Origin: Paenibacillus sp. VTT E-133291
GTDB taxonomy: Bacteria > Bacillota > Bacilli > Paenibacillales > Paenibacillaceae
DNA: 64,000 nt
Assembly: GCF_002264395.1 (NCBI RefSeq)
Contig: NZ_NFVA01000001.1
Location: forward strand, 1 to 64,000
Direction: 5' to 3'
The translations under genes were made by a program, and so were the position numbers. This document shows, piece by piece, positions 1-64,000 of this stretch (position 1 is the stretch's first letter; each line of letters opens with the position of its first letter). The notes under the pieces were generated by a model. The model was not told the DNA's origin, did not search any database, and saw nothing but the letters and a program-made list of their open reading frames with translations.

Positions 1-63
1 CACTGTGAAGCGCTTGCTCGGCAGAGAGCCCCTACGCTAAATGCTTTTCTGCATGAGTGGTAG
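1..63 (+). pseudogene. C-terminal end of an upstream gene, possibly NmrA/SDR-type NAD(P)-binding protein
   Basis: Only the last twenty or so codons lie in the window. Frame 2 reads T-V-K-R-L-L-G-R-E-P and then runs into a stop at 38-40. Frame 1 reads T-L-N-A-F-L-H-E-W and stops at 61-63. Joined, they resemble the usual tail of NmrA-like NAD(P)-binding proteins (a 'LLGR.P.TL..FL' ending), which would need one extra C in the C4 run at about 30-33. The family guess rests on a very short stretch. The piece could equally be two unrelated frames. Confidence 0.3.
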
Positions 64-427
64 AAAATTTCCGGTAGACGCGGAGTCCACCTATTTTGAA
101 ATTTGTGTCGTCGTTGGCAGCATTTTATTCCGATCTCAGACAAGTCTTTGAGCTGACGAAAAACGATACTTTAATAAATAAGCAGCAGTCTAGGGCATTA
201 TTTTCCTTGAACAAGGGTAATGGTTCTAGAGTATGATAGCGGAATTCTTGGATGAGAGATCAGGATTACTGATGTACAAGGTAGAAGACAACTGAAAGTA
301 GAACAAAAGAGTGAATTCCTTCCAAAAGCGCCGTAAGGCGTTTTTCATTGTGCAGTTTGTCTTTGAAATCCGATATGATACTATAAGCTTAATGTGCTGA
401 AAACGTATAAAAGAGAGGGATACATAT
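64..427. other. Intergenic region before the AlaX-like gene
   Basis: No convincing coding region on either strand. It holds a terminator hairpin at 324-345 and, just before the next gene, a weak promoter-like stretch (TTGTCT at 357-362 and an AT-rich TACTAT at 379-384). Nothing else recognisable. Confidence 0.5.
324..345 (+). terminator. Small rho-independent terminator
   Basis: CGCC at 329-332, loop GTAA and GGCG at 337-340. A/T pairs extend the stem and a T5 run follows. No gene ends directly upstream, so it probably ends read-through from the gene at the left edge. Confidence 0.6.
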
Positions 428-1588
428 ATGACCAACAAGCTATACTACAATTCTACATACCTTACTGATTGGGAGACTTGTATCGCTGAAACCATAGAAC
501 GAGAAGATGGACTCTATGTTATTTTGGAGGAGACGGCTTTTTATCCGCATGGCGGTGGGCAACCTTGTGATTTAGGGACTGTTGGGGATATCCCGGTACT
601 TGATGTAATCAGTGAGGAAGATCTTGTCCTGCATAAGCTGGAACGTCTGCCTGATGATTTATCCGTCACTTGTCAAATCGATTGGAAGAGAAGATTTGAT
701 CATATGCAGCAGCATAGTGGACAACACTTGCTCTCAGCCACCTGTCTCGACTTGTACCAGTTTATGACTCTAAGCTTTCATTTGGGTGAGGATTATTGCA
801 CTATTGATATTGAAGCGCCAGAACTGTCGCCTAAACAACTTCATTCCATAGAGTGGGAGGTTAATCGGCAGATTTACCAGAACCATAACATCCTTAGCTA
901 TTTTGTAACAGGGGATGAGGCTTCACAGCTTAAACTGGTCAAACAGCCAACGGTGACGGAGAATATCCGGATTGTAGAGATCAAAGATGTTGAATATAAC
1001 GCTTGCGGTGGTACACATGTATCTGCAACAGGTGAGATTGGTATGATTAAGCTACTGAAAACAGAGAAAATAAAAGGGAATACACGGATTTATTTTAAAT
1101 GTGGATACCGTGCTCTAGCGGAATTTAATAACACACAGCACATCCTAGGAACATTATCTTCCAAATTGAAGACGGGAAAAGATGAAATCATCGATCGCAT
1201 TGAAAAATGGGAGAATGAACAAAAGCAGCTGCAGGCTGAAAATAACCTTCTTAAAGAGAAAAATGATGATTATGTCGTACAGGAACTTTTAACACAACTA
1301 GAAGGAAAGCAGATCGCTAAAGTGTTCGAGGATAAATCGCTGAAAGATTTACAAAACTTAGCGAATAAGCTGACTGCCAAAAGTGATGTTCCGGTATTGT
1401 TGGCTACTTCTGCAGAGAATAAAGTTGTATTTGCACAGAATGGCAGCGCGAAGGTCTCCTGTGGAGCCTTTTTCAAAGAGCATCTCAGTTCCTACAATGG
1501 AAAAGGTGGAGGCAGTGATAAATTAGCACAAGCTGGATTCCCGACATGGGGAGACGCTTTGGCGTTTTATGAGTTTGCTAGGAGTTAA
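428..1588 (+). CDS. AlaX-type alanyl-tRNA editing protein (long form, DHHA1 domain)
   Basis: Probable trans-editing hydrolase that removes serine or glycine mischarged on tRNA-Ala in the cytoplasm. The protein has 386 residues. The editing domain carries the zinc-binding set H96-S-G-Q-H100 and C193-G-G-T-H197, as in the editing half of alanyl-tRNA synthetase. A coiled stretch at about 255-285 joins it to a C-terminal DHHA1-like part ending in the glycine-rich 'GKGGGSD' motif. The aminoacylation domain is absent, so this is the free-standing AlaX-L form and not a full AlaRS. A GAGAGGG ribosome site sits 9 bases before the ATG. The gene is monocistronic, with a strong terminator after it. Confidence 0.9.
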   Translation: MTNKLYYNSTYLTDWETCIAETIEREDGLYVILEETAFYPHGGGQPCDLGTVGDIPVLDVISEEDLVLHKLERLPDDLSVTCQIDWKRRFDHMQQHSGQHLLSATCLDLYQFMTLSFHLGEDYCTIDIEAPELSPKQLHSIEWEVNRQIYQNHNILSYFVTGDEASQLKLVKQPTVTENIRIVEIKDVEYNACGGTHVSATGEIGMIKLLKTEKIKGNTRIYFKCGYRALAEFNNTQHILGTLSSKLKTGKDEIIDRIEKWENEQKQLQAENNLLKEKNDDYVVQELLTQLEGKQIAKVFEDKSLKDLQNLANKLTAKSDVPVLLATSAENKVVFAQNGSAKVSCGAFFKEHLSSYNGKGGGSDKLAQAGFPTWGDALAFYEFARS

Positions 1589-1607
1589 GATTGCTTTATA
1601 AAAGACA

Positions 1608-1650
1608 GAAGACCTGACTACGGTAAACTACTGTGGATCAGGTCTTTTTT
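1608..1650 (+). terminator. Terminator after AlaX-like gene
   Basis: Nine-base stem AAGACCTGA at 1608-1616 pairs with TCAGGTCTT at 1637-1645, followed by a T run. Confidence 0.85.
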
Positions 1651-1669
1651 ATGCCTAAAGCGAAAACAA

Positions 1670-1697
1670 GAAACTTTTTCCAAAATATACCGTCTAA
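1670..1697 (+). promoter_or_regulatory. ECF-sigma-type promoter of the CuAO-N gene
   Basis: GAAAC at 1670-1674 and a T5 run, then CGTCTAA starting at 1691, with 16 bases between AAAC and CGTC. This is the general AAC / CGTC layout of ECF sigma promoters. It closely matches the elements before the secreted PdaC-like gene (29246), oatA (30474) and sigV (32591), so it is a candidate member of the same regulon. Confidence 0.65.
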
Positions 1698-1733
1698 TTA
1701 CATATAATTTAAAGCCGAGGGAGACGAAAAGAA

Positions 1734-2876
1734 ATGAATAAATGGAAGGTAACGTTAGGAATCTTGACTGTTTTGATTTTAAGTACGGGGTATGGATCGG
1801 TATCAGCCCAAGCAGAAAAGCAAATTCAATTCAACTATAAAGAAATCGGAATCAGCAGTAAACAGGTGATCACGGAGAATACAACTTTTGTGCCCCTGAA
1901 ATCACTCGCAGATGCTATGGGGTATACATTATCTTGGGATCAATCATCCCAAACGGCCAAGCTTGTTCGTCCTGAGCGTGAGGTTATCTTCACAGCCGGT
2001 ACTGTAAAGTCAAAAGTGAACGGGGCGGTAATGACCTTAACAACATCCCCGCGTATTATAAAAGGCACGGTGTATGTGCCATTGGTCTCAGCGGTCAGTG
2101 TACTTGGAGGTAAAGCGGGGCTTAATAAAACGGATGGCGTTATCCAAATTGTAGATGAAGCTAAATTGGTTTCTGCTTCTGTAGATGGAAGATCCTATTG
2201 GATATCTCAGAAAAACGGAAATTTGTATTACCGTGCTACGTCAGCTGGAAAACCCGTAATTATTGGGCAACTACCTTTTAAGGAATCTGCGTACAACTAC
2301 GCTTTTGAGATTAAAAAAATGGCCAATGGTACGGACCTACTCCAGTTGACGGACAATCATTATGCCATGTTCACGGATTTCAATAGCAGTTATCAAGTAT
2401 TGGTCAAAGCGGGCACTATTCTCAAGCAAATGGACTATCATTACAACAACTCGGCTTATATCCATGCACCACAAGTGCCTTCCACTCAGGTGTATATGAC
2501 CGATGGGAAGAATGTGCAATATATTTCTAAGGATGGCGGTTTGGGCAAGTTATTTGAGATGGAAAAGTTAACAGGAGCAACTGGAGATTTCATAGTGGAG
2601 TATGCTGCGGAAGATGTGGCGCTCATACGTTTATTAGATACGACACACTTATATTTGGTTTATAGCAGCAGTGGGAAAATCATCAATCTCAGCGAACAAC
2701 TCATTACCAGTGAGGATCGTAAAGAATGGGATAGAGTAAATGATGGCAGAGATCCATATGTATTGACCAGAATGTTAGTGTTGAAGAGTCGCAAAGGGAA
2801 TGTAATGACATTCACCTATACTCCAATCCTTGAGGAAAAAACAAAAACAGTGACATTTACACTTCAAACAAATTAA
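1734..2876 (+). CDS. Secreted protein with copper amine oxidase N-terminal-like domain
   Basis: A 380-residue exported protein of unknown exact role. A signal peptide covers about residues 1-26 (basic start, hydrophobic core, A-Q-A end). A Cu_amine_oxidN1-type domain follows at about 30-145, recognisable from the repeated 'FVPLKSLADAMG' and 'VYVPLVSAVSVLG' segments. This small fold is very common in Paenibacillus surface proteins and carries no oxidase chemistry. The C-terminal 230 residues look like a beta-rich, WG/propeller-type region without a family I can name. The ribosome site is AGGGAGA. The upstream ECF-type promoter suggests an envelope-stress role. That last point is inference from the shared promoter motif. 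Confidence 0.7.
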   Translation: MNKWKVTLGILTVLILSTGYGSVSAQAEKQIQFNYKEIGISSKQVITENTTFVPLKSLADAMGYTLSWDQSSQTAKLVRPEREVIFTAGTVKSKVNGAVMTLTTSPRIIKGTVYVPLVSAVSVLGGKAGLNKTDGVIQIVDEAKLVSASVDGRSYWISQKNGNLYYRATSAGKPVIIGQLPFKESAYNYAFEIKKMANGTDLLQLTDNHYAMFTDFNSSYQVLVKAGTILKQMDYHYNNSAYIHAPQVPSTQVYMTDGKNVQYISKDGGLGKLFEMEKLTGATGDFIVEYAAEDVALIRLLDTTHLYLVYSSSGKIINLSEQLITSEDRKEWDRVNDGRDPYVLTRMLVLKSRKGNVMTFTYTPILEEKTKTVTFTLQTN

Positions 2877-2901
2877 TTTCAATCACTTTTATGTAATAAG
2901 T

Positions 2902-2936
2902 AAAAAGAGAGCGATGTTTAAAATCGCTCTTTTTTG
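2902..2936. terminator. Convergent terminator
   Basis: AGAGCGAT at 2908-2915 pairs with ATCGCTCT at 2923-2930, flanked by A5 on the left and T7 on the right. It can therefore end both the CuAO-N gene (+) and the deacetylase gene (-). Confidence 0.85.
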
Positions 2937-2945
2937 TATTTTGGA

Positions 2946-3746
2946 TTATTTCATCATCATCGTACTTCCACCCTTAATCTGAACAGGTTGATCATTTACG
3001 GATACCCAGACATCTATAGCCGAGTTGTTCCGGATGACCGTTTTGTCAGCACTCATTTTCAGTGAATATAGCGCAGCAACGTAATCATAAATCTCTATAT
3101 TGGTAGCGTACCAAATATCCGAATGTCCACCTGCTTGTTGGCAAAAGGATTCGATAAGCTCCCAATTGTTTTGCTGTGCAAATTCATAACTATGACCCCA
3201 AACATAACAGAGTCTCAATTTCTGGGATGGCCCTTCCATTGTAAATCGCTCCCATACGTGATGCAGATCTTCTATATGATGACATGTTGGATGCCACTCC
3301 ATGAAATTCAAAGGCATATCAAACTGTTTGGTAGAATGGACAGTTCGGCTATATTCAATCCCAACAGACTGTAGAGGAGCAATGATCTCCTGAGAATATG
3401 TACCGTAGGGATAGGACATGCCTCGTACCGGATAATCTACTAGTTTCTCCAGTCGCTTACGATCTTCGAACAGCTCATCGATTACCATAGGTAAAGGTAG
3501 ACGCTCTAGATGTGGATGGGTAACGGAATGGGCAGATACTTCATGGTTTTTGAGCGAATGTTTAACATCAGCAGAAGATAAGAACCCGGGTGCGTTTATC
3601 ATAGCGCTATTTAAATGGAAAGTTCCTTTAATCCCATATTGATCAAAAATCTCCGCCAAGCGAATATCGTGTTTTTGTCCGTCATCATAGCTCATGGTGA
3701 GCGCCTTGGGCAATCCGCCCGGGAATAAGTTAAATTGAAGTTTCAT
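2946..3746 (-). CDS. Polysaccharide deacetylase family protein (NodB fold)
   Basis: A 266-residue metal-dependent deacetylase of carbohydrate esterase family 4 type. The NodB motifs are visible: 'TMSYDDG' near residue 20 (catalytic base Asp and metal Asp), 'HSVTH' at about 75 (the two metal His), and 'SYPYG' at about 112. There is no signal peptide or membrane segment, so it is probably cytoplasmic. This is more like the short deacetylases acting on soluble N-acetyl sugars than wall-modifying PdaA/PdaC enzymes. The substrate cannot be told. The gene is convergent with its left neighbour. Its 5' end lies close to the ABC exporter start. Confidence 0.8.
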   Translation of the reverse strand: MKLQFNLFPGGLPKALTMSYDDGQKHDIRLAEIFDQYGIKGTFHLNSAMINAPGFLSSADVKHSLKNHEVSAHSVTHPHLERLPLPMVIDELFEDRKRLEKLVDYPVRGMSYPYGTYSQEIIAPLQSVGIEYSRTVHSTKQFDMPLNFMEWHPTCHHIEDLHHVWERFTMEGPSQKLRLCYVWGHSYEFAQQNNWELIESFCQQAGGHSDIWYATNIEIYDYVAALYSLKMSADKTVIRNNSAIDVWVSVNDQPVQIKGGSTMMMK

Positions 3747-3854
3747 GAATGTACACTCCTGTTCATTTGGTTATTTCGAAAATTACCTCTTCCAATTATA
3801 ATCATTAAACGTTATAATCGGTTTCCACATCTAAACAATGAAAGTGTTTACAGA

Positions 3855-5624
3855 ATGGAATACACTTATAAGGAGAGATGCTGCCTGCCTGACTTTCTCT
3901 ATGTTGTAAAACTATTATATGTGAAAGACAGAAGAAACTCACTTTTATATTTTATCACTAACTTACTGAGTGCCCCAATCCTTTTTGCAGAATTGTTCAC
4001 AACGAAATATGTGGTCGACCTCATTCAGAACTTCAATCCTAACGCCTACCAACATATTTTGTTATTAGTGAGTTTGCTTATCCTAATGGTATATCTCGCG
4101 GGCATTAATAGTTCTCTTCGAGCCATTTCTATCACCAATTTAACATCCACTTGTATCTATGAACTGGAACATAGTATTTTGGAAAAGACTTCTAAATTAT
4201 CTACGGCACTTTTGGAAGACCCCACTACAAAAACTAAAAGAGAAAAAGCGAAACGACTTTCTTTGATTGATCTGTTAGACCTATGGACGAGCGTAACAGT
4301 TCACCTAATAACATTAGTTGCGTTAATGGTTGTCTTATCTGTTTATGGCTTCTATATTCTGGCTTTGATTATTTTAGGGGTGCAGATTCTACAGCTTTAT
4401 CTTATGAAGCGAATGTCACAGAAAGTAGAGTCCATTTCAGCGGATCAAACCTCCTCTATACGTATGATCAACTATTTAGTTGATTTGTTAGTTAATAGAA
4501 ATACGATTCCAGAAGTAAGCATGTATAGAATGTCCTCCTATTTGTTTTCCTCAATGAAAGAGAGCTTTAAGAGTAACTTCAAACAAATGCACCGTAAGGT
4601 TATTTATTCTGAAAGCCTCAACTTCTCCCAAAGCTTAATCATGATCTTATTAAATGGGACAACGATTGCCATTTTGGCGATCACGATTGGAAGTAGCGGA
4701 CAGAGCGCTGGACTGTTTGTGTTATTACTTCAGATATCCAGTCAATTATTCATCGTTATTCCTGCATTCACAAGAGTTTACGCTGATTTGGTGAAGAGTC
4801 GTTTACGGTACGAGGATTATACGTCTTATTTAGATTTGGAAGAGCAGGTACTTAGAGATCAGGAGGTGAACTCAAATAGAAACACGGATCCGATGAAGGT
4901 CCAAGTTCACCAGTTGTTTTTTAGATATCCGACCAACGCCAATAACACCCTTAGTAATATAAACATGACTATTCATCCAGGTGAACGAATTGCTTTTGTA
5001 GGTGAGAATGGCTCGGGTAAATCTACGCTTGTTAAGTTGATCTTAGGGTTGTATCCTGCAACAGCTGGAAACATCCAGTGGTTTAAAGGTGCGCATGAAG
5101 TCTTAGCGCATAATGTGACACAGGATACCAGAGTTGTTTTTCAGGATTTCATTAAGTTACAAAGACCAATTAGAGAAAACATTGCGTTAGGTAATATGGC
5201 TACTATTCATGACGATTCAAGACTATTATCCGCGATGAGAACAGCAGAGGCTGATCATTATGGTGTTGCGTTGGACTCCTTAGTAGGTCCTCAGTTTGGA
5301 GGGATAGATTTATCTGGGGGGCAGTGGCAAAGACTTGCAATTGCGCGAGCCTATCTCAATGACGGTGCTCTAATGATTTTTGATGAGCCGACTGCTGCCT
5401 TGGATCCTTATGCAGAACAACAGGCGTTTGATACTTTTATGAAATTAGGAGAACAGCAGACTTCCATAATTGTGACTCATCGGCTGTATATGTCCAAATT
5501 CGTCGATAGAATTTTTCTGTTTGAGCATGGAGAAATCGTGGAAAGTGGAACACATGATGAATTAATGAGGGTGGATGGTAAATACAAAAAGATGTTTAAT
5601 CGCCAGTCCTCTTTATATGTATGA
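3855..5624 (+). CDS. ABC transporter, fused membrane and ATPase domains (half-exporter 1)
   Basis: About 589 residues: an N-terminal six-helix ABC exporter membrane domain and a C-terminal nucleotide-binding domain with Walker A 'GENGSGKST', signature 'LSGGQ', Walker B 'LMIFDEPT' and the switch His in 'IIVTHR'. It very likely forms a heterodimer with the product of the next gene, which overlaps or lies a few bases away. The substrate is unknown. The start is uncertain: the open frame extends upstream without a ribosome site. I prefer the ATG at 3855, but an AAGGAG at 3870-3875 followed by an in-frame CTG at 3885 is a rival. Two TATAAT boxes lie upstream (3797 and 3813). Confidence 0.75.
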   Translation: MEYTYKERCCLPDFLYVVKLLYVKDRRNSLLYFITNLLSAPILFAELFTTKYVVDLIQNFNPNAYQHILLLVSLLILMVYLAGINSSLRAISITNLTSTCIYELEHSILEKTSKLSTALLEDPTTKTKREKAKRLSLIDLLDLWTSVTVHLITLVALMVVLSVYGFYILALIILGVQILQLYLMKRMSQKVESISADQTSSIRMINYLVDLLVNRNTIPEVSMYRMSSYLFSSMKESFKSNFKQMHRKVIYSESLNFSQSLIMILLNGTTIAILAITIGSSGQSAGLFVLLLQISSQLFIVIPAFTRVYADLVKSRLRYEDYTSYLDLEEQVLRDQEVNSNRNTDPMKVQVHQLFFRYPTNANNTLSNINMTIHPGERIAFVGENGSGKSTLVKLILGLYPATAGNIQWFKGAHEVLAHNVTQDTRVVFQDFIKLQRPIRENIALGNMATIHDDSRLLSAMRTAEADHYGVALDSLVGPQFGGIDLSGGQWQRLAIARAYLNDGALMIFDEPTAALDPYAEQQAFDTFMKLGEQQTSIIVTHRLYMSKFVDRIFLFEHGEIVESGTHDELMRVDGKYKKMFNRQSSLYV

Positions 5625-5638
5625 GAAAGGAGCGATTC

Positions 5639-7380
5639 ATGCTGAAGTCTGACATATCTAATTTTGTAATAATACTCATGAGAATGGTTAAAAAAAGTCC
5701 GATGACCTCAACGATCACTATCATAGTCCCTATAATCAGTGGATTATTAACTTTTTATTCTTACGCTGTCCAAGTGAATATCATCAACGGTGTGGCTCGC
5801 GGTGTTATGACCCTGCTCCCTATTCTATGGTTTGTTGTGATTCATGGCGTACAAGCTTGTTCATTAAGCATAACCAACATGATGAAGAATCGAATGAATG
5901 CGGAACTAACCCTAGCTTTTCAATCCGAATTGATAGATATTGCAAACCGGGTTGATTTTGAGGATTTTGATGATGAAGAGTTTGGAAATAAACTGCAAAG
6001 AGCTAAAAAGGTAGTTGGAGAAGATTTAGAGGGATTACAGGTTTTTTGGTATCGAGTGTAGGAATTATCTCAGGATTAATAAGCATCATCTGGTTGTCGG
6101 CGACAAGTGGTTATTTCTTGGTCACATTCGTAGTAACACTAATGATCGTGACTACCTTATCCATTCGATTATTTACGGAAATTAAAGTGAGAAGAACAGG
6201 AAGAGAGCTCACCTTTGATGGAAGAATGGGTGACTATCTTGCTAACACTTTGGAAGACCCTAATGCGATTAGAGAAATGCGAATGTATAACTCCATCTCT
6301 TATTTTACAAATCTCTGGGCAATGATTATGAAGAAGCAGCATAATAAAAGATTTAGCGCCAGAAAATTCGAGATCAAAACAGGGATGGTCGTGGGTATGG
6401 TCCAGACGAGTGCTATCTTTGTAGTTCTAGTGTACCTGTTAAACAAAATGGGGGATTCTAATACAGTTACAATTGGAACAATTTCGGTGTTATTTCTAGC
6501 GCTGTTATCGAGTGGTGGTAAGATTATGAGTTTGACCTGGCCATTAAGCAAGCTTTACATCAGCAGTAGCAAATTATATGACTTAAATGAAGTACTTACA
6601 TATAAGAACAGGGATTTTCGCAAAAATAACATCAATAATTCAACTGATGCTATGCTCCCAATTAGCGTTTCAAATGTCTATTTTAAATACGCCAAATCGA
6701 ACAAGAATGTCTTATCTAACATCAATATGACCATAAAGCCAGGTGAGAAAATAGCCATCGTCGGTGAAAATGGAGCAGGGAAATCTACGTTGATTAAAAT
6801 GTTGTTAGCTCAATATAGACCAAGCTCCGGAACGATTTGCTGGAAGGGTCATTTAGAACCTCACGGAAAGGTGTCCGTCGTATTCCAGAATGCTGTAAAG
6901 TTTGAACTGACACTAAGAGAAAATATCCTATTGGGCGATGCGAATACACCTTCAGATGATGCTAAAATACTAAGGGTTCTAGAACAATGTGAGCTGATAG
7001 ATTTGCTCCATGAATTAGGCGGATTAGATGTGAATTTGGGGCAATTAGTAGAAGGAAGCAGGCAGCTATCAGGTGGACAATGGCAAAAGCTGGCGATTGC
7101 CCGCGCGTTATACAATGATGCGGAGCTTATAGTATTCGATGAACCTACTTCTGCGATTGACCCGAATGCCGAGATGGAGATCTATACGAAATTATTAGAA
7201 ATCTGCCAAGATAAAGCAGCTATTTTTATTTCACATCGCTTGGGTTGGGCGAAGAATGTTGATACGATCTATGTTATGTATCATGGAGAAATTGCTGAAG
7301 TAGGAGATCATCAAGACTTAGTACATCACAATGGGATTTATGCAAACATGTACGCTTTACAATCCTCTTGGTATAAGTAG
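5639..7380 (+). pseudogene. ABC transporter half-exporter 2, frameshifted at a T6 run
   Basis: One gene split over two frames. The first part runs from ATG 5639 (AAAGGAG at 5626-5632) to a stop at 6059-6061. The rest continues in another frame from about 6046 to 7380. Adding one T to the T6 run at 6042-6047 restores a single frame of about 580 residues with a normal exporter membrane domain and an ATPase bearing Walker A 'GENGAGKST', signature 'LSGGQ' and Walker B 'LIVFDEPT'. The coding sense is intact on both sides, so the lesion is recent, a sequence error, or a slippage switch. Partner of the preceding half-exporter. Confidence 0.8.
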
Positions 7381-7424
7381 CTTATTAGATGTGATTGCGG
7401 TTGATATAAGATGGCATATTCTCC

Positions 7425-8321
7425 TTAACTATACTCATGAGGTTTACTAAAAAAATCCACAACAAATTTCTGGAATTGTATAGCCGCTTGCGATAAAAAG
7501 TGTTTTCTGCTCCAGGCGATGCCAAAAGTGCGCTGACAAAACGGATCGGTTATTTTCAATTGAACGATTTCTGTGTTTTTACTTCTCCTGCTTAAGGCTA
7601 AAGGGAGAGTAAAGGTGATACCCAGCCCCATCTCAACTAAGGTTTGAACGGCACTTACTTCTTCGAGCTCGAAAGCAATTAGTGGTTCGAATCCAGCTTG
7701 ACGGCAAAATGCATCTGTAATTTCACGGAAATTAGATCTAGAAGACAAAGAAATGAAATTCTCACCTGCAGCTTCAATCAAAGAAATACTTTCGCGATTG
7801 GCAAAACGATGATTCTTCGGCACACTTAAACATAATTCCTCTTCTGCTAAGGTAAACCATTCGATGTCTGGTCCGGTAACAGGTGTCGAAGATATACAAA
7901 AATCAATCACTGCACTCTCCAGATCGTTTCTCATTTCTAATGCTGAGCCAAGCTGACGCTGAATGATCCGAACGTGCGGGTGAAGGGTAAGAAACTCTTT
8001 TAGTAAAGTGGGCAATACATACGGTAGTGTTACTGCTATAGATATTACTCCATGTTCAAGTCCGGCCATATCCGTGAGCTGATGCTGACCTTCATCCAGT
8101 TCCAGAAATGCTTGCTCCACACGACGAAGATATATTTTTCCGAATTCGTTCAATTTTAAATTTCTGCCTTGGCGTTCAAATAAGGGAACACCTAAGCTTT
8201 TCTCCAAACGTTGGATGGAATTGCTAAGTGAGGGTTGAGATACATTTAATTCTTTGGCGGCATTAGTCATGTGCTCAAGACGAGCAACTACACGGAAATA
8301 TTGAAGCTGAAGGAATTCCAT
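7425..8321 (-). CDS. LysR-family transcriptional regulator
   Basis: A 298-residue regulator with an N-terminal winged helix-turn-helix ('AAKELNVSQPSLSNSIQRLEKSLG' region, residues about 20-45) and a C-terminal periplasmic-binding-protein-like effector domain (about 90-290). It is divergent from the MFS transporter gene, the usual arrangement for a LysR regulator and its target. A perfect 7-6-7 inverted repeat in the shared intergenic region (8352-8371) is the likely operator. The ligand is unknown. Standard length for the family. Confidence 0.9.
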   Translation of the reverse strand: MEFLQLQYFRVVARLEHMTNAAKELNVSQPSLSNSIQRLEKSLGVPLFERQGRNLKLNEFGKIYLRRVEQAFLELDEGQHQLTDMAGLEHGVISIAVTLPYVLPTLLKEFLTLHPHVRIIQRQLGSALEMRNDLESAVIDFCISSTPVTGPDIEWFTLAEEELCLSVPKNHRFANRESISLIEAAGENFISLSSRSNFREITDAFCRQAGFEPLIAFELEEVSAVQTLVEMGLGITFTLPLALSRRSKNTEIVQLKITDPFCQRTFGIAWSRKHFLSQAAIQFQKFVVDFFSKPHEYS

Positions 8322-8351
8322 AACATTGACCTCTCTTTATTCATAACTCTA

Positions 8352-8371
8352 ATATGATATATCCATCATAT
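8352..8371. promoter_or_regulatory. Inverted repeat, likely LysR operator
   Basis: ATATGAT, six bases, ATCATAT: a perfect 7-6-7 dyad 10 bases upstream of the MFS promoter -35 box and about 30 bases from the LysR start codon. The position suits both activation of the transporter and autorepression. Confidence 0.55.
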
Positions 8372-8380
8372 AATATGTAT

Positions 8381-8409
8381 TTTACTTAATTAATTTTCGG
8401 TCCTATACT
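8381..8409 (+). promoter_or_regulatory. SigA-type promoter of the MFS gene
   Basis: TTTACT at 8381-8386, 17-base spacer, TATACT at 8404-8409. Both boxes are close to consensus and lie about 45 bases before the GTG start. Confidence 0.55.
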
Positions 8410-8454
8410 ATTGTAACATATAAAAAGATATAGGTAGGATGGAGAGAGTCTGCT

Positions 8455-9678
8455 GTGATTAGAGAGAAAATTTGGACCCGGAATTTTATTGTTGTTTGTT
8501 TGAGTAGTTTTTTTATGTTTCTGACCTTTTACATTCTGGCGACTGCATTCCCGTTATACGTGAAGGAAAGCTTGCACGGGAATCAGCAGCAAATGGGGTT
8601 AGCCATTACCATCTATGTCCTCGGAGGTGTATTGATCCGTCCTTTTTCAGGACAATGGGTTGATAAATTCGGTAAAAAGAAAATGGCGGTTATTGGGCTG
8701 GTCTTATTCCTACTCGCCTGTATAGGATACTTCGGAGCTAATGGAATTGTATTGTTTCTGGTGATTCGTTTCATTCACGGTATGAGTTATGCGGTTGCTT
8801 CGACAGCGACAAGTACAATAGCTTCCACACTAATCCCGTACTCACGCCAGGGTGAAGGCATCGGTTATTTTAGTATGTTTATGAGCATTGCGATGGTCAT
8901 TGGACCAGCTTTGGGTCTTTTTCTATGGAAAGATGAGAACATTCATGTATTGCTGTTAGGTGTATGTGTGATTGCTGCGCTTTCGCTGTTATTCACATTA
9001 GGCGTTCGTATGCCCAAAGAAGCGAAGGATACGGTTAAAGAGGCCATTAGGGAACCTGTGAAGATGCGAAAGGGTCTTCGCTGGAGTGATGTCATTGAAC
9101 CCAAAGCACTGCCCATCTCGCTTGTCGGATTTACGCTTGCGTTCTCCTATAGTTCTTTATCTGGTTTTATCGCTTCTTTTACAAAAGAAATTAACCAATC
9201 ACAGCTTACCGGTTATTTTTTTGTGGCCTTTGCGATTATGATTGTGCTGTTTCGACCGCTAATCGGTAAAGTATTCGATAAATATAATGAACATATTCTC
9301 ATTTATCCCGGAATTCTGATCTTTGCTGTAGGTCTGCTTAGCTTAAGTCAAGCTAAATCCGGATTCATGCTGATGTTCTCAGGCATCATTATGGGGGTTG
9401 GGTATGGCGCACTTATGCCATGCTTTCAGACGCTTGCACTAAAATTAGCCGATAAAGAACGTAGAGGAAGCGCAAATGGAACCTTTTTCTTGTTATTTGA
9501 TTTGGGGTATGGAGCGGGTTCTTATATTATGGGTGTAGTTGCTTCTTATACAGATTACCGTATGATGTACGAAGTTGCAGGGTTCGTGACGCTTATCTCA
9601 GTTGCTGTATACTATTTGCTTCATCACCTACCTCAATCTAAGCTTCGCGTTCAAAAATCTAAAGCTGACGTTGCATAA
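8455..9678 (+). CDS. MFS transporter
   Basis: A 407-residue major facilitator superfamily protein with twelve predicted hydrophobic segments, the conserved loop 2-3 motif 'GQWVDKFGKKK' (about residue 65) and a second-half counterpart 'GKVFDKYNEH'. Most similar in style to Bacillus YwoG/YfhI-type drug-efflux-like carriers. The substrate cannot be read from sequence. It starts at GTG with GGATGGAGAG just upstream. The divergent LysR gene is its probable regulator. Confidence 0.85.
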   Translation: MIREKIWTRNFIVVCLSSFFMFLTFYILATAFPLYVKESLHGNQQQMGLAITIYVLGGVLIRPFSGQWVDKFGKKKMAVIGLVLFLLACIGYFGANGIVLFLVIRFIHGMSYAVASTATSTIASTLIPYSRQGEGIGYFSMFMSIAMVIGPALGLFLWKDENIHVLLLGVCVIAALSLLFTLGVRMPKEAKDTVKEAIREPVKMRKGLRWSDVIEPKALPISLVGFTLAFSYSSLSGFIASFTKEINQSQLTGYFFVAFAIMIVLFRPLIGKVFDKYNEHILIYPGILIFAVGLLSLSQAKSGFMLMFSGIIMGVGYGALMPCFQTLALKLADKERRGSANGTFFLLFDLGYGAGSYIMGVVASYTDYRMMYEVAGFVTLISVAVYYLLHHLPQSKLRVQKSKADVA

Positions 9679-9697
9679 ATGTATACGTTCAGCTGTA

Positions 9698-9706
9698 TGA
9701 TATAAT
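9698..9706 (+). promoter_or_regulatory. Extended -10 promoter element before the Nudix gene
   Basis: TG-A-TATAAT (TG at 9698-9699, TATAAT at 9701-9706), 30 bases before the start codon. No good -35 box, as is usual for extended -10 promoters. Confidence 0.5.
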
Positions 9707-9735
9707 TGTTGAAAAAAAAGCATGGGGAGAACAAT

Positions 9736-10137
9736 ATGACTACAATCATTGATAAAATCGCCTGGATTCATATCGAGAATGGACAAGTCTTATGTGCGCG
9801 TTCCAAAGGGAAAGATATGTATTATTTACCTGGAGGAAAAAGAGAAGCGGGAGAAACAGACGAAGAGACACTCGTGCGCGAAATCGAGGAAGAGATTTCT
9901 GTTCAGATCAAGACAGAGACGGTCTCTTATTTTGGCACGTTTGAGGCAGAAGCTCATGGTAAAGCAGAAGGTGTTATAGTTAAAATGACCTGTTATATTG
10001 CGGATTATGAAGGGACATTAAAGCCAGCGTCCGAAATCGAGGAATTATCTTGGTTAAGCTATAAGGATCGGGATCGTGTGTCTGTTGTTACCCAAATTAT
10101 TTTTGATCAATTGCATGAGAAGAATTTGCTCTCATAA
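9736..10137 (+). CDS. Nudix hydrolase
   Basis: A 133-residue hydrolase of nucleoside-diphosphate-linked compounds. The Nudix box is complete: G-G-K-R-E-A-G-E ... R-E-I-E-E-E-I at about residues 34-56, with the metal-binding R-E-x-x-E-E core. I chose ATG 9736, preceded by GGGGAG at 9724-9729, over an upstream in-frame TTG at 9706 without a ribosome site. The substrate is unknown. Transcribed from its own extended -10 promoter after the MFS gene. Confidence 0.85.
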   Translation: MTTIIDKIAWIHIENGQVLCARSKGKDMYYLPGGKREAGETDEETLVREIEEEISVQIKTETVSYFGTFEAEAHGKAEGVIVKMTCYIADYEGTLKPASEIEELSWLSYKDRDRVSVVTQIIFDQLHEKNLLS

Positions 10138-10157
10138 TCAACCATATATAGTATTTG

Positions 10158-10200
10158 AAGTCCGTTTTAAGCCAGCAAGTTGGCTTGAGACGGTCTTTTT
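10158..10200 (+). terminator. Terminator after Nudix gene
   Basis: Long stem, about AAGTCCGTTTTAAGCCA (10159 onward) against TTGGCTTGAGACGGTCTT with a few wobbles, followed by T5. Confidence 0.8.
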
Positions 10201-10252
10201 ATTTCTACGTGTAACGCTCGTTCGTTGGACCATAGCAACGTTTCTTCTCATT

Positions 10253-10274
10253 AAGGACAGATGTCCTTTTTTAA
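10253..10274 (+). terminator. Second small terminator hairpin
   Basis: AAGGAC, loop AGAT, GTCCTT, then T6. It lies just before the YdcZ pair and insulates it from upstream transcription. Confidence 0.6.
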
Positions 10275-10327
10275 ACCCTTGAATTGCTATTTAATATGTA
10301 AGAGATCGAAGTTGAGGAGAGAGAGAA

Positions 10328-10753
10328 ATGAGAGGAATTATATTTGCGTTTTTAGCGGGGGCTTGTATTACACTACAGGGCGTATCAAATGCTCGAATTA
10401 GCCAGGATATCGGGACTTGGCAGGCAGCGACAATTACACAGTTAACAGGGTTCATCATGTCCTTCCTAATTCTTTTGTTCGTTAGAGATGGGAAATGGGG
10501 AGGATTTAAGCAAGTAAAACCCTTATATTTGATCGGCGGCGCTTTTGCAGCTGTAATTATTTTCAGTGAAGTAACGGCCATTCAGCAAATCGGTGTTACG
10601 TTTACAATATCCTCGTTATTGATTGCTCAGCTATGTCTGACGTTCTTAATCGATATTAAAGGCTGGTTTGGAATGGAAAAGAGAAAAATGAGACTGCCGC
10701 AATTCATCGGCATCGGGGTGATGATCGTTGGCGTAGTGATACTGAAATTCTAA
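10328..10753 (+). CDS. DMT-type membrane protein, YdcZ/DUF606 family (first of a tandem pair)
   Basis: A 141-residue inner-membrane protein with five hydrophobic helices and the family opening 'FLAGACITLQGVSNARIS'. YdcZ proteins are half-size relatives of drug/metabolite transporters. A second copy follows 38 bases downstream, so the two probably form a heterodimer, as small multidrug transporters do. The ribosome site is GAGGAGAG directly before the ATG. The substrate is unknown. Confidence 0.8.
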   Translation: MRGIIFAFLAGACITLQGVSNARISQDIGTWQAATITQLTGFIMSFLILLFVRDGKWGGFKQVKPLYLIGGAFAAVIIFSEVTAIQQIGVTFTISSLLIAQLCLTFLIDIKGWFGMEKRKMRLPQFIGIGVMIVGVVILKF

Positions 10754-10791
10754 TGGCCTTGTGCAAAGTTGATAAATGGAGGAGTTAAGTT

Positions 10792-11250
10792 ATGATTATT
10801 GGTTTGATATTAGCGCTTATCGCGGGATCATTCGTGAGTCTGCAAAATATATTTAATACAAAAGTTAATGAAAAGGTTGGATCTTGGGCCACGACAACTT
10901 TAGTGTTAGGGATGGGATTCCTCGCTTCATTTATCATGAGTCTTATCGTTGAAGGAAACCGCATATTTACTTTGAGAAATATGGAGCCTTGGTATTGGAT
11001 CAGTGGTTTGATCGGGGTTGGGGTAGTAATATGCCTTGTGCAAGGTACAAAACGGCTCGGCCCAACGTATGCGATTTCGATCGTATTAATCTCTCAGCTT
11101 GGGTTTGCACTGCTCTGGGATTCACTAGGCTGGTTAGGGCTTGAAAAGGTTCCTTTTACTTGGAAGCAGTTGGTCGGAGTGATTGTTATTGTTGGAGGTA
11201 TTCTCGTGTTTAAGCTAGGTGGCGAACGGGAAACGCAGAAGGCGGCTTAG
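10792..11250 (+). CDS. DMT-type membrane protein, YdcZ/DUF606 family (second of the pair)
   Basis: A 152-residue paralogue of the preceding protein with the same five-helix plan and matching landmarks ('LIAGSFVSLQNIFNTKVNEKVGSW', then 'GPTYAISIVLISQL' and a C-terminal 'VIVIVGGILVFKLG'). GGAGG lies 8 bases before the ATG. It is co-transcribed with gene one. Divergence between the copies suits an asymmetric dimer. Confidence 0.8.
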   Translation: MIIGLILALIAGSFVSLQNIFNTKVNEKVGSWATTTLVLGMGFLASFIMSLIVEGNRIFTLRNMEPWYWISGLIGVGVVICLVQGTKRLGPTYAISIVLISQLGFALLWDSLGWLGLEKVPFTWKQLVGVIVIVGGILVFKLGGERETQKAA

Positions 11251-11371
11251 TCTTCCCCTCAGTCGCATGTCTGTCAAAATAGAAGTGATGGCAGTCACAC
11301 GAGGATGGAAGTAAATGAAATTATACTTGGGAAAGTAATAGCTCAATTATAAATAAGGAGTAGATCATCCT

Positions 11372-11689
11372 ATGTTCATACAATTGAACTCCCAAACTAT
11401 TGAAAAGTTAGAAAAAAGCCTTGATGAACGACCAGGATATTTTAAATTATTCTTCGATACAGAGGGCTGTGGTTGCAATGGCGTAATCGTAATTCAAATC
11501 ATTAGTGAACCTCATCACACAGATATCCAAGTGCAGAAAGAGCCTTTTACTTTTTTGGTTGACCGGCAACAGGAGTCTTTATTTGATGAACAGATGCGAC
11601 TTGAAGCAGATGAGAATTACCCGTCATTCCGATTAAGTAGTGATTCGAGTTTGTTAGGAAGTAATATTCGTCTAAAAGATATTCGTTAG
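11372..11689 (+). CDS. yqkB: HesB/IscA-like iron-sulfur biosynthesis family protein (YqkB type)
   Basis: A 105-residue protein of the FeS_biosyn fold. The strand-rich body and the 'GCGCNG' cysteine cluster (residues about 33-38) match B. subtilis YqkB. The C-terminal C-G-C motif of true A-type carriers is missing, which is normal for this subgroup. It may bind a cluster or metal; no function is proven. AAGGAG sits just upstream of the ATG. Monocistronic with its own terminator. Confidence 0.75.
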   Translation: MFIQLNSQTIEKLEKSLDERPGYFKLFFDTEGCGCNGVIVIQIISEPHHTDIQVQKEPFTFLVDRQQESLFDEQMRLEADENYPSFRLSSDSSLLGSNIRLKDIR

Positions 11690-11713
11690 GCAGGTTGGAG
11701 CAGTTGAATGTAG

Positions 11714-11757
11714 AGTGTGTAGAATAGCTGATGAAGCGATTCTACACACTTTTTTTA
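11714..11757 (+). terminator. Terminator after YqkB-like gene
   Basis: Twelve-base perfect stem AGTGTGTAGAAT / ATTCTACACACT (11714-11725 with 11739-11750), then T7. Confidence 0.9.
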
Positions 11758-11782
11758 TTTTTCGAGAAATAATATTGCAGAC

Positions 11783-11801
11783 TATGTCACGTCGTGATAT
11801 A
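11783..11801. promoter_or_regulatory. Dyad upstream of the PadR gene, candidate autoregulatory operator
   Basis: TATGTCACG, one base, CGTGATATA: arms match at 8 of 9 positions. A third GTCACG half-site follows at 11802. The dyad lies 50-70 bases before the PadR start. Confidence 0.5.
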
Positions 11802-11851
11802 GTCACGTTAAGACATATTTGAATTCGACGTATTCATAAAGGGAGCTGGGC

Positions 11852-12199
11852 ATGTTGAACCCTGAGAAAGTATTGAAGAAATATGTACCCATGACCGAAA
11901 CGGCATTCTATATTCTTTTATCCTTAGATGAGCCACGACATGGATATGGAATAGTGAAGCATGTGGAGAAAATTACGAAAGCCCGTCTTTTGTTAGGCTC
12001 TGGTACAGTATATGGCACGTTAACGAAGATGCAAAAAGATGGGATGATTACTGTTTTTGCGGATGAAGAGAGAAAAACGGTTTACGAAAGAACAGACATA
12101 GGGATGCTAATTCTTGCTACGGAGATTAATAGACTTAAAGAGCTACACGAGAATGCTATAAAATATGGAGGTGACGTAGATGATCATCAAAGTATGTAG
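11852..12199 (+). CDS. PadR-family transcriptional regulator
   Basis: A 115-residue winged-helix repressor. The PadR landmarks are present: 'MTETAFYILLSLDEPRHGYGI' start, recognition region around 'GSGTVYGTLTKMQKDGMI', and a short C-terminal dimerisation helix. It overlaps the DUF2812 gene by 20 bases, so the two are translationally linked. PadR/DUF2812 pairs recur in Firmicutes, where PadR commonly represses its own operon. Start at ATG after GGGAGCTGG. Confidence 0.9.
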   Translation: MLNPEKVLKKYVPMTETAFYILLSLDEPRHGYGIVKHVEKITKARLLLGSGTVYGTLTKMQKDGMITVFADEERKTVYERTDIGMLILATEINRLKELHENAIKYGGDVDDHQSM

Positions 12200-13391
12200 A
12201 CCCTTTTGGACTTATGATGTTCAGAAAACCGAAGACTGGTTGGCTTCTATGGCGGAAAAAGGCTATGCACTTATCCGACTCAACCGTTTAACTAGATATT
12301 TTTACTTTGAGCAGGGCGAACCGAAAGCAGCTACCTATCAGATCGTATTTGATAAAGTTCCAAATCAGTCCCTTTCAAAAGGATTATCAAATTTTGGATG
12401 GACGAAGGTGTTACAGAGCGGCAAATGGGTTGTGACGATGAACAGGCTGCCTTTAGAACAAATAAGAACATTTCCTGATCGAGAAGGGATCGTAAAGCAT
12501 AACAAGAAGATCATGTATATTTTTATGGGGATATTGATTTATTTAATGGTTGCATTCCTCAATGTAATTTTGATAAGTGCAATAGCCATGAGTGTTTCCG
12601 AGTTTGGCCATTTTAATGTCTTTAACGGACCGTATGGTTTTATTCCTGCTACTGCATTAGGGCTTAGCGTGATCTTATGTATTTTCACCGTATATTCGCT
12701 GATCACATTAAACAAGACTAACAAGAGATTAACAGGGGAATTCATACAACCAAACAAGAAAAATGGCCAAGGGACATCCTTTCTGAAAGACAGGTTAAGT
12801 AAGAATGAAGAGAAACGTCTGAAAAGTTCAGGTCAACTTGTTATGAAGTGGAAGCTTGGATGGATGTATGCGCCGGATCGTCTTGAGGCGTGGCTAGAGG
12901 AAATGGAAGAAAAGGGATATAATCTGTACAGAGTTGGCAAAACAGGAACTGCCTTTTATTTTAAAAAAGGGAAGCCTCGTAAGATCTGTTATTGTGCGGA
13001 CTTACAAAATACTGCTGATACCAATTATTTCAACATTCACACGGATTCTGGCTGGGTATGTCTGTATCATTCGAGTTCATGGAGTCAGAAATGGGTCTTA
13101 TGGGGCCAAGAATATGTGCCAGGCGAAGTAAAACCTCGAATTTATAGCGATAAGTTAAATCAATTGAAACTGGCTAGACGTATAGCTTTAACGTATACAG
13201 CCATGTTCTTACCCCTCACTATTTTATATGTGTATATCATAATATTAAATATAAAATTATCGACTTACTCGAATTTGGATCGATTGCAGCTCATGAATTT
13301 GATCTTGTACGCCATCTTAATTCTAATGTTTGGCTCATATGTTAGTCGAACTTGGCTATATTACAACCGGCTTCGTAAACATCATCAATAA
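12180..13391 (+). CDS. Membrane protein with two DUF2812 domains
   Basis: A 403-residue protein of unknown function built as a duplication. The first DUF2812 domain covers about residues 5-85 ('EDWLASMAEKGYALIRL') and is followed by two transmembrane segments (about 112-135 and 153-175). A second, similar domain covers about 215-310 ('LEAWLEEMEEKGYNLYRV') and is followed by two more (about 335-358 and 370-390). Most family members carry one domain. It is coupled to the PadR gene by a 20-base overlap. Likely an envelope-stress or drug-response membrane protein by analogy only. Confidence 0.75.
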   Translation: MIIKVCRPFWTYDVQKTEDWLASMAEKGYALIRLNRLTRYFYFEQGEPKAATYQIVFDKVPNQSLSKGLSNFGWTKVLQSGKWVVTMNRLPLEQIRTFPDREGIVKHNKKIMYIFMGILIYLMVAFLNVILISAIAMSVSEFGHFNVFNGPYGFIPATALGLSVILCIFTVYSLITLNKTNKRLTGEFIQPNKKNGQGTSFLKDRLSKNEEKRLKSSGQLVMKWKLGWMYAPDRLEAWLEEMEEKGYNLYRVGKTGTAFYFKKGKPRKICYCADLQNTADTNYFNIHTDSGWVCLYHSSSWSQKWVLWGQEYVPGEVKPRIYSDKLNQLKLARRIALTYTAMFLPLTILYVYIIILNIKLSTYSNLDRLQLMNLILYAILILMFGSYVSRTWLYYNRLRKHHQ

Positions 13392-13408
13392 TATCGTGGA
13401 GGTGGATC

Positions 13409-14152
13409 ATGCAACAGAACATTTATGACAACTCTGAGTTTTTTCAAATGTATAAGAACTTAAGGGAATCAAGAATTACATACAATGACTTTATTGAACA
13501 ACCTGCAATAAGAGGTTTGCTTCCAACTCTACAAGATTTGAATGTTCTCGACCTGGGTTGTGGTTTTGGTGAAATGGCAAACTATATGATTGATAACAAT
13601 GCTTCACACGTAACAGGAGTAGATATATCAGAGAAAATGTTAGCTATGGCAGGGAAACGACCTCAGATCCGTTATGTACAGGGCTCTATGGAGGAAATCG
13701 ATTTTAATAGCAATGAATTTGATTTGGTAGTAAGTTCGTTAGCTTTTCATTATGTCGAGGATTATAAAACCCTCATTAGTAGGATTTCAGATTGGATTAA
13801 ACCCAATGGGCACCTGGTATTTTCAACAGAGCATCCGGTTGTTCTATCGAATAAGAGCCAAAGTGGGTGGGTTAAAGATCCCGATCAAAATATTCTTCAT
13901 TGGCCTATTGATAATTATGGCGAAGAAGGTCTCAGATCACAGTTTTGGGGAATCGATGGAGTTATTAAATACCATAGAAAGCTTTCAACATTACTTAATA
14001 CTTTGATCCAAAATGGACTCGCTATTGAAGAAATTGTTGAACCTGAATCTAACCTTGAGGGTCTTGAGAAGATGCCCAAATTAATAAATGAAAGAAGGAG
14101 ACCTTCATTCATATTAATTAAGGCTAGGAAAACAGTTATGCATGGACAGTAA
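13409..14152 (+). CDS. Class I SAM-dependent methyltransferase
   Basis: A 247-residue methyltransferase of the Methyltransf_11/UbiE-like type. Motif I 'VLDLGCGFGEMA' at about residue 48, the acidic ribose-binding 'GVDISEKML', and motif 'FDLVVSSLAFHYV' are clear. The substrate is unknown. GGAGGTGG lies directly before the ATG, 17 bases after the DUF2812 gene, so the genes may be co-transcribed. Confidence 0.85.
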   Translation: MQQNIYDNSEFFQMYKNLRESRITYNDFIEQPAIRGLLPTLQDLNVLDLGCGFGEMANYMIDNNASHVTGVDISEKMLAMAGKRPQIRYVQGSMEEIDFNSNEFDLVVSSLAFHYVEDYKTLISRISDWIKPNGHLVFSTEHPVVLSNKSQSGWVKDPDQNILHWPIDNYGEEGLRSQFWGIDGVIKYHRKLSTLLNTLIQNGLAIEEIVEPESNLEGLEKMPKLINERRRPSFILIKARKTVMHGQ

Positions 14153-14247
14153 TTTTCAGTTATGAATGAATTTTACCAACCGATTAAGGACGATTACTTT
14201 ATACTTATGTATACAGCATCTGCAAGGAAATTAAGGGGAGTGTTTGT

Positions 14248-15048
14248 ATGCATGAAATACCTCATGAGGATTATTATAAAGTGAAGCCACTACTTCAAGG
14301 AGAGCATATCCATCCCGAAATTCTCTCTTTAATTGAAGGCAATAATCCAGGTTGGATCTTTGTCGATCAACTTACAGCACCAAAGAGTGCGTTAGTGTGG
14401 AGTCAGGGGATTGAAGGGTTTTATCTTATCGGTAATCACACCAATCAAGCCTTTATCCATGCACTGGACAGTTATGTAACAGATCATATTGTACCTAGAA
14501 TGAAGGAACTGGGGATGGAACATTTCGAAGTTTCTGGTCAACATGATGAATGGAATCTGGAATTGATGTTTCCTTCTAGGAAGCTATATCCTTTTGAACA
14601 GATGGTGTTCAAGTTACTTCACAAGCCGCCTGCGACGCAGACTAATGGGATTAGAACTATAAATCTTAAAATGCTGGATTGGGAGAACTCAGATCTAAAG
14701 AATATAGAATTTGTACATGAAAATATTGATTTATTCTGGTCATCGAAAGAAGACTTTGCCGAAAAAGGCTACGGATATGCTGCTGTTGAGGGATCTGAGG
14801 TTATGGGTGTGTGTTATTCTAGTTTTGTTACACAGGATACACACGCAATCGGAATTGAAACCCTTCCTAAATATCAGAAACAAGGAGTAGGGGCACATTT
14901 AGCAACGCTAGTAGTTGAAGATGTGCTTGCCAATGGCTTTATTCCTTACTGGGATTGTTCTACTGATAATGAAGCTTCGAAAAAATTGGCACTACGGCTA
15001 GGGTTTCAACAGATACATCAATATAAGTGTGGTGCTTTTGCAATATAA
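14248..15048 (+). CDS. GNAT-family acetyltransferase (GNAT_acetyltran type)
   Basis: A 266-residue two-part protein. The N-terminal 140 residues are a family-specific domain ('NNPGWIFVDQLTAPKSALVWSQG' region). The C-terminal half is a GNAT fold with the acetyl-CoA loop 'YQKQGVGAHLA' at about residue 210. The acceptor is unknown; relatives act on small amines or antibiotics. AAGGGGAG precedes the ATG. A terminator follows. Confidence 0.75.
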   Translation: MHEIPHEDYYKVKPLLQGEHIHPEILSLIEGNNPGWIFVDQLTAPKSALVWSQGIEGFYLIGNHTNQAFIHALDSYVTDHIVPRMKELGMEHFEVSGQHDEWNLELMFPSRKLYPFEQMVFKLLHKPPATQTNGIRTINLKMLDWENSDLKNIEFVHENIDLFWSSKEDFAEKGYGYAAVEGSEVMGVCYSSFVTQDTHAIGIETLPKYQKQGVGAHLATLVVEDVLANGFIPYWDCSTDNEASKKLALRLGFQQIHQYKCGAFAI

Positions 15049-15059
15049 TCCTTTTAGAG

Positions 15060-15088
15060 ACGTCTATTCCATGGAGTAGACGTTTTTA
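15060..15088 (+). terminator. Terminator after acetyltransferase gene
   Basis: ACGTCTA at 15060-15066 pairs with TAGACGT at 15077-15083, then T5. Confidence 0.85.
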
Positions 15089-15217
15089 TTATATTTACCG
15101 TGGAGTTGTAAATACTTTAATATGAATAGTAATTTGGTATAACTCTATAATTATGAGAGAATGATCATCGGAACCAATGGAACGATTGAATATATTATAA
15201 GGTTAGGATGATCATCC

Positions 15218-15901
15218 ATGAAAATTTTTCTTGTCGAGGACGATAGAACGATAGCATCAGGACTTGAATATTCATTACAGCAGGATCATTTTGAAACCCT
15301 TCTATGTTATGACGCCTCCTCAGCCAAGGCGGTGTTATCAGAGCAGTTATCAGAGCTCACCTTATGCATCTTTGACCTCTCACTTCCAGATGGCAGCGGT
15401 TATGAATTGTGCAAGATCGTGAAAGCGCAAAGTGATATACCGGTAATTTTTTTAACGGCGATTGATGATGAGGTCAACGTGGTGATGGGACTCGATATGG
15501 GGGCAGATGATTACATAACCAAGCCTTTTCGGATTCGGGAGCTGCTATCGCGGATTAAATCCGTCTTAAGGAGATATAACAAGCAGGCTCAGACCCAATC
15601 CATTATCGAATTAGAGAATATACGGATTAACACGCTTGAAGGAAAGGTTTATAAGAACGGCGATGAAGTGCTATTGACCGCATTAGAATATCGATTATTA
15701 CTGATCTTTGCTAACCATGTTGGTCAGGTTCTCTCAAGAAATCAATTGTTAGAACGGATTTGGGATGTGGCAGGTGAATTCGTGAACGACAATACATTAT
15801 CGGTTTACATAAAAAGACTTAGGGAAAAGTTAGAAGATAACCCCCAAGAACCAACACTGATCAAAACAGTTCGAGGGTTGGGTTACAAGGTAGGTGATTA
15901 G
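15218..15901 (+). CDS. OmpR-family response regulator
   Basis: A 227-residue DNA-binding response regulator. The receiver domain (1-115) has the acidic pocket E7-D8-D9, phospho-acceptor D53 in 'IFDLSLPDGSG', and Lys in 'ITKPF'. The winged helix (about 130-227) ends in 'TVRGLGYKV'. It is followed at once by its kinase gene and, after about 95 bases, by the ABC transporter pair, which it probably controls through the phased repeats at 16918-16956. Confidence 0.9.
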   Translation: MKIFLVEDDRTIASGLEYSLQQDHFETLLCYDASSAKAVLSEQLSELTLCIFDLSLPDGSGYELCKIVKAQSDIPVIFLTAIDDEVNVVMGLDMGADDYITKPFRIRELLSRIKSVLRRYNKQAQTQSIIELENIRINTLEGKVYKNGDEVLLTALEYRLLLIFANHVGQVLSRNQLLERIWDVAGEFVNDNTLSVYIKRLREKLEDNPQEPTLIKTVRGLGYKVGD

Positions 15902-15902
15902 G

Positions 15903-16904
15903 ATGCTTCGTAATAGAGAATTTAGATGGTTATTGTTTACGATGTGCTTGATCAGTCTTGTGGCTACAGCGGTGGCGACATTTATATCGTTAGAGGCGGT
16001 AGGGCTCACAGCTGGGACTTCAGCTTTGCTTATAGCTTGTAGTGTATTGTTTACCCGCTGGAGATATGGTGAAATTGAAAAGCTCTCAGGATATCTACGT
16101 CAAATCAGCAGTGGAAATTATTCGCTCGATGTTCGTGATAATCAGGAAGGTGAGCTTAGTATCCTGAAGAATGACATTTATAAAGTGACGCTGATGTTAT
16201 CCGAGCAGAGTGCGCAATTACAAGAAGATAAAATGAAGCTCACCAATGCGATTTCAGATATCTCTCATCAGCTCAAAACCCCGCTTACTTCCATGACCGT
16301 GATGGCAGATTTATTAAGTGATCCTGAGCTGCACACTGAGAAGAGAATGGAGTTTACCCGGAAAATTACGATCCAACTCGAACGAATTGGTTGGCTAGTC
16401 TCCTCTTTATTAAAGTTTTCCAAGATCGATGCTGGAACCATTCATTTTAAAAAAGATCTTGTTGCGGTGACCAAGCTTGTTCAAAAATCGTTGGAGCCCA
16501 TGTTAATTCCAATGGATATTAAAGAACAACGCATCTTGATTGATGGAGAAGATAGCACCACATTTGCGGGCGATCTCAATTGGACAACTGAGGCGATCAT
16601 TAATATTCTGAAAAACTGTGTAGAGCACACACCTGCTGGGGGAGAGATTTCGATTTCTTTTGCAGAAAATACACTGTTTACGGAAATTATCATTACAGAT
16701 AACGGCAAAGGAATCCCAAAGGCAGAGATCCCCTATATCTTCAAACGATTCTATAAAGGTAAGAATGCAAGCGAAGATAGTGTAGGGATTGGACTTGCCT
16801 TGGCACAAAGCATTATCACAGGACAAACCGGAACGATCGATGTGAAGAGTGAAGTGGGGAAGGGTTCACAATTTCAGATCAAATTTTATAAACAAGTCAT
16901 TTAG
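15903..16904 (+). CDS. Sensor histidine kinase with intramembrane-type sensor
   Basis: About 333 residues. Two transmembrane helices near the N-terminus are separated by only a few residues, so there is almost no extracellular sensor, as in intramembrane-sensing kinases of antimicrobial-peptide modules. A HAMP-like linker leads to the phospho-acceptor His in 'DISHQLKTPLTS' (about residue 122). The ATPase domain has 'NCVEHTP' (N box), 'DNGKGI' (G1) and 'GIGLAL' (G2). I chose ATG 15903 over GTG 15894, because the AGGTGA site fits the ATG. The paired ABC permease probably serves as the real sensor. That is inference from known systems. Confidence 0.85.
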   Translation: MLRNREFRWLLFTMCLISLVATAVATFISLEAVGLTAGTSALLIACSVLFTRWRYGEIEKLSGYLRQISSGNYSLDVRDNQEGELSILKNDIYKVTLMLSEQSAQLQEDKMKLTNAISDISHQLKTPLTSMTVMADLLSDPELHTEKRMEFTRKITIQLERIGWLVSSLLKFSKIDAGTIHFKKDLVAVTKLVQKSLEPMLIPMDIKEQRILIDGEDSTTFAGDLNWTTEAIINILKNCVEHTPAGGEISISFAENTLFTEIIITDNGKGIPKAEIPYIFKRFYKGKNASEDSVGIGLALAQSIITGQTGTIDVKSEVGKGSQFQIKFYKQVI

Positions 16905-16917
16905 CACATATGGCTTA

Positions 16918-16971
16918 GTGACTAGAATGTCACTTTAGAGTCACTGGATAGTCATTGTAGACAGATATACT
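16918..16971 (+). promoter_or_regulatory. Four 11-bp-phased direct repeats overlapping the ABC operon promoter
   Basis: GTGACT at 16918, GTCACT at 16929, GTCACT at 16940 and GTCATT at 16951 are spaced exactly 11 bases apart, one helical turn. TATACT at 16966-16971 is a good -10 box. The matching -35 position (16943-16948) lacks a consensus and is covered by the repeats. This is the layout of a promoter activated by an OmpR-family regulator, here presumably the product of 15218-15901. Confidence 0.7.
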
Positions 16972-16999
16972 GATCTCATCAACAAATGGAGGTCTAACA

Positions 17000-17683
17000 A
17001 TGGACATTTTAAAGATTGAACATCTGTCTAAAACATATGGAAAAGGCGAAACAGCGGTAAAGGCATTGGATGATGTATCTTTTTCGATTAAAAAAGGGGA
17101 ATTCGTAGCGATTATCGGGCCATCTGGCTCCGGGAAATCGACCATTCTGCACTTATTAGGCGGAGTGGATAGACCGACAAGCGGCAAAGTATTCGTAGAT
17201 AACACGGATATATATGAATTGAATGAAACACAGCTGGCGATCTTTAGACGCAGACAAATTGGGCTGATTTATCAATTCTATAATCTTATACCAGTCCTAA
17301 CGGTCGAAGAGAACATCACTCTCCCTTTACTTCTTGATCAGCACAAGGTAGATAAGAAACAATTTGCGGATACTGTAAAGGCGTTGAATTTGGGAAATCG
17401 CTTAAACCATCTTCCGAATCAGCTCTCAGGCGGGCAACAACAGCGGGTCTCTATTGGTAGAGCGTTAATTAGTAATCCCGCAATCATGCTGGCAGATGAG
17501 CCAACCGGTAATCTGGATAGTAAGAACAGTGGTGAAATTATAGATTTATTAAAAATGTTTAATAAAACCTATAATCAAACGCTGATTGTCATTACTCATG
17601 ATGAACGGATTGCACTGCAAGCAGATCGAGTCATTACCATTGAAGATGGAAGGATCGCTAAAGATGAGGTGATTCGTCCGTGA
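17000..17683 (+). CDS. ABC transporter ATP-binding protein (MacB/BceA type)
   Basis: A 227-residue ATPase with Walker A 'GPSGSGKST', Q-loop in 'IYQFYNLIP', signature 'LSGGQQQRV', Walker B '[12 protein letters not shown]' and H-loop 'ITHD'. The 'GNLD' ending is typical of the LolD/MacB/BceA subfamily that works with FtsX-type permeases. It overlaps the permease gene by 4 bases. Likely part of an antimicrobial-peptide sensing and resistance module. The ribosome site TGGAGGT lies 8 bases upstream. Confidence 0.9.
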
Positions 17684-20283
17684 ATATCGTAAATAAATTA
17701 ACACTTAGACATTTGAAGCAGAATAAGCGAAGAACCATGGTTACCATCATTGGAGTCATCATTTCTGTGGCTATGGTGACGGCTGTGGCAACGCTTGGTT
17801 TTTCATTTATGGAATTAATGAGGAAGCAGAGTATCTCGACTAATGGAGAATGGCATGTCCAATATAGAAATGTTACTAAAGCTCAGCTCAAAGCGATAGA
17901 AGATGATGATGCAACGAAAACACTTGTCATCTCAAATGATCGTGGCTATGCCCCTTTAGTGGGGGGACAGAATGAGAACAAGCCCTATTGGTATATCAAG
18001 GAATATAATGCAGCTGGTTTTAAACAATTTCCGATTAAACTTCTGGAAGGAAGACTCCCGAAAACTAACTATGAAGTAGTCATTTCTGAAGAAATTGCAA
18101 AAAATGCTAAAGTAACCTACAAGATTGGTGAAACTTTAACGCTCGATGTCGGAGAGCGAGTCACTAGGGATGATAAAAATAGTGGTCAGCCCTTATCTCA
18201 GAACGAACGATTACGGACTGAAGAGGATACCCTGAATGAAGAGATCATTCATAAAAAACCAATGAACTACACGATTGTGGGAATGATAAAGCGTCCCACT
18301 TGGGAACCAACATGGTCTCCGGGTTATACTGCCCTAAGTTATGTGGATGAAAGTTTGATTGGAGCAGCCGAAAAAGCTACAGCGACAGTTGTATTAAACA
18401 AGGTGGATAGCTCCATATACAAACATGCAGAGGAATTGGCGAAAGAAAACAATATAGAGTCGATTTCTTATAATAATAGTCTGCTGCGCTATTATGGTGT
18501 GACGAATAACGATGGCTTACGTAATGCACTTCTTTCATTGTCGGTCATCGTTATGACTGTGATTATCATTGGCTCTGTTTCTTTAATCTATAATGCATTC
18601 GCGATTTCTGTCTCGGAACGTGCACGTCATTTAGGAATGCTCTCCAGCGTAGGTGCTACAAAGAGGCAGAAGAAGAATTCGGTGTTTTTTGAAGGAATGA
18701 TCATCGGTTTAATTAGTATCCCTATTGGGATCCTTTGCGGAATTGCAGGAATCGGGATCACTTTTATGTTCATCAATACGATGATTCAAGATGTACTAGG
18801 GATAACTGAAAAATTAACAATGGTTGTTACCCCGCTGTCCCTATTCACCGCTTGTATAGTATCGATACTGACGATTTTTATATCCACCTTTCTTCCAGCT
18901 AGAAAAGCTTCAAAGATTTCGGCGATTGATGCAATCAGACAAACAACCGATGTTAAGCTCTCTGGTAAAGCGGTGAAAACATCTAAGTTCGTTCGCAAGT
19001 TATTTGGAATTGAAGCGGAAATTGGTTTGAAGAATTTAAAGAGAAATAAACGCAGGTATCAAGCAACTGTGTTCTCCCTTGTCATTAGTATTGTTCTATT
19101 TTTAACCGTATCATCATTCACTACAAATATGAAAAAGTCGGTAGAACTCTCACAGGATGGTTTGAACTATGATATTCAAGTTTATATGGGGACAGAGGAC
19201 GCTCAAAAAGTAGATCGGCTGACGAAATCGATATCTGCCTTACCCAATATAACGGAATATAATGTGGTCAGGGAACTAAGCTTGAGTTCATGGATTGATG
19301 AAAAAGATATGGCAAAAGAATTGCAAGAGATCGTGGAGAAGGATAGCAGTATTTTAAAGAATGGGAAATATCCTTACTACATTCAGATCCATGCCCTAAA
19401 TGAACAGAGTTTGAGAACCTATGCAGAATCCGTCGGTGTAAGTTATGAACAATTAACGAATCTCAATCAGATGTCAGCTATTGTGAATGATACCGTCACC
19501 TTTGAGGATGAGAACGTCAAAAAGATTATTGAGACCAAAGCTCTTCATTCGGAAATCGGTCAGAAGCTTGATTTAATTTATACGGATTGGAACACAGAGA
19601 AAGAGACGAAATTACCACCAGTAGAAATTGTCGCATTAACTGATAAACGTCCTATGGGTGTTCATTCAGCACTAGTTGGTGGATTAAACATCATTGTCTC
19701 TGAACAAGTCTTCGATCAATTAACAAATGATACGATGAGTAACGATATACAGAGCCGACTAAACCTGAACAGCTCTGATCCGTTAGCGACACAACAGGCC
19801 ATTGAGGAAATGAAAGAACGGAATGTCTATGTTCAAAATGTGTTTCAAAATAGACAAAATAGTGAGCAGATGATCATGTTAATGTCTATTTTTACCTATG
19901 GTTTTATTGCTTTGATTACATTAATATCGATTGCGAATATTTTCAATACGATATCAACCAGTATATCACTTCGTAAAAGAGAGTTTGCGATGTTGAAGTC
20001 TGTAGGGATGACGCCAAACGGTTTTAATAAAATGATTAATTATGAAAGTATCTTCTATGGGATAAAATCACTACTTTACGGGCTTCCGATTAGCATAGTC
20101 GTGATGTACTTGATCTATAGATCCATGATGAGTAGTTTCTCCTATGGATTCGCACTTCCGTGGATGAGTATCTTGTATGTCATAGTCGCTGTATTTATCA
20201 TCGTTAGCTCAGCTATGCTGTACTCCAGTTCAAAAGTGAAGAAGGAAAATATTATTGATGCTTTAAAACAGGAGAATATATAA
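17680..20283 (+). CDS. Large FtsX-type ABC permease
   Basis: An 867-residue permease with two FtsX halves. TM1 at about 20-44, a first extracellular domain at about 45-280, and three helices at about 283-402 are followed by a repeat of the plan: TM5 at about 455-475, a second extracellular domain at about 480-725, and three helices to the C-terminus. That gives eight helices and two big outside domains, unlike the ten-helix, one-domain BceB. It resembles SalY/MacB-like permeases next to two-component systems. Probable role: detoxification of, or signalling by, a cell-envelope antibiotic. The ligand is unknown. Confidence 0.85.
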   Translation: MNIVNKLTLRHLKQNKRRTMVTIIGVIISVAMVTAVATLGFSFMELMRKQSISTNGEWHVQYRNVTKAQLKAIEDDDATKTLVISNDRGYAPLVGGQNENKPYWYIKEYNAAGFKQFPIKLLEGRLPKTNYEVVISEEIAKNAKVTYKIGETLTLDVGERVTRDDKNSGQPLSQNERLRTEEDTLNEEIIHKKPMNYTIVGMIKRPTWEPTWSPGYTALSYVDESLIGAAEKATATVVLNKVDSSIYKHAEELAKENNIESISYNNSLLRYYGVTNNDGLRNALLSLSVIVMTVIIIGSVSLIYNAFAISVSERARHLGMLSSVGATKRQKKNSVFFEGMIIGLISIPIGILCGIAGIGITFMFINTMIQDVLGITEKLTMVVTPLSLFTACIVSILTIFISTFLPARKASKISAIDAIRQTTDVKLSGKAVKTSKFVRKLFGIEAEIGLKNLKRNKRRYQATVFSLVISIVLFLTVSSFTTNMKKSVELSQDGLNYDIQVYMGTEDAQKVDRLTKSISALPNITEYNVVRELSLSSWIDEKDMAKELQEIVEKDSSILKNGKYPYYIQIHALNEQSLRTYAESVGVSYEQLTNLNQMSAIVNDTVTFEDENVKKIIETKALHSEIGQKLDLIYTDWNTEKETKLPPVEIVALTDKRPMGVHSALVGGLNIIVSEQVFDQLTNDTMSNDIQSRLNLNSSDPLATQQAIEEMKERNVYVQNVFQNRQNSEQMIMLMSIFTYGFIALITLISIANIFNTISTSISLRKREFAMLKSVGMTPNGFNKMINYESIFYGIKSLLYGLPISIVVMYLIYRSMMSSFSYGFALPWMSILYVIVAVFIIVSSAMLYSSSKVKKENIIDALKQENI

Positions 20284-20288
20284 AGTTT

Positions 20289-20313
20289 AGCCGCGATCAT
20301 CGCGGCTTTTTTA
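20289..20313 (+). terminator. Terminator after the two-component/ABC operon
   Basis: AGCCGCG at 20289-20295 pairs with CGCGGCT at 20301-20307, then T6. Confidence 0.9.
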
Positions 20314-20350
20314 GACTTATTTGAAGGTATATATTTTTGGGGGGTATTTT

Positions 20351-20366
20351 GTGTCATATATGACAC
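20351..20366. promoter_or_regulatory. Perfect 16-bp palindrome upstream of hemY
   Basis: GTGTCATATATGACAC reads the same on both strands. It lies about 34 bases upstream of the -10 box (20400-20405), where an activator or an upstream repressor would sit. No regulator gene is adjacent. Confidence 0.6.
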
Positions 20367-20396
20367 GAACAGTATGTTATTACATATAAATCCCTA

Positions 20397-20405
20397 TGAT
20401 ATAAT
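20397..20405 (+). promoter_or_regulatory. Extended -10 promoter of hemY
   Basis: TG-A-TATAAT with a perfect TATAAT at 20400-20405 and only a weak TTATTA -35 box at 20377-20382 (17-base spacer). Confidence 0.6.
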
Positions 20406-20455
20406 GTATTCAATTGAATTTAACAGATTATAACTTTAGAGGCAGGTGTCAACGC

Positions 20456-21850
20456 TTGAGAACGGTCGTCGTGATTGGCGGGGGGATTACTGGATTGTCT
20501 ACCGCTTACTATCTACAGAAATCTATACAGTATAATAAGTTGGATGTAAAAATCATTTTGGTTGAAGCCAGCGATAGACTAGGCGGAAAAATCAGAACAC
20601 TTCAGCATGAGGACTTCATAATGGAATCTGGTGCTGATTCAATTGTCACTCGCAAGACAAATGTAGCCCCATTGGTTGAAGAATTAGGTATTCAGGATGA
20701 GGTTGTATATAACGCGACAGGAATATCATACATCTACACAGAAGGTAAGCTGAAGCAAATACCTAAAGATGCAGTCTTTGGCATCCCTCTCAGTATTGAA
20801 TCGCTTGCTACTACAGATTTGATCTCTGCTGAAGGTAAAGTTGAAGCACTTAAAGATTTCTATACTCCGAATGATCGTTTTACGAAAAACGATTCTGTAG
20901 GTGATTTTCTGGAAGCTTTCTTTGGAAAAGAACTTGTCGAGAAGCAAATATCACCTGTCCTATCAGGTGTATATTCCGGGAAATTGAGTGAACTTACCAT
21001 TGCCTCGACCCTTCCCTATTTGATTGATTATAAAAATGAATATGGAAGTATTATTCAGGGATTGTCCGCGAATAAGGCTAAATTCCAGGGGAACGGCGAT
21101 AAGAAGTTTATGTCTTTTAAGGGTGGTGTGTCTGCTCTGATTGATGCTATGGAAGAACAGCTGTCCGATGTAGAGATCATCAAAGGGATTCGGGCCGAGC
21201 GCATTGCAAAGGATGGAGAACAGTACCGAGTAACACTGGCCGATGGGCGAATCTTGGACAGCGATTTTGCCGTACTGGGAACGATGCATTCTACTGCACA
21301 AGATTTACTTCAAGACGAAGCGCTGAATGAAGATTTCAAACAGTTGTTTAACAGCTCTATGATTAGTGTGTATCTAGGATTTGATATCCCTGACAGTCAA
21401 CTGCCAGCGAACGGTACAGGGTTCATAACAGCCAACAGTGACGATGTTCTTTGTAATGCTTGTACGTGGACAAGTCGCAAGTGGGAGCACACGTCTGGTC
21501 AACAACGTCTGCTTGTCAGACTCTTTTATAAAAGCTCAGGACCGCATTATGAGTCCTTGATTAAGCTTTCAGAAGAGGAATTATTAAAGGTGGCGTTGAA
21601 TGATATACAGACCAGTCTTGGAATTACTGGACAACCAGTTACCCACGATGTGACCAAATGGCATGATGTTATGCCAAATTACCATAAACGCCATCATGAG
21701 ATTGTAGTATCCTTAGAGAAGAAGATTGCAGATCATTATCCGAATGTAATCCTTGCTGGATGTTCTTATTATGGTGTGGGTATTCCCGATTGTATTGCAA
21801 ATGGAGAGAAGACAGCGGAACGTATTTTGGAACAAGTAATTACACATTAA
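20456..21850 (+). CDS. hemY: Coproporphyrinogen III / protoporphyrinogen oxidase (HemY/CgoX type)
   Basis: About 464 residues. A flavoprotein that oxidises coproporphyrinogen III to coproporphyrin III in the Gram-positive heme pathway. The FAD-binding 'VIGGGITGLSTAYYL' opens the protein, 'EASDRLGGKIRT' follows, and the C-terminal FAD contact 'YYGVGIPDCIANG' is intact. I start at the TTG at 20456, preceded by GAGGCAGG. The frame is open upstream to 20414 but adds residues not normal for the family. It stands alone, without hemE or hemH neighbours. An extended -10 promoter and a perfect palindrome lie upstream. Confidence 0.9.
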   Translation: MRTVVVIGGGITGLSTAYYLQKSIQYNKLDVKIILVEASDRLGGKIRTLQHEDFIMESGADSIVTRKTNVAPLVEELGIQDEVVYNATGISYIYTEGKLKQIPKDAVFGIPLSIESLATTDLISAEGKVEALKDFYTPNDRFTKNDSVGDFLEAFFGKELVEKQISPVLSGVYSGKLSELTIASTLPYLIDYKNEYGSIIQGLSANKAKFQGNGDKKFMSFKGGVSALIDAMEEQLSDVEIIKGIRAERIAKDGEQYRVTLADGRILDSDFAVLGTMHSTAQDLLQDEALNEDFKQLFNSSMISVYLGFDIPDSQLPANGTGFITANSDDVLCNACTWTSRKWEHTSGQQRLLVRLFYKSSGPHYESLIKLSEEELLKVALNDIQTSLGITGQPVTHDVTKWHDVMPNYHKRHHEIVVSLEKKIADHYPNVILAGCSYYGVGIPDCIANGEKTAERILEQVITH

Positions 21851-21870
21851 ACAAAGGAGGGCGGACAATA

Positions 21871-21942
21871 GTGAGAAAATTAAAATTAGCGATAAGCTCT
21901 ATGCAAAGTCTAGACTATAAACAACGGCGGTTGTTTGTATAG
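21871..21942 (+). CDS. Possible 23-residue leader peptide or chance ORF
   Basis: GTG start 10 bases after a perfect AAAGGAGG (21853-21860), encoding a short basic peptide that ends in 'QRRLFV'. The second half of the reading frame lies inside a long hairpin (21896-21945). It could be a leader peptide for the CD3324-like gene or an artefact of a structured RNA. No homology can be judged at this length. Confidence 0.3.
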   Translation: MRKLKLAISSMQSLDYKQRRLFV

Positions 21943-22005
21943 AGCGAATAAAAATTGATTTACCGCCAGTGCACTGTGCAGGGTTGTTTTTAGAATAGAC
22001 TTTGC
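21896..22005 (+). other. Structured leader with competing hairpins upstream of the CD3324-like gene
   Basis: GCTCTATGCAAA (21896-21907) can pair with TTTGTATAGAGC (21934-21945). The bases GCAAAGTCTA (21903-21912) can instead pair with TAGACTTTGC (21996-22005), a perfect 10-bp match. Both pairings use the same GCAAA and exclude each other. ACAACGGCGG (21921-21930) has further partners at CCGCC (21963-21967). The region is non-coding apart from the doubtful short ORF. Confidence 0.4.
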
Positions 22006-22045
22006 TACCTTCAAACTCAAAAAAAGTTTAAGGAGCAGAGTGACT

Positions 22046-22312
22046 ATGAAATATGTAAATGCAGATACGATTTTTCCAAAGGAATTATTAGAGGAAATTC
22101 AGAAATATATTAACGGTGGTTTGGTATATATCCCTAAGCCTGAAGAAGCACATGTAAAATGGGGCGAGAAGTCAGGGAGCAGAAAATACTTAAGATCTAG
22201 AAATATTGAGATTTGTTTAAGGTTTGCCGTTGGAGCAACGGTTGACCAGCTTTCGGATGAATATTGCCTATCAAGGGACAGTATTAAGAAGATTGTTTAC
22301 ACAAAAAAATAG
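22046..22312 (+). CDS. CD3324-family small helix-turn-helix protein
   Basis: An 88-residue protein of the widespread but uncharacterised CD3324 family: 'MKYVNADTIFPKELLEEIQKY' start, 'GGLVYIPKPEEAHVKWGEKSGSR' middle and a C-terminal HTH 'ATVDQLSDEYCLSRDSIKKIVY'. It probably binds DNA. ATG 22046 with AAGGAG at 22030-22035 fits best; a GTG at 22040 is in frame. A truncated second copy lies at 26230-26439. Preceded by an unusual structured leader. Confidence 0.8.
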   Translation: MKYVNADTIFPKELLEEIQKYINGGLVYIPKPEEAHVKWGEKSGSRKYLRSRNIEICLRFAVGATVDQLSDEYCLSRDSIKKIVYTKK

Positions 22313-22315
22313 CTG

Positions 22316-22366
22316 TAATCCTAAAAATCCACGTTAGAGGAAGCTCTGACGTGGATTTTTGGGATT
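22316..22366. terminator. Long hairpin terminator between convergent genes
   Basis: AAAAATCCACG at about 22324-22334 pairs with CGTGGATTTTT at 22342-22352. Inner TTAGAG/CTCTGA and outer AATCC/GGATT pairs make a stem of more than 20 bp. Confidence 0.8.
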
Positions 22367-22382
22367 TAATTATCATTCAATC

Positions 22383-22858
22383 TTAAATACCATACTTTTT
22401 CCGATATTTATCGATCCCATCTACAAACTGTCCTTCATATTTCACGCCTTCATCCATCTTTTTATTTGCTGCTGTAAAAGCTGCTATCTGATTAGAATAG
22501 GTTGTGAAATCTAACACTTCATGAGGTGTTTTCATCTTTTGTTCGTAAGCAACCTTGGATAGAACGGTAATTGGATATCTTTCTTCAGTCCAACCTCGGA
22601 ATATCCATCCAATTCAACGGTAAGTATGGATTCATCAGAAACTTCCGGTGTCAATTTTGCATATGTAAGACTGGTCATTTCAGCTAGTAAGCGAACTTTT
22701 ATTTTTGTAGTTCCACCCACAGGAATAACATCGCTAGATAAAGTAATACTTGCCTCATTGAGTAATTTCTTATCAGCAGCAAACACAGTGGATGGCATTA
22801 ATAAAGCAAAAACCATAGTACAAAGTATAAAACATTGACTAAACCTTTTCATTAGCAA
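22383..22858 (-). pseudogene. Secreted protein of unknown function, frameshifted
   Basis: The N-terminal frame (start 22858) has a clear signal peptide ending in A-F-A-A, then a beta-rich segment ('SITLSSDVIPVGGTTKIKV') similar in style to cohesin or Ig-like domains. The frame breaks near 22600 and stops at 22532. The next frame continues sensibly ('RYPITVLSKVAYEQKMKTP' onward) to a TAA at 22383-22385. One extra base restores about 158 residues. Family not recognised. The upstream ribosome site is weak. Confidence 0.55.
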
Positions 22859-22953
22859 TCATCCTTATCATTTGATTTAGTAGTCACTCGAAGTAATCTT
22901 GTATTCCATAATATTCCTGATTCCTCTTAAGTTTTGCTATCAAGCGTTTCTTC

Positions 22954-24045
22954 TCACCGCACCACAACTAACAGTACAACAATTCCGAGCCAAAACAGCC
23001 AGCTTACTGGGTGACCGAAATTTAATCCCCAGCCGACTCCGAGCCTTTTCTTGACGATTAGGTTTGGATCTTTGCGATTGAAATAAATCATACCTAATCG
23101 CCATTTATCATCATCATCATGGACAGGTCTGACATTGGAGTGATCGGCAGATCGCTCCAAGCGGCTTTCGCCCTGACCAGCCCAGAACGTTAAGGCGAAG
23201 GCGTATAGGATGATAAGGGCTATTATGATTAGGATAATAGGGATAGCGAAATTCATATTAAGCAGAGATATCATGTTTAGTTGCACGACGGAAAACAGGA
23301 TAACTATTAAGAAGCTTGCTGTAATCATAAAATATGACCAAGTACGGCGGTAAGTTACGTCTTGTCTGATGGATCGATTAGGATCAGTGGGTTGAACCTG
23401 CTGCTTCACTCTGCGAATACTCCAATTCTCAAATATGAACAAAAGTGTTATCAACACTTGCATTATCGTAGGCATAAATACAGTACTATAAGATTTAGCT
23501 GCATAGCCGTCTACGTTCCAACTACTGTTGTAATGGATCGGAATCTGATCAGGAATCAGATCGTAGTTGCGTAGGACAGTTACAATACTAACAACAATAA
23601 TTAAAACATGTATGAGGAACCAAATACTAGACAAGCCAATGTTTCTTTTCCGAAATCCAGTGTCCACTGCCATGATCGATGGTTCCGGAGCAACAGGCAG
23701 CATAGGTAGTAAACTTTTCATTTTGAAACGATAGCTTATGTTTATGACTAGGGAGATTACGATCATGGCGAGTGAATAAGTGACAGTGATCCAACTTTGT
23801 TGCTTGGAATGTTCATCACCGTACATTAGACAGATGATACAAACAATGAATAGGATGGTATGCAAGGTAGCACTAATCCAAGCATATGACTTCCGCATCT
23901 GGCGCAGAGGCTCACTTTGGAATTGTACAGCGCTGACGGTGACCCCAAAACTAATCGTCTCTCTTGATAAATAAGGCATGCTTACCATGAGTACAATGGC
24001 AGGTACAAATACAAAGATCATTACTATAACAGGCATTATCGTCAT
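22954..24045 (-). CDS. DUF1648/DUF5808 membrane protein (SdpI-like relative)
   Basis: A 363-residue integral membrane protein with about nine hydrophobic segments. The middle contains the DUF1648 signature 'DLIPDQIPIHYNSSWNVDGYA' (about residue 165), shared with SdpI-type immunity proteins. The C-terminus 'KWRLGMIYFNRKDPNLIVKKR...GWGLNFGHP' is the DUF5808 motif. Relatives usually sit beside a GntR or ArsR repressor; none is present here. Function unknown. A perfect 8-6-8 inverted repeat 94 bases upstream may be its operator. GAGGCGAATG holds the ribosome site. Confidence 0.75.
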   Translation of the reverse strand: MTIMPVIVMIFVFVPAIVLMVSMPYLSRETISFGVTVSAVQFQSEPLRQMRKSYAWISATLHTILFIVCIICLMYGDEHSKQQSWITVTYSLAMIVISLVINISYRFKMKSLLPMLPVAPEPSIMAVDTGFRKRNIGLSSIWFLIHVLIIVVSIVTVLRNYDLIPDQIPIHYNSSWNVDGYAAKSYSTVFMPTIMQVLITLLFIFENWSIRRVKQQVQPTDPNRSIRQDVTYRRTWSYFMITASFLIVILFSVVQLNMISLLNMNFAIPIILIIIALIILYAFALTFWAGQGESRLERSADHSNVRPVHDDDDKWRLGMIYFNRKDPNLIVKKRLGVGWGLNFGHPVSWLFWLGIVVLLVVVR

Positions 24046-24138
24046 ATCATTCGCCTCCTCTTATACATAAGTGTGTATTTGAAAACTCTATAACCCTTTT
24101 AGCATAGGCGATTCATCACTATGCCTTTTTGCGTATGA

Positions 24139-24160
24139 CTATCCTATTAACTTAGGATAG
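24139..24160. promoter_or_regulatory. Perfect 8-6-8 inverted repeat, operator-like
   Basis: CTATCCTA, six bases, TAGGATAG. It lies between the divergent DUF1648 and dehydrogenase genes, closer to the former. No T run follows, so it is not a terminator. Confidence 0.55.
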
Positions 24161-24359
24161 GTAATCAACTTGAACATAAATTTAATTATAAACGATTTTA
24201 ATGACTATAAGGGTTGAATTAACAATTTATCCAGATATTTTTGCTAGGCAGAGCTACTCATCTGACAACTGAATTGTGGCAAGTACATCTGTTTGAAATT
24301 GCGATGTAGGATAGTATTTATTCAAATTTTAATCAACACATATTTATCAACTGTTGCTT

Positions 24360-24373
24360 TATTAACGCTTTCA
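24360..24373 (+). promoter_or_regulatory. Near-consensus cre site (CcpA)
   Basis: TATTAACGCTTTCA matches the cre consensus TGWNANCGNTNWCA at all but the second base. It lies about 90 bases upstream of the dehydrogenase start. Confidence 0.4.
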
Positions 24374-24393
24374 GTATTTTTGTAGATTGCTTA

Positions 24394-24450
24394 ACTCCTT
24401 AATAACTACTACCATGAAAGTATTGAAAGTAATAGATAGTAATAAGGAGT
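24394..24450 (+). other. Hairpin that can mask the dehydrogenase ribosome site
   Basis: ACTCCTTA at 24394-24401 is complementary to TAAGGAGT at 24443-24450, which contains the Shine-Dalgarno AAGGAG. Imperfect pairing extends inward (ACTA against TAGT). Confidence 0.35.
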
Positions 24451-24458
24451 GTTAATGA

Positions 24459-25475
24459 ATGATGAAAGTCGGCATTTATCACGGTCAAAATAGTGTGGGG
24501 ATAGAAGAGCGTCCAATACCTCAAGTTGGAGCAAAAGATGCGTTGATTCGTATTTTAGCGGGTGGAATTTGTGGTACAGATATTAATATAGTGAAAGCAG
24601 GCTCTGAAATGGGTATTCGTTTCGGCTCAGAGTTTGGACATGAAATGTTTGGTGAAATCGTTGAATTAGGTTCTGATGCGGAAAGCGATTTGAAAGTTGG
24701 CATGCGTGTAGGTGTGAATCCAATTACTGCAAAACGTGCAGGTCGCCGTTATTCGTTGGAGGTAGGAGCCTTTTCACAATATGTCTTAATTGAAGATGCA
24801 GCACTAAATTATAATCTTTATGAATTTGATGATTCCGTTTCGGCAACAGAGGCTGTATTAATGGAACCCATGAGCGTAGGCTTCCATGGCGCTTTTAGCG
24901 TACTGCCCAAACTAGGTGAAAAAATCGTAGTTCTAGGTGCGGGTCCTATTGGCTTATCTGCAGCTGCAGGATTAATTGGTGAAGGCATTAAAGATGTTTG
25001 CGTAGTGGATATTGACAACTGGCGTTTGGATAAAGCAAAAGAATTAGGCGCATTAACAGTTAATACGTCGACTGAAACATTAGCAGAGGGTTTAATCAAA
25101 CACTTCGGCGAAGTGAACGTATACGGTGTTAGTGTACCCAATGTAGATGCTTTTGTGGACGCAGCGGGCGCTCCAATATTATTTGAACAAGTGATGCAGA
25201 TTGTAAAGCCACAAGCAAGAATTGCAATCATTGCCGTTTATAAAAATGAAGTACCTATAAGCCTTGCTCAAGTGATGAGTAAAGAAGTTAACATAGTTGG
25301 AGCTAGTGGATACACACATGAAGATATTGTAAAGGTAATTGAACATATTAACGACAAGAAAACGAATATCTCTACTATGGTGACACAGACTTATAAATTA
25401 GAGGATATTCAAGCCGCCTTCGATAAAGCGATTGCAGCAAAAGAAACGATCAAGGTTATTGTAGATCTTACTTAA
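24459..25475 (+). CDS. Zinc-dependent medium-chain dehydrogenase lacking the structural zinc loop
   Basis: A 338-residue member of the medium-chain alcohol/polyol dehydrogenase superfamily. Catalytic zinc ligands are present in 'GGICGTD' (Cys about 38) and 'FGHE' (His-Glu about 60). The NAD(P)-binding motif is 'VLGAGPIGLSAA' (about 157-168), with Asp in 'VVDIDNWRL' suggesting NAD. The usual four-cysteine structural zinc lobe near residues 90-115 is replaced by a short 'TAKRAGRRYSLEVG' stretch. It resembles butanediol/threonine dehydrogenase-like enzymes; the substrate is unknown. AAGGAG is 9 bases before the ATG. Confidence 0.8.
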   Translation: MMKVGIYHGQNSVGIEERPIPQVGAKDALIRILAGGICGTDINIVKAGSEMGIRFGSEFGHEMFGEIVELGSDAESDLKVGMRVGVNPITAKRAGRRYSLEVGAFSQYVLIEDAALNYNLYEFDDSVSATEAVLMEPMSVGFHGAFSVLPKLGEKIVVLGAGPIGLSAAAGLIGEGIKDVCVVDIDNWRLDKAKELGALTVNTSTETLAEGLIKHFGEVNVYGVSVPNVDAFVDAAGAPILFEQVMQIVKPQARIAIIAVYKNEVPISLAQVMSKEVNIVGASGYTHEDIVKVIEHINDKKTNISTMVTQTYKLEDIQAAFDKAIAAKETIKVIVDLT

Positions 25476-25495
25476 CCATCAGTTAATGATATTGG

Positions 25496-25534
25496 AGTTC
25501 ATTTGAGTGTAAAACTCAGGTGAACTCTTTTAAT
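25496..25534 (+). terminator. Terminator after dehydrogenase gene
   Basis: Fourteen-base stem 25496-25509 with 25515-25528, including two G-T pairs, then T4. Confidence 0.8.
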
Positions 25535-25684
25535 TTAGAAAATAAAGACTTTATATAAAATTTAATTCTAATTGAACATGGCATATTACTGGAGTGTGGT
25601 CGTAATTATACTGAGTATAGAAGTGAAATTAGAGAGCGATTTCCAAAAATATATTCAAGCATTCGATAGAAAGGGGAGAAGGAA

Positions 25685-26218
25685 ATGAACATCACCCTAA
25701 CATTAACTGATAGCACAACGAAGTTTATGATTAACAATCTATACCCACTATACTTACACGATCTATCAGAGATATGGGGGAACCTTCCTAATCAATACGG
25801 GGTATACGAGGATAATGAAACACAGACGCTGAATGAACAGAACAAAGTCTTCGACATATGGTGGGAGAAGCCGGGGATTTTATATCCTTATTTAATAAAA
25901 GAGGATGGTATTCCTGCTGGCTTTGCATTAGTTGCCACACCACCTCATACATCACCAGGTTGTGAATTTTATTTAAACGAATTCTTTATCCTGCGCCCCT
26001 TCCGAGGAACGGGAATCGCTGAACGTGCGGCTAAGGAGGTATTTAATCTTCATATTGGAAAATGGGAGCTACAAACCAATCCCACAGCTACAAATAGGAG
26101 AGCCCAGCATTTTTGGAGAAAGACACTAAAAAAATATACTGGTAATAGCTTTCAAGAAGAATGTAAGAAGTCTTTTGATGATGAATTAAAGATGATTTTT
26201 AATTTTTGTAATGGATAA
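25685..26218 (+). CDS. GNAT-family acetyltransferase
   Basis: A 177-residue acetyltransferase. The acetyl-CoA loop 'LRPFRGTGIAERAAKEV' (about residues 103-119) and the C-terminal 'ATNRRAQHFWRKTLKKYTG' helix are typical of the fold. The acceptor is unknown. GGGGAGAAGG directly precedes the ATG. Only 11 bases separate it from the truncated CD3324 copy downstream. Confidence 0.75.
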   Translation: MNITLTLTDSTTKFMINNLYPLYLHDLSEIWGNLPNQYGVYEDNETQTLNEQNKVFDIWWEKPGILYPYLIKEDGIPAGFALVATPPHTSPGCEFYLNEFFILRPFRGTGIAERAAKEVFNLHIGKWELQTNPTATNRRAQHFWRKTLKKYTGNSFQEECKKSFDDELKMIFNFCNG

Positions 26219-26229
26219 AGCTAATCAAA

Positions 26230-26439
26230 TTGATTATAAACGGTGGTATGGTCTACGTTTCAAAGCCTGAAGAATTACATATAAAATGGGGCGAGAAGTC
26301 AGGGAGTAGAAAATATTTGAAATCAAGAAATATTGAGATCTGCCTGAGGTTTGCTGCTGGTGCAACCGTCGACCAGCTCTCAGGTGAATACTGTCTTTCT
26401 AAGGATAGTATTAAGAAAATCGTTTGTAGTAAAAAATAG
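26230..26439 (+). pseudogene. Truncated second copy of the CD3324-family HTH protein
   Basis: 69 residues from a TTG codon, closely matching the second half of the protein at 22046-22312 (shared 'KWGEKSGSRKYL', 'RNIEICLRFA' and 'SIKKIV'). The first twenty or so residues, including the conserved 'MKYVNAD' start, are missing, and no ribosome site precedes it. The homology begins abruptly at 'INGG'. This suggests a partial duplication that landed behind the acetyltransferase gene. It may still be translated by coupling. Confidence 0.6.
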
Positions 26440-26469
26440 CCGGTCAACCGTAGTGGTTGACCGGCTATT
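26431..26469 (-). terminator. Strong terminator of sleB, facing the CD3324 remnant
   Basis: Perfect 15-bp stem (26435-26449 with 26455-26469) with a 5-base loop. Read on the minus strand it is followed by T6, which fits the sleB gene. It also ends the plus-strand remnant. Confidence 0.85.
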
Positions 26470-26485
26470 ACATTTATTTGAAGCG

Positions 26486-27124
26486 TTAACTCGCAAATAT
26501 ATGCTTACCAATTTTTAAGTTCTGAGGACGAGTCCAGATCCATGCACTAGTAGCTGTATCTGGATTGAAATAATAGATTGAATGGTTTGTTGGGTCCCAA
26601 CCTCGGACAGCATCAAGAGCAGCTAAATAGGCGGTCCGGTTTGGAGTAAGCCAGTATTGACCGTCAGATACGGCTGTAAATGCGCCTTTTTGAAATACAA
26701 CGTCTTTAATATTGTCTGGGAATTGACTTGATTGTATGCGATTCATAACTACAGAGCCAACTGCGACTTGACCTTTATAAGGCTCACCGCGGGATTCACT
26801 GTAAATGACTTTCGCCAGAATATCCATTTCCTCAATATTAAGCGTGTATTTTTTAAGAGAATTCCAAGTTTTTGAACCAGTAACTCCATCGGCATTTAAT
26901 CCGTAGGCCTTTTGAAATTTAGCAACGGCAGCCTTCGTTTGTGATCCATATACACCATCTAAAGGCTGAGTATAGAAATCCAGAGTTTTTAACCGATACT
27001 GAAGATCCCACACATCTCCAGAAGAATTCCCTACGGTTAATACCGGAGCAGCACTAGCCGTACCGATCGTAGCCATGCTTACCAGACCCAAAAGAAGCAA
27101 CAAAGTGAATATTTTAGTCTTCAT
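26486..27124 (-). CDS. sleB: Spore cortex-lytic enzyme / cell wall hydrolase, SleB type
   Basis: A 212-residue exported hydrolase. Signal peptide about 1-25 ending in A-S-A; peptidoglycan-binding domain about 30-90 ('GVYGSQTKAAVAKFQKAYGL'); then the Hydrolase_2 domain about 100-212 with catalytic Glu in 'KVIYSESRGEPYKGQ' and the downstream 'VVMNRIQSSQFP'. SleB lytic transglycosylases degrade cortex peptidoglycan during germination. The partner ypeB is not next to it, so this may be a SleB-like paralogue such as CwlJ/SleB2. AAGGAGG precedes the ATG. Confidence 0.85.
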   Translation of the reverse strand: MKTKIFTLLLLLGLVSMATIGTASAAPVLTVGNSSGDVWDLQYRLKTLDFYTQPLDGVYGSQTKAAVAKFQKAYGLNADGVTGSKTWNSLKKYTLNIEEMDILAKVIYSESRGEPYKGQVAVGSVVMNRIQSSQFPDNIKDVVFQKGAFTAVSDGQYWLTPNRTAYLAALDAVRGWDPTNHSIYYFNPDTATSAWIWTRPQNLKIGKHIFAS

Positions 27125-27299
27125 TGTAGTAGCCTCCTTTCAGAAAACATTATAAATAACCTTCAATAACTGAGACAACACTCATTTATTGGTAATCTAA
27201 TAATCACTTTATATTTTTAAAAATACTTCATTCGGTTTGTGATCTTATGAAATGGGTAAATGAATAATCAGAGGCACATCAACTTCGGAGGTTTTATAT

Positions 27300-27851
27300 A
27301 TGAAAAAGCAAATATTTCTATTCATAATCGCAGCTGCACTTACTCTAAGCGCATGTGGTAATGACAATAGCTATGGCAATAAAATGTCTTCAAACGATAG
27401 AAAAATGGAACATACCGCACACTCTAGTTCAAGTGAAGTACCCGATAATTTGAAAGTGGCAGAGCATCCTGCTTTTGAAATAGGAAGTAAAGCGATTATC
27501 CAAACGGATCATATGGAAGGTATGAAAGGGGCAACAGCAACGATAGTTGGAGCTTATGATACTACAGCCTATATGATTTCTTATAGACCTACAACAGGTG
27601 GAATGCCAGTTACAAACCACAAGTGGATTATTCATGAAGAAATCAAAAAAGCAGCCGACAAACCCTATGAATCCGGCTCAGAAGTTGTAATGGAAGCTGA
27701 CCATATGAAAGATATGAAAGGTGCAACCGCTCAAATTAACGCGGCTGAACACACTACGGTATATATGATTGATTACACACCGACTACGGGTGGAGATAAA
27801 GTGAAAAATCATAAATGGGTAACGGAAGACGAGCTTTCGGCTAAAAAGTAA
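27300..27851 (+). CDS. ydhK: YdhK-type lipoprotein with two DUF1541 repeats
   Basis: A 183-residue lipoprotein. The signal peptide ends in the lipobox L-S-A-C (Cys about 19). After a charged linker there are two DUF1541 repeats of about 55 residues each ('DHMEGMKGATATIVGAYDTTAYMISY' and 'DHMKDMKGATAQINAAEHTTVYMIDY'). Repeated His-Met pairs suggest copper or another metal as ligand, but that is inference. Anchored on the outer face of the membrane. GGAGG sits 9 bases before the ATG. Confidence 0.85.
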   Translation: MKKQIFLFIIAAALTLSACGNDNSYGNKMSSNDRKMEHTAHSSSSEVPDNLKVAEHPAFEIGSKAIIQTDHMEGMKGATATIVGAYDTTAYMISYRPTTGGMPVTNHKWIIHEEIKKAADKPYESGSEVVMEADHMKDMKGATAQINAAEHTTVYMIDYTPTTGGDKVKNHKWVTEDELSAKK

Positions 27852-27888
27852 CCAAAATAAATTTAAGTCCATAAGTAATGAAAAAAAT

Positions 27889-27942
27889 AAGGTAGGAACA
27901 GTCATAGACTTTGTTAAAGGTCTAGGCTGCTCCTACCTTTTT
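27889..27942 (+). terminator. Terminator after ydhK
   Basis: AAGGTAGGA-type stem from 27889 pairs with TCCTACCTT ending at 27939, then T4. Confidence 0.8.
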
Positions 27943-28050
27943 GATTGTTCTTTTATGGGTAGTGAAGTGTTAAAATATCTTTATAAAACACAACTTTGTA
28001 AAACATTCCATTTAAATGGTATTTTCTTTAGAAGGTAGGAGGGTGATTAA

Positions 28051-29037
28051 ATGCCTAACTGGCAGGTGAAATTCGATGAAGAGATGCTTAAGCAAGCTGC
28101 ACAACAGATTCAAGTAGATTGGACAACGATAAAGTATATTGGTGGGTTTGAAAATGTTGTTTATAGCTTTCCAAAAGATGCTCATGAATTTATTTTACGT
28201 GTAACTCATCATTCTCATCAGGAGCAGGAGATGGTTATCTCTGAACTTGACTTTATGGATCATCTTGCAAAGCATGGAGTGCAACTGGCTCCCCCCATTC
28301 CCTTTCAGGATGGTAGTTTGGTACAAACGCTAGTCAAAGATGGGGAAAGATTTATGATCTGTGTAATGGAGAAAGCTCCTGGTGGTCATGTTAATGCTTC
28401 CGATCCCTATTGGGGAACAAATCTTTTTGAGCAATGGGGTGAGGTAACAGGAAGAATGCATGCTTTAGCTCTGCAATACGAGCGTCCGGAGAGTGTTCTG
28501 GCAAGACCACATCAGGGTAAGCTAGAGTTTGACTTTGCTAACTTTGGTATTGTTGAACAGCAGCTTTTTGAAAAGTTGCTTCAAATAAATGATCAGATTA
28601 ACCAGTTGCCGCGGCATCGAGAAGGTTATGGACTATGTCACCGTGATTTGCATCCGGGTAATTTTTTCGTGCATGAGGGGCAGATCACCGTGTTTGACTT
28701 TGATGATTGCGGATACGACTATATGGTGCATGATATTGCCATTGCCGTTTATTATTCGACTATCTTTGGGGATTGGAGCAAACTGGAAGTAGAGCAGAGT
28801 AGAACTTCTGGTCTTGCGGCAGCCATGTTGAAGTCCTTTATGAAGGGGTATAATCGAGAGTATGCGCTCGACAATAAGTGGCTAGAAGAGCTCCCGCTCT
28901 TTATTGAGAAGCGTCGACTGGAATTAGTGCTATTGTTATTTCAAGAGTTTTCGGAGTCACAACGTGAGGAGAATAGAGTGTGGCTTGCCCGCAATATCCA
29001 CGATGCTTTAAATGACAAAGCTTGTTTAGAGCTTTAA
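28051..29037 (+). CDS. Aminoglycoside-phosphotransferase-like (APH) kinase family protein
   Basis: A 328-residue cytoplasmic kinase-fold protein. The nucleotide loop 'YIGGFENVVYSF' is near residue 32, the catalytic loop 'LCHRDLHPGNF' near 200 (Asp and Asn present), and the metal motif 'VFDFDDCGYDY' near 217. The family includes antibiotic, choline, homoserine and fructosamine kinases. The C-terminal 'RRLELVLLLFQEF' is seen in Bacillus housekeeping members of unknown substrate. GGAGGGTGATTAA precedes the ATG. Confidence 0.8.
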   Translation: MPNWQVKFDEEMLKQAAQQIQVDWTTIKYIGGFENVVYSFPKDAHEFILRVTHHSHQEQEMVISELDFMDHLAKHGVQLAPPIPFQDGSLVQTLVKDGERFMICVMEKAPGGHVNASDPYWGTNLFEQWGEVTGRMHALALQYERPESVLARPHQGKLEFDFANFGIVEQQLFEKLLQINDQINQLPRHREGYGLCHRDLHPGNFFVHEGQITVFDFDDCGYDYMVHDIAIAVYYSTIFGDWSKLEVEQSRTSGLAAAMLKSFMKGYNREYALDNKWLEELPLFIEKRRLELVLLLFQEFSESQREENRVWLARNIHDALNDKACLEL

Positions 29038-29054
29038 TGACGGAGGTAACCGAT

Positions 29055-29256
29055 ATGACACCTCCAAAGTATATTTCGAAGCTTGGAAGTGGGCTTTTTC
29101 TCCATAGAACAAGCAATGAATATGCTCACATGGAAAAACCTCAGACTGCGGCTAGAGTATTGTCTAAATGATGCTGTCCAGCCTTTTTACGTAGAGTTTC
29201 AGGGTACAGAAGTAGAAGAAATTTTATTTAAATTAGAAAATCAGCAAACTTTTTAG
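29055..29256 (+). pseudogene. Small gene of unknown function, apparently frameshifted
   Basis: ATG 29055 follows a good GGAGGTAA and runs 38 codons to a stop at 29169-29171. A second frame, open from ATG 29122 to TAG 29254-29256, gives 44 residues with sensible composition ('DAVQPFYVEFQGTEVEEI'). The two overlap, and one base change near 29120-29130 would join them into about 66 residues. No family recognised. The end coincides with an ECF-type -35 element of the next gene. Confidence 0.35.
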
Positions 29257-29271
29257 AGGTCCCCCTGCGTC
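29246..29271 (+). promoter_or_regulatory. ECF-type promoter-like element before the PdaC-like gene
   Basis: AAAC at 29246-29249 with a T5 run, then CGTCCTA at 29268, with 18 bases between AAAC and CGTC. This is one base longer than in the oatA and sigV elements and the weakest of the four. Confidence 0.45.
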
Positions 29272-29328
29272 CTAGCTAATGAGTGTCATCGGAAGGCACT
29301 TATAAATAGAGATGGAGGATGACGAGAT

Positions 29329-30402
29329 ATGAACAAAACAACAAAAAATCTATTTAAAATGAGTGCAGTTGGATGTGCGGCAATTATGGGGGTGAGCTTA
29401 GCTTCCATACCGGTTCATGTGATGGCATCCACATCAGTAGCAGCTAGTGTTTCTTCAATGGTGCAATCTCCGTCCCCAGCGCTTGCTGGTGTTAAGATCC
29501 AAGAAAAAGTTCTTAGCACAACAAGTAAATATCTAATTGCTGATATTAAAGTTCCACAACTAACAGGCATGCTGGACAAGCAATACCAAGATGAGCTGAA
29601 TGATATTATTTTGTCTCATGCTGAAAAGGATTTGGCACAATGGGAACATGACGCCGCTGAAATGGGTAAAAAAGCACAAGCAGATAATAAAGACTACCAT
29701 CCCTACACTCTTAATATCGCTTATGAACTGAAGTCAGATGGAACAGGTAATCCAGCAGGTGTTATTTCCTTGACGATTATTACTGAAGGCTCTGAAGGTG
29801 GAACTAGCATGCCGCGGATTGATACTTATAATGTGAGAAATGTAGCTGAGGCACAACTGGTTACTCTTTCAGATCTGCTCGGTGCTAACTACAAAGAGAA
29901 GCTCGATGCAGATATTCTTGCGGAGATTAAAAAAGACACTGACAAGTATTTTTTGGAAGAGTACAAAGGAACTTCAGTCGAGCAGTCATTTTATATCGAT
30001 AAAGGTGAATTAGTGGTTGTCTTCCCTAAATATAGTATTGCACCTGGATATGTAGGATCACCAGAGTTTCGTTTCAGCTTGAATAGTAATTCCACGGACG
30101 CAGCTAAGCTTGATTTGAAAAATATCCCCAATTTCACTAACAAGCAAGGTGTGCTGATGCTATCATTACGTGATTTAGCCAATCAATTAAACTTTCAATT
30201 GAAGTGGAATCCATCTACCAAAACATCTGAGTTAATGAAGGGAGCACAGTGGACGAGTGTTTCTATTAACAAAGATTCTTATTTTATAGCAAAAATGGCT
30301 CCTAAAGCATTAGGTATTGCTCCAGTGCTTCAAGACAATAAAACGTATGTCCCTGTCCAATTTGTAACAGATATTCTACAGATTGAAGTGCAAGGCATTT
30401 AA
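29329..30402 (+). CDS. Secreted PdaC/RsiV-like protein (DUF4163-DUF3298) with CuAO-N tail
   Basis: A 357-residue exported protein. Signal peptide about 1-34; a DUF4163 (PdaC-type) segment about 50-165; DUF3298 about 175-265, with 'FYIDKGELVVVFPKYSIAPGYVGSPEF'; and a CuAO-N-like tail about 270-357. The DUF4163/DUF3298 part matches the extracellular half of the RsiV-like protein in this window (same 'FYI...G.LV.VF.KY.IAPG..GS.EF' ending), which in B. subtilis RsiV binds lysozyme. It has no membrane anchor and no deacetylase domain. It lies directly upstream of oatA and could be a secreted lysozyme-binding protein. Confidence 0.75.
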   Translation: MNKTTKNLFKMSAVGCAAIMGVSLASIPVHVMASTSVAASVSSMVQSPSPALAGVKIQEKVLSTTSKYLIADIKVPQLTGMLDKQYQDELNDIILSHAEKDLAQWEHDAAEMGKKAQADNKDYHPYTLNIAYELKSDGTGNPAGVISLTIITEGSEGGTSMPRIDTYNVRNVAEAQLVTLSDLLGANYKEKLDADILAEIKKDTDKYFLEEYKGTSVEQSFYIDKGELVVVFPKYSIAPGYVGSPEFRFSLNSNSTDAAKLDLKNIPNFTNKQGVLMLSLRDLANQLNFQLKWNPSTKTSELMKGAQWTSVSINKDSYFIAKMAPKALGIAPVLQDNKTYVPVQFVTDILQIEVQGI

Positions 30403-30405
30403 TAG

Positions 30406-30448
30406 AAAAGATATCTGGCAGATTTCTCTGCCAGATATCTTTTTTAAA
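30406..30448 (+). terminator. Terminator before oatA
   Basis: Perfect 17-bp stem (30406-30422 with 30427-30443), loop TTTC, then further T. It separates the PdaC-like gene from oatA. Confidence 0.9.
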
Positions 30449-30473
30449 TTAATAACATTTTCACTTGTTTACA

Positions 30474-30501
30474 GAACTTTTCATGCGTTTACAGCGTCTT
30501 A
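30474..30501 (+). promoter_or_regulatory. ECF (SigV-type) promoter of oatA
   Basis: GAACTTTT at 30474-30481 and CGTCTTAC at 30495-30502, with 17 bases between GAAC and CGTC. The sigV element at 32591 has the same arrangement and the identical CGTCTTAC. Confidence 0.75.
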
Positions 30502-30540
30502 CTAATGGAACGATAAATCGACGGTAAGGACTGAAACATA

Positions 30541-32574
30541 ATGAAAGACAACACGAAGCTTTTCAGAAATAATATGAGGAGCCAGTCTTCTATACAATCT
30601 GTAGGCGGCAGGCGTTATGTGCCAGGAATTGATGGTCTAAGGGCTTTATCAGTACTCGCTGTAATCGCATATCATTTGAATCTGAAATGGGCTGAGGGTG
30701 GACTTCTCGGCGTTGGAATATTTTTTGTTATCTCAGGATATCTCATAACTGACCAAATCATTACCCAGTGGGAGCGGCACCGAAGACTGAACCTTTTAGA
30801 CTTTTGGGTTCGTAGGGCGCGGAGGCTGTTGCCTGCGATGGTCGTCATGCTTTTTGTGGTTGCCATATGGCTTTTAATTATAGAACCATCAAGATTGTTT
30901 GGGCTCAAGGGTGACTTTATGTCTTCCTTATTTTACTTCAACAACTGGTGGCTAATATTTCATAATGTGTCCTATTTTGAAAGCTTTGGCCCACCATCTC
31001 CGATCGGACATTTATGGTCGCTTTCTATTGAAGGGCAGTTTTATATTCTATGGCCAATAGCTCTCATCATCGTGATGAAAATCGCTCGTCGGCGAGGTAA
31101 GCTTATTGCATGGATTATGGCTTGCGCTGCAGTCTCGGCCTTAGCGATGGCATTGATCTACGTACCGGGCACAGACCCAAGTAGAGTGTATTATGGAACG
31201 GATACTCGCGTATTTGCGCTTCTCATTGGAGCAGCACTTGCAGTTGCTTGGCCAAGTCAGAAACTTAATGATAAGGTCTCAGAACCGGCTCGGCGTATGC
31301 TTGATATTGTTGGGGGATTAGGACTCATACTATTGTTAGTCCTTTTTAATCAGGTTAATGAGTTTAATGATTTGCTTTACCGTGGTGGGTTTCTAGTGAT
31401 TTCTTTGATTGCTGCAGTAGTTATTGCTGTACTCGCTCATCCTGCTAGCCGCCTGGGATCGATCGTAGGCTGTAAACCTTTGCGTTGGATCGGGTTGCGA
31501 TCATATAGCTTGTACATATGGCATTTTCCAGTTATTATCCTTAGCAGTCCGAATGTGAGTACTGAAGAAAGCGGCATACTTCGTATTATCGTTCAGGTAG
31601 GAGTAAGTTTTCTTCTAGCAGCATTATCATATAAGTATGTAGAGGAGCCTATTCGTCGAGGTTCACTTAAGGAAACTTGGAAGAACATCAGTGTAAAACG
31701 ACGGGGTGGTCTTCGTCCAGGCTTCTTAATGGCTATCATTGCTGTGATTCTTATCCCTATTGCATGTAAAGGCTATTTGTTAAATGCTGGATCGGATACA
31801 TCTGCGATCGAATCGGCAGATATGCAGTATGAACAACAACAGCTGCAACAGCAAGAACAACAAGATTCGGGAATAAAGGATGATCCCATAGATCGCAAAG
31901 CGATAGACAAGAGTGAAACTGATAAACCATCCTTACCAGCCATGACAACAGCTACATCCGAACCTGAAGTGAACAAACCTGATCCTAAAGTGAACAAACC
32001 TGATCCTAAAGTGGGAACTATTAATAAAGAAGTGTCTAAGCCTGAATCAGATGTGAACAAAACTGTTCCTGAAGAAAAAAAACCTGTGGCTGTGAAGAGT
32101 CAAGCTGGGAATGACGTTACGGCCATTGGAGATTCTGTCATTTTGGACGTAGCACCATACCTCTCAAAGAAAGTACCTGGCATTGTCATCGAGGGCGAAA
32201 TTGGTCGTCAGATGGCGAAAGCTCAGGAGGTAGTGGATCAGCTTAAAGCTCAAGGCCGGTTAGGTAAAAAGGTGATCATTGAGCTGGGGACTAACGGATC
32301 TTTTAGTTCAAAGCAGTTACGTAATCTCCTGGATTCACTAAGTGATGCTGAGCAGATTCTTTTGGTCAATACACGTGTCCCAAGGAAGTGGGAAAATAAT
32401 GTGAATCACAACATTTCAAAAGTTTCCAGTGAATATAGTAATACGACCGTAGTAGACTGGTACTCTGCTAGTGAAGGGAAAGACGATTATTTCTACGAAG
32501 ACGGCGTGCATCTGAAGCCTGAGGGTTCTAAGTATTACGCCTCACTTCTCGCGAAAGCTTTGGATAGTGAATAA
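30541..32574 (+). CDS. oatA: Peptidoglycan O-acetyltransferase OatA
   Basis: A 677-residue membrane enzyme that acetylates the C6 hydroxyl of N-acetylmuramic acid and makes the wall resistant to lysozyme. The N-terminal acyltransferase_3 domain (about 25-400) has the start 'GIDGLRALSVLAVIAYHL' with catalytic His and about ten helices. A charged linker (about 415-525) with tandem 'VNKPDPK' repeats leads to an extracellular SGNH domain with Ser532 in 'GDS', 'ELGTNG' and Asp654/His657 in 'DGVH'. It sits next to the sigV-rsiV pair as in the B. subtilis operon, but in a separate unit with its own ECF-type promoter. Confidence 0.9.
   Translation: MKDNTKLFRNNMRSQSSIQSVGGRRYVPGIDGLRALSVLAVIAYHLNLKWAEGGLLGVGIFFVISGYLITDQIITQWERHRRLNLLDFWVRRARRLLPAMVVMLFVVAIWLLIIEPSRLFGLKGDFMSSLFYFNNWWLIFHNVSYFESFGPPSPIGHLWSLSIEGQFYILWPIALIIVMKIARRRGKLIAWIMACAAVSALAMALIYVPGTDPSRVYYGTDTRVFALLIGAALAVAWPSQKLNDKVSEPARRMLDIVGGLGLILLLVLFNQVNEFNDLLYRGGFLVISLIAAVVIAVLAHPASRLGSIVGCKPLRWIGLRSYSLYIWHFPVIILSSPNVSTEESGILRIIVQVGVSFLLAALSYKYVEEPIRRGSLKETWKNISVKRRGGLRPGFLMAIIAVILIPIACKGYLLNAGSDTSAIESADMQYEQQQLQQQEQQDSGIKDDPIDRKAIDKSETDKPSLPAMTTATSEPEVNKPDPKVNKPDPKVGTINKEVSKPESDVNKTVPEEKKPVAVKSQAGNDVTAIGDSVILDVAPYLSKKVPGIVIEGEIGRQMAKAQEVVDQLKAQGRLGKKVIIELGTNGSFSSKQLRNLLDSLSDAEQILLVNTRVPRKWENNVNHNISKVSSEYSNTTVVDWYSASEGKDDYFYEDGVHLKPEGSKYYASLLAKALDSE
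31969..32010 (+). repeat. Two perfect 21-bp tandem repeats in the oatA linker
   Basis: Two identical 21-base units (31969-31989 and 31990-32010) encode V-N-K-P-D-P-K twice in the surface linker. Further degenerate copies flank them. Confidence 0.85.
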
Positions 32575-32590
32575 AAATAATTAATTCTCC

Positions 32591-32618
32591 AAACTTTTTG
32601 AACTCGCTAAACGTCTTA
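32591..32618 (+). promoter_or_regulatory. ECF (SigV-type) autoregulatory promoter of sigV
   Basis: AAACTTTTT at 32591-32599 and CGTCTTAC at 32612-32619, with 17 bases between AAAC and CGTC. Shared with oatA, which implies positive autoregulation. Confidence 0.75.
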
Positions 32619-32663
32619 CACCTATTACAACACTAGATAACAAACAGAGAAGGATAATCTACA

Positions 32664-33176
32664 ATGTTGAAGTTGAATAGGAAAACCGAAAAAATACTAA
32701 CCAATTGTATCATCGAAAACAAAGAGAATGTCTACAGACTCGCCTACAGCTATGTCAAAAACAAAGAGGATGCTCTTGATATTGTTCAGGATTCCATTTA
32801 TAAAGCGATGGATAATCTTGAGTTGTTGAAGAATCCTGATGCCGTGAAAAGCTGGTTTTACCGTATTGTCGTGAATACTTCGCTAGACTTTCTGCGCAGA
32901 AATAAAAAGGTCCAGACGATGGAGCCAGAGATGATAGATGTCTATTGTCCTGGTGCAGAGGATGTTTACTCGGATATAGATTTGAAAAGAACCCTTGAAG
33001 ATCTGCCGGCGAAATACCGAAGCGTGATCGTATTGAGATACTTTGAAGATATGAAGATTAGTGAAGTGGCGGAAGTTCTAAACGAGAACAACAATACGAT
33101 AAAAACAAGACTGTATCAGGCACTTCAGTTATTGCGGGTGAAACTGAAGGATGAAGCCTCAAAGGAGATTATGTAA
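32664..33176 (+). CDS. sigV: ECF sigma factor, SigV-like
   Basis: A 170-residue sigma-70 family protein of ECF type. Region 2 includes 'YRLAYSYVKNKEDALDIVQDSIYKAM' and 'WFYRIVVNTSLDFLRR'. Region 4 includes 'LPAKYRSVIVLRYFEDMKISEVAEVL...NTIKTRLYQALQLLR'. It is followed after a single base by an RsiV-type anti-sigma gene and preceded by oatA, matching the lysozyme-responsive SigV system of B. subtilis. Its own promoter carries the motif it is expected to recognise. AGAAGGATAA is the ribosome site. Confidence 0.85.
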   Translation: MLKLNRKTEKILTNCIIENKENVYRLAYSYVKNKEDALDIVQDSIYKAMDNLELLKNPDAVKSWFYRIVVNTSLDFLRRNKKVQTMEPEMIDVYCPGAEDVYSDIDLKRTLEDLPAKYRSVIVLRYFEDMKISEVAEVLNENNNTIKTRLYQALQLLRVKLKDEASKEIM

Positions 33177-33177
33177 G

Positions 33178-34065
33178 ATGGTAGACCATTTAAAAGATTT
33201 ACATAAGGAATATAGCGAGGTTCCTATTCCAGAACAATTAGATTTAATAGTGAATCGGTCTCTGAAGCAATCACTTAAAGAAAGAAGAAAAAAACGGTTG
33301 AAATATAAATGGTTTGCCAGTGTGAGTGTTGCTGCTATTGTCTTTTTGATTGCGATTAACACTAGTATAACCGTGGCGAGTGCATTATCTGCCATTCCAG
33401 GTGTCGATCGACTCATTAAAGTGCTAACTATTAAAGAATATATAGTAGCGGAGGATAACTACGATGCCAATATCAAAGTTCCTGCCGTTACGAATATGGA
33501 GAACAAGGATCTCGAGCTTGGATTAAACCAGAAGTATTTGAGCGAGAATAAGGCACTCTACGAAAAGTTCCAATCTGAGATTGAACAGTTGAAGAAGCAG
33601 GGCGGAGGTCATTTGGGTCTGGACACGAATTATGAAGTCAAAACAGACAATGATCGTATTTTCTCCATTGGAAGATATGTTGTAGAAACGTCAGGTTCTT
33701 CTTCTGAGGAAGTTGCTTTTGATACGATAGACAAAGTGAACCAAATCCTTATTACATTACCAATGTTATTTAAGGATGAGCAATACATTGAGCGGATTAG
33801 CCAAAATATTAAAGAGCAGATGATTGCACAAATGAAGGCTGACCCCGATATTGTGTATTGGATCCCGGAGAACGGGGATGAAGTGTCAACTGATATGTTT
33901 ACTTCTATTTCAAAAGATCAGAGCTTCTATATCAATGATGATGGCAAGCTTGTGATTGTGTTTAATAAATATGATATAGCTCCAGGTTCTATGGGTTCTG
34001 TTGAATTCGTGATCCCAACTGAAGTCATAGCAGGGGATCTGGTAAGTCAGAAGTATATTCAGTAA
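33178..34065 (+). CDS. rsiV: Anti-sigma factor RsiV-like, extracellular DUF3298 domain
   Basis: About 295 residues. A basic cytoplasmic part (1-44) holds the sigma factor. One membrane segment (about 45-65) ends in 'TVASALSAIPG', a plausible signal-peptidase site as used in RsiV activation. The conserved 'IPGVDRLIKVLTIKEY' follows, then an extracellular DUF4163/DUF3298 domain ending in 'FNKYDIAPGSMGSVEF'. In B. subtilis this domain binds lysozyme, which exposes RsiV to cleavage. I chose ATG 33178, two bases after the sigV stop, with AAAGGAG at 33161-33167, over an upstream frame overlapping sigV. Confidence 0.85.
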   Translation: MVDHLKDLHKEYSEVPIPEQLDLIVNRSLKQSLKERRKKRLKYKWFASVSVAAIVFLIAINTSITVASALSAIPGVDRLIKVLTIKEYIVAEDNYDANIKVPAVTNMENKDLELGLNQKYLSENKALYEKFQSEIEQLKKQGGGHLGLDTNYEVKTDNDRIFSIGRYVVETSGSSSEEVAFDTIDKVNQILITLPMLFKDEQYIERISQNIKEQMIAQMKADPDIVYWIPENGDEVSTDMFTSISKDQSFYINDDGKLVIVFNKYDIAPGSMGSVEFVIPTEVIAGDLVSQKYIQ

Positions 34066-34070
34066 TAATA

Positions 34071-34110
34071 AAAGACCGGCTGGAGAGTTCTCTCTTTGCC
34101 GGTCTTTATT
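34071..34110 (+). terminator. Terminator after sigV-rsiV
   Basis: AAAGACCGGC at 34071-34080 pairs with GCCGGTCTTT at 34098-34107. Confidence 0.85.
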
Positions 34111-34245
34111 CAAATATAAGAAAGTATAAGTGTACACTATAATTTATCCTTATATTTCTCGCTTAAACACTACTGTCCTTATAAGGACGCCGAAGCCGTT
34201 TATGCTTGCTCGTAAACGAATGATTATTGAAGAGCTAATTCATTC

Positions 34246-34830
34246 CTAGTCGTAGATAAAATGCTCCACCACAGCCACAGTCTTCGTTATGTCTGGATTA
34301 GAATTATCGACCACCTTCACATTGGAACTTGGAAGCGGCCACTTCACACTACGGTTTCCAAATGCTTTACGAAATTCATCCCAATGCTGGAACTTCCATT
34401 CATCTAATGGCGATTGTCTATCTTGAATCCGCTTCCGGTACAATTCCTCATCAGCTAGTTCGACCAAAACAACTTTGACCTCAACATCTTGCAGAGAACG
34501 TCCGATATGAGATAACTCACTCCAGATCCAGTCAGGATTGGCAGCTTCTTTGGTAAATGGTCCAACTACAAATGCATCTACATTTAGGCTAATATTGTCT
34601 AGTGCGGCGTCCATCGTAATCCGGTAGCCTAAATCACGGCATAATCTTTTGTAGTCGGCGGAGTCTCTGTCTGCCGGGTCCAATCCGTGAAAGGTCATGA
34701 TGGCATCTGCTGCTGGTCTTAAGAGGATATCCATATCAAAGAAGGGTACTTTACGCCGGGAAGCGATCGCTTTAGCTAATGTCGTTTTGCCTGCCCCAGC
34801 TGGCCCTAAAAAAAATACAAGTTTGTTCAT
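34246..34830 (-). CDS. P-loop kinase-like protein (AAA_33 type)
   Basis: A 194-residue cytoplasmic protein with Walker A 'GPAGAGKTT' (residues 9-17), a 'FFDMDIL' strand and a lid-like 'RKRIQDRQSP' segment, the plan of shikimate, gluconate or other small-molecule kinases. The substrate is unknown. It is divergent from the ABC-F gene; the 230-base gap between them holds the ABC-F promoter and a weak ACTATC/GATAGT dyad (34881-34900). Confidence 0.75.
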   Translation of the reverse strand: MNKLVFFLGPAGAGKTTLAKAIASRRKVPFFDMDILLRPAADAIMTFHGLDPADRDSADYKRLCRDLGYRITMDAALDNISLNVDAFVVGPFTKEAANPDWIWSELSHIGRSLQDVEVKVVLVELADEELYRKRIQDRQSPLDEWKFQHWDEFRKAFGNRSVKWPLPSSNVKVVDNSNPDITKTVAVVEHFIYD

Positions 34831-35000
34831 CGTTGTCTCTCCTTAGAACCTCAATTCAACTCCATAATGTATCTCTGCATACTATCATATAAAAGATAGT
34901 GAGCAATCGCCACTGCAATATCTCCATCACACAGATAGGAACAGACTACCTGAGATATTTCGTATTATAGGCCAAAATATGATATTTTTTTGCTTCTCCA

Positions 35001-35029
35001 TTGAGTTTTTGTGTAATCCTGCTTATAAT
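35001..35029 (+). promoter_or_regulatory. SigA promoter of the ABC-F gene
   Basis: TTGAGT at 35001-35006, 17-base spacer, perfect TATAAT at 35024-35029. The predicted leader is only about 27 bases, so no attenuator like those of drug-inducible ABC-F genes is present. Confidence 0.75.
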
Positions 35030-35062
35030 ATAGCGAGAAAAATAAGAAAAAGGTGTCCATAA

Positions 35063-36619
35063 ATGAGCATATTAAATGTAGAAGGATTAAGTCATGGTTT
35101 TGGAGATCGTGCGATCTTCAAGGATGTTTCATTCCGTCTTCTAAAAGGCGAGCATATCGGATTATTCGGCGCTAACGGCGAAGGTAAATCCACTTTTATG
35201 AATATTGTTACAGGAAAGCTGCAACCGGATGAAGGTAAAGTTGAATGGTCCAAGCGGGTGCGTGTTGGCTACCTCGATCAGCATGCAGTGTTGACCAAAG
35301 GCATGACCATTCAAGATGTACTCAGAGGCGCTTTTCAATACCTCTTTGATCTTGAGCAAGAGATGAATGATATGTACGGCAGAATGGGTGACGTGTCGCC
35401 TGAAGAGTTGGAAAAGCTGCTTGAAGAAGTTGGTACGATCCAAGATACGCTTACAAATCAAGATTTCTACATGATCGATGCGAAGATACAAGAAACCGCG
35501 CGCGGTCTAGGAATCACAGATATTGGTTTGGATCGTGACGTAGCTGATCTTAGTGGTGGTCAGCGTACCAAAATCTTGCTTGCGAAGCTGTTGCTTGAAA
35601 AACCAGATATTTTGCTTCTAGATGAGCCTACGAACTATCTGGATGAGCAGCATATTGAATGGCTGAGACGTTATCTTCAAGAGTATGATAATGCATTTAT
35701 TCTGATTTCACATGATATGCCATTCTTAAACAGCGTTATCAACCTGATCTACCATATGGAAAATCAAAAGCTGACCCGTTATGTGGGTGATTATGAGCAA
35801 TTTCAACAGGTCTACGAAATGAGAAAACAACAGCTTGAATCTGCTTATAACCGCCAGAAACAAGAAATTGCAGAGCTGAAAGACTTCGTTGCGCGTAACA
35901 AAGCCAGCGTGGCTACTCGTAACATGGCAATGTCCAGACAGAAAAAGCTCGACAAGATGGAGATCATCGAGATTGCAAAAGAGAAGCCAAAACCACAGTT
36001 TAACTTTAAAGAAGGTAAAACTGCGGGCAAGATGATTTTCGAAGCTAAAGAATTGGTTATCGGATATGACACCCCGTTGTCCAGACCGCTTAATTTATTA
36101 ATGGAGCGTGGACAAAAGATTGCGTTGGTCGGTGCGAACGGGATTGGTAAAACCACCTTGCTACGCAGCATCTTAGGCGAAATCCAAGCATTATCCGGTT
36201 CCGTAGAACGTGGATACCATCAGGAGATTGGTTATTTTGAGCAAGAGATGAAGGAAGGTAATTACAAGACTTGTATCGAGGAGATTTGGGATACATTCCC
36301 ATCCCTGTCACAATTCGAAGTACGTGCTGCCCTTGCCAAATGTGGACTGACCACGAAACATATCGAAAGTAAGATTGCTGTTCTAAGTGGTGGAGAAAAA
36401 GCTAAAGTGCGTCTTTGCAAACTCATTAACAGTGAGACCAACATTCTCGTATTGGATGAGCCGACGAACCACTTGGATATCGATGCCAAAGATGAACTGA
36501 AACGTGCGCTGAAAGCATATAAGGGAAGCATTCTCATGATCTCTCACGAACCAGATTTTTATCAAGACATTGTGACGGATATCTGGAATTGCGAAGACTG
36601 GACAACAAAAGTATTCTAA
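35063..36619 (+). CDS. ABC-F family ribosome-associated ATPase
   Basis: A 518-residue soluble protein with two ABC ATPase domains. The first has 'GANGEGKST', 'LSGGQ' and 'LLLDEPTNYLD'. The second has 'GANGIGKTT', 'LSGGE' and 'LVLDEPTNHLD'. The charged linker (about 235-300, 'RQKQEIAELKDFVARNKASVATRNMA') is the P-site-tRNA interaction motif. No membrane domain is present. Its length and linker resemble YbiT/YkpA-type housekeeping ABC-F proteins more than the antibiotic-resistance subgroups, so a role in translation is more likely than drug export. Confidence 0.85.
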   Translation: MSILNVEGLSHGFGDRAIFKDVSFRLLKGEHIGLFGANGEGKSTFMNIVTGKLQPDEGKVEWSKRVRVGYLDQHAVLTKGMTIQDVLRGAFQYLFDLEQEMNDMYGRMGDVSPEELEKLLEEVGTIQDTLTNQDFYMIDAKIQETARGLGITDIGLDRDVADLSGGQRTKILLAKLLLEKPDILLLDEPTNYLDEQHIEWLRRYLQEYDNAFILISHDMPFLNSVINLIYHMENQKLTRYVGDYEQFQQVYEMRKQQLESAYNRQKQEIAELKDFVARNKASVATRNMAMSRQKKLDKMEIIEIAKEKPKPQFNFKEGKTAGKMIFEAKELVIGYDTPLSRPLNLLMERGQKIALVGANGIGKTTLLRSILGEIQALSGSVERGYHQEIGYFEQEMKEGNYKTCIEEIWDTFPSLSQFEVRAALAKCGLTTKHIESKIAVLSGGEKAKVRLCKLINSETNILVLDEPTNHLDIDAKDELKRALKAYKGSILMISHEPDFYQDIVTDIWNCEDWTTKVF

Positions 36620-36640
36620 TAAGACAATTCTTTATTGAAC

Positions 36641-36688
36641 AAGCCTATGAGGTGTTAACGAATCAGTTACGCTTTATAGGCTTTTTTA
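36641..36688 (+). terminator. Terminator after ABC-F gene
   Basis: AAGCCTAT at 36641-36648 pairs with ATAGGCTT at 36676-36683, then T4. The loop contains further pairing. It overlaps a falsely open reading frame upstream of the next gene. Confidence 0.7.
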
Positions 36689-36708
36689 TGGATAATGGGA
36701 GGGGCTAT

Positions 36709-37803
36709 GTGTTAGAGAATAAAATGGATCAGCTTAACATCAGTGTTCAACAAATTTTTGGAGAACAAGAAGTAGAAATAGTTAATTTCACATGCGAGGA
36801 TTTAGATTATAAAACACCTAACTTTACAACAGCGGGTATCTTTCATCTTCAGGGTATCGCATTAATTAATCACGAGCAGCTTCCATGGTCAATCATATTA
36901 AAAATCATTAAGTCTGATAGTGCAGAAAAAGAGGATCCAGCACATCACAATTACTGGCGACGAGAAGCCTTAGTCTTTGAATCTAAGATTCTGGATGAAC
37001 TTCCGGGCTCAATCCAAGCTCCTAAGTGTTATCTTGTTGAGGAGCAAGTAGATGGTACTGTATGGTTATGGATGGAACGAATTGAAGGGGAATTTGCACA
37101 TACGAAGGAGCAGTTTGATATTATCGCTGAACGGTTAGGCCAGTTTAATGGAGCTTATCTTTCAGGAAAGAACACTCCTAATGACCAATGGATATGTAGA
37201 AGTTGGCTTAGATCCTGGACTACTTCGAGTATTATGTATGCACCTAACCCTGAAGAATATATTCATCATTTATATAGAGACAACGACCAAAGCCTTTGGG
37301 CTTGGTTCCAAGGCTTCATGAAGCGGATAGACAATAATTTGAATGCTCTCCATCGCTTGCCGCGAGTATTAGCTCATCAGGATCTTAGTCAAATGAATAT
37401 GCTGCTAACTCAAACCGGAGAGTTAGTCTTGATAGACTGGCAATTTATGAGCTTATCAGGCTTAGGGGAAGATCTTGGTAAAATGTTTGGCGTAAATATG
37501 AGTCTTGGTGTGATTCCTATCGATCGTTACGAGGAATTCAAAGATTCTTTATTCCATTCGTATATCAAGGGATTAAAGGCAAGCGGATGGCAGGGGGACG
37601 AATCCCTTGCAAGATATGGTTATTGTTTAAGCACTGCTTTACGTAGTGTCTGGGAAGTACCACAATACTTTTTATTATCCACTCAGATGTGTGCTGACTC
37701 TAATTACTTAAAGCTTCAGGATCGAGTTGCCCGGCTGGAACAAATTATTAATATTCAACGTGAAATGGAAGAAGAATGCAGCGCATTGAAGGTATATATA
37801 TAA
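36709..37803 (+). CDS. Phosphotransferase (APH-like kinase fold)
   Basis: About 364 residues. The APH-type catalytic loop 'VLAHQDLSQMNML' and the metal motif 'LVLIDWQFMSLSGLGEDLGK' are clear in the second half. Gln in the H-Q-D position replaces the more usual Gly or Arg. The frame is open upstream to 36589 but crosses the terminator of the ABC-F gene. The GTG at 36709, four bases after GGGAGGGG, is the best start. The substrate is unknown. Confidence 0.75.
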   Translation: MLENKMDQLNISVQQIFGEQEVEIVNFTCEDLDYKTPNFTTAGIFHLQGIALINHEQLPWSIILKIIKSDSAEKEDPAHHNYWRREALVFESKILDELPGSIQAPKCYLVEEQVDGTVWLWMERIEGEFAHTKEQFDIIAERLGQFNGAYLSGKNTPNDQWICRSWLRSWTTSSIMYAPNPEEYIHHLYRDNDQSLWAWFQGFMKRIDNNLNALHRLPRVLAHQDLSQMNMLLTQTGELVLIDWQFMSLSGLGEDLGKMFGVNMSLGVIPIDRYEEFKDSLFHSYIKGLKASGWQGDESLARYGYCLSTALRSVWEVPQYFLLSTQMCADSNYLKLQDRVARLEQIINIQREMEEECSALKVYI

Positions 37804-37807
37804 GGTT

Positions 37808-37858
37808 AAAAGCGATTCTCATCGGGATTTTATAGATGAATGAATCGCTTTTTTTTTA
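37808..37858 (+). terminator. Terminator after phosphotransferase gene
   Basis: AAAAGCGATTC at 37808-37818 pairs with GAATCGCTTTT at 37842-37852, then more than six T. Confidence 0.9.
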
Positions 37859-37878
37859 TGGATAAACAATGTAAATTA

Positions 37879-37890
37879 GCTGCCGGCAGC
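37879..37890. promoter_or_regulatory. Perfect 12-bp palindrome upstream of the gerA operon
   Basis: GCTGCCGGCAGC, GC-rich in an AT-rich intergenic stretch. CATAATT at 37902 is one base from the SigG -10 consensus, but I see no matching -35 box. Function uncertain. Confidence 0.25.
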
Positions 37891-37971
37891 ATTTCAAACC
37901 GCATAATTAAACAGGTTGGAAGAAATACTACTTTCATCCATATCGAAGAATCGCTGTAGGAGATGAGATTG

Positions 37972-39681
37972 ATGAATGGCTGGAGTAAATTAAAAAAATA
38001 CGTGCTAGCGGATATATCGCAGGATACTCACACCCGTGATTCTTTTTCACTTGGCCATTGGGATGTAGATGACACATCAAACAATAACCAAAACAATAAG
38101 TCAACGAAAGAGACTCAGGTGAATTTGCCTCAAGAAAGACCTCTTGGAGGAGAAAATAACCATTTTAATATGTCTTGTGATATGGATAGGAACGTGGATT
38201 GGCTGAAAACAAAATTCTCCTATCCTAAGAGTAAGGGGCTGATTATACGCTCCCTTCTGCTAGGTTCCAAATTAACAAAAGGGACAGTTGTTTATCTGGA
38301 TGATCAAGTAAATGCCCAATTATTATACGAAACTGTTATTAATCCATTGTTAACAGCCAAGTTTCCAGAGGATCTCCCCCTTAAATCTGATATGTTCAAG
38401 GATGAAATTCTTAGAAATGGTCAAATAAAATCAATCTCATCTCTGGAGGAGCTTGTACAGGAGATACTAAACGGTGCAGCGGTGTTAATCGTAAATGGCT
38501 TAAAAGAAGCAGTATCTATTGATGTTAAGGGTGGGGAAGAAAGAGGCTTGGAGAGCCCTAAAACTGAAAATGTAATTCTAGGATCGCAAGTAGGTTTTAC
38601 GGAAAATCTGCACACAAATCTTTCGCTGATTCGTAGACGTCTTAACACTCCTGATCTAATGGTCGAAACAGGAGTTGTTGGGACGATTTCACGAACAGAA
38701 ATTTCGGTTATTTATCTGAAATCAATTGCTAACTCGGAGCTTGTAAACGAGGTGCGTAGACGAATCGCTGCTATAAAAATCGATTATATCGGTGATAGTG
38801 GAATGATTGAACAGCTGATCGACGATCGACCAAACTCCATTTATCCAGGACTGCTCAGTACAGAGCGGCCGGATCGGGCAACTACGCAAATTGTAGATGG
38901 TTATGTGTGTATTATGGTGAATAATTCACCGTTCGCTTTAATTGTTCCCAGCCAGTTTCCCTTGTTCTTACAGACAGCTGAAGACAGTTATCTTCGTTGG
39001 CAATATAGTTCTTTTCTTAGAATTATTCGGACGGTGGGTTTCTTTTTATCCATGTATTTGCCTGCTCTATTTGTTGCAGTTGCAAATTATCATCAGGAGA
39101 TGATTCCGACAACTCTAGTTCTGGCGATTGCAAGTACAAGAGAATCTGTCCCACTTCCCGTAGCAGCAGAAGCATTCCTGTTAGAATCGATGTTTGAATT
39201 GATTCGCGAAGCTGGTGTCCGGATTCCCAGCGTTATTGGTCCAACGATCGGGATAGTGGGTGCCTTAATATTGGGACAAGCGGCGGTGCAAGCTAATATC
39301 GTTAGTCCCATCATGGTAATCATTACATCTGCTACAGCTCTAGCATCCTATACGATTCCTAACTATAACATGCAATTCACAACCCGTATTCTCCGGTTTG
39401 TTTTTTTGGCCTGCGCTTCGTTTATGGGCTTAATTGGGATTGTTTTATTGTCGATGATTTTGTGGACGGATTGGATTTCATCCAATCATTTTGGTGTGCC
39501 TAGTTTTGCTCCGATTACGCCTCATCATCCTGGTGAAAATTCACTATTACGTAGTCCTATGTACAAACAAAATAAGCGACCGATATCAGTGCGACCTCGC
39601 AAGAGACTTAAACAACCAGATGCTCAAAATACGGACGTTCCCACTACACCTGATCAAGAGGGTGATGGTGCTTACTCATGA
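37972..39681 (+). CDS. gerA: Spore germinant receptor subunit A (GerA family)
   Basis: About 569 residues. A subunit of the inner-membrane receptor that opens germination in response to nutrients. A polar N-terminal domain (about 75-355) contains the family landmarks 'RRRLNTPDL', 'ARTEISVIYLK'-like and 'DRPNSIYPGLLSTERPD'. About five helices follow (about 360-505), and a basic tail. The asparagine-rich stretch at 35-50 is not conserved. The ATG at 37972 has GTAGGAG at a good distance; the ATG at 37963 is too close. First gene of an operon whose genes all overlap by 4 bases. Confidence 0.9.
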   Translation: MNGWSKLKKYVLADISQDTHTRDSFSLGHWDVDDTSNNNQNNKSTKETQVNLPQERPLGGENNHFNMSCDMDRNVDWLKTKFSYPKSKGLIIRSLLLGSKLTKGTVVYLDDQVNAQLLYETVINPLLTAKFPEDLPLKSDMFKDEILRNGQIKSISSLEELVQEILNGAAVLIVNGLKEAVSIDVKGGEERGLESPKTENVILGSQVGFTENLHTNLSLIRRRLNTPDLMVETGVVGTISRTEISVIYLKSIANSELVNEVRRRIAAIKIDYIGDSGMIEQLIDDRPNSIYPGLLSTERPDRATTQIVDGYVCIMVNNSPFALIVPSQFPLFLQTAEDSYLRWQYSSFLRIIRTVGFFLSMYLPALFVAVANYHQEMIPTTLVLAIASTRESVPLPVAAEAFLLESMFELIREAGVRIPSVIGPTIGIVGALILGQAAVQANIVSPIMVIITSATALASYTIPNYNMQFTTRILRFVFLACASFMGLIGIVLLSMILWTDWISSNHFGVPSFAPITPHHPGENSLLRSPMYKQNKRPISVRPRKRLKQPDAQNTDVPTTPDQEGDGAYS

Positions 39682-40778
39682 AAAAAAATCATATCGGGAT
39701 TCAAGAAGCTGCTTCTATTGGGATCATATTTATAATTACAAAAATATTCTTACCCTTTCAAAGATCACTTGCTGAACTTGGGGGTACTGCTGCCTGGATT
39801 ATTGTTCTCATTGCTTCAGCGCTTTGTCCTCTGACTTGGTGGGCCATAAAAGGTGTGCTTAACAATGCTTCTCAAGGTGCCACCTTAATTGAAGCAACGG
39901 AAGAGATTTGGGGCGCGTGGATCGGTACTTTTTTGAATTTTATATATTTTTGCTTTTTCTTTATGATCACGTTTTTGGTCCTGCGTGAGTTCTCGGAGCT
40001 ATTGGCCTCTGATATTTTACCTCACACGCCAATGAACATTATTCAAATCTCATTGCTCATTCCCATTGCTTTCATTGCGCATTCCGGGATTGAGGCTGTT
40101 GGACGTTTATGCTGGATCACGATTGGGTTAATCATCGGAAGTGTTCTGCTTATCCTATTAGGTGGGTTATTTACGCATTCAGAAGTAAACGCGTTGTCTC
40201 CCTTCTGGGGAACAGGGCGTTCACATGTGCTAAAGTTAGGCATCATAAAAAGCTCTTTGTTTTCAGAAATGCTTGTATTCGGTTTTTTGCTCCCCAGAAT
40301 GCGAAAAGCTAAGGATTGTAGTAAAGCAGCTTGGTGGTGTATTGCAATCTCCTCGATCATACTTTTCAGCACCACAGTCGTGTACCTCTTTGTGTTTCCG
40401 TACCCAACGGCCATTAGACTTAACGTTCCTATGTATGAAGTAAGCCGTCTGATCATTTTTGGTCGGTGGATTCAACGATTAGAAAGTGTATTTCTTATCG
40501 CTTGGTTGATTTGTGCGGTCATTAAATTGGCCATAGGGTTATATTGTGCTGCAGCAACAATGTCTCAAATATTGCGATTGACAAAGGTTAAACCATTAAT
40601 TTTTCCTTTGGCTATCCTTGTATATACTTTTGCTTTACTACCTAGAAGCGAGATGGCTGCCGTAGCTTGGGACGGTGAAATTTTGCGAACGTATGGTTCA
40701 ATCTTATCTATAGGTTTACCATTGCTCACTTGGTTTGTCGGTGTAGTCAGAACTAAAATGGGGAGACAAAAGACATGA
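39678..40778 (+). CDS. gerB: Spore germinant receptor subunit B (GerB, APC-type permease fold)
   Basis: A 366-residue membrane protein with ten hydrophobic helices, of the endospore germination permease family (amino-acid permease fold). It opens with 'IGIQEAASIGIIFIITKIFL'. The B subunit is the likely ligand-binding part of Ger receptors. It overlaps gerA and gerC by 4 bases each. The nutrient cannot be told from sequence. Confidence 0.9.
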   Translation: MKKNHIGIQEAASIGIIFIITKIFLPFQRSLAELGGTAAWIIVLIASALCPLTWWAIKGVLNNASQGATLIEATEEIWGAWIGTFLNFIYFCFFFMITFLVLREFSELLASDILPHTPMNIIQISLLIPIAFIAHSGIEAVGRLCWITIGLIIGSVLLILLGGLFTHSEVNALSPFWGTGRSHVLKLGIIKSSLFSEMLVFGFLLPRMRKAKDCSKAAWWCIAISSIILFSTTVVYLFVFPYPTAIRLNVPMYEVSRLIIFGRWIQRLESVFLIAWLICAVIKLAIGLYCAAATMSQILRLTKVKPLIFPLAILVYTFALLPRSEMAAVAWDGEILRTYGSILSIGLPLLTWFVGVVRTKMGRQKT

Positions 40779-42079
40779 GAGGATTTAAACGGATCATAAA
40801 CAGGTACGTTCTTCTTTTGCTAGTTGTTCCTATGTTATCAGGCTGCTGGGATAGACTCGATCCCGAAAATATGGCTTTTATTATGGCTATAGGCGTTGAT
40901 CCAGGTCCTAACAATGATTACATCTATACGTTTGCACTCGCGATGCCCAAATCGAACGGTGGCATGAATAGTGGAGGTAACAGCCCTTCGGGGCAGAATC
41001 GTATCGTTAGTATTTTTTCAGAAGAGGGTGCTAGTCTTTCCGCAGCCCTCCTTACTAGCCAAAGCTTTATAGCGCGAAGATTAACCTTGATTCATTCTAA
41101 AGCTTTTATTCTGGGAGATGGAGTGACTCGGCAAGGGATCATGCCCATTTTAGGTGAGGTAGTAAGAAATGAAGAATTCCGCAGAACCGTCAATGTAATT
41201 ACGGCAAGAGGGAGCGCAGAAACTTACATTAATAATATTAAACCTAAGATGGAAAACGATATTGATTTATGGTTTGAGTTAGAAATGGACCCCCATAATA
41301 TTGGAGCAATTACACCTAAGAACTCACGGTTTCACGATTTTATTATGGATATCGAGCAACCAGGAACTGGAGGCACAACGATTTTGTCCGCAGTACATCC
41401 TAGTGTTGATAAAAATACCAATAACCATGAGATGGGTGAGGCATCATCAGAGTCGAAAGACCGTCAAACGATTGCTAGCGATATATATGCAGGTGATCTT
41501 CATAGAACTGGAGAAACACCTATCGATTTTTTTGGCAGTGCCGTGTATAAAGGTCAAAAAATGATAGGTTATCTCACCGCTCAGGAAACGAAATTGCTTA
41601 ACATTCTACGTGGTGATTTCGAAAAAACAGTCATGGAATTTCACGATCCATTAGATTCTAAATACAATGTAACCCTTAATATGAATGCGGAGAAAAAAAC
41701 GAAGCTTAAATTAAAGCGGAAAGACAATCAGATTAACGTTACATTTATTGCTCATATGGAGGGGGAGTTATCAGGTTCTATGTCAAATGTTGATTACACT
41801 ACACCCAAAAACACAATAATTTTGGAGGAAGCGGTGGAAGAGCAGCTGATCCAGCAGGCTTCAAAGCTTCTAGATAAAACATTGTATGAATGGAATGTTG
41901 ATTGTTTTCATATTGGTAACCGATTAAGGGCAACTTTTCCGACACTACAGGAATGGTATGGATATAAATGGCGTGATCATATCAAGGATACCAAATACAA
42001 AGTAGATATCGACTTTACGATGACAAAACATGGTGACCAAGTGGGTCCCGCTGTGGAAGGAGATGAAATGGTAAAATGA
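40775..42079 (+). CDS. gerC: Spore germinant receptor subunit C (GerC lipoprotein)
   Basis: A 434-residue lipoprotein. The signal peptide ends in the lipobox L-S-G-C and the family 'CWDRLDPENMAFIMAIGVD' start (about residues 24-43) follows. The three-domain GerAC body includes the C-terminal 'DCFHIGNRLRATFPTLQEWY' motif. A Gly/Ser/Asn-rich insertion lies at about 66-80. It docks on the outside of the inner spore membrane as the third receptor subunit. Confidence 0.9.
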   Translation: MRGFKRIINRYVLLLLVVPMLSGCWDRLDPENMAFIMAIGVDPGPNNDYIYTFALAMPKSNGGMNSGGNSPSGQNRIVSIFSEEGASLSAALLTSQSFIARRLTLIHSKAFILGDGVTRQGIMPILGEVVRNEEFRRTVNVITARGSAETYINNIKPKMENDIDLWFELEMDPHNIGAITPKNSRFHDFIMDIEQPGTGGTTILSAVHPSVDKNTNNHEMGEASSESKDRQTIASDIYAGDLHRTGETPIDFFGSAVYKGQKMIGYLTAQETKLLNILRGDFEKTVMEFHDPLDSKYNVTLNMNAEKKTKLKLKRKDNQINVTFIAHMEGELSGSMSNVDYTTPKNTIILEEAVEEQLIQQASKLLDKTLYEWNVDCFHIGNRLRATFPTLQEWYGYKWRDHIKDTKYKVDIDFTMTKHGDQVGPAVEGDEMVK

Positions 42080-42261
42080 TTATTCAAGTCATGAAGATCG
42101 TTATACTCGGGATCATTTCTTTGTGGGGAAGCATTTACATTGGCAGCCTAACCCCCACACTGTGGAAGCAAAAAAACTACCGAGGTGCGGTTGGAGCGGC
42201 GATTCTAGCCGGTCTCACGTTATTTTTACCATTGGTCTTTAGTTTGTTGAGAGGCATGTAA
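42076..42261 (+). CDS. Small two-helix membrane protein, GerD-type accessory subunit of the Ger receptor
   Basis: 61 residues with two hydrophobic helices ('IVILGIISLWGSIYIGSL' and 'AAILAGLTLFLPLVFSLL'). It overlaps gerC by 4 bases, so it is made from the same message. Some gerA-type operons carry such a fourth 'D' gene that tunes receptor function (B. subtilis gerKD is the known example). The match rests on size, topology and context. Confidence 0.7.
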   Translation: MIIQVMKIVILGIISLWGSIYIGSLTPTLWKQKNYRGAVGAAILAGLTLFLPLVFSLLRGM

Positions 42262-42343
42262 AAAACATAACTTCACATATCCGAAAACAATAACACTAAA
42301 ACCGAAATAGAAAGCCTATTATAATCTTCATCCAGATGAAAAT

Positions 42344-43094
42344 ATGGTAGTGATTCAAGAAGAACCTGTGGTGCAGAGTTTAGGCTTTGAACAAAAAGTT
42401 GATAAAATTATGGAAGAAAATATGTTCTCAGGTTCTATATTACTCGTCGAGGATAACAAGGTTAAGATTGCAAAAGGATATAATATGGCCAACTCAGAGA
42501 CCATGCAATTAAACGGACCAGATACAGTATTCCAAATCGGCTCTTTGACAAAAGCATTTACCGCTGCAGCGATCATGCAATTACAAGAAATGGGTAAACT
42601 TAATATTAATGATTCAGTTCAAAAGTATATTGAAGATTATCCTTATGAAAATGTTACGCTCTACCAATTATTAACCCATACCGCAGGAATTCCGAACTTA
42701 ACAGCATTTCCAGATTTCATAAGCACGATGGATATCCCGGTATGTGTCTCAGAGAATATCGCTAAATTCTTAAATAAACCATTGGAATTCGAACCCGGAA
42801 GCCAATTCGCTTATAGTAATTCAGGATATATACTACTTGGGGCTGTTATTGAAAATGTAAGTGGCCAATCTTATAGTCAGTTTATCGAGGATCATATCAT
42901 GTCGCCTTTAGGGATGGGGAATAAATGATGCAGAAGGCTTGATTTACGCACATGGCGGAGCGATCAATGGATTTTCATCGTTTATCTATAGGGATATTTC
43001 TAAGGGAACAGCAGTTATTATACTTAGCAATGTGGAAGGTGTCCAAACATCAAAATTATTGGATCTTCTTTTAAATGTGTTAGAATCAGAATAA
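42344..43094 (+). pseudogene. Serine hydrolase (class C beta-lactamase fold), decayed
   Basis: The first part (to 42928) carries the S-x-x-K nucleophile motif in 'SLTK', the 'YSNSGYILLG' motif and a normal domain start, then stops after 'MSPLGMGNK'. From about 42930 another frame encodes the C-terminal piece with the third motif 'HGGAINGFSSF' and ends at 43094. Roughly 100 or more residues that normally lie between are missing. There is no signal peptide or ribosome site at the 5' end, and an in-frame stop lies just upstream. Internal deletion plus 5' loss make this a pseudogene. Confidence 0.75.
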
Positions 43095-43139
43095 TGTATA
43101 ATCACGAATGAATCAGAATGGCTTGGAGGCAATTTAAAG

Positions 43140-43616
43140 ATGAACATCAGACGCATACATATGAACGATAATCGCACAATTGAACAGATCATTAGGAACT
43201 GCCTGATTGAGTTTGGCGGGAACAGAGCAGGGCTTGCGTGGGAAGATGACAGCTTAAGTCATTTATATGAATATTACAATCAAAGCGAGAATCGGGCTTA
43301 TTGGATTGTTGAAAAGGACGGGGAAGTATTAGGAGGCTGCGGAATCGCGCCTTTCGGGAGTGAGGGGAACATATGTGAGTTGCAAAAAATGTACCTATCT
43401 CAGTCCGTTAGAGGTAGTGGGATATCTTCCGAACTCTTACATACGGCTCTGGATTTTGCTAAGCTTCATTATAGCAAATGTTATTTAGAGACATTACAGA
43501 ACATGCATGGAGCTAACCGTTTTTATACGAAAAATGGATTCAAGCTTTTACCCGCCCCCTTAGCAGGCTCGGAGCATTTCGCCTGTGATGCTTGGTATAT
43601 TAAAGATTTAATCTAA
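43140..43616 (+). CDS. GNAT-family acetyltransferase
   Basis: A 158-residue single-domain acetyltransferase with the acetyl-CoA loop 'LSQSVRGSGISSELL' (about 85-99) and the 'NRFYTKNGFKLLP' ending common to ElaA/PhnO-type GNATs. The acceptor is unknown. TGGAGG lies 12 bases before the ATG. Monocistronic with a terminator. Confidence 0.8.
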   Translation: MNIRRIHMNDNRTIEQIIRNCLIEFGGNRAGLAWEDDSLSHLYEYYNQSENRAYWIVEKDGEVLGGCGIAPFGSEGNICELQKMYLSQSVRGSGISSELLHTALDFAKLHYSKCYLETLQNMHGANRFYTKNGFKLLPAPLAGSEHFACDAWYIKDLI

Positions 43617-43624
43617 TACTTGTG

Positions 43625-43653
43625 AAAATAGCCTGAATGATCAGGCTATTTTT
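43625..43653 (+). terminator. Terminator after acetyltransferase gene
   Basis: AAATAGCCTGA, loop ATGA, TCAGGCTATTT (43626-43636 with 43641-43651), then T. Confidence 0.85.
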
Positions 43654-43656
43654 AAT

Positions 43657-43685
43657 TTGACACAAAACCGTCCAGACGGTATAGT
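43657..43685 (+). promoter_or_regulatory. Promoter with embedded TetR operator
   Basis: Consensus TTGACA at 43657-43662, 17-base spacer, TATAGT at 43680-43685. The spacer holds the perfect dyad ACCGTC-CA-GACGGT (43667-43680). A repressor there would block RNA polymerase directly. The adjacent TetR gene is the obvious candidate, giving autoregulation of the tetR-SMR-SMR operon. Confidence 0.8.
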
Positions 43686-43706
43686 AAATTAACAGAGGTG
43701 ATCAAC

Positions 43707-44240
43707 GTGAACAGTAAATCTAAACGTAAAACTATTTTAATCGCTGCATCCACGATTGTGAAAAATAACGGAGTGGAGAAGCTTACGCTTGAAGCTGTGG
43801 CTAAAGAAGCTGGAGTCAGTAAAGGCGGATTACTGCACCATTTTCCCAATAAAGAAGCTTTGATAACAGGGATGGTGGAAGAGTTAACGAATGATTTTTT
43901 TACCACTCTGCAAGATAGGGCTATGAATGCAACGGTTGAAAAAGGGAAGTGGAGCCGAGCATTTACGGAGGTAATGAGTGAAGATAGTATGGAAGGCGGA
44001 GAGATAAGCACAGCGCTTACAGCTGCTCTTTTTACAAATCCGGATATCCTTCAGAAATTTCAAAATCAATATGCCAAATGGCAACAAAACATAGAGAACG
44101 ACGGCATTGATCCTGTAGTTTCTACTATTGTTAGGTTGGCAGCAGATGGCTTATGGTATTCTGAAATGTTCGGATTAGGGGCGTTGGATGATGAATTACG
44201 CGAGAAAGTCATTCGAAAATTAATAAATATGACAGAGTAA
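43707..44240 (+). CDS. TetR/AcrR-family repressor
   Basis: About 177 residues. The N-terminal HTH 'KLTLEAVAKEAGVSKGGLLHHFPNKEALI' (about 25-55) is typical, and a TetR_C-type ligand domain follows. GTG 43707, six bases after AGAGGTG, fits better than GTG 43698. It is followed by two SMR efflux genes and preceded by a promoter with a perfect operator dyad. It likely senses a cationic drug or biocide exported by the SMR pair. Confidence 0.85.
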   Translation: MNSKSKRKTILIAASTIVKNNGVEKLTLEAVAKEAGVSKGGLLHHFPNKEALITGMVEELTNDFFTTLQDRAMNATVEKGKWSRAFTEVMSEDSMEGGEISTALTAALFTNPDILQKFQNQYAKWQQNIENDGIDPVVSTIVRLAADGLWYSEMFGLGALDDELREKVIRKLINMTE

Positions 44241-44253
44241 GGAGAGGTTATCT

Positions 44254-44580
44254 TTGAATTCATATGTATTGCTTGCAGCAGCGATCATCTTTGAGGTATT
44301 TGGTAGCTCCATGCTAAAAGTATCTAACGGATTTAAAAAGGTACTTCCTTCCATTGGAGTCATCCTTGGAATGGGTTTCGCTTTTTATAGTCTTTCTTTA
44401 GCGCTTAAAACCATTCCATTAGGGACAGCTTATGCGATTTGGTCAGGGGTAGGTACAGCTTTGACAGCCTTAATTGGCGTACTCATTTATAAAGAGAGCT
44501 TTAACCGTAAGAAATTATTAGGTTTACTACTCATCATTGGTGGCGTAATTGTTATGAAGCTCTCTGGTGGGGCTCATTAG
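44254..44580 (+). CDS. SMR-family multidrug efflux subunit 1
   Basis: A 108-residue four-helix transporter of the small multidrug resistance family. The essential membrane Glu is in 'AAIIFEVFGSSMLK' and the helix 3 signature is 'AYAIWSGVGTALTALIG'. It starts at TTG with AAGGAGAGG 6 bases upstream. Paired genes of this kind (YkkCD, EbrAB, YvdRS style) form antiparallel heterodimers that swap protons for cationic compounds. Confidence 0.88.
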   Translation: MNSYVLLAAAIIFEVFGSSMLKVSNGFKKVLPSIGVILGMGFAFYSLSLALKTIPLGTAYAIWSGVGTALTALIGVLIYKESFNRKKLLGLLLIIGGVIVMKLSGGAH

Positions 44581-44597
44581 AATTTGGAGGGTGCAGC

Positions 44598-44942
44598 ATG
44601 AAAAAAAATGTAGGATATATAGCTCTAAGTATAGCAATTGCTAGCGAAGTCGTAGGGACAACTATGTTGAAACTGTCTGAAGGCTTCACGCAATTACTGC
44701 CTTCTATCGGGGTTATTATTGGCTTTGTCATAGCTTTTTATAGTTTATCCATAAGTCTTAGAGAATTACCGTTAAGCTTAGCTTATGCGATTTGGTCGGG
44801 TGTAGGTACTGTTCTAACTGCGATTGTGGGTATTGTCGTGTGGGGAGATCCATTTGGTATTCTTATGTTTGTTGGAATCGTTTTAATCGTAGGAGGGGTA
44901 GTTTTATTAAATGCACCTTCTGCAAAAAAAGAAGTAGCCTGA
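44598..44942 (+). CDS. SMR-family multidrug efflux subunit 2
   Basis: A 114-residue partner of the preceding SMR protein with the same landmarks ('AIASEVVGTTMLKLSEG' holding the essential Glu, and 'AYAIWSGVGTVLTAIVG'). TTGGAGGGTG precedes the ATG. Co-transcribed with tetR and the first SMR gene. Confidence 0.88.
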   Translation: MKKNVGYIALSIAIASEVVGTTMLKLSEGFTQLLPSIGVIIGFVIAFYSLSISLRELPLSLAYAIWSGVGTVLTAIVGIVVWGDPFGILMFVGIVLIVGGVVLLNAPSAKKEVA

Positions 44943-44957
44943 TAAAATAGGCTCAGG

Positions 44958-44989
44958 CTGTCGACATTCTACTTGTCGATAGTCTTTTT
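44958..44989 (+). terminator. Terminator of the tetR-SMR operon
   Basis: CTGTCGACA at 44958-44966 pairs with TGTCGATAG at 44974-44982, then T5. Confidence 0.75.
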
Positions 44990-45089
44990 ATTTAGTTTAA
45001 TTTTTGTTTTAAGTATGATTTAACTTGCATTAATCGGATGTTCATGATGAAAATTTATATACAGAATAATGATGAATAAAGGTGATGAA

Positions 45090-45752
45090 ATGTACATTGA
45101 AACCAAAAGGCTGATTCTCCGCGACCTTATAGAACAAGATACAGAGGCGCTATTTGAAATGAAAAACGACGAGCAGGTCATGAAACACCCATTTTTTCAA
45201 GGTGACGTATCGATTGATTTTATTAAAATAATGTTAGCATTCTTTCAAAGTGTGAAAGACAAAGGCCTTATTATCGATGATCAACATCCTGAACGTGGCA
45301 ATTTATTTGCTATATGCTTAAAATATTCTGGCGACGTAATCGGTGTCATCTCAGTTCACCCATCAAAGATCTCCTATGAAGTGCATATGGGGTGGTATAT
45401 GAAAAGTCTATACACCAAAATGGGATATGCATCGGAAGCGGGCGCGGCAGCGTCAGATTATTTACTTGAAGCATTATCACTGGAATACATTACCGCAAGT
45501 GTAGCGCTTGATAATCCAGCTTCATTCAGAACCGCTCAAAAAAGCGGGTTCAGACTTTTTGAAAAAGGGGCAGGCGATTACTATCATGACAACGTCTGTA
45601 ATGTTGAGGATTTTAATGTAGTTGGCGAATCTTTCACGAAAAAACAAAATGAAATCGGCTCATATGGTTATCATTTCCGAAAGTTTAAAAAGAATAGTAA
45701 AACAAAGAGCCAATTCTATGACGATACGGTAGACGAAGGCAGATTTTCGTAG
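45090..45752 (+). CDS. GNAT-family acetyltransferase (RimJ/RimL-like)
   Basis: About 220 residues. The N-terminal 'MYIETKRLILRDLIEQDTEALFEM' and the central 'YTKMGYASEAGAAASDYLLEAL' with 'NPASFRTAQKSGFRLFEKG' are diagnostic of the RimJ/RimL-type branch. A C-terminal extension of about 50 residues rich in Lys and Ser has no counterpart that I recognise. The ATG at 45090 after AAAGGTGA is preferred to 45069. Confidence 0.75.
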   Translation: MYIETKRLILRDLIEQDTEALFEMKNDEQVMKHPFFQGDVSIDFIKIMLAFFQSVKDKGLIIDDQHPERGNLFAICLKYSGDVIGVISVHPSKISYEVHMGWYMKSLYTKMGYASEAGAAASDYLLEALSLEYITASVALDNPASFRTAQKSGFRLFEKGAGDYYHDNVCNVEDFNVVGESFTKKQNEIGSYGYHFRKFKKNSKTKSQFYDDTVDEGRFS

Positions 45753-45777
45753 CCCTAAGTATAAGTATTTTTTACAT

Positions 45778-45820
45778 ATCGCATTCTTGATTTTGAGTGA
45801 ATCAAGAAACCAATTGCGAT
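45778..45820. other. Nested hairpin in the region before the glucanase gene
   Basis: Outer arms ATCGCA (45778-45783) and TGCGAT (45815-45820) enclose inner arms TTCTTGATT (45784-45792) and AATCAAGAA (45800-45808). No T run follows, so it is not a classic terminator. It may end transcription weakly or act as a binding site. Confidence 0.4.
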
Positions 45821-45849
45821 GTCATAGATTCCGTAAATCGCATAGTTTT

Positions 45850-45865
45850 GTGATAATGGTATCAC
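45850..45865. promoter_or_regulatory. Perfect GTGATA-ATGG-TATCAC dyad
   Basis: Six-base arms separated by four bases, about 115 bases upstream of the cre site of the glucanase gene. Operator-like; the regulator is unknown. Confidence 0.45.
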
Positions 45866-45981
45866 TTACCTTTTCCGTAGAATTACATCTTATAGCTGTA
45901 GGCTCACTTCTCTATAATGAAAGTGTCTGAAAGCGAAGGGAGGGTGTGGTTCTGTTTAATGTGCTCTGAGATGACTTTATT

Positions 45982-45995
45982 TGTAAACGCTATCA
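45982..45995 (+). promoter_or_regulatory. Perfect cre site for CcpA
   Basis: TGTAAACGCTATCA fits every fixed position of the cre consensus TGWNANCGNTNWCA. It lies 67 bases before the ATG of the secreted glucanase, where bound CcpA would repress in the presence of preferred sugars. Confidence 0.8.
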
Positions 45996-46062
45996 TTCGG
46001 GCACTCTGATAGGTTCGTGTATTACTGAGAATCTAACATATTTGAGGAGGATTAACATTAAA

Positions 46063-49000
46063 ATGCGTAACAAGTATGTTGTATGGTCCCTAGTAGTATC
46101 CATGCTGATTTCAAGTATATTCTTGGCTGCGGGTCCGTTTAATTTTGTTTCTGCCTCCGGAGGACCAAACCTGGCACTCGGCAAAAATGTAACAGCGAGC
46201 GGTCAATCTCAAACGTATAGTCCTGATAATGTTAAAGACAGTAATCAAAGCACGTATTGGGAAAGTACAAATAATGCATTTCCGCAATGGATTCAGGTCG
46301 ATTTAGGGACAAATACGAATATTGATCAAATCGTTCTTAAGCTCCCTGCGGGTTGGGAGACACGGACGCAAACACTGGCCGTTCAAGGTAGCACCAACGG
46401 TTCAACGTTTACTAACATTGTAGGGTCTGCGAGTTATGAATTTAACCCCTCAGTGGCAGGTAACAGTGTTACAATCGACTTTGCCTCAACCAGTACGCGT
46501 TACGTTCGTCTAAATGTAACGAACAACACCGTCTGGCCGGCAGCGCAGCTGTCCGAATTCGAGATTTACGGCACTAGTGGTCCTACTCCAACTCCAACGC
46601 CTTCCGGCACTTATGAAGCTGAATCTGCTTCACTATCTGGAGGAGCTAAAGTGAACACAGATCATGCCGGTTACTCCGGTACGGGCTTCGTGGATGGATA
46701 TTTGACACAAGGTGCAACAACGACATTCACGGTTAACGTGCCAGCAGCAGGTAGTCGTGAGGTGACATTGAAATACGCTAATGCAAGTGGCAGTGCAAAG
46801 ACAATCAGCATTTATGTCAATGGTACCAAAACTAGTCAGACCTCCCTATCTAACCTGGCAAATTGGGATTCATGGAGCACTAAAGTGGAAGTTCTTAATC
46901 TGAATGCGGGTAACAACACCATCGCATATAAATATGATGCTGGTGATTCTGGTAACGTTAATCTTGACCAAATCACAGTAGCGTCGACGACAACAACACC
47001 TCCTGCAACACCTCCTCCGACACCGACAGCCACACCAACACCGTCGGCAACACCAACGCCAACACCAACGCCAACACCAACGCCAACACCAACGCCTACA
47101 GTCACACCAACAGCAACGCCGACACCAACACCGGCGGTCACACCAACACCTGCTCCTGGGAGTAATATTGCTGTCGGCAAGACGATTAACGCTTCTTCCA
47201 GTACACAAACGTTCGTAGCAACAAATGCGAATGATAACGACACAAGTACGTACTGGGAAGGTGGCAGCAATCCAAGCTCGCTTACGCTCGACTTAGGCGC
47301 GAACCACAACATTACGTCAATCGTATTGAAGCTGAATCCATCTTCTGCATGGAGCACTCGCACGCAAACGATTCAAGTACTCGGTCACAATCAAGACACG
47401 ACTACCTTCGGTAATTTGGTATCGGCTCAATCGTATACATTTAATCCAGCTTCAGGCAATACAGTAACTATACCGGTTACGGCAACGGTTAAACGTCTGC
47501 AGTTGAATATTACTTCGAACTCTGGCGCTCCAGCGGGGCAAATTGCGGAGTTTCAAGTATTCGGATCACCTGGGGCAAATCCTGATCTAATGATAACGGG
47601 AATGTCTTGGTCACCTGCATCTCCGGTCGAGACAAGTGCAATTACTTTAAATGCAGTGGTTAAGAATAATGGAAATGCTAGCTCCGGAGCAACAACTGTA
47701 AATTTCTACTTAAACAATGAGCTAGTCGGTTCTGCTCCAGTAGGTTTACTAGCTGCAGGCGCTTCGACAACAGCCTCAATGACATTAAATGCTGGAGCCA
47801 AAGCCGCAGCGACCTATGCTCTGAGCGCTAAAGTAGATGAGAGCAATTTGATTTTCGAGCAGAACGAAGGGAATAACAGCTATTCGAATCCCACATCGCT
47901 TGTTATCGCACCAGTATCCAGCTCTGACTTAGTGGGTGTAGTTTCATGGACCCCAAGTAATCCAGTTGCTAATAGTACAGTAGCTTTTAATGTAAATCTT
48001 AAGAATCAAGGGACCATTGCATCTGCAAGCGGTGCTCATGGTATTACAGTAGCCCTTAAGAACTCAGCAGGCTCCACGATCCAAACCTTTAATGGATCTT
48101 ATACCGGGACCCTAGCTTCAGGTGCTTCCATTAACGTCACGATTCCAGGGACATGGACAGCTGTCAACGGCAATTACACTGTAACCACTACCTTGGAAGT
48201 GGATGCGAATGAAGTAACAGCTAAGCAAGCAAACAATGTAAGCACGACTAATCTGGTTGTGTATGCTTTACGTGGTGCAAGCATGCCTTATAGTCGGTAT
48301 GATACTGAAGATGCTACTCTCGGCGGGGGGGCTATACTAAAAACTGCACCTACGTTTGATCAAGCCCTAACTGCTTCAGAAGCGTCTGGTCAGCGTTATG
48401 TAGCCCTTCCTTCGAATGGATCGAACATAGGATGGACGGTCAGACAGGGGCAAGGCGGCGCGGGTGTGACTATGAGATTTACGATGCCTGACTCATCGGA
48501 TGGTATGGGATTGAATGGTTCACTTGACGTATATGTTAATGGAGTAAAAGTCAAAACGGTATCGTTAACATCCTATTACAGCTGGCAGTATTTCTCAGGC
48601 GATATGCCTGGTGATGCTCCTAGTGCTGGGCGTCCACTCTTCCGATTTGATGAAGTACACTGGAAATTAGATACCCCTCTGCAACCTGGAGATAACATAC
48701 GGATACAGAAGAACAATGGTGATAGCCTGGAATATGGTGTTGATTTCCTCGAAATCGAACCCGTTCCTACGGCAGTCGCTCGTCCGGCTAACTCCGTGTC
48801 GGTGACAGATTATGGTGCAGTACCTAATGATGGTCAAGACGATCTTGCAGCCTTTAAAGCAACGGTGAATGCAGCAGTTGCTAGCGGGAAGAGCATGTAT
48901 ATTCCTGCCGGAACATTCAATCTTAGCAGCATGTGGGAAATCGGTTCTGCCAGCAATATGATCAACAACTTTACGGTTACGGGTGCTGGTATCTGGCATA

Positions 49001-49974
49001 CGAACATCCAGTTTACCAACCCTAATGCGGCAGGTGGCGGTATTTCACTCCGTATTAGCGGCAAGCTAGATTTTAGTAATGTGTATATGAATTCGAATTT
49101 GCGATCCCGGTATGGGCAAAATGCGATTTACAAAGGATTTATGGATAACTTCGGAACCAATTCAATCATCCATGATGTCTGGGTAGAACACTTTGAATGT
49201 GGTATGTGGGTAGGCGACTATGCACATACACCTGCTATCTATGCCAGTGGGCTTGTGGTTGAAAACAGCCGGATTCGGAACAATCTAGCCGATGGCATCA
49301 ACTACTCCCAAGGCACTAGCAATTCCATTGTTCGAAACACCAATGTACGTAATAATGGTGACGATGGTCTTGCAGTATGGACCAGTAATACGAATGGTGC
49401 TCCGGCAGGTGTGAATAATACGTTCTCGTATAACACCATTGAGAATAACTGGCGTGCAGCAGCTATAGCATTCTTTGGAGGCGGTGGTCATAAGGCTGAT
49501 CACAACTACATCATTGACACTGTAGGTGGTTCTGGTATACGGATGAACACCGTGTTCCCTGGCTACCATTTCCAGAATAATGCGGGCATTGTTTTCTCCG
49601 ATACTACGATTATTACAAGTGGTACAAGTAAAGATCTGTATGGTGGAGAGCGTGGAGCTATTGATTTGGAAGCTTCAAATGATGCCATCAAGAACGTGAC
49701 CTTCACCAACATCGATATCATCAATACACAACGCGATGCGATCCAGTTCGGTTATGGTGGTGGATTTGAGAATATCGTATTCAACAACATCAATATTAAT
49801 GGTACCGGCTTGGATGGAATTACCACTTCACGTTTTTCCGGGCCACATCAGGGTTCGGCCATCTACACCTACACAGGGAATGGTTCAGCAACGTTTAACA
49901 ACCTAACAACAACGAATATTGCTAACCCGAACCTGAATTATATTCAGAGTGGTTTTAATCTAACGATCCATTAA
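46063..49974 (+). CDS. Secreted alpha-1,3-glucanase (mutanase), GH87 family, multimodular
   Basis: A 1303-residue exported enzyme that should hydrolyse alpha-1,3-glucan of fungal walls or dental mutan. Signal peptide about 1-33; discoidin/CBM32-type domain about 35-170; CBM6/35-type domain about 180-305; Thr-Pro linker about 308-365; second discoidin domain about 368-500; two CARDB-like segments about 505-735; a conserved spacer domain; then a right-handed beta-helix catalytic domain from about 905 with 'VTDYGAVPNDGQDDLAAF', 'NLADGINYSQG' and 'NNGDDGLAVW' supplying the acidic residues. This order matches the known Bacillus circulans Agl-KA enzyme. The ATG at 46063 follows GAGGAGG. Controlled by a cre site. 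Confidence 0.85.
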   Translation: MRNKYVVWSLVVSMLISSIFLAAGPFNFVSASGGPNLALGKNVTASGQSQTYSPDNVKDSNQSTYWESTNNAFPQWIQVDLGTNTNIDQIVLKLPAGWETRTQTLAVQGSTNGSTFTNIVGSASYEFNPSVAGNSVTIDFASTSTRYVRLNVTNNTVWPAAQLSEFEIYGTSGPTPTPTPSGTYEAESASLSGGAKVNTDHAGYSGTGFVDGYLTQGATTTFTVNVPAAGSREVTLKYANASGSAKTISIYVNGTKTSQTSLSNLANWDSWSTKVEVLNLNAGNNTIAYKYDAGDSGNVNLDQITVASTTTTPPATPPPTPTATPTPSATPTPTPTPTPTPTPTPTVTPTATPTPTPAVTPTPAPGSNIAVGKTINASSSTQTFVATNANDNDTSTYWEGGSNPSSLTLDLGANHNITSIVLKLNPSSAWSTRTQTIQVLGHNQDTTTFGNLVSAQSYTFNPASGNTVTIPVTATVKRLQLNITSNSGAPAGQIAEFQVFGSPGANPDLMITGMSWSPASPVETSAITLNAVVKNNGNASSGATTVNFYLNNELVGSAPVGLLAAGASTTASMTLNAGAKAAATYALSAKVDESNLIFEQNEGNNSYSNPTSLVIAPVSSSDLVGVVSWTPSNPVANSTVAFNVNLKNQGTIASASGAHGITVALKNSAGSTIQTFNGSYTGTLASGASINVTIPGTWTAVNGNYTVTTTLEVDANEVTAKQANNVSTTNLVVYALRGASMPYSRYDTEDATLGGGAILKTAPTFDQALTASEASGQRYVALPSNGSNIGWTVRQGQGGAGVTMRFTMPDSSDGMGLNGSLDVYVNGVKVKTVSLTSYYSWQYFSGDMPGDAPSAGRPLFRFDEVHWKLDTPLQPGDNIRIQKNNGDSLEYGVDFLEIEPVPTAVARPANSVSVTDYGAVPNDGQDDLAAFKATVNAAVASGKSMYIPAGTFNLSSMWEIGSASNMINNFTVTGAGIWHTNIQFTNPNAAGGGISLRISGKLDFSNVYMNSNLRSRYGQNAIYKGFMDNFGTNSIIHDVWVEHFECGMWVGDYAHTPAIYASGLVVENSRIRNNLADGINYSQGTSNSIVRNTNVRNNGDDGLAVWTSNTNGAPAGVNNTFSYNTIENNWRAAAIAFFGGGGHKADHNYIIDTVGGSGIRMNTVFPGYHFQNNAGIVFSDTTIITSGTSKDLYGGERGAIDLEASNDAIKNVTFTNIDIINTQRDAIQFGYGGGFENIVFNNININGTGLDGITTSRFSGPHQGSAIYTYTGNGSATFNNLTTTNIANPNLNYIQSGFNLTIH
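46987..47155 (+). repeat. Thr-Pro codon repeat encoding the interdomain linker
   Basis: Repeated ACACCAACGCCA-type units encode a threonine-proline linker between carbohydrate-binding domains. It also creates long spurious open frames on the minus strand. Confidence 0.9.
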
Positions 49975-49985
49975 TGATAGCCTGA

Positions 49986-50018
49986 GGGAAGAGTTCTTCG
50001 GAACTTTTCCCTTTTTTT
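49986..50018 (+). terminator. Terminator after the glucanase gene
   Basis: GGGAA-GAGTTC, loop TTCG, GAACTTTTCCC, then T7. Confidence 0.85.
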
Positions 50019-50144
50019 CTTATTTTGTAGCTAGTGGAAATTAACAATCACGCAGAAGGGTTTTGACTTAATGAGCAAGAAATAAATAGTAGTAGAAAAC
50101 ATGCTGAAATTTTAACTGTTATGTACATAAAGGAGAGATGAATA

Positions 50145-50486
50145 ATGAATCAGGAAGTCATCGATTTTATTTAAGGGTTAAAAGAAGCATGGCAGGTGGA
50201 GTTATCCACTACTCTTCGTGAGGTGGTTCATCAAGCTATTCCGGATGTGCAGGAACGAATTCAGTATAAGAAGCCTCATTTTTTGAAAAATGGTAAATAC
50301 GCAGCAGCGATCTCAACTTCGAAAGATGCGGTAAGCTTTGTTATTTTTAATACGAATGAGCTCGTGTTTCCAGAAGGGATATTTGAAGGCCCCCCGGAGA
50401 GAAAAACACTGAAACTGCGTAAAGGGGATACCGTGGACATGGCTCAATTAGTGAATTGGGTCGGCCAAGCCTCAGTTTCTCTTTAA
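50145..50486 (+). pseudogene. DUF1801 protein interrupted by an in-frame stop
   Basis: ATG 50145 follows AAAGGAGAG and reads M-N-Q-E-V-I-D-F-I, then TAA at 50172-50174. The same frame continues without a break as a typical DUF1801 protein ('LREVVHQAIPDVQERIQYKKPHFLKNGKYAA') to 50486. A GAA glutamate codon is the expected residue there, so one G-to-T change explains the lesion. Intact length would be 113 residues. Function of the family unknown. Confidence 0.8.
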
Positions 50487-50507
50487 TGAATAGTTTCATG
50501 ATGTAGG

Positions 50508-50557
50508 ACGGTGTCTCAAAGTCAGTTGACTTCATGGGATATCGTCTTTTTTTGTGT
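50508..50557 (+). terminator. Terminator after the DUF1801 gene
   Basis: GACGGTGTCTC-type arm from about 50508 pairs with GGGATATCGTC (wobbles included), inner AGTCA/TGACT, then T7. Confidence 0.75.
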
Positions 50558-50638
50558 GGAATTTGCTCCATCCATACATAATCGTTGAATAAATTGTGAA
50601 AAATACATCAATAGCTAGCAAGGAAGGGAATGAAACCC

Positions 50639-51172
50639 ATGAAGAAATTAAAGCAAACTTGTTTGTTACTGCTTATGGCCTTTGCCCTTAGTGCATGCTC
50701 AAAACCAGTACCAGATAAATCTCAGCTTCCACCTCCAACTACTGCACCAAGTGGAGCTGAGAGCAGCTATAAGCTTGACTCATTAGCCACACTGATTGGA
50801 AAAGAAGATGCTGAAGTTGTCCAATTACTCGGCGAAGGAGCACCTAATAATGAAGGTACGAAGGCTACCCTTATATCACGGGAATATGATGAGAAGATTG
50901 TGAATCACGAGGCAACTCTTCAGGTCTCCTACGATGACTCTGGAAAAGTGATTGGAGAGACTATTCATTTTGAACAAGCTACCAGGGAAGAATTAACAGA
51001 AGAGATTACGCAACAGCTTGGAGAGCCTGCCACTAACAGTGAAGAGAACACCACAGATACGGAAAAAGATGGCGAAGATACAAACTTTCGTAAGGTATGG
51101 CAGACGGATAACGCCAAAATTTCTTTAGTTGAATCTAATGGGACGTTATCTATATCTATAGATACGAAGTAA
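50639..51172 (+). CDS. Lipoprotein of unknown function
   Basis: About 177 residues. The lipoprotein signal peptide ends in L-S-A-C near residue 20, followed by a Pro/Thr-rich linker and a compact domain ('LATLIGKEDAEVVQLLGEG...') with a strand-rich end. The 'GK.D..V..LLG' segment is reminiscent of SmpA/OmlA-like or DUF4309-type domains, but I cannot name the family. ATG 50639 is placed better for the AAGGAAGGG site than 50630. Confidence 0.6.
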   Translation: MKKLKQTCLLLLMAFALSACSKPVPDKSQLPPPTTAPSGAESSYKLDSLATLIGKEDAEVVQLLGEGAPNNEGTKATLISREYDEKIVNHEATLQVSYDDSGKVIGETIHFEQATREELTEEITQQLGEPATNSEENTTDTEKDGEDTNFRKVWQTDNAKISLVESNGTLSISIDTK

Positions 51173-51212
51173 TAACGTTATGTAACTTGATCAGAGCATA
51201 AGGTTTTCATTT

Positions 51213-51266
51213 AAAAGTTCCCACTCCGGTCGTTCATCTAAACGGATAGAGAGGGTACTTTTTTAT
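51213..51266 (+). terminator. Probable terminator after the lipoprotein gene
   Basis: AAAAGTTCCC at 51213-51222 pairs with GGGTACTTTT at 51253-51262 with one mismatch, then T. Confidence 0.55.
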
Positions 51267-51371
51267 TTTGCTCTCTGAAAAATAATGTTCATCTCAAGTG
51301 TTAAATAGCTGTAGTATCTATGGTTTATATCATATGCTTGTCAGTCAGCCATTGGACTAAAGTTTAGCAGC

Positions 51372-52457
51372 CTAGGCTTCTATAATATTGTAGCGTGAAT
51401 GCAAATACCAAATAAGTTCTCTACGGCTACTAACTCCTGACTTGTTGAAAATAGACTTTAAATGATCCTGAACGGTGTATGCGGAAATATGTAGAGCAGA
51501 AGCCAATTCTTTAGTGGATAATCCGCGAATTACACCGTGTAATAGCTGCTGCTCGCGTTCCGTCAAACGATATGCTTCAGAAATGATTGGAAGCATGTCA
51601 GCTGGACGTGCGGGTTCGAATGAAATAGCACACTGGAACTGACCGTCGGAAGCGTGAAGACGGCTTGCCCGAATGACTAAATACGGACCCTCATTCATAC
51701 GGATACATACCTTAGCAGGACCCGTTGATTCGGAGGGGCTGTTGAGCGCTTGCGTGCTAACCGCACGGATTGGCCGTGGCAGGATATGAGCATCGATCTT
51801 TTCCAATGATCGAAGTTTATCTAACCAGCGATCCGCTGTGGGATTGGAGGAGAGAAGAGCAAATTGATCAGATAGAACAGCAATGCCGGAACCATAATGA
51901 TTATCAAGCCAAGTCTCATCCCGCTCAGGAAGCTCAAGACTGAAAGCACGTATTCTGGTGGCAATGAGAGGGATGAGCGAGGCGATCCAATCATATTCTT
52001 CTGGTAAGAATTTTGATTGCTCCGCTTTCCTGTACAACGTCAAATAACCCCAACATGCGCCTCCAAGAATTAGCACTGCACGTAGTTCATCCCCCAAACC
52101 TGCTGGATTCAAAACCTTTCGATATCTAGCGCTTCGCTCGGGTTGCTGCTCGGTTGCTTCGTATAATGTAGCGACAAGAATTCTACTATGAACCAACTGC
52201 TCATAGCTGTTCACATCCTCCTCCCCATATTCATTCTGGAACAAGTAGGGATGAATGGACTCCACATGATCTTCCGTAACTGCACCCGTAGAAAGCAATG
52301 TCTGTGGATCAACATGAGTACAGCAAGCAGCATCAAAAGGAACAGCTTCACGTAAAAGAGACAGCAAGGAAGTACGGTAGTGATGTGATGAATCAGTAAC
52401 CATTCCTAGCTTAATGATTTGTTTCTTTATTTGACTGAAATGTTTATTAGTGTTCAT
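51372..52457 (-). CDS. LuxR-type HTH transcriptional regulator
   Basis: A 361-residue regulator. The N-terminal 280 residues look like a GAF-type sensory region without clear motifs. The C-terminal LuxR HTH 'LTEREQQLLHGVIRGLSTKELASALHISAYTVQDHLKSIFNKSGVSSRRELI' (about 292-345) is complete. It is divergent from the saccharopine-dehydrogenase-like gene. A perfect 14-bp palindrome in the gap is a candidate operator. Signal unknown. Confidence 0.85.
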   Translation of the reverse strand: MNTNKHFSQIKKQIIKLGMVTDSSHHYRTSLLSLLREAVPFDAACCTHVDPQTLLSTGAVTEDHVESIHPYLFQNEYGEEDVNSYEQLVHSRILVATLYEATEQQPERSARYRKVLNPAGLGDELRAVLILGGACWGYLTLYRKAEQSKFLPEEYDWIASLIPLIATRIRAFSLELPERDETWLDNHYGSGIAVLSDQFALLSSNPTADRWLDKLRSLEKIDAHILPRPIRAVSTQALNSPSESTGPAKVCIRMNEGPYLVIRASRLHASDGQFQCAISFEPARPADMLPIISEAYRLTEREQQLLHGVIRGLSTKELASALHISAYTVQDHLKSIFNKSGVSSRRELIWYLHSRYNIIEA

Positions 52458-52495
52458 TGGGTAGACCTCTAGTCATGAATGTAGTATAACGAACC

Positions 52496-52509
52496 CCCAC
52501 ATTTGTGGG
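52496..52509. promoter_or_regulatory. Perfect 14-bp palindrome between the luxR-type and dehydrogenase-like genes
   Basis: CCCACA-TT-TGTGGG, 39 bases upstream of the LuxR-type start and about 30 bases upstream of the -35 box of the divergent gene. Confidence 0.5.
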
Positions 52510-52537
52510 ATAGTGAACGGAAGCGAAATCCGTATAA

Positions 52538-52567
52538 TTGAGAATGATTATTAATTAACTCTATTAT
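52538..52567 (+). promoter_or_regulatory. Promoter of the saccharopine-dehydrogenase-like gene with Fur-like box
   Basis: TTGAGA at 52538-52543, 18-base spacer, TATTAT at 52562-52567. The stretch 52539-52553 matches the 7-1-7 Fur consensus TGATAATNATTATCA at 12 of 14 fixed positions and would cover the -35 box and spacer. Confidence 0.45.
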
Positions 52568-52585
52568 ATAGGATGCGGTGATAAA

Positions 52586-53689
52586 ATGCAGGATAAAGAA
52601 GATATTGTTGTCGTTGGTGGTTATGGACATGTAGGGCGTACGATATGTGAAATATTAGAGAAGAAGTACCCAGGTAAAGTATTCACTGCCGGGAGAAGTC
52701 TTGAAAAAGCAGAGCAGTTCAGTCAATCAACACACGGTAAAGTTAAGCCGTTGCAGTTAGATATCAATAAGCCGTTACCTGCACATTTACTAGATCGAGT
52801 GAAACTAGTTATTATGTGTTTGGATCAAACGAATACGGATTTTGTAAAAGCTTGCTTTCGCAGTGGAACGCATTATGTAGATGTATCAGCGAGCGGTCCG
52901 TTTTTATCTCAAATTGAGGCATATCGTGAGCTGGCTGGACAACATGGGTCTAGTGCTGTTCTTAGTGTAGGGCTTGCACCCGGTATTACCAATCTTATGG
53001 CACTTGAAGCTGAAAGACAGATAGAACAAACGGAAGAAATCGAAATCGCAATTATGCTCGGACTTGGTGATTCTCATGGGAAGGCAGCGATCGAATGGAC
53101 GGTGAATAGTTTAGGAGAAACGTTCGAAGTGAAGCAGGATAATCGTCTAGTAGAGGTGGAGAGTTTCACTGACCGCAAATCGTATCATTTTGGCGATAAT
53201 TTAAAGAGCCATTATGCGTATCGTTTCCCCTTCTCAGATCAACAGACACTTGCCCGAACGCTCAAAGCATCGTCCATCTCCACACGTTTCTGTCTAGATT
53301 CGGCCGTTGTTACCAAAATACTGGCATTAGTTAAAATAACAAAAGCCGTTCGTTTACTGAAGACAGGCGGGGTGAATAGGTCAATTGTTCGCGCCATGGA
53401 GAGGTTCCATTTAGGTAGTGACCGGTTCGCGATCAAGGTTGAGGCTCGTGGAACAAATCGTGAGGGGAAGCCCATGTTTGCTGATCTTTTGCTGCAAGGG
53501 AAAAATCAATCCATCGTTACGGCAAAAGTGACTGCAGCAGTCTCAAAGCTACTGTATGATTCACCATTTCCGGGAGGTATATATCATATTGAGCAGATCA
53601 CAGATCTAGCTTATGTTCAAAAGGAATTAGGAGCAGCTCTATCGCTGGACATCCAAGTAAAGGAGCATAATACAGATAAATCAAAATAG
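52586..53689 (+). CDS. Saccharopine dehydrogenase-like NAD(P)-binding protein
   Basis: A 367-residue protein with an N-terminal Rossmann fold ('IVVVGGYGHVGRTICEILEKKYPG', residues about 7-30) and the saccharopine-dehydrogenase-type middle 'GTHYVDVSASGPFLSQIEAY' and 'VLSVGLAPGITNLMALEAERQ'. The C-terminal half is a divergent catalytic domain. It is not the lysine-pathway enzyme by context. The substrate is unknown. Divergent from a LuxR-type regulator, with its own promoter overlapping a Fur-like box. Confidence 0.75.
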   Translation: MQDKEDIVVVGGYGHVGRTICEILEKKYPGKVFTAGRSLEKAEQFSQSTHGKVKPLQLDINKPLPAHLLDRVKLVIMCLDQTNTDFVKACFRSGTHYVDVSASGPFLSQIEAYRELAGQHGSSAVLSVGLAPGITNLMALEAERQIEQTEEIEIAIMLGLGDSHGKAAIEWTVNSLGETFEVKQDNRLVEVESFTDRKSYHFGDNLKSHYAYRFPFSDQQTLARTLKASSISTRFCLDSAVVTKILALVKITKAVRLLKTGGVNRSIVRAMERFHLGSDRFAIKVEARGTNREGKPMFADLLLQGKNQSIVTAKVTAAVSKLLYDSPFPGGIYHIEQITDLAYVQKELGAALSLDIQVKEHNTDKSK

Positions 53690-53714
53690 AATAATTTGTG
53701 TATAGAAAAATTGA

Positions 53715-53744
53715 AAGAAGCTTGATGAGTCAGGCTTCTTTTTC
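53715..53744 (+). terminator. Terminator after the dehydrogenase-like gene
   Basis: AAGAAGC at 53715-53721 pairs with GCTTCTT at 53734-53740, then T. Confidence 0.75.
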
Positions 53745-53854
53745 GTAACCGAAGAGCGTTTTGACCGTATTAACTGATGAACATTTCATTCAGGAAGAAA
53801 TTCTGATTTCCTAATGGGTCATGTTAACAAAAAGAGAAGTTGAGGTCATCACCT

Positions 53855-56239
53855 ATGAATGAAGAATTTACAGATCACGCGGATACAGCATACCCGAGCG
53901 CTGAGCGGAAGGCAGCTCAGTATTTTACATCTCTTCGTGAACAGTTCAAAGAAAAAACTTACGTGACTACCTTAACTGAAGATTTTCGGTTGTGGAAGAA
54001 GAATCACATTCATCGTCGTTCATGGTTGTCCTTTTTATCTAGAGGAAAAAGGAAACCTGATTCAAAGGATTACCATAGATATCTAGGATGGCTGAATCAA
54101 ACCGGTAAATTGGAAGATTATTTGGATCGAAGCGTTTCTTATCTTTATATGAGAGATCTGGGGCAAGCTTTGGATGCACCGAACACACAAATCCGAATTA
54201 AGCGTATGGTTGCCGACATTAGAAATCAGATGATTCATCCGGGTTCGTCCAATTCGGGGGATCAGTCAGATTTTATGAGTTTTACGGGGATTTATCGTTG
54301 GGCTCAGAAGGAAGGCGTTGAAACTGCTACGATTTGGGTGATAGACAAACTTAAGCAGGTGTCAGCACATCTTCCGAAGGAAATGAATCCTGAGCAAGCG
54401 CAGCGCAAATTGATAAAGATCATCATAGGAGTAATTCTTCATGTGATGGAAGAGATGGATGATAAAGTATCGCCTGTGGAGCGTGCCGCAAGAATTGGTG
54501 AAGCAATTAGGCTTGGTTATTCGTATGGCTTAACTTATCCATTTATTGATGATCTTCTTGATTCCAGTGTCTTAACCGACCCTGAGAAAGAACAATATTC
54601 TCAAATGATACGCATGGCGATCCTTAATAGAGTTGTGCCGGAATTGGGTGAATGGTCCGGAGAGAATATACCGTTCCTTCGATTTGTACATTCGGAGCTC
54701 AAGGAGGCTTTTGAGTATATTAGGGGATATCAGCGGCCAGAAATGCAGAATACATTCTTCGAGCAGTCCTTTGTGTTTTTTCATTCCCAGGAGTTGGATC
54801 GTATGAAGAATCTATCTAACCCTGAATACAGTAATGAAGAACTTTTTATACCCATCATTTTAAAATCCTCTTCTTCCCGTTTAATTGTCCGATCCGTAAT
54901 TAGTGCTCCAACCGATGACGGATTTGATCAACGTACTTTCTTCTATGGGCTTTACAATCAGCTCGCGGATGATTTTGCGGATATGTTTGATGATATGGAA
55001 ATGGGAGCGGTAACTCCCTATACATATTATTTAAAATACCGTGGTCAACGTTCAGATCTGATCAACCCTTTTGAACTATACTGGACGGTCATCTCCCATT
55101 TAATACACACGGTGTATCAATCTGATCCTAAAACCCGTGAGGTCATATTAGATCGAGCCATCAATGGTCTCAAGCGCTGTAAAGAACGTGTAGGTATTGA
55201 AAAGTATAAAGAGATCATGGAGATCTTCGCTTCGGGTCAACCAGAATTTAATCGACTTGTACAGCAGTTGGTGCAGAAAGCGGACGATGTGGATTTTTTC
55301 GATAAACTACTTCGGGACCAGTTGCTTTTGAATTTAAAAAACAGTAAGAAGGAAAAAGTGGAGTTTCGAGAAACGATTCAAAAGGTCCGTGATCAAGTCA
55401 ATAACCAATTGCTGATATTCAAGCCAGACGAGACACCAGCCATGAAAGAACTGCTTATTGATGCGGCTAACTATAGTCTAGAAGGAGATGGCAAGCGCAT
55501 AAGGCCTATATTAACATGGGTCATGGGCGTTAACGAATATGGTCTTGATGAATCGGCAATTGTACCGCTTCTTCGATCTTTGGAATATATGCATACGGCT
55601 TCCCTAATCTTCGATGATCTTCCGTCCCAGGATAATGCCTCAACCCGAAGAGGTCGTGCAACGCTGCACGAAGTGTACAATAGCTCCACGGCGGAATTAA
55701 CCGGTCTGTTTTTGATTCAGAAGTCGATCGAGGAACAGGCGTCCCTTCATTCTTTTGATGCTAAAGCTGTGCTTGCCTTAATGCAATATTCAGCCCAAAA
55801 AGCAGGAGATACTTGTATGGGGCAGGCGATGGATTTGAATTCTAAGGGACAAACGCTGACACTAGAGCAATTAAATATGATTTGTTTCTATAAGACTGGA
55901 ATTGCCTTTGAAGCTTCACTAGTGATGCCAGCCATTCTTGCTCAGGTGCAGGGGTCAGAAATTCAGTGTCTGAAAAAATTTGCCTACCATGCGGGAATTG
56001 CTTTTCAGATTAAAGATGATTTGCTTGATTTGGAAGGGGATCATCATTTATTAGGCAAGCCGATCGGTCAGGATGTGGAGAATAACAATTCGACATTTGT
56101 ATCGATCCTTGGGGCAGATGGTGCGCGAAAAGAGATGTGGGAGCACTACTGTCTCGCCATGGAAGCATTGAAGGAGATTCCTCGTAATATTGCTTTTCTA
56201 AAGCATTTATTGAATTATATGATTAATCGAAATCGATAA
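53855..56239 (+). CDS. Tandem fusion of two prenyl-synthase-like domains
   Basis: A 794-residue cytoplasmic, all-helical protein. The C-terminal 310 residues are a clear trans-polyprenyl diphosphate synthase: first Asp-rich motif D587-D-L-P-S-Q-D593 followed by 'RRGRATLHE', and second motif 'QIKDDLLD' at 721-725. The N-terminal 480 residues are not obviously homologous but carry 'FIDDLLD' at 232-236 and 'QLADDFADMFDD' at 372-381. That spacing of 140 is close to the 134 of the C-terminal pair, and it argues for a second, divergent class I prenyltransferase/terpene-synthase fold. ATG 53855 after TTGAGGT. Product unknown. Confidence 0.75.
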   Translation: MNEEFTDHADTAYPSAERKAAQYFTSLREQFKEKTYVTTLTEDFRLWKKNHIHRRSWLSFLSRGKRKPDSKDYHRYLGWLNQTGKLEDYLDRSVSYLYMRDLGQALDAPNTQIRIKRMVADIRNQMIHPGSSNSGDQSDFMSFTGIYRWAQKEGVETATIWVIDKLKQVSAHLPKEMNPEQAQRKLIKIIIGVILHVMEEMDDKVSPVERAARIGEAIRLGYSYGLTYPFIDDLLDSSVLTDPEKEQYSQMIRMAILNRVVPELGEWSGENIPFLRFVHSELKEAFEYIRGYQRPEMQNTFFEQSFVFFHSQELDRMKNLSNPEYSNEELFIPIILKSSSSRLIVRSVISAPTDDGFDQRTFFYGLYNQLADDFADMFDDMEMGAVTPYTYYLKYRGQRSDLINPFELYWTVISHLIHTVYQSDPKTREVILDRAINGLKRCKERVGIEKYKEIMEIFASGQPEFNRLVQQLVQKADDVDFFDKLLRDQLLLNLKNSKKEKVEFRETIQKVRDQVNNQLLIFKPDETPAMKELLIDAANYSLEGDGKRIRPILTWVMGVNEYGLDESAIVPLLRSLEYMHTASLIFDDLPSQDNASTRRGRATLHEVYNSSTAELTGLFLIQKSIEEQASLHSFDAKAVLALMQYSAQKAGDTCMGQAMDLNSKGQTLTLEQLNMICFYKTGIAFEASLVMPAILAQVQGSEIQCLKKFAYHAGIAFQIKDDLLDLEGDHHLLGKPIGQDVENNNSTFVSILGADGARKEMWEHYCLAMEALKEIPRNIAFLKHLLNYMINRNR

Positions 56240-56248
56240 TTGATTATG

Positions 56249-56278
56249 AAGTGTTGGCTTGATTGCCAGCACTTTTTT
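56249..56278 (+). terminator. Terminator after the fusion gene
   Basis: AAGTGTTGGC at 56249-56258 pairs with GCCAGCACTT at 56265-56274, then T. Confidence 0.85.
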
Positions 56279-56306
56279 AATTTTTTTGTTATTTTTCACT
56301 TAATAA

Positions 56307-56325
56307 AACTAATTGATTTTTATTG
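56307..56325. promoter_or_regulatory. Candidate DeoR-regulator site before the sugar operon
   Basis: AACTAATTGATTTTTATTG. A similar stretch (AACGATTGATTTTTTTCAA, minus strand 59180-59198) lies upstream of the DeoR gene itself, so the two may bind the same regulator. Confidence 0.35.
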
Positions 56326-56383
56326 TTTGTAATTGTTTTCGAGTGTATGATAGATTGAAGAAGGGGTGAAGGAGGTGTAACTT

Positions 56384-57199
56384 GTGAAGCTGGGAATTTT
56401 CTCGAAAATATATTTGAACGATGATCTGGAGACCGCCTTACACAAAATCAAAGCCCAAGGGATGAGTACGGTTCAATTCAATTTTGCTAACGTAGGGTTG
56501 GCGAGCTTACCTAAAGAAATTACTCAGGAGATCATCCTTCAAATCAAAGAAGCAACCATGAACAGTGGGGTTAGCATTGCTGTGATCTCAGGGACTTTTA
56601 ATGCGCTGGAGCTGAATGAAGGGAAGAAAGCCGAGAACCAGCAATGTTTTAACAATGTAGTTGAAGCTGCAGCAGCATTAGCGGTGCCGTTTGTTTCTAT
56701 TTCTACAGGAAGTTTGAATCAAGAAGATTTTTGGAGTCCTCATCCGGAGAATCATACAGAGAGAGCATGGTCACTATTGCATGATAGTCTTGCCTGGATG
56801 CTTGAAATTGCCGAAGCCAATCAAGTGACTTTAGTATTTGAACCTGAACAAGCCAATGTGGTGAGTACGGCAGAGGATGCTTTAAGACTACTGAGAAATC
56901 TGGATACACCTTATCTTAAGCTTCTGTACGATGCGGCAAATCTTGTAACTCCAAAGGATCATAAAGATATCCTTGGTAAAATCGAAAAAACGTTAACCGC
57001 GCTGAAGGATTACATAGCCATTGCCCATTGCAAAGATGCTTTAGTCACCGAAGAGAAGATCATTTTTGCAGCTGTGGGGAAAGGGAACTTGCCTTTAAGA
57101 GAATATCTGAATGAATTAAGTAAGACTTATGATGGGCCCGTTATTATGCATGGGTTAGAGGAAGATGACGTAATGCATGCTTTGAATTACCTTAGGTAG
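56384..57199 (+). CDS. Sugar phosphate isomerase/epimerase (AP-endonuclease-2-like TIM barrel)
   Basis: A 271-residue TIM-barrel protein of the xylose-isomerase-like family: 'MKLGIFSKIY' strand 1, metal ligands Glu in 'LVFEPEQ' (about 148), Asp in 'YDAANL', His in 'IAHCKD' and Glu in 'HGLEE'. It forms an operon with an oxidoreductase 19 bases downstream, a pairing common in inositol-like and rare-sugar catabolism. GTG start possible at 56384 after GGAGGTG. Likely repressed by the DeoR protein encoded on the opposite strand. Confidence 0.8.
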   Translation: MKLGIFSKIYLNDDLETALHKIKAQGMSTVQFNFANVGLASLPKEITQEIILQIKEATMNSGVSIAVISGTFNALELNEGKKAENQQCFNNVVEAAAALAVPFVSISTGSLNQEDFWSPHPENHTERAWSLLHDSLAWMLEIAEANQVTLVFEPEQANVVSTAEDALRLLRNLDTPYLKLLYDAANLVTPKDHKDILGKIEKTLTALKDYIAIAHCKDALVTEEKIIFAAVGKGNLPLREYLNELSKTYDGPVIMHGLEEDDVMHALNYLR

Positions 57200-57217
57200 A
57201 ATAGGGGGACTAAATAT

Positions 57218-58291
57218 ATGAATAAGGAAACGAAATTGTTGAATATTGGGGTGCTAGGCTGTGGTCAGATTTCTCAGGCGGCTCATTTTGATTCCATTAA
57301 AAGATCACGTAATGCTAATCTATATGCGATCTGTGATGTGGATGAATATTTACTCCAAAGAATGAATGCTATCTATGAACCGGATAAGGTTTATACGGAC
57401 TATGAGCAAATGCTGGCAGACCCTAACGTTGATGCTGTAGTTATCGGAATAGCGGATCAATTTCATGTGGAGGCTGCAAAACAAGCCGTGCGAGCAGGGA
57501 AACATGTCTTGGTAGAAAAACCTTTGGGTGTATCGATCGAAGAAGCGGAGGAATTAAAAGAACTTGTGGATCGTACGGATCTCAGAGTGCAAGTGGGAAA
57601 TATGAAGAGATTTGACCCTGGTATAGTGGCTGCAAAAGAATTTGTTGATCATGAAATGGGTGAGATTATTGGCCTAAAAGCTTGGTATTGTGATTCCACC
57701 TATCGATATACGGTCACCGAGAATGTTCAGCCAGTAATCATCTCCGGTAACAAAATGAAGAGACCGGCTGGAGATCCAAAAGCGAATAAGGAACGTTATT
57801 ATATGTTAGGTCATGGAAGCCATTTGTTAGATACCGCAAGATATCTAGGTGGGAATATTGTAAGTGTTAAGGCGTGGAATACACAAAAGTTCGGTGCTTA
57901 TTGCTGGTTTATTACAGCGGAGTTCGAAAGTGGCTTTGTAGCCCAATTGGATTTGACCATTGCGGTTCGGATGGATTGGCATGAAGGATTTCAAATTTAT
58001 GGGGAGTTTGGATCTGTAATGGGCAAGACTTATAATCCTTGGACTCTAAAATCAAGTGATGTAGAAATTTTTAAAGCTAGTGATAACAGCTATCACAGAC
58101 TGCTCGGAGCAGATGGTCATTTTTATAGATTACAGATTGAAGGTTTCGCAGATTCTGTTTTGCATCATAAGCCCGGTGTAGGGGCGACGATTGAGGATGG
58201 GTTGGCTACCCTGCGAGCGATGCTGGCGGTTGAAGAATCGGTTAAGACTGGTAATACAATTTACCTGAGTGACGTTTCTGGTTATTTGTAA
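57218..58291 (+). CDS. Gfo/Idh/MocA-family oxidoreductase
   Basis: A 357-residue NAD(P)-dependent sugar or inositol dehydrogenase. The Rossmann motif is 'GVLGCGQISQAAHF' (residues about 12-25), and the family E-K-P motif 'HVLVEKPLGVSIEEAEEL' is near 95. The C-terminal beta-sheet domain includes 'LGHGSHLLDTARYLGG' with the catalytic Asp and His positions. Second gene of the operon with the isomerase. The substrate is unknown. Confidence 0.85.
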   Translation: MNKETKLLNIGVLGCGQISQAAHFDSIKRSRNANLYAICDVDEYLLQRMNAIYEPDKVYTDYEQMLADPNVDAVVIGIADQFHVEAAKQAVRAGKHVLVEKPLGVSIEEAEELKELVDRTDLRVQVGNMKRFDPGIVAAKEFVDHEMGEIIGLKAWYCDSTYRYTVTENVQPVIISGNKMKRPAGDPKANKERYYMLGHGSHLLDTARYLGGNIVSVKAWNTQKFGAYCWFITAEFESGFVAQLDLTIAVRMDWHEGFQIYGEFGSVMGKTYNPWTLKSSDVEIFKASDNSYHRLLGADGHFYRLQIEGFADSVLHHKPGVGATIEDGLATLRAMLAVEESVKTGNTIYLSDVSGYL

Positions 58292-58330
58292 AAGATGAGC
58301 ACAATCTTCAATGGTGTTCATCTTTTTTTT
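58291..58330 (+). terminator. Terminator of the sugar operon
   Basis: AAAGATGAGCAC at 58291-58302 pairs with GTGTTCATCTTT at 58314-58325, then T6. It lies between convergent genes. Confidence 0.85.
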
Positions 58331-58349
58331 GTGCATTATTAGGAATAGT

Positions 58350-59105
58350 CTATACTGTAACCACGTTAACGCCAAGTCTTTGATAGGTATCAATAATCTT
58401 ACGATCTACTGTATTTTCAGTGATTAAATAGTCTAATGAGGATACATTGGCTACAAAAAAAGTTGATATTTTCTCCAGCTTCTCTTTCGTAGCTATAGCG
58501 ATAACCATAGAGGACTGTTCAAAAAGTTGATTCTTAATAATGGATTCTTCATAAGAGGGAACGGTTATTCCCACTTTGGAATCCAGCGTGGATACGCCAA
58601 GGATGGTTAAATCCAAATGAATTTGCTGAATCGCTCTAAGTGTTGAGGCTCCGAATAAAACTTGGTTCTTTTTATCAAGATCGCCGCCTAACAAGGTTAC
58701 ACTTGCTTTTGACAACCGGCACAGCGATAACGCAATCGAAGGGGAATTGGTAATAATTCTTCCATCAAAAAACTCTGTGATGTTCTCAGCTACTTTTAGA
58801 TTCGTAGATCCGCCATCAATAAAGATAACCTTAGAATTCTCAATAAGAGTGCAAGCTCGTTTCGCTAACTCCGTTTTGGTCTGGCTATTTAATTCTACAC
58901 GTGAATTGAAATCCTTCATGTCGCTGATAAGGCTATGGGCTCCCCCATGAATTCGCTTGAGAAGTCCCATCTTCGACAGGCTTTGTAAGTCTTTTCGAAT
59001 GGTATCTTCGGTTACATTTAATTCTTGTGTTAATTCTTGGACAACAACGCGGCCTTCCGTCTCTACTTTTTTCAGGATGTATGCCTGTCTGTCAGCTTTT
59101 AGCAC
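58350..59105 (-). CDS. DeoR/GlpR-family transcriptional regulator
   Basis: About 251 residues. The N-terminal HTH_DeoR domain contains 'GRVVVQELTQELNVTEDTIRKDLQSL' (about 18-45). The C-terminal DeoRC sugar-phosphate sensor includes 'VIFIDGGSTNLKVAENI' (about 90). The GTG at 59105 follows AGAAGGTGA and gives the normal family start 'LKADRQAYILKKV'. The frame is open upstream to 59147. It is convergent with the sugar operon, which it probably represses. Confidence 0.8.
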   Translation of the reverse strand: MLKADRQAYILKKVETEGRVVVQELTQELNVTEDTIRKDLQSLSKMGLLKRIHGGAHSLISDMKDFNSRVELNSQTKTELAKRACTLIENSKVIFIDGGSTNLKVAENITEFFDGRIITNSPSIALSLCRLSKASVTLLGGDLDKKNQVLFGASTLRAIQQIHLDLTILGVSTLDSKVGITVPSYEESIIKNQLFEQSSMVIAIATKEKLEKISTFFVANVSSLDYLITENTVDRKIIDTYQRLGVNVVTV

Positions 59106-59179
59106 CGATTCACCTTCTTTCACAAAAATGCTTTCAAGGATATACATAACGTTACTATTTTACAACATAACAAATAAAT

Positions 59180-59198
59180 TTGAAAAAAATCAATCGTT
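59180..59198 (-). promoter_or_regulatory. Second copy of the candidate DeoR site
   Basis: On the minus strand AACGATTGATTTTTTTCAA, sharing ATTGATTTTT with 56307-56325. It overlaps the presumed -35 element of the ECF gene that faces away. Confidence 0.3.
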
Positions 59199-59219
59199 TT
59201 TACGGTCAACTCCGTCTTA
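59191..59219 (+). promoter_or_regulatory. ECF-type promoter of the second sigma gene
   Basis: CAATC at 59191-59195 with a T5 run, then CGTCTTAC at 59213-59220 with 17 bases between AATC and CGTC. The -10 part is identical to the oatA and sigV promoters; the -35 part differs (AATC instead of AAAC or GAAC). Confidence 0.5.
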
Positions 59220-59277
59220 CTTATATGATATGAGGGGGATGTTCCTTCCTGAATAAAGACAGAGGGGGTGGTGGAAG

Positions 59278-59784
59278 GTGGAAAACACAATGGATGAGAT
59301 CAGAATGGTAGATTTTGCGCAAATGGATGAAGAGGCTTTTTTTAGTCGTTTATATGTGGAGCATCGAAAAATGTATGCCATAGCCTATAGTTATCTGCGA
59401 ACAGAGGCTGATACGCTGGAAGTGATCCAAGAAGCGTCATGCAGAGCATGGATGAAACGCAAAAAATTAAAGGATGAGCAGTCCTTCACACCTTGGCTTA
59501 TTCGAATAACGATCAATTGCTGTATGGATGAGCTTCGGCGTAAAAAACGTGTGGTGCCTACGGAAAAGATAATTGAGAAAGCGGCTCGGGAAATGAAAAG
59601 TAATGATCGAATTGATCTAGAGCGTGCGATGAATCGGATAAAGCCTAAGTATCGGCATGTCGTAACGCTTAAATATTATCATGACATGACCACTATCGAA
59701 ATTGCCAAAGTGCTAAAACGACCAGAAGGTACCATTAAGACTTGGCTGCGAGAGGGACTCAAACAGCTTCGGAGCTATCTATAG
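59278..59784 (+). CDS. ECF sigma factor (second)
   Basis: About 168 residues. Region 2 'YAIAYSYLRTEADTLEVIQEASCRAWMKR' and 'FTPWLIRITINCCMDELRR', then region 4 'IKPKYRHVVTLKYYHDMTTIEIAKVL...GTIKTWLREGLKQLRSYL'. Gene order with a DUF4179 anti-sigma gene is the standard ECF unit of Paenibacillus. The GTG at 59278 has GGGGGTGG upstream; the ATG at 59290 is an alternative. An ECF-type promoter lies in front. Confidence 0.88.
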   Translation: MENTMDEIRMVDFAQMDEEAFFSRLYVEHRKMYAIAYSYLRTEADTLEVIQEASCRAWMKRKKLKDEQSFTPWLIRITINCCMDELRRKKRVVPTEKIIEKAAREMKSNDRIDLERAMNRIKPKYRHVVTLKYYHDMTTIEIAKVLKRPEGTIKTWLREGLKQLRSYL

Positions 59785-59804
59785 TAATATTGGAGGTGAA
59801 CGGA

Positions 59805-61271
59805 ATGACAGAAAAAGAAGAATGGATGCTTCGTAAGAACATTGATGAAGTACAACAGAATGTCGAAACGATGCAGGAGATGAAAATCTACAACGCTATG
59901 AGAAAGGGAATTACGGAGGGGAAAAAACGAGAAAAGCGACGGATCTATACTACAGGAATGGGCGTGATTGCAGCTGCAGCAGTTGCATTTCTATTTACAT
60001 ATTCAACAATCGGATTACCGGATAAGGAAATGCTGCAACCTTCAGTACAATCGGCTAGCACTAAGCTTACGAATGATTTCAAAGCTTATCGCACATTCTC
60101 CAGATTAGATTCTGCACTTGCCAGTGCTCTTGAACAGAATCTCGTGATGCCTGTAGGTCAGAGTGCGGTAAACAAGGGATACCGAATAGATGTGACAGGT
60201 GCCGTTACCGATGGACGGAAGGTGTATGTCCTATACAGTGTTCAGAACAATACAGACGAAGTAGTTATACACGCTGATTTTGGACTTCAATTTGAAGGGA
60301 TAAAGGAGTCGTCACTTCACAAAGGTGCATCATTAAGTATGCTCGCTAGTGAAAGCCGAATTCAACCTGGACAGTCTATGGATTTTATATACTCCACTAA
60401 TCTTTCACCAGCAATTAAATATCCAAAGAAAGTAAACTATAATATAATTCTTACCGAAACTTCAGATAAGGCACTCCTATCCAGTAGTAATAAGTATCGG
60501 ACTAGCCTTGATGTTGCTTTCGAGCTTGATCCTGACATGCTCAAAGCACAAGAACGGATTCTGAATACAGAAAGAGCGCTGATCGTGGATGGACAAAAGA
60601 TTAAAGTCACTGGAGTTCAGTATACTCCGCTAAGCACCTATGTAGATCTGGAGTATGATCAGAATAATGATAAACAGATTTTCCAATTGATTAATCCTGT
60701 GCTGATTAGTAAAAAAGGGGACATCACTGATAAGTTGTATTACCCGGATACCATCAACGCTGACAATTCCGAAATCTATTCGGACAACTCCAAGTTCACG
60801 TTAGTGTTCAAACATAGTAAGGGCAGTCAGCCAGATTCAGTGTCGTTGAAGACTTTTGGGATTTCGGCAGTCGAAAAGGACCAGATGAAAATTGTCGTGG
60901 ATCTAAACAAGTATCAGCTTATTCAAGCGCCCGGAACTGGACTTGAGTTAGTCACGCCAACTCCAGAGAATAACGTAGAGGAAGGAGAAATCCTCCTAAG
61001 ACGTAATATTGAGAATGCTCAATATTTAGAACGCTCTACTAGACTTGCTGAGACTTTTACTGATGCAAAAGGGAAGGTGCATCATAGAGAACCTTCCACA
61101 AACAGCTTCAGCAGCTATACCACTTCTAAGGATGGGTCAGCCGTGAACGAGTTTGGATATAATTTTGGCGCGGAAGCGAAGGACTATCCTCAGCCATTAA
61201 CGATAAGGATAGAGAAATATTCAAATCCAATTAAGGATACGCAGGCTGTGGAGTTATACTCGAAGAATTAG
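59805..61271 (+). CDS. DUF4179 transmembrane anti-sigma factor
   Basis: About 488 residues. A cytoplasmic part (1-45), one membrane segment (about 48-66, 'GMGVIAAAAVAFLFTYSTIG') and a large extracellular DUF4179-type region with repeated beta segments ('YRIDVTGAVTDGRKVYVLYSVQNNT'). Such proteins hold the ECF factor encoded just upstream. The ATG at 59805 follows TGGAGGTGA, 20 bases after the sigma gene. The extracellular ligand is unknown. Confidence 0.8.
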   Translation: MTEKEEWMLRKNIDEVQQNVETMQEMKIYNAMRKGITEGKKREKRRIYTTGMGVIAAAAVAFLFTYSTIGLPDKEMLQPSVQSASTKLTNDFKAYRTFSRLDSALASALEQNLVMPVGQSAVNKGYRIDVTGAVTDGRKVYVLYSVQNNTDEVVIHADFGLQFEGIKESSLHKGASLSMLASESRIQPGQSMDFIYSTNLSPAIKYPKKVNYNIILTETSDKALLSSSNKYRTSLDVAFELDPDMLKAQERILNTERALIVDGQKIKVTGVQYTPLSTYVDLEYDQNNDKQIFQLINPVLISKKGDITDKLYYPDTINADNSEIYSDNSKFTLVFKHSKGSQPDSVSLKTFGISAVEKDQMKIVVDLNKYQLIQAPGTGLELVTPTPENNVEEGEILLRRNIENAQYLERSTRLAETFTDAKGKVHHREPSTNSFSSYTTSKDGSAVNEFGYNFGAEAKDYPQPLTIRIEKYSNPIKDTQAVELYSKN

Positions 61272-61286
61272 GAAGCAATGAATCAT

Positions 61287-61316
61287 CCGTTGATAATCTA
61301 TCAACGGTTTTTTTTG
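61287..61316 (+). terminator. Terminator after the second ECF unit
   Basis: CCGTTGATA, loop ATC, TATCAACGG (61287-61295 with 61299-61307), then T8. It separates the sigma unit from the permease operon. Confidence 0.9.
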
Positions 61317-61425
61317 TGATCACAGAGACTTCACACTTTGAAATTTAAGAAATACTTAATATATACCGTACTTGTTTTTAAGAAGTTTTTCTTATTCTAA
61401 GTGCATGAAGGAGGTTACTGAAAGG

Positions 61426-62307
61426 ATGATAAACCCAAGTATAAAGAAATGGCTCCGTAAGGATATCTCAGCGGCAATGATGTTCCTGGCACCAAGCGGT
61501 ATCGGATTTGCGATGTTTTACCTTATACCGTTTGTAATGGGCGTATTCTATTCTTTTATGGACAGCACGATAGAGGGCCATTTTGTAGGGTTTGATAATT
61601 ACCGAGAGTTATTAAAGAGCGATTCCTTCCGTAAAGCAGCGTCCAATACATTTTATTTTAGCGCGATAAGTGTTCCGCTAATTCTTGTACTCTCGTTAGG
61701 ATTAGCGATGTTATTGAATAAAAATACATATTTTCGGAATTGGCTTAGGACTGGATACGTGTTGCCGCTTGTCGTACCTGTCGTCTCTATCATTCTGATC
61801 TGGCAGATACTTTTCGATTGGAATGGCTCGCTTAACGCCTGGCTGAACAACTTCGGTATCGAACGTGTGGATTGGATGAAGACGGATGCAGCTAGAAATG
61901 TAATCATTGTTGTTTATTTATGGAAGAACATAGGCTATAACGTGATTTTATTCTTAGCGGGATTGCAGCAAATTCCTAAGGATTATTATGAAACGGCTCA
62001 AATTGAAGGTGCCGGATCCTTACGCCAGTTTCGCAGTATTACACTGGTCTATCTAACCTCTTCGATGTTTTTTGTGGTCATCATGTCGATCATAAATTCA
62101 TTTAAAGTGTTTCGTGAAACGTATTTGATCGCAGGTGATTATCCGCATGACAGCATTTACATACTGCAGCATTATATGAACAATATGTTCATGACACTCG
62201 ATGTACAGAAGCTGACTGCCGCGGCAACTTTGATGTTTGGTTGTATTTTATTGATCGTGTTGGGATTGTTTGCATTTGAGCGGAGGCATCGACAATTCAT
62301 GGAATAG
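61426..62307 (+). CDS. Sugar-type ABC transporter permease (MalF-like)
   Basis: About 293 residues with six membrane helices and the ATPase-contact EAA loop 'YYETAQIEGAGSLRQFRSITL' (about residue 190). This is the first permease of a CUT1-type importer. The ATG at 61426 lies 11 bases after AAGGAGG; the upstream frame to 61372 is less likely. A weak promoter (TTGAAA 61338, TATATA 61360) precedes it. No solute-binding protein gene lies between the upstream terminator and this gene. Confidence 0.85.
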   Translation: MINPSIKKWLRKDISAAMMFLAPSGIGFAMFYLIPFVMGVFYSFMDSTIEGHFVGFDNYRELLKSDSFRKAASNTFYFSAISVPLILVLSLGLAMLLNKNTYFRNWLRTGYVLPLVVPVVSIILIWQILFDWNGSLNAWLNNFGIERVDWMKTDAARNVIIVVYLWKNIGYNVILFLAGLQQIPKDYYETAQIEGAGSLRQFRSITLVYLTSSMFFVVIMSIINSFKVFRETYLIAGDYPHDSIYILQHYMNNMFMTLDVQKLTAAATLMFGCILLIVLGLFAFERRHRQFME

Positions 62308-62320
62308 GGGTGAAAAGGTT

Positions 62321-63199
62321 GTGCCAGTTGTCAAAGTGTTACGAAAAGGGGCATTAACACTCGTCATGGCTGTTATTGCTATCATATTATTATTCCCGAT
62401 TGTGATCACATTCACAAATTCGCTTATGACAGAGAAAGAAATTGAGATCAATTATGGATCTATCGGGCAGATGAACGAAGTAATTGAAGGGAGAGAAGCT
62501 ATCTTTGTGAATTTAAAATTACTGCCGGATCAAGTGTCCTTGGAGCAGTATGCTAAGGTTTTCCTAGACAACCCTAAATATCTGACGATGTTCTGGAACT
62601 CAGTATTCTTGGTTGTACCCATCATTGCAGGACAAACATTGGTAGCAGCACTCGCTGCCTATGCTTTCTCTAAGCTGAAATTCCGGGGGCGAGATCCTTT
62701 GTTTCTTATCTATGTCCTAACGATGCTTATGCCTTTCCAAGTAACGCTGGTACCGAACTATATTATGGCGGATAAGCTAGGCATATTAGATAGTTCATAT
62801 GCGATTATATTACCAGGAATTTTCGCAGCGTTTGGTGTTTTTATGCTCAGACAATTCATGCTGGATATACCTTACGCGTATATCGAAGCGAGCAAAATGG
62901 ATGGTGCAGGACATTTTTTGATTTTTTACAAGATTATTATTCCGATGATTAAGCCAGGTCTGGCAGCACTCGTTATATTATTGTTCGTTGATTATTGGAA
63001 TATGGTGGAGCAGCCGCTAATCTTTCTAGAAGATCCGTTTAAGCAGCCCTTGTCAGTGTTTTTATCGAGGATCAATGAAGAAGAGCGGGGCATTGCTTTT
63101 GCTGCATCCATACTATACATGGCTCCAATGGTGATGCTATTTTTGTATGCGGAATCGTATTTTATTGAAGGCATTCAATTGTCTGGTATCAAAGGTTGA
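62321..63199 (+). CDS. Carbohydrate-type ABC transporter permease (MalG-like)
   Basis: About 292 residues with six helices and an EAA loop 'YIEASKMDGAGHFLIFYKIIIP' (about residue 190). Between helices 1 and 2 there is an extended outside loop (about 30-80) larger than usual. The GTG at 62321, seven bases after GGGGTGA, is the best start. Second permease of the importer, 13 bases after the first. Confidence 0.85.
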   Translation: MPVVKVLRKGALTLVMAVIAIILLFPIVITFTNSLMTEKEIEINYGSIGQMNEVIEGREAIFVNLKLLPDQVSLEQYAKVFLDNPKYLTMFWNSVFLVVPIIAGQTLVAALAAYAFSKLKFRGRDPLFLIYVLTMLMPFQVTLVPNYIMADKLGILDSSYAIILPGIFAAFGVFMLRQFMLDIPYAYIEASKMDGAGHFLIFYKIIIPMIKPGLAALVILLFVDYWNMVEQPLIFLEDPFKQPLSVFLSRINEEERGIAFAASILYMAPMVMLFLYAESYFIEGIQLSGIKG

Positions 63200-63219
63200 T
63201 TGGAGGAGAATGACGGGAT

Positions 63220-64000
63220 ATGGAGTTAGGTATAGAGCCGACTGATCGTAGACGTAAACGAAATATTCAAGTCGTCTTCATGGTTTTTATGGGTTTGTTA
63301 TTGTTTTTCACAGTATTCAGTAACACCATACAGTCTTTGACGTTGCCGAAAGTGAGAACTGAAAAACCATCAAAGGGTAATCTGTTACTTACGATTGAAG
63401 CTAGTGGGATATTGCATCCACTCGCTGAAGCTAAGCTTTCGAATACAACCGGACTGAAGGTGCAACAAATTCTTGTGAAAGAAGGTCAGCGTGTAGAAAA
63501 GGGACAAAAGCTTATTATCTATGAGAGCAAAACGGCTGAGCAAGAATTGAAAGATGAAATAACTAATTTGGAAAAGCTGAAAATTGATCAACAGAATAGG
63601 CAAGATCAGTATATTCAGTCCGCGCTGGAAGAGGATGAATTCAAAATTCGAAATGCAAGACGTGATATCGAAAAAGGTAAGTTAGATATCTTAGCCCAGG
63701 AAAATAAGATTAGCGGATTAAAAAATCGTCTAACAAGCGAAAAGCAACTATTTTCTCCGTTTGATGGATTAATTTCAAAACTGAATGCCGTTGAAGGATT
63801 AATTTCATTGGGAGAACCGGAAGTTATTGTATCGAACAGCAGTCAGGGTTACAGATTGGATATTATTATGGATTCTGCACATTTATCTAGTTTAGGGATT
63901 TCTACTGGAGAAAAGGTAGAGGTCGATGTCGATATGAGCCATGGACAAGAAGCCCAGACCATAAGTGGCTCCATCGAAGAAATTGTGAATTCAGAGTCAC
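63220..64000 (+). CDS. HlyD/RND-type membrane-fusion adaptor, partial (runs off the window)
   Basis: 260 codons without a stop up to the window end. A short basic N-terminus, one membrane segment (about 16-38, 'VVFMVFMGLLLFFTVFS'), a biotinyl-lipoyl-like half ('NTTGLKVQQILVKEGQRVEKGQKLI'), a coiled coil (about 105-175) and the second lipoyl half ('SPFDGLISKLNAVEGL') are in the order of HlyD adaptors. GGAGGAG lies 11 bases before the ATG. It follows two sugar-importer permeases, an odd partnership. Confidence 0.8.
   Translation, partial: MELGIEPTDRRRKRNIQVVFMVFMGLLLFFTVFSNTIQSLTLPKVRTEKPSKGNLLLTIEASGILHPLAEAKLSNTTGLKVQQILVKEGQRVEKGQKLIIYESKTAEQELKDEITNLEKLKIDQQNRQDQYIQSALEEDEFKIRNARRDIEKGKLDILAQENKISGLKNRLTSEKQLFSPFDGLISKLNAVEGLISLGEPEVIVSNSSQGYRLDIIMDSAHLSSLGISTGEKVEVDVDMSHGQEAQTISGSIEEIVNSES

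Follow-up and report, generated by a model that had tools for sequence, protein, structure and literature searches.

A bacterial protein joining a predicted class I isoprenoid synthase domain to a polyprenyl diphosphate synthase in Paenibacillus

The window analysed here, a 64,000-nucleotide stretch of a Paenibacillus genome, contains a gene whose product ends in a polyprenyl diphosphate synthase and begins with some 490 residues that carry Asp-rich motifs of their own. What does this first part of the protein do, and does it use the chain that the second part would make? A first-pass annotation had suggested that a prenyl chain is made and used within one protein or, alternatively, that the N-terminal part is a regulatory copy of the synthase.

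Gene layout and the C-terminal synthase

Translation from the ATG at 53855 runs without a stop for 794 aa, and an alternative start (TTG at 53840) would add five residues. The gene and its main parts are as follows.

53855..56239 (stop codon included), plus strand: whole gene, predicted two-domain class I isoprenoid enzyme of 794 aa (translation and full-length relatives)
53855..55324, plus strand: N-terminal domain, residues 1-490, with the predicted class I fold at about residues 92-489 (AF2 model, Foldseek, VIA-align)
55283..55357, plus strand: low-confidence linker, residues 477-501 (pLDDT under 50)
55370..56236, plus strand: C-terminal polyprenyl diphosphate synthase domain, residues about 506-794 (PF00348, motifs and fold)
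56248..56275, plus strand: intrinsic terminator-like hairpin directly 3' of the stop codon (11 pairs, T-rich tail)

Terminator-like sites number four in the region, with 2.6 expected from shuffling. A single ORF spans the whole fusion protein at 62 of the 66 loci checked. The open frame around the N-terminal match is 750 aa or longer in 114 of 116 genomes, and in the genomes with the fusion from the class sample it is 776 aa or longer (36/36). Given such full-length relatives across many genomes, a sequencing artefact was set aside. The 66 distinct fusion proteins that we compared, a cut copy (L004) of the window's own gene having been left out, form 48 clusters at 90% identity. Both halves are under purifying selection, with dN/dS values of about 0.11-0.14 for the N-terminal and about 0.06-0.08 for the C-terminal half (6/6 pairs).

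The C-terminal part had been called a polyprenyl diphosphate synthase from its motifs, and PF00348 bears this out (E 1.3e-48; 165.9 bits, cut-off 27). In the NCBIfam search of this domain no model reached its own cut-off, the FPPsyn model scoring 222 bits, under its cut-off of 275. VIA-align ended in a tie between Sy-CrtE (Z 29.2) and the FPP synthase 1rqi (Z 29.1). The signature residues were counted in the 16 aligned sequences with residues at the respective columns.

55490..55507, plus strand: GKRIRP, IPP-binding signature, residues 546-551 (K547, R548, R550 and P551 identical in 16/16)
55598..55600, plus strand: A582, five positions upstream of the motif's first Asp, product-length position (A in 16/16)
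55613..55633, plus strand: first C-terminal Asp-rich motif, DDLPSQD, residues 587-593 (D587, D588 and D593 in 16/16)
55646..55654, plus strand: RRG downstream of the first motif, residues 598-600 (16/16)
55892..55897, plus strand: helix-F KT, residues 680-681 (16/16)
56015..56029, plus strand: second C-terminal Asp-rich motif, DDLLD, residues 721-725 (D721, D722 and D725 in 16/16)

By sequence, motifs and fold, the C-terminal domain is a complete polyprenyl diphosphate synthase, for which condensation activity is predicted. At the product-length position, all 16 sequences have the small alanine rather than an aromatic residue. The genome's own separate FPP synthase (L003; 401 bits with FPPsyn, above the cut-off) has a tyrosine at the equivalent position. 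A passage in PMC11048977 places an aromatic residue at the fifth position before the first Asp motif of type II FPP synthases and describes how a type I FPP synthase from red yeast could form GGPP after a Y-to-A change. Judging from A582, the most likely product of the fusion synthase would be GGPP (C20).

Motifs and predicted fold of the N-terminal domain

The four Asp-rich motifs had been placed correctly in the first-pass annotation, at residues 232, 372, 587 and 721, and their spacing is indeed nearly equal (140 residues from 232 to 372 and 134 from 587 to 721). The residues of interest in the N-terminal domain are listed below.

54404..54406, plus strand: R184, invariant, upstream of the first motif (66/66 fusion proteins, 3/3 distant relatives)
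54548..54562, plus strand: first N-terminal Asp-rich motif, DDLLD, residues 232-236 (D232, D233 and D236 in 66/66)
54863..54865, plus strand: K337 of KSSSSR, probably at a position like that of the helix-F Lys of IDS enzymes (66/66)
54968..54994, plus strand: second N-terminal Asp-rich motif, DDFADMFDD, residues 372-380, of the form DDxxDxxxD (66/66, 3/3 distant relatives)

In the whole protein, DDxxD occurs at 232 (DDLLD), 354 (DDGFD), 372 (DDFAD) and 721 (DDLLD), and DDxxxxD at 587 (DDLPSQD). The extra motif at 354, which the first-pass annotation does not mention, is judged not conserved because most aligned relatives read D-E-G-F there. When the 480 N-terminal residues were shuffled 20,000 times, two or more DDxxD motifs arose in about 1% of the shuffles and three or more in 0.035%, with three observed. 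The stronger argument that the N-terminal motifs are real is their conservation: D372, D373, D376 and D380 are each invariant in the 66 fusion proteins and in the three distant relatives, and Q369 and T387 are also invariant in all 66. The three distant proteins, seen without a synthase, retain most of the N-terminal motif residues. Their first motif reads D-N-x-x-D (3/3), and their lysine falls in the K337 column in one alignment and one column later in another. Two complete relatives lack any synthase in the same frame.

None of the C-terminal signatures GKxxRP, RRG and KT[GAS] occurs in residues 1-490; GKxxRP and RRG each appear once in the whole protein, both times in the C-terminal part. 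Across the 66 N-terminal sequences there were only stray matches at unrelated places (GKxxRP in one and RRG in one, each at residue 63, and KT[GAS] in two). The N-terminal domain, termed a copy in the first-pass annotation, is thus no plain repeat of the synthase. The missing signatures fit an enzyme that works on an allylic diphosphate and needs no IPP. The NSE triad ([ND]DxxSxxxE-type) is also absent from the N-terminal domain, which has DDxxDxxxD instead; a single stray match, at residue 2, turned up among the 66 relatives.

Sequence searches of Pfam, NCBIfam and the PDB with the N-terminal residues (1-480/1-490) gave chance-level matches only. Within Pfam, PF00348, PF00494 (squalene/phytoene synthase) and PF10776 (DUF2600) had no match at E 10, and neither Pfam nor NCBIfam yielded a terpene synthase family, SQS_PSY or any other acceptor-transferase family. 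A PDB profile search returned three matches, none of them an isoprenoid enzyme, the best being a viral protein (E 0.018). A scan of 119 genomes with PF19086 found no match and no control match either, so that it is uninformative. In profile comparisons with three families, IDS alone scored above all 100 column-shuffled controls. The SQS_PSY score was reached by 29 of 100 shuffles with the fusion-family profile and by 4 of 100 with the standalone profile. For DUF2600, hhalign gave E 0.82 and scores within those of the shuffles, the profiles being shallow; this comparison gave no support for a kinship, although the two motif contexts look alike by eye.

The match to IDS had a single-pair E of 2e-4 to 3e-3 and an hhalign probability of 10-45%. 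One hhalign alignment places the second N-terminal motif and the following G-x-V-T-P on the IDS second motif and its G-x-x-T-L-P, whereas the column-trimmed profile places the first motif region on the IDS second motif region. As the pairing changes with the settings, the relation to IDS is weak and its register unsure. Internal duplication of the C-terminal domain was tentatively set aside, since PF00348 does not detect the N-terminal part, and a class II cyclase was set aside for lack of DxDD.

The AF2 model of the N-terminal domain (pLDDT 75.7, pTM 0.75), built on 17 alignment rows, is all helix, in keeping with the all-helical context noted earlier. Against the PDB, isoprenoid synthases made up all 50 matches listed in both the Foldseek and the VIA-align comparison, which are not independent, as VIA-align realigns Foldseek candidates. 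The best VIA-align match was BjKS (Z 15.0, rmsd 4.2 over 249 residues), and Z values of 12.7-15, as found for this model, are about what a chance arrangement of helical models can reach. Foldseek scores were modest: no more than 2 of the matches listed had an E of 0.001 or lower, and over the 50 the query-normalised TM-scores were 0.24-0.35 and the rmsd values 12-20 A. IDS enzymes come out on top in Foldseek (47 of the 50 matches listed) and terpene synthases in VIA-align (44 of 50), and the fold therefore cannot choose between the two. A class I isoprenoid synthase fold is nevertheless a well-supported prediction for the N-terminal domain, and with it the finding that would have spoken against the first-pass proposal, an N-terminal fold unrelated to class I enzymes, did not appear.

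A chain made and used in one protein

With putative metal-binding sites and without a chain-building site, the N-terminal domain probably uses its partner's chain. Making and using the chain in one protein, as first proposed, is the best reading of these data, and we put the probability that the protein is a bifunctional assembly-line terpenoid enzyme at about 0.55. The C-terminal domain would start from DMAPP or a longer allylic diphosphate and condense it with IPP, giving a prenyl diphosphate of short chain length. This product, most likely GGPP, would pass to the N-terminal class I domain. There, the two Asp-rich motifs may bind Mg2+ and ionise the prenyl diphosphate, and the ionised substrate would be cyclised or otherwise rearranged into a terpene, the N-terminal domain being most likely a terpene synthase. 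The computed support is that the protein has two domains, that its synthase motifs are intact, that a class I fold is predicted for the N-terminal part, and that both halves are conserved and under purifying selection. Counting against terpene synthase chemistry are the missing NSE triad and the IDS-type second motif, as terpene synthases generally carry the triad where IDS has its second Asp-rich motif (in a passage of PMC7484799).

The IDS-like traits of the domain would also suit an enzyme that uses the prenyl diphosphate in another way, transferring the chain to a different acceptor (a small molecule, a lipid or a protein) or joining two chains. Both N-terminal motifs are of the IDS type, IDS alone of the three families outscored every shuffled control, and Foldseek ranks IDS enzymes first among the matches listed. 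Given that Pfam and NCBIfam hold no SQS_PSY or other acceptor-transferase match, and that shuffles equalled the SQS_PSY score in both profiles, we think such a role unlikely.

An inactive partner of the same fold is a known arrangement among prenyl synthases, and the recognised catalytic signatures do sit in the C-terminal half. On this reading the N-terminal domain would catalyse nothing itself and would act as a partner or regulator, setting the chain length or binding what the C-terminal synthase makes, much as small subunits do in heteromeric prenyl synthases. Inactive partners, however, usually lack the Asp motifs, and here all seven motif aspartates are invariant together with R184, K337, Q369 and T387 (66/66); the two complete relatives without a synthase in the same frame also speak against a helper role. 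The regulatory alternative of the first-pass annotation is weakened by this full conservation of the metal-binding motifs and is, in our estimate, less likely still than transfer to another acceptor. A second chain-elongating prenyl synthase, which would make the protein a tandem IDS, is improbable: the IDS-type second motif with its G-x-V-T-P, aligned by hhalign to the IDS second motif stretch, is the point in its favour, and the absence of GKxxRP, RRG and KT[GAS] from residues 1-490 and of a PF00348 match there at E 10 tells against it.

Known relatives, distribution and genomic context

In passages of PMC8307374, fungal PTTS have an N-terminal terpene synthase and a C-terminal prenyltransferase, and in 2021 proteins that unite a prenyl synthase and a class I cyclase were called unique to fungi. 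PaFS (fusicoccadiene synthase) has the same order, and its prenyltransferase makes GGPP (as described in part of PMC8190136). The protein studied here resembles fungal PTTS such as PaFS in uniting an N-terminal class I domain (by predicted fold) and a C-terminal prenyltransferase in one polypeptide. It differs in being bacterial and in its N-terminal domain, whose two Asp motifs are of the IDS type and which has neither an NSE triad nor a Pfam or NCBIfam terpene synthase match. Its low-confidence linker is about 25 residues long, compared with about 70 in PaFS according to the same part of PMC8190136. The order had at first been thought unusual for a bacterium; it is in fact the fungal order, and what is unusual is its presence in bacteria, where it is not a one-off.

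Like the FPP and GGPP synthases of PF00348, the N-terminal domain is of class I by predicted fold and has two Asp-rich motifs, but it is undetected by PF00348 and lacks the IPP-site signatures. PDB 5yo8, which we take to be a DUF2600 large-terpene synthase (PF10776), aligns to the N-terminal model with Z 12.7 over 294 residues, a likeness in class I fold. No profile similarity to DUF2600 was found. DUF2600 is encoded by a separate gene and occurs in every one of the 59 genomes sampled for it from the same bacterial family. A further class I fold match is (+)-delta-cadinene synthase (PDB 3g4d, Z 13.5), a cyclase in which a second Asp-rich motif takes the place of NSE; the PDB title of 3g4d mentions divergence of metal-binding motifs. 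It is a plant enzyme and is not known to be fused to a prenyl synthase. The fungal IDS-like terpene synthases (ILTPS) of Melampsora, as presented in a passage of PMC7484799, are relatives of IDS type with terpene synthase activity, and one of them retains a normal second Asp-rich motif. Whereas they are closely homologous to GGPP synthases, the N-terminal domain of the fusion lies far from PF00348 and is part of a longer protein.

The fusion occurs in 163 of 295 genomes sampled from its own family (Paenibacillaceae) and in 36 of 348 sampled from the class (Bacilli), and plasmid records hold no relative at E 0.01. A search of titles and abstracts in the open-licence literature, which could miss one, found no published study of such a protein. 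We entertain, at a little under even odds, the broader proposal that the proteins in these 163 of 295 genomes are a bacterial assembly-line terpene synthase family with an origin apart from the fungal PTTS, in which a GGPP-type synthase stands behind an undescribed IDS-related class I cyclase and an unknown di- or sesterterpenoid is made. If so, assembly-line synthesis of terpenes would have arisen at least twice, and Paenibacillus and its relatives would make an unrecognised terpenoid.

Apart from the fusion gene itself, no gene group is present in more than six of the 25 context loci; no tailoring genes recur beside it, and the neighbour at 52586-53689, which is saccharopine-dehydrogenase-like, had a match in one locus of the 25 (L056). 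The lack of recurring tailoring genes counts against the terpenoid reading, although class I terpene synthases are also found alone. With no conserved neighbours, the function of the fusion protein can be tested by expression of this single gene.

The fusion gene and its C-terminal synthase

The fusion protein is encoded by a single uninterrupted gene, whose immediate surroundings in the window are as follows.

52586-53689, immediately upstream of the fusion gene: saccharopine-dehydrogenase-like NAD(P)-binding protein (PF03435)
about 53815-53860: AAAAGAGAAGTTGAGGT and AGGTCATCACCT
53855-56239, + strand: fusion gene, open frame from ATG to stop, 794 residues
56248: terminator-like hairpin, 3' of the fusion gene

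AAAAGAGAAGTTGAGGT lies 5' of the start codon and is the same in the window and in all six close relatives compared, while AGGTCATCACCT is the same in the window and five of the six and is potentially self-complementary around the ribosome-binding site. The PF03435 neighbour was matched in only 1 of 25 context loci, that of a close relative (L056). Thirteen of the 15 named relatives fetched are Paenibacillus, the nearest being a Paenibacillus metagenome-assembled genome at 92% across the entire protein, in line with a Paenibacillus origin of the window.

The first-pass annotation had read the C-terminal third as a standard polyprenyl diphosphate synthase, and this holds: residues about 506-794 match PF00348 (E 1.3e-48) with signature motifs intact, and structural alignment with solved CrtE and FPP synthases gives Z about 29. 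In this domain, GKxxRP, RRG, KT and the two Asp-rich motifs do not vary among the 16 aligned rows. The top NCBIfam model, FPPsyn, scores 222 bits, below its cut-off of 275. Three other PF00348 genes are present in the same genome, one of which (L003) is an FPP synthase scoring 401 bits, above that cut-off. L003 carries Tyr five residues ahead of its first Asp-rich motif, whereas the fusion protein has Ala at this position of its C-terminal domain in all 16 aligned rows. An aromatic residue here is described as typical of type II FPP synthases, and a red-yeast FPP synthase with a Tyr-to-Ala change is reported to make both FPP and GGPP (PMC11048977). Taken together, these residues point to GGPP as the likely main product of the C-terminal domain.

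Motifs and predicted fold of the N-terminal domain

A motif scan of the translated protein recovered the four Asp-rich motifs previously placed at residues 232, 372, 587 and 721, together with a fifth, DDGFD at 354, that is not conserved among relatives. When the N-terminal sequence was shuffled 20,000 times, at least two DDxxD motifs arose in about 1% of trials and at least three in 0.035%. Across 66 distinct fusion-family N-terminal sequences (48 clusters at 90% identity, minimum identity to the window 49%), R184, D232, D233, D236, K337, Q369, D372, D373, D376, D380 and T387 are identical without exception.

Three distantly related proteins, with open frames of 399-425 aa in other lineages of Bacillota, retain R184, D232, D236, Q369, D372, D373, D376, D380 and T387, and two of the three share 19% identity with the window protein. 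A search with a single sequence recovered two of the three (E 1.9e-8 and 4.0e-5), which were afterwards added to a profile that in turn detected the third (E 2.0e-27). L055 and L084 are complete and have no synthase in frame; the frame of L054 is truncated where its contig stops. The two complete standalone genes have transposase-type genes (IS110, Mu-type transposase) and a UPF0236 gene in their vicinity (L083 10315-11490; L084 6641-8122 and 10205-11605), and the standalone form may thus be mobile.

The motif scan found no GKxxRP, RRG, KT[GAS] or NSE triad in residues 1-490 of the window protein or in any of the three distant relatives; in the 66 fusion-family sequences they occur in 1, 1, 2 and 1, respectively, away from the expected places. 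The second N-terminal motif, DDxxDxxxD with a subsequent G-x-V-T-P, resembles that of prenyl synthases, to which hhalign matched it in one setting. None of 100 column-shuffled controls reached the prenyl synthase profile score, with either the fusion or the standalone profile; for squalene/phytoene synthase, 29 (fusion) and 4 (standalone) of 100 did so, and for DUF2600, 100 and 48. The alignment register with prenyl synthases shifted between settings, and hhalign gave this match a probability of just 10-45%; we therefore give it little weight as support.

No Pfam or NCBIfam model matched the N-terminal domain, nor did PDB sequence searches yield a related family. Structure prediction and a fold search, proposed in the first-pass annotation, instead returned a class I isoprenoid synthase fold. 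The AlphaFold2 model of residues 1-490, built from 17 alignment rows, has a mean pLDDT of 75.7 and pTM of 0.75 (full-length model: 70.0 and 0.49, with a low-confidence stretch at residues 477-501 connecting both domains). Among the best 50 of 626 Foldseek matches in the PDB, all are isoprenoid synthases, 47 prenyl synthases and 3 terpene synthases as assigned by PDB title; the lowest E value is 4.6e-4, with just two matches at E <=0.001. Query-normalised TM-scores of 0.24-0.35 and rmsd of 12-20 Å in these 50 indicate poor overall superposition. VIA-align, which realigns Foldseek candidates and hence is not an independent search, also lists only isoprenoid synthases among its 50 matches (6 prenyl and 44 terpene synthases, again by PDB title). 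The top one listed is the ent-kaurene synthase BjKS (Z 15.0, rmsd 4.2, 249 residues), and prene synthase 5yo8 aligns with Z 12.7 over 294 residues, although helical bundles can reach Z 13-14 from common arrangement alone. Given the uniformity of these matches and the motif pattern, we judge a chance resemblance unlikely. The model indicates a class I fold, which does not discriminate between a cyclase and a prenyl synthase.

Distribution and integrity of the fusion

The genome samples overlap, so their counts are not additive. N-terminal domain matches were detected in 163 of 295 genomes of the family Paenibacillaceae, 116 of 246 of the order, 36 of 348 of the class and 11 of 398 of the phylum. 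Eight of the 36 class genomes lie outside the order and belong to five families; the 11 from the phylum include the three distant relatives and one fused copy outside the class (G541). Beyond the order, the full-length frame is scattered over these five families and G541, a pattern that could stem from horizontal transfer or from repeated loss. Narrower searches centred on the distant relatives turned up only genomes already known, 2 of 15 and 1 of 13.

In the order sample, the match lies inside an open frame of at least 750 aa in 114 of 116 genomes, the exceptions being G341 (659 aa, remainder in another frame) and G244 (two pieces); in the class sample, frames are at least 776 aa in 36 of 36. 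In G162, the initial ~60 residues are in another frame. By BLAST, the entire protein lies in one ORF at 62 of 66 loci, the others being the cut window locus (L004), L036, L054 and L066. In L066 (Aquibacillus albus), ORFs 7001-8287 and 8296-9363 are in different frames with almost no residue lost, and the break falls within the N-terminal domain rather than at the domain border; the split probably reflects a recent frameshift or an error in sequencing rather than a natural two-gene arrangement. A short second stretch resembling N-terminal residues 2-66, with two TGA stops, occurs in G212 (C1:780202-780390), whose intact copy is on a different contig; it is perhaps the remnant of a lost second copy.

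An intact fusion gene is common to 21 of the 25 context loci. Its neighbours are not conserved, since none of the other gene families was present at more than six of these loci. Compared with six close relatives, the N-terminal part has a dN/dS of about 0.11-0.14 and the C-terminal part one of about 0.06-0.08. The DUF2600 (large-terpene synthase) family was present in 59 of 59 sampled Paenibacillaceae genomes, which therefore retain a conserved gene of this type apart from the fusion.

A putative two-step enzyme

Considering the two complete sets of Asp-rich motifs, the restriction of the IPP signatures to the C-terminal domain, the C20-favouring residue and the strong retention of the fusion, we suggest that the protein is most likely a two-step enzyme, in which the C-terminal domain would make GGPP and the N-terminal domain would ionise it. 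N-terminal motifs of the prenyl synthase type are compatible with a terpene synthase, since a fungal prenyl-synthase-like terpene synthase retaining a normal second Asp-rich motif has been described (PMC7484799). The main rival is an N-terminal domain that transfers the chain to another acceptor. A regulatory partner domain is disfavoured by the full conservation of the N-terminal motifs, and the lack of IPP signatures speaks against a further chain-elongating synthase.

The layout is a variant of an already known kind, the fungal chimeras joining an N-terminal terpene synthase to a C-terminal prenyltransferase (PTTS), termed unique to fungi in 2021 (PMC8307374). Our search of the open-licence literature, mostly by titles and abstracts, found no report of a bacterial protein of this kind. 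The domains of the fungal PaFS are arranged as in the bacterial fusion, and the GGPP that it makes is reported to remain for the most part on the enzyme for cyclisation, through proximity and with no tunnel (PMC8190136).
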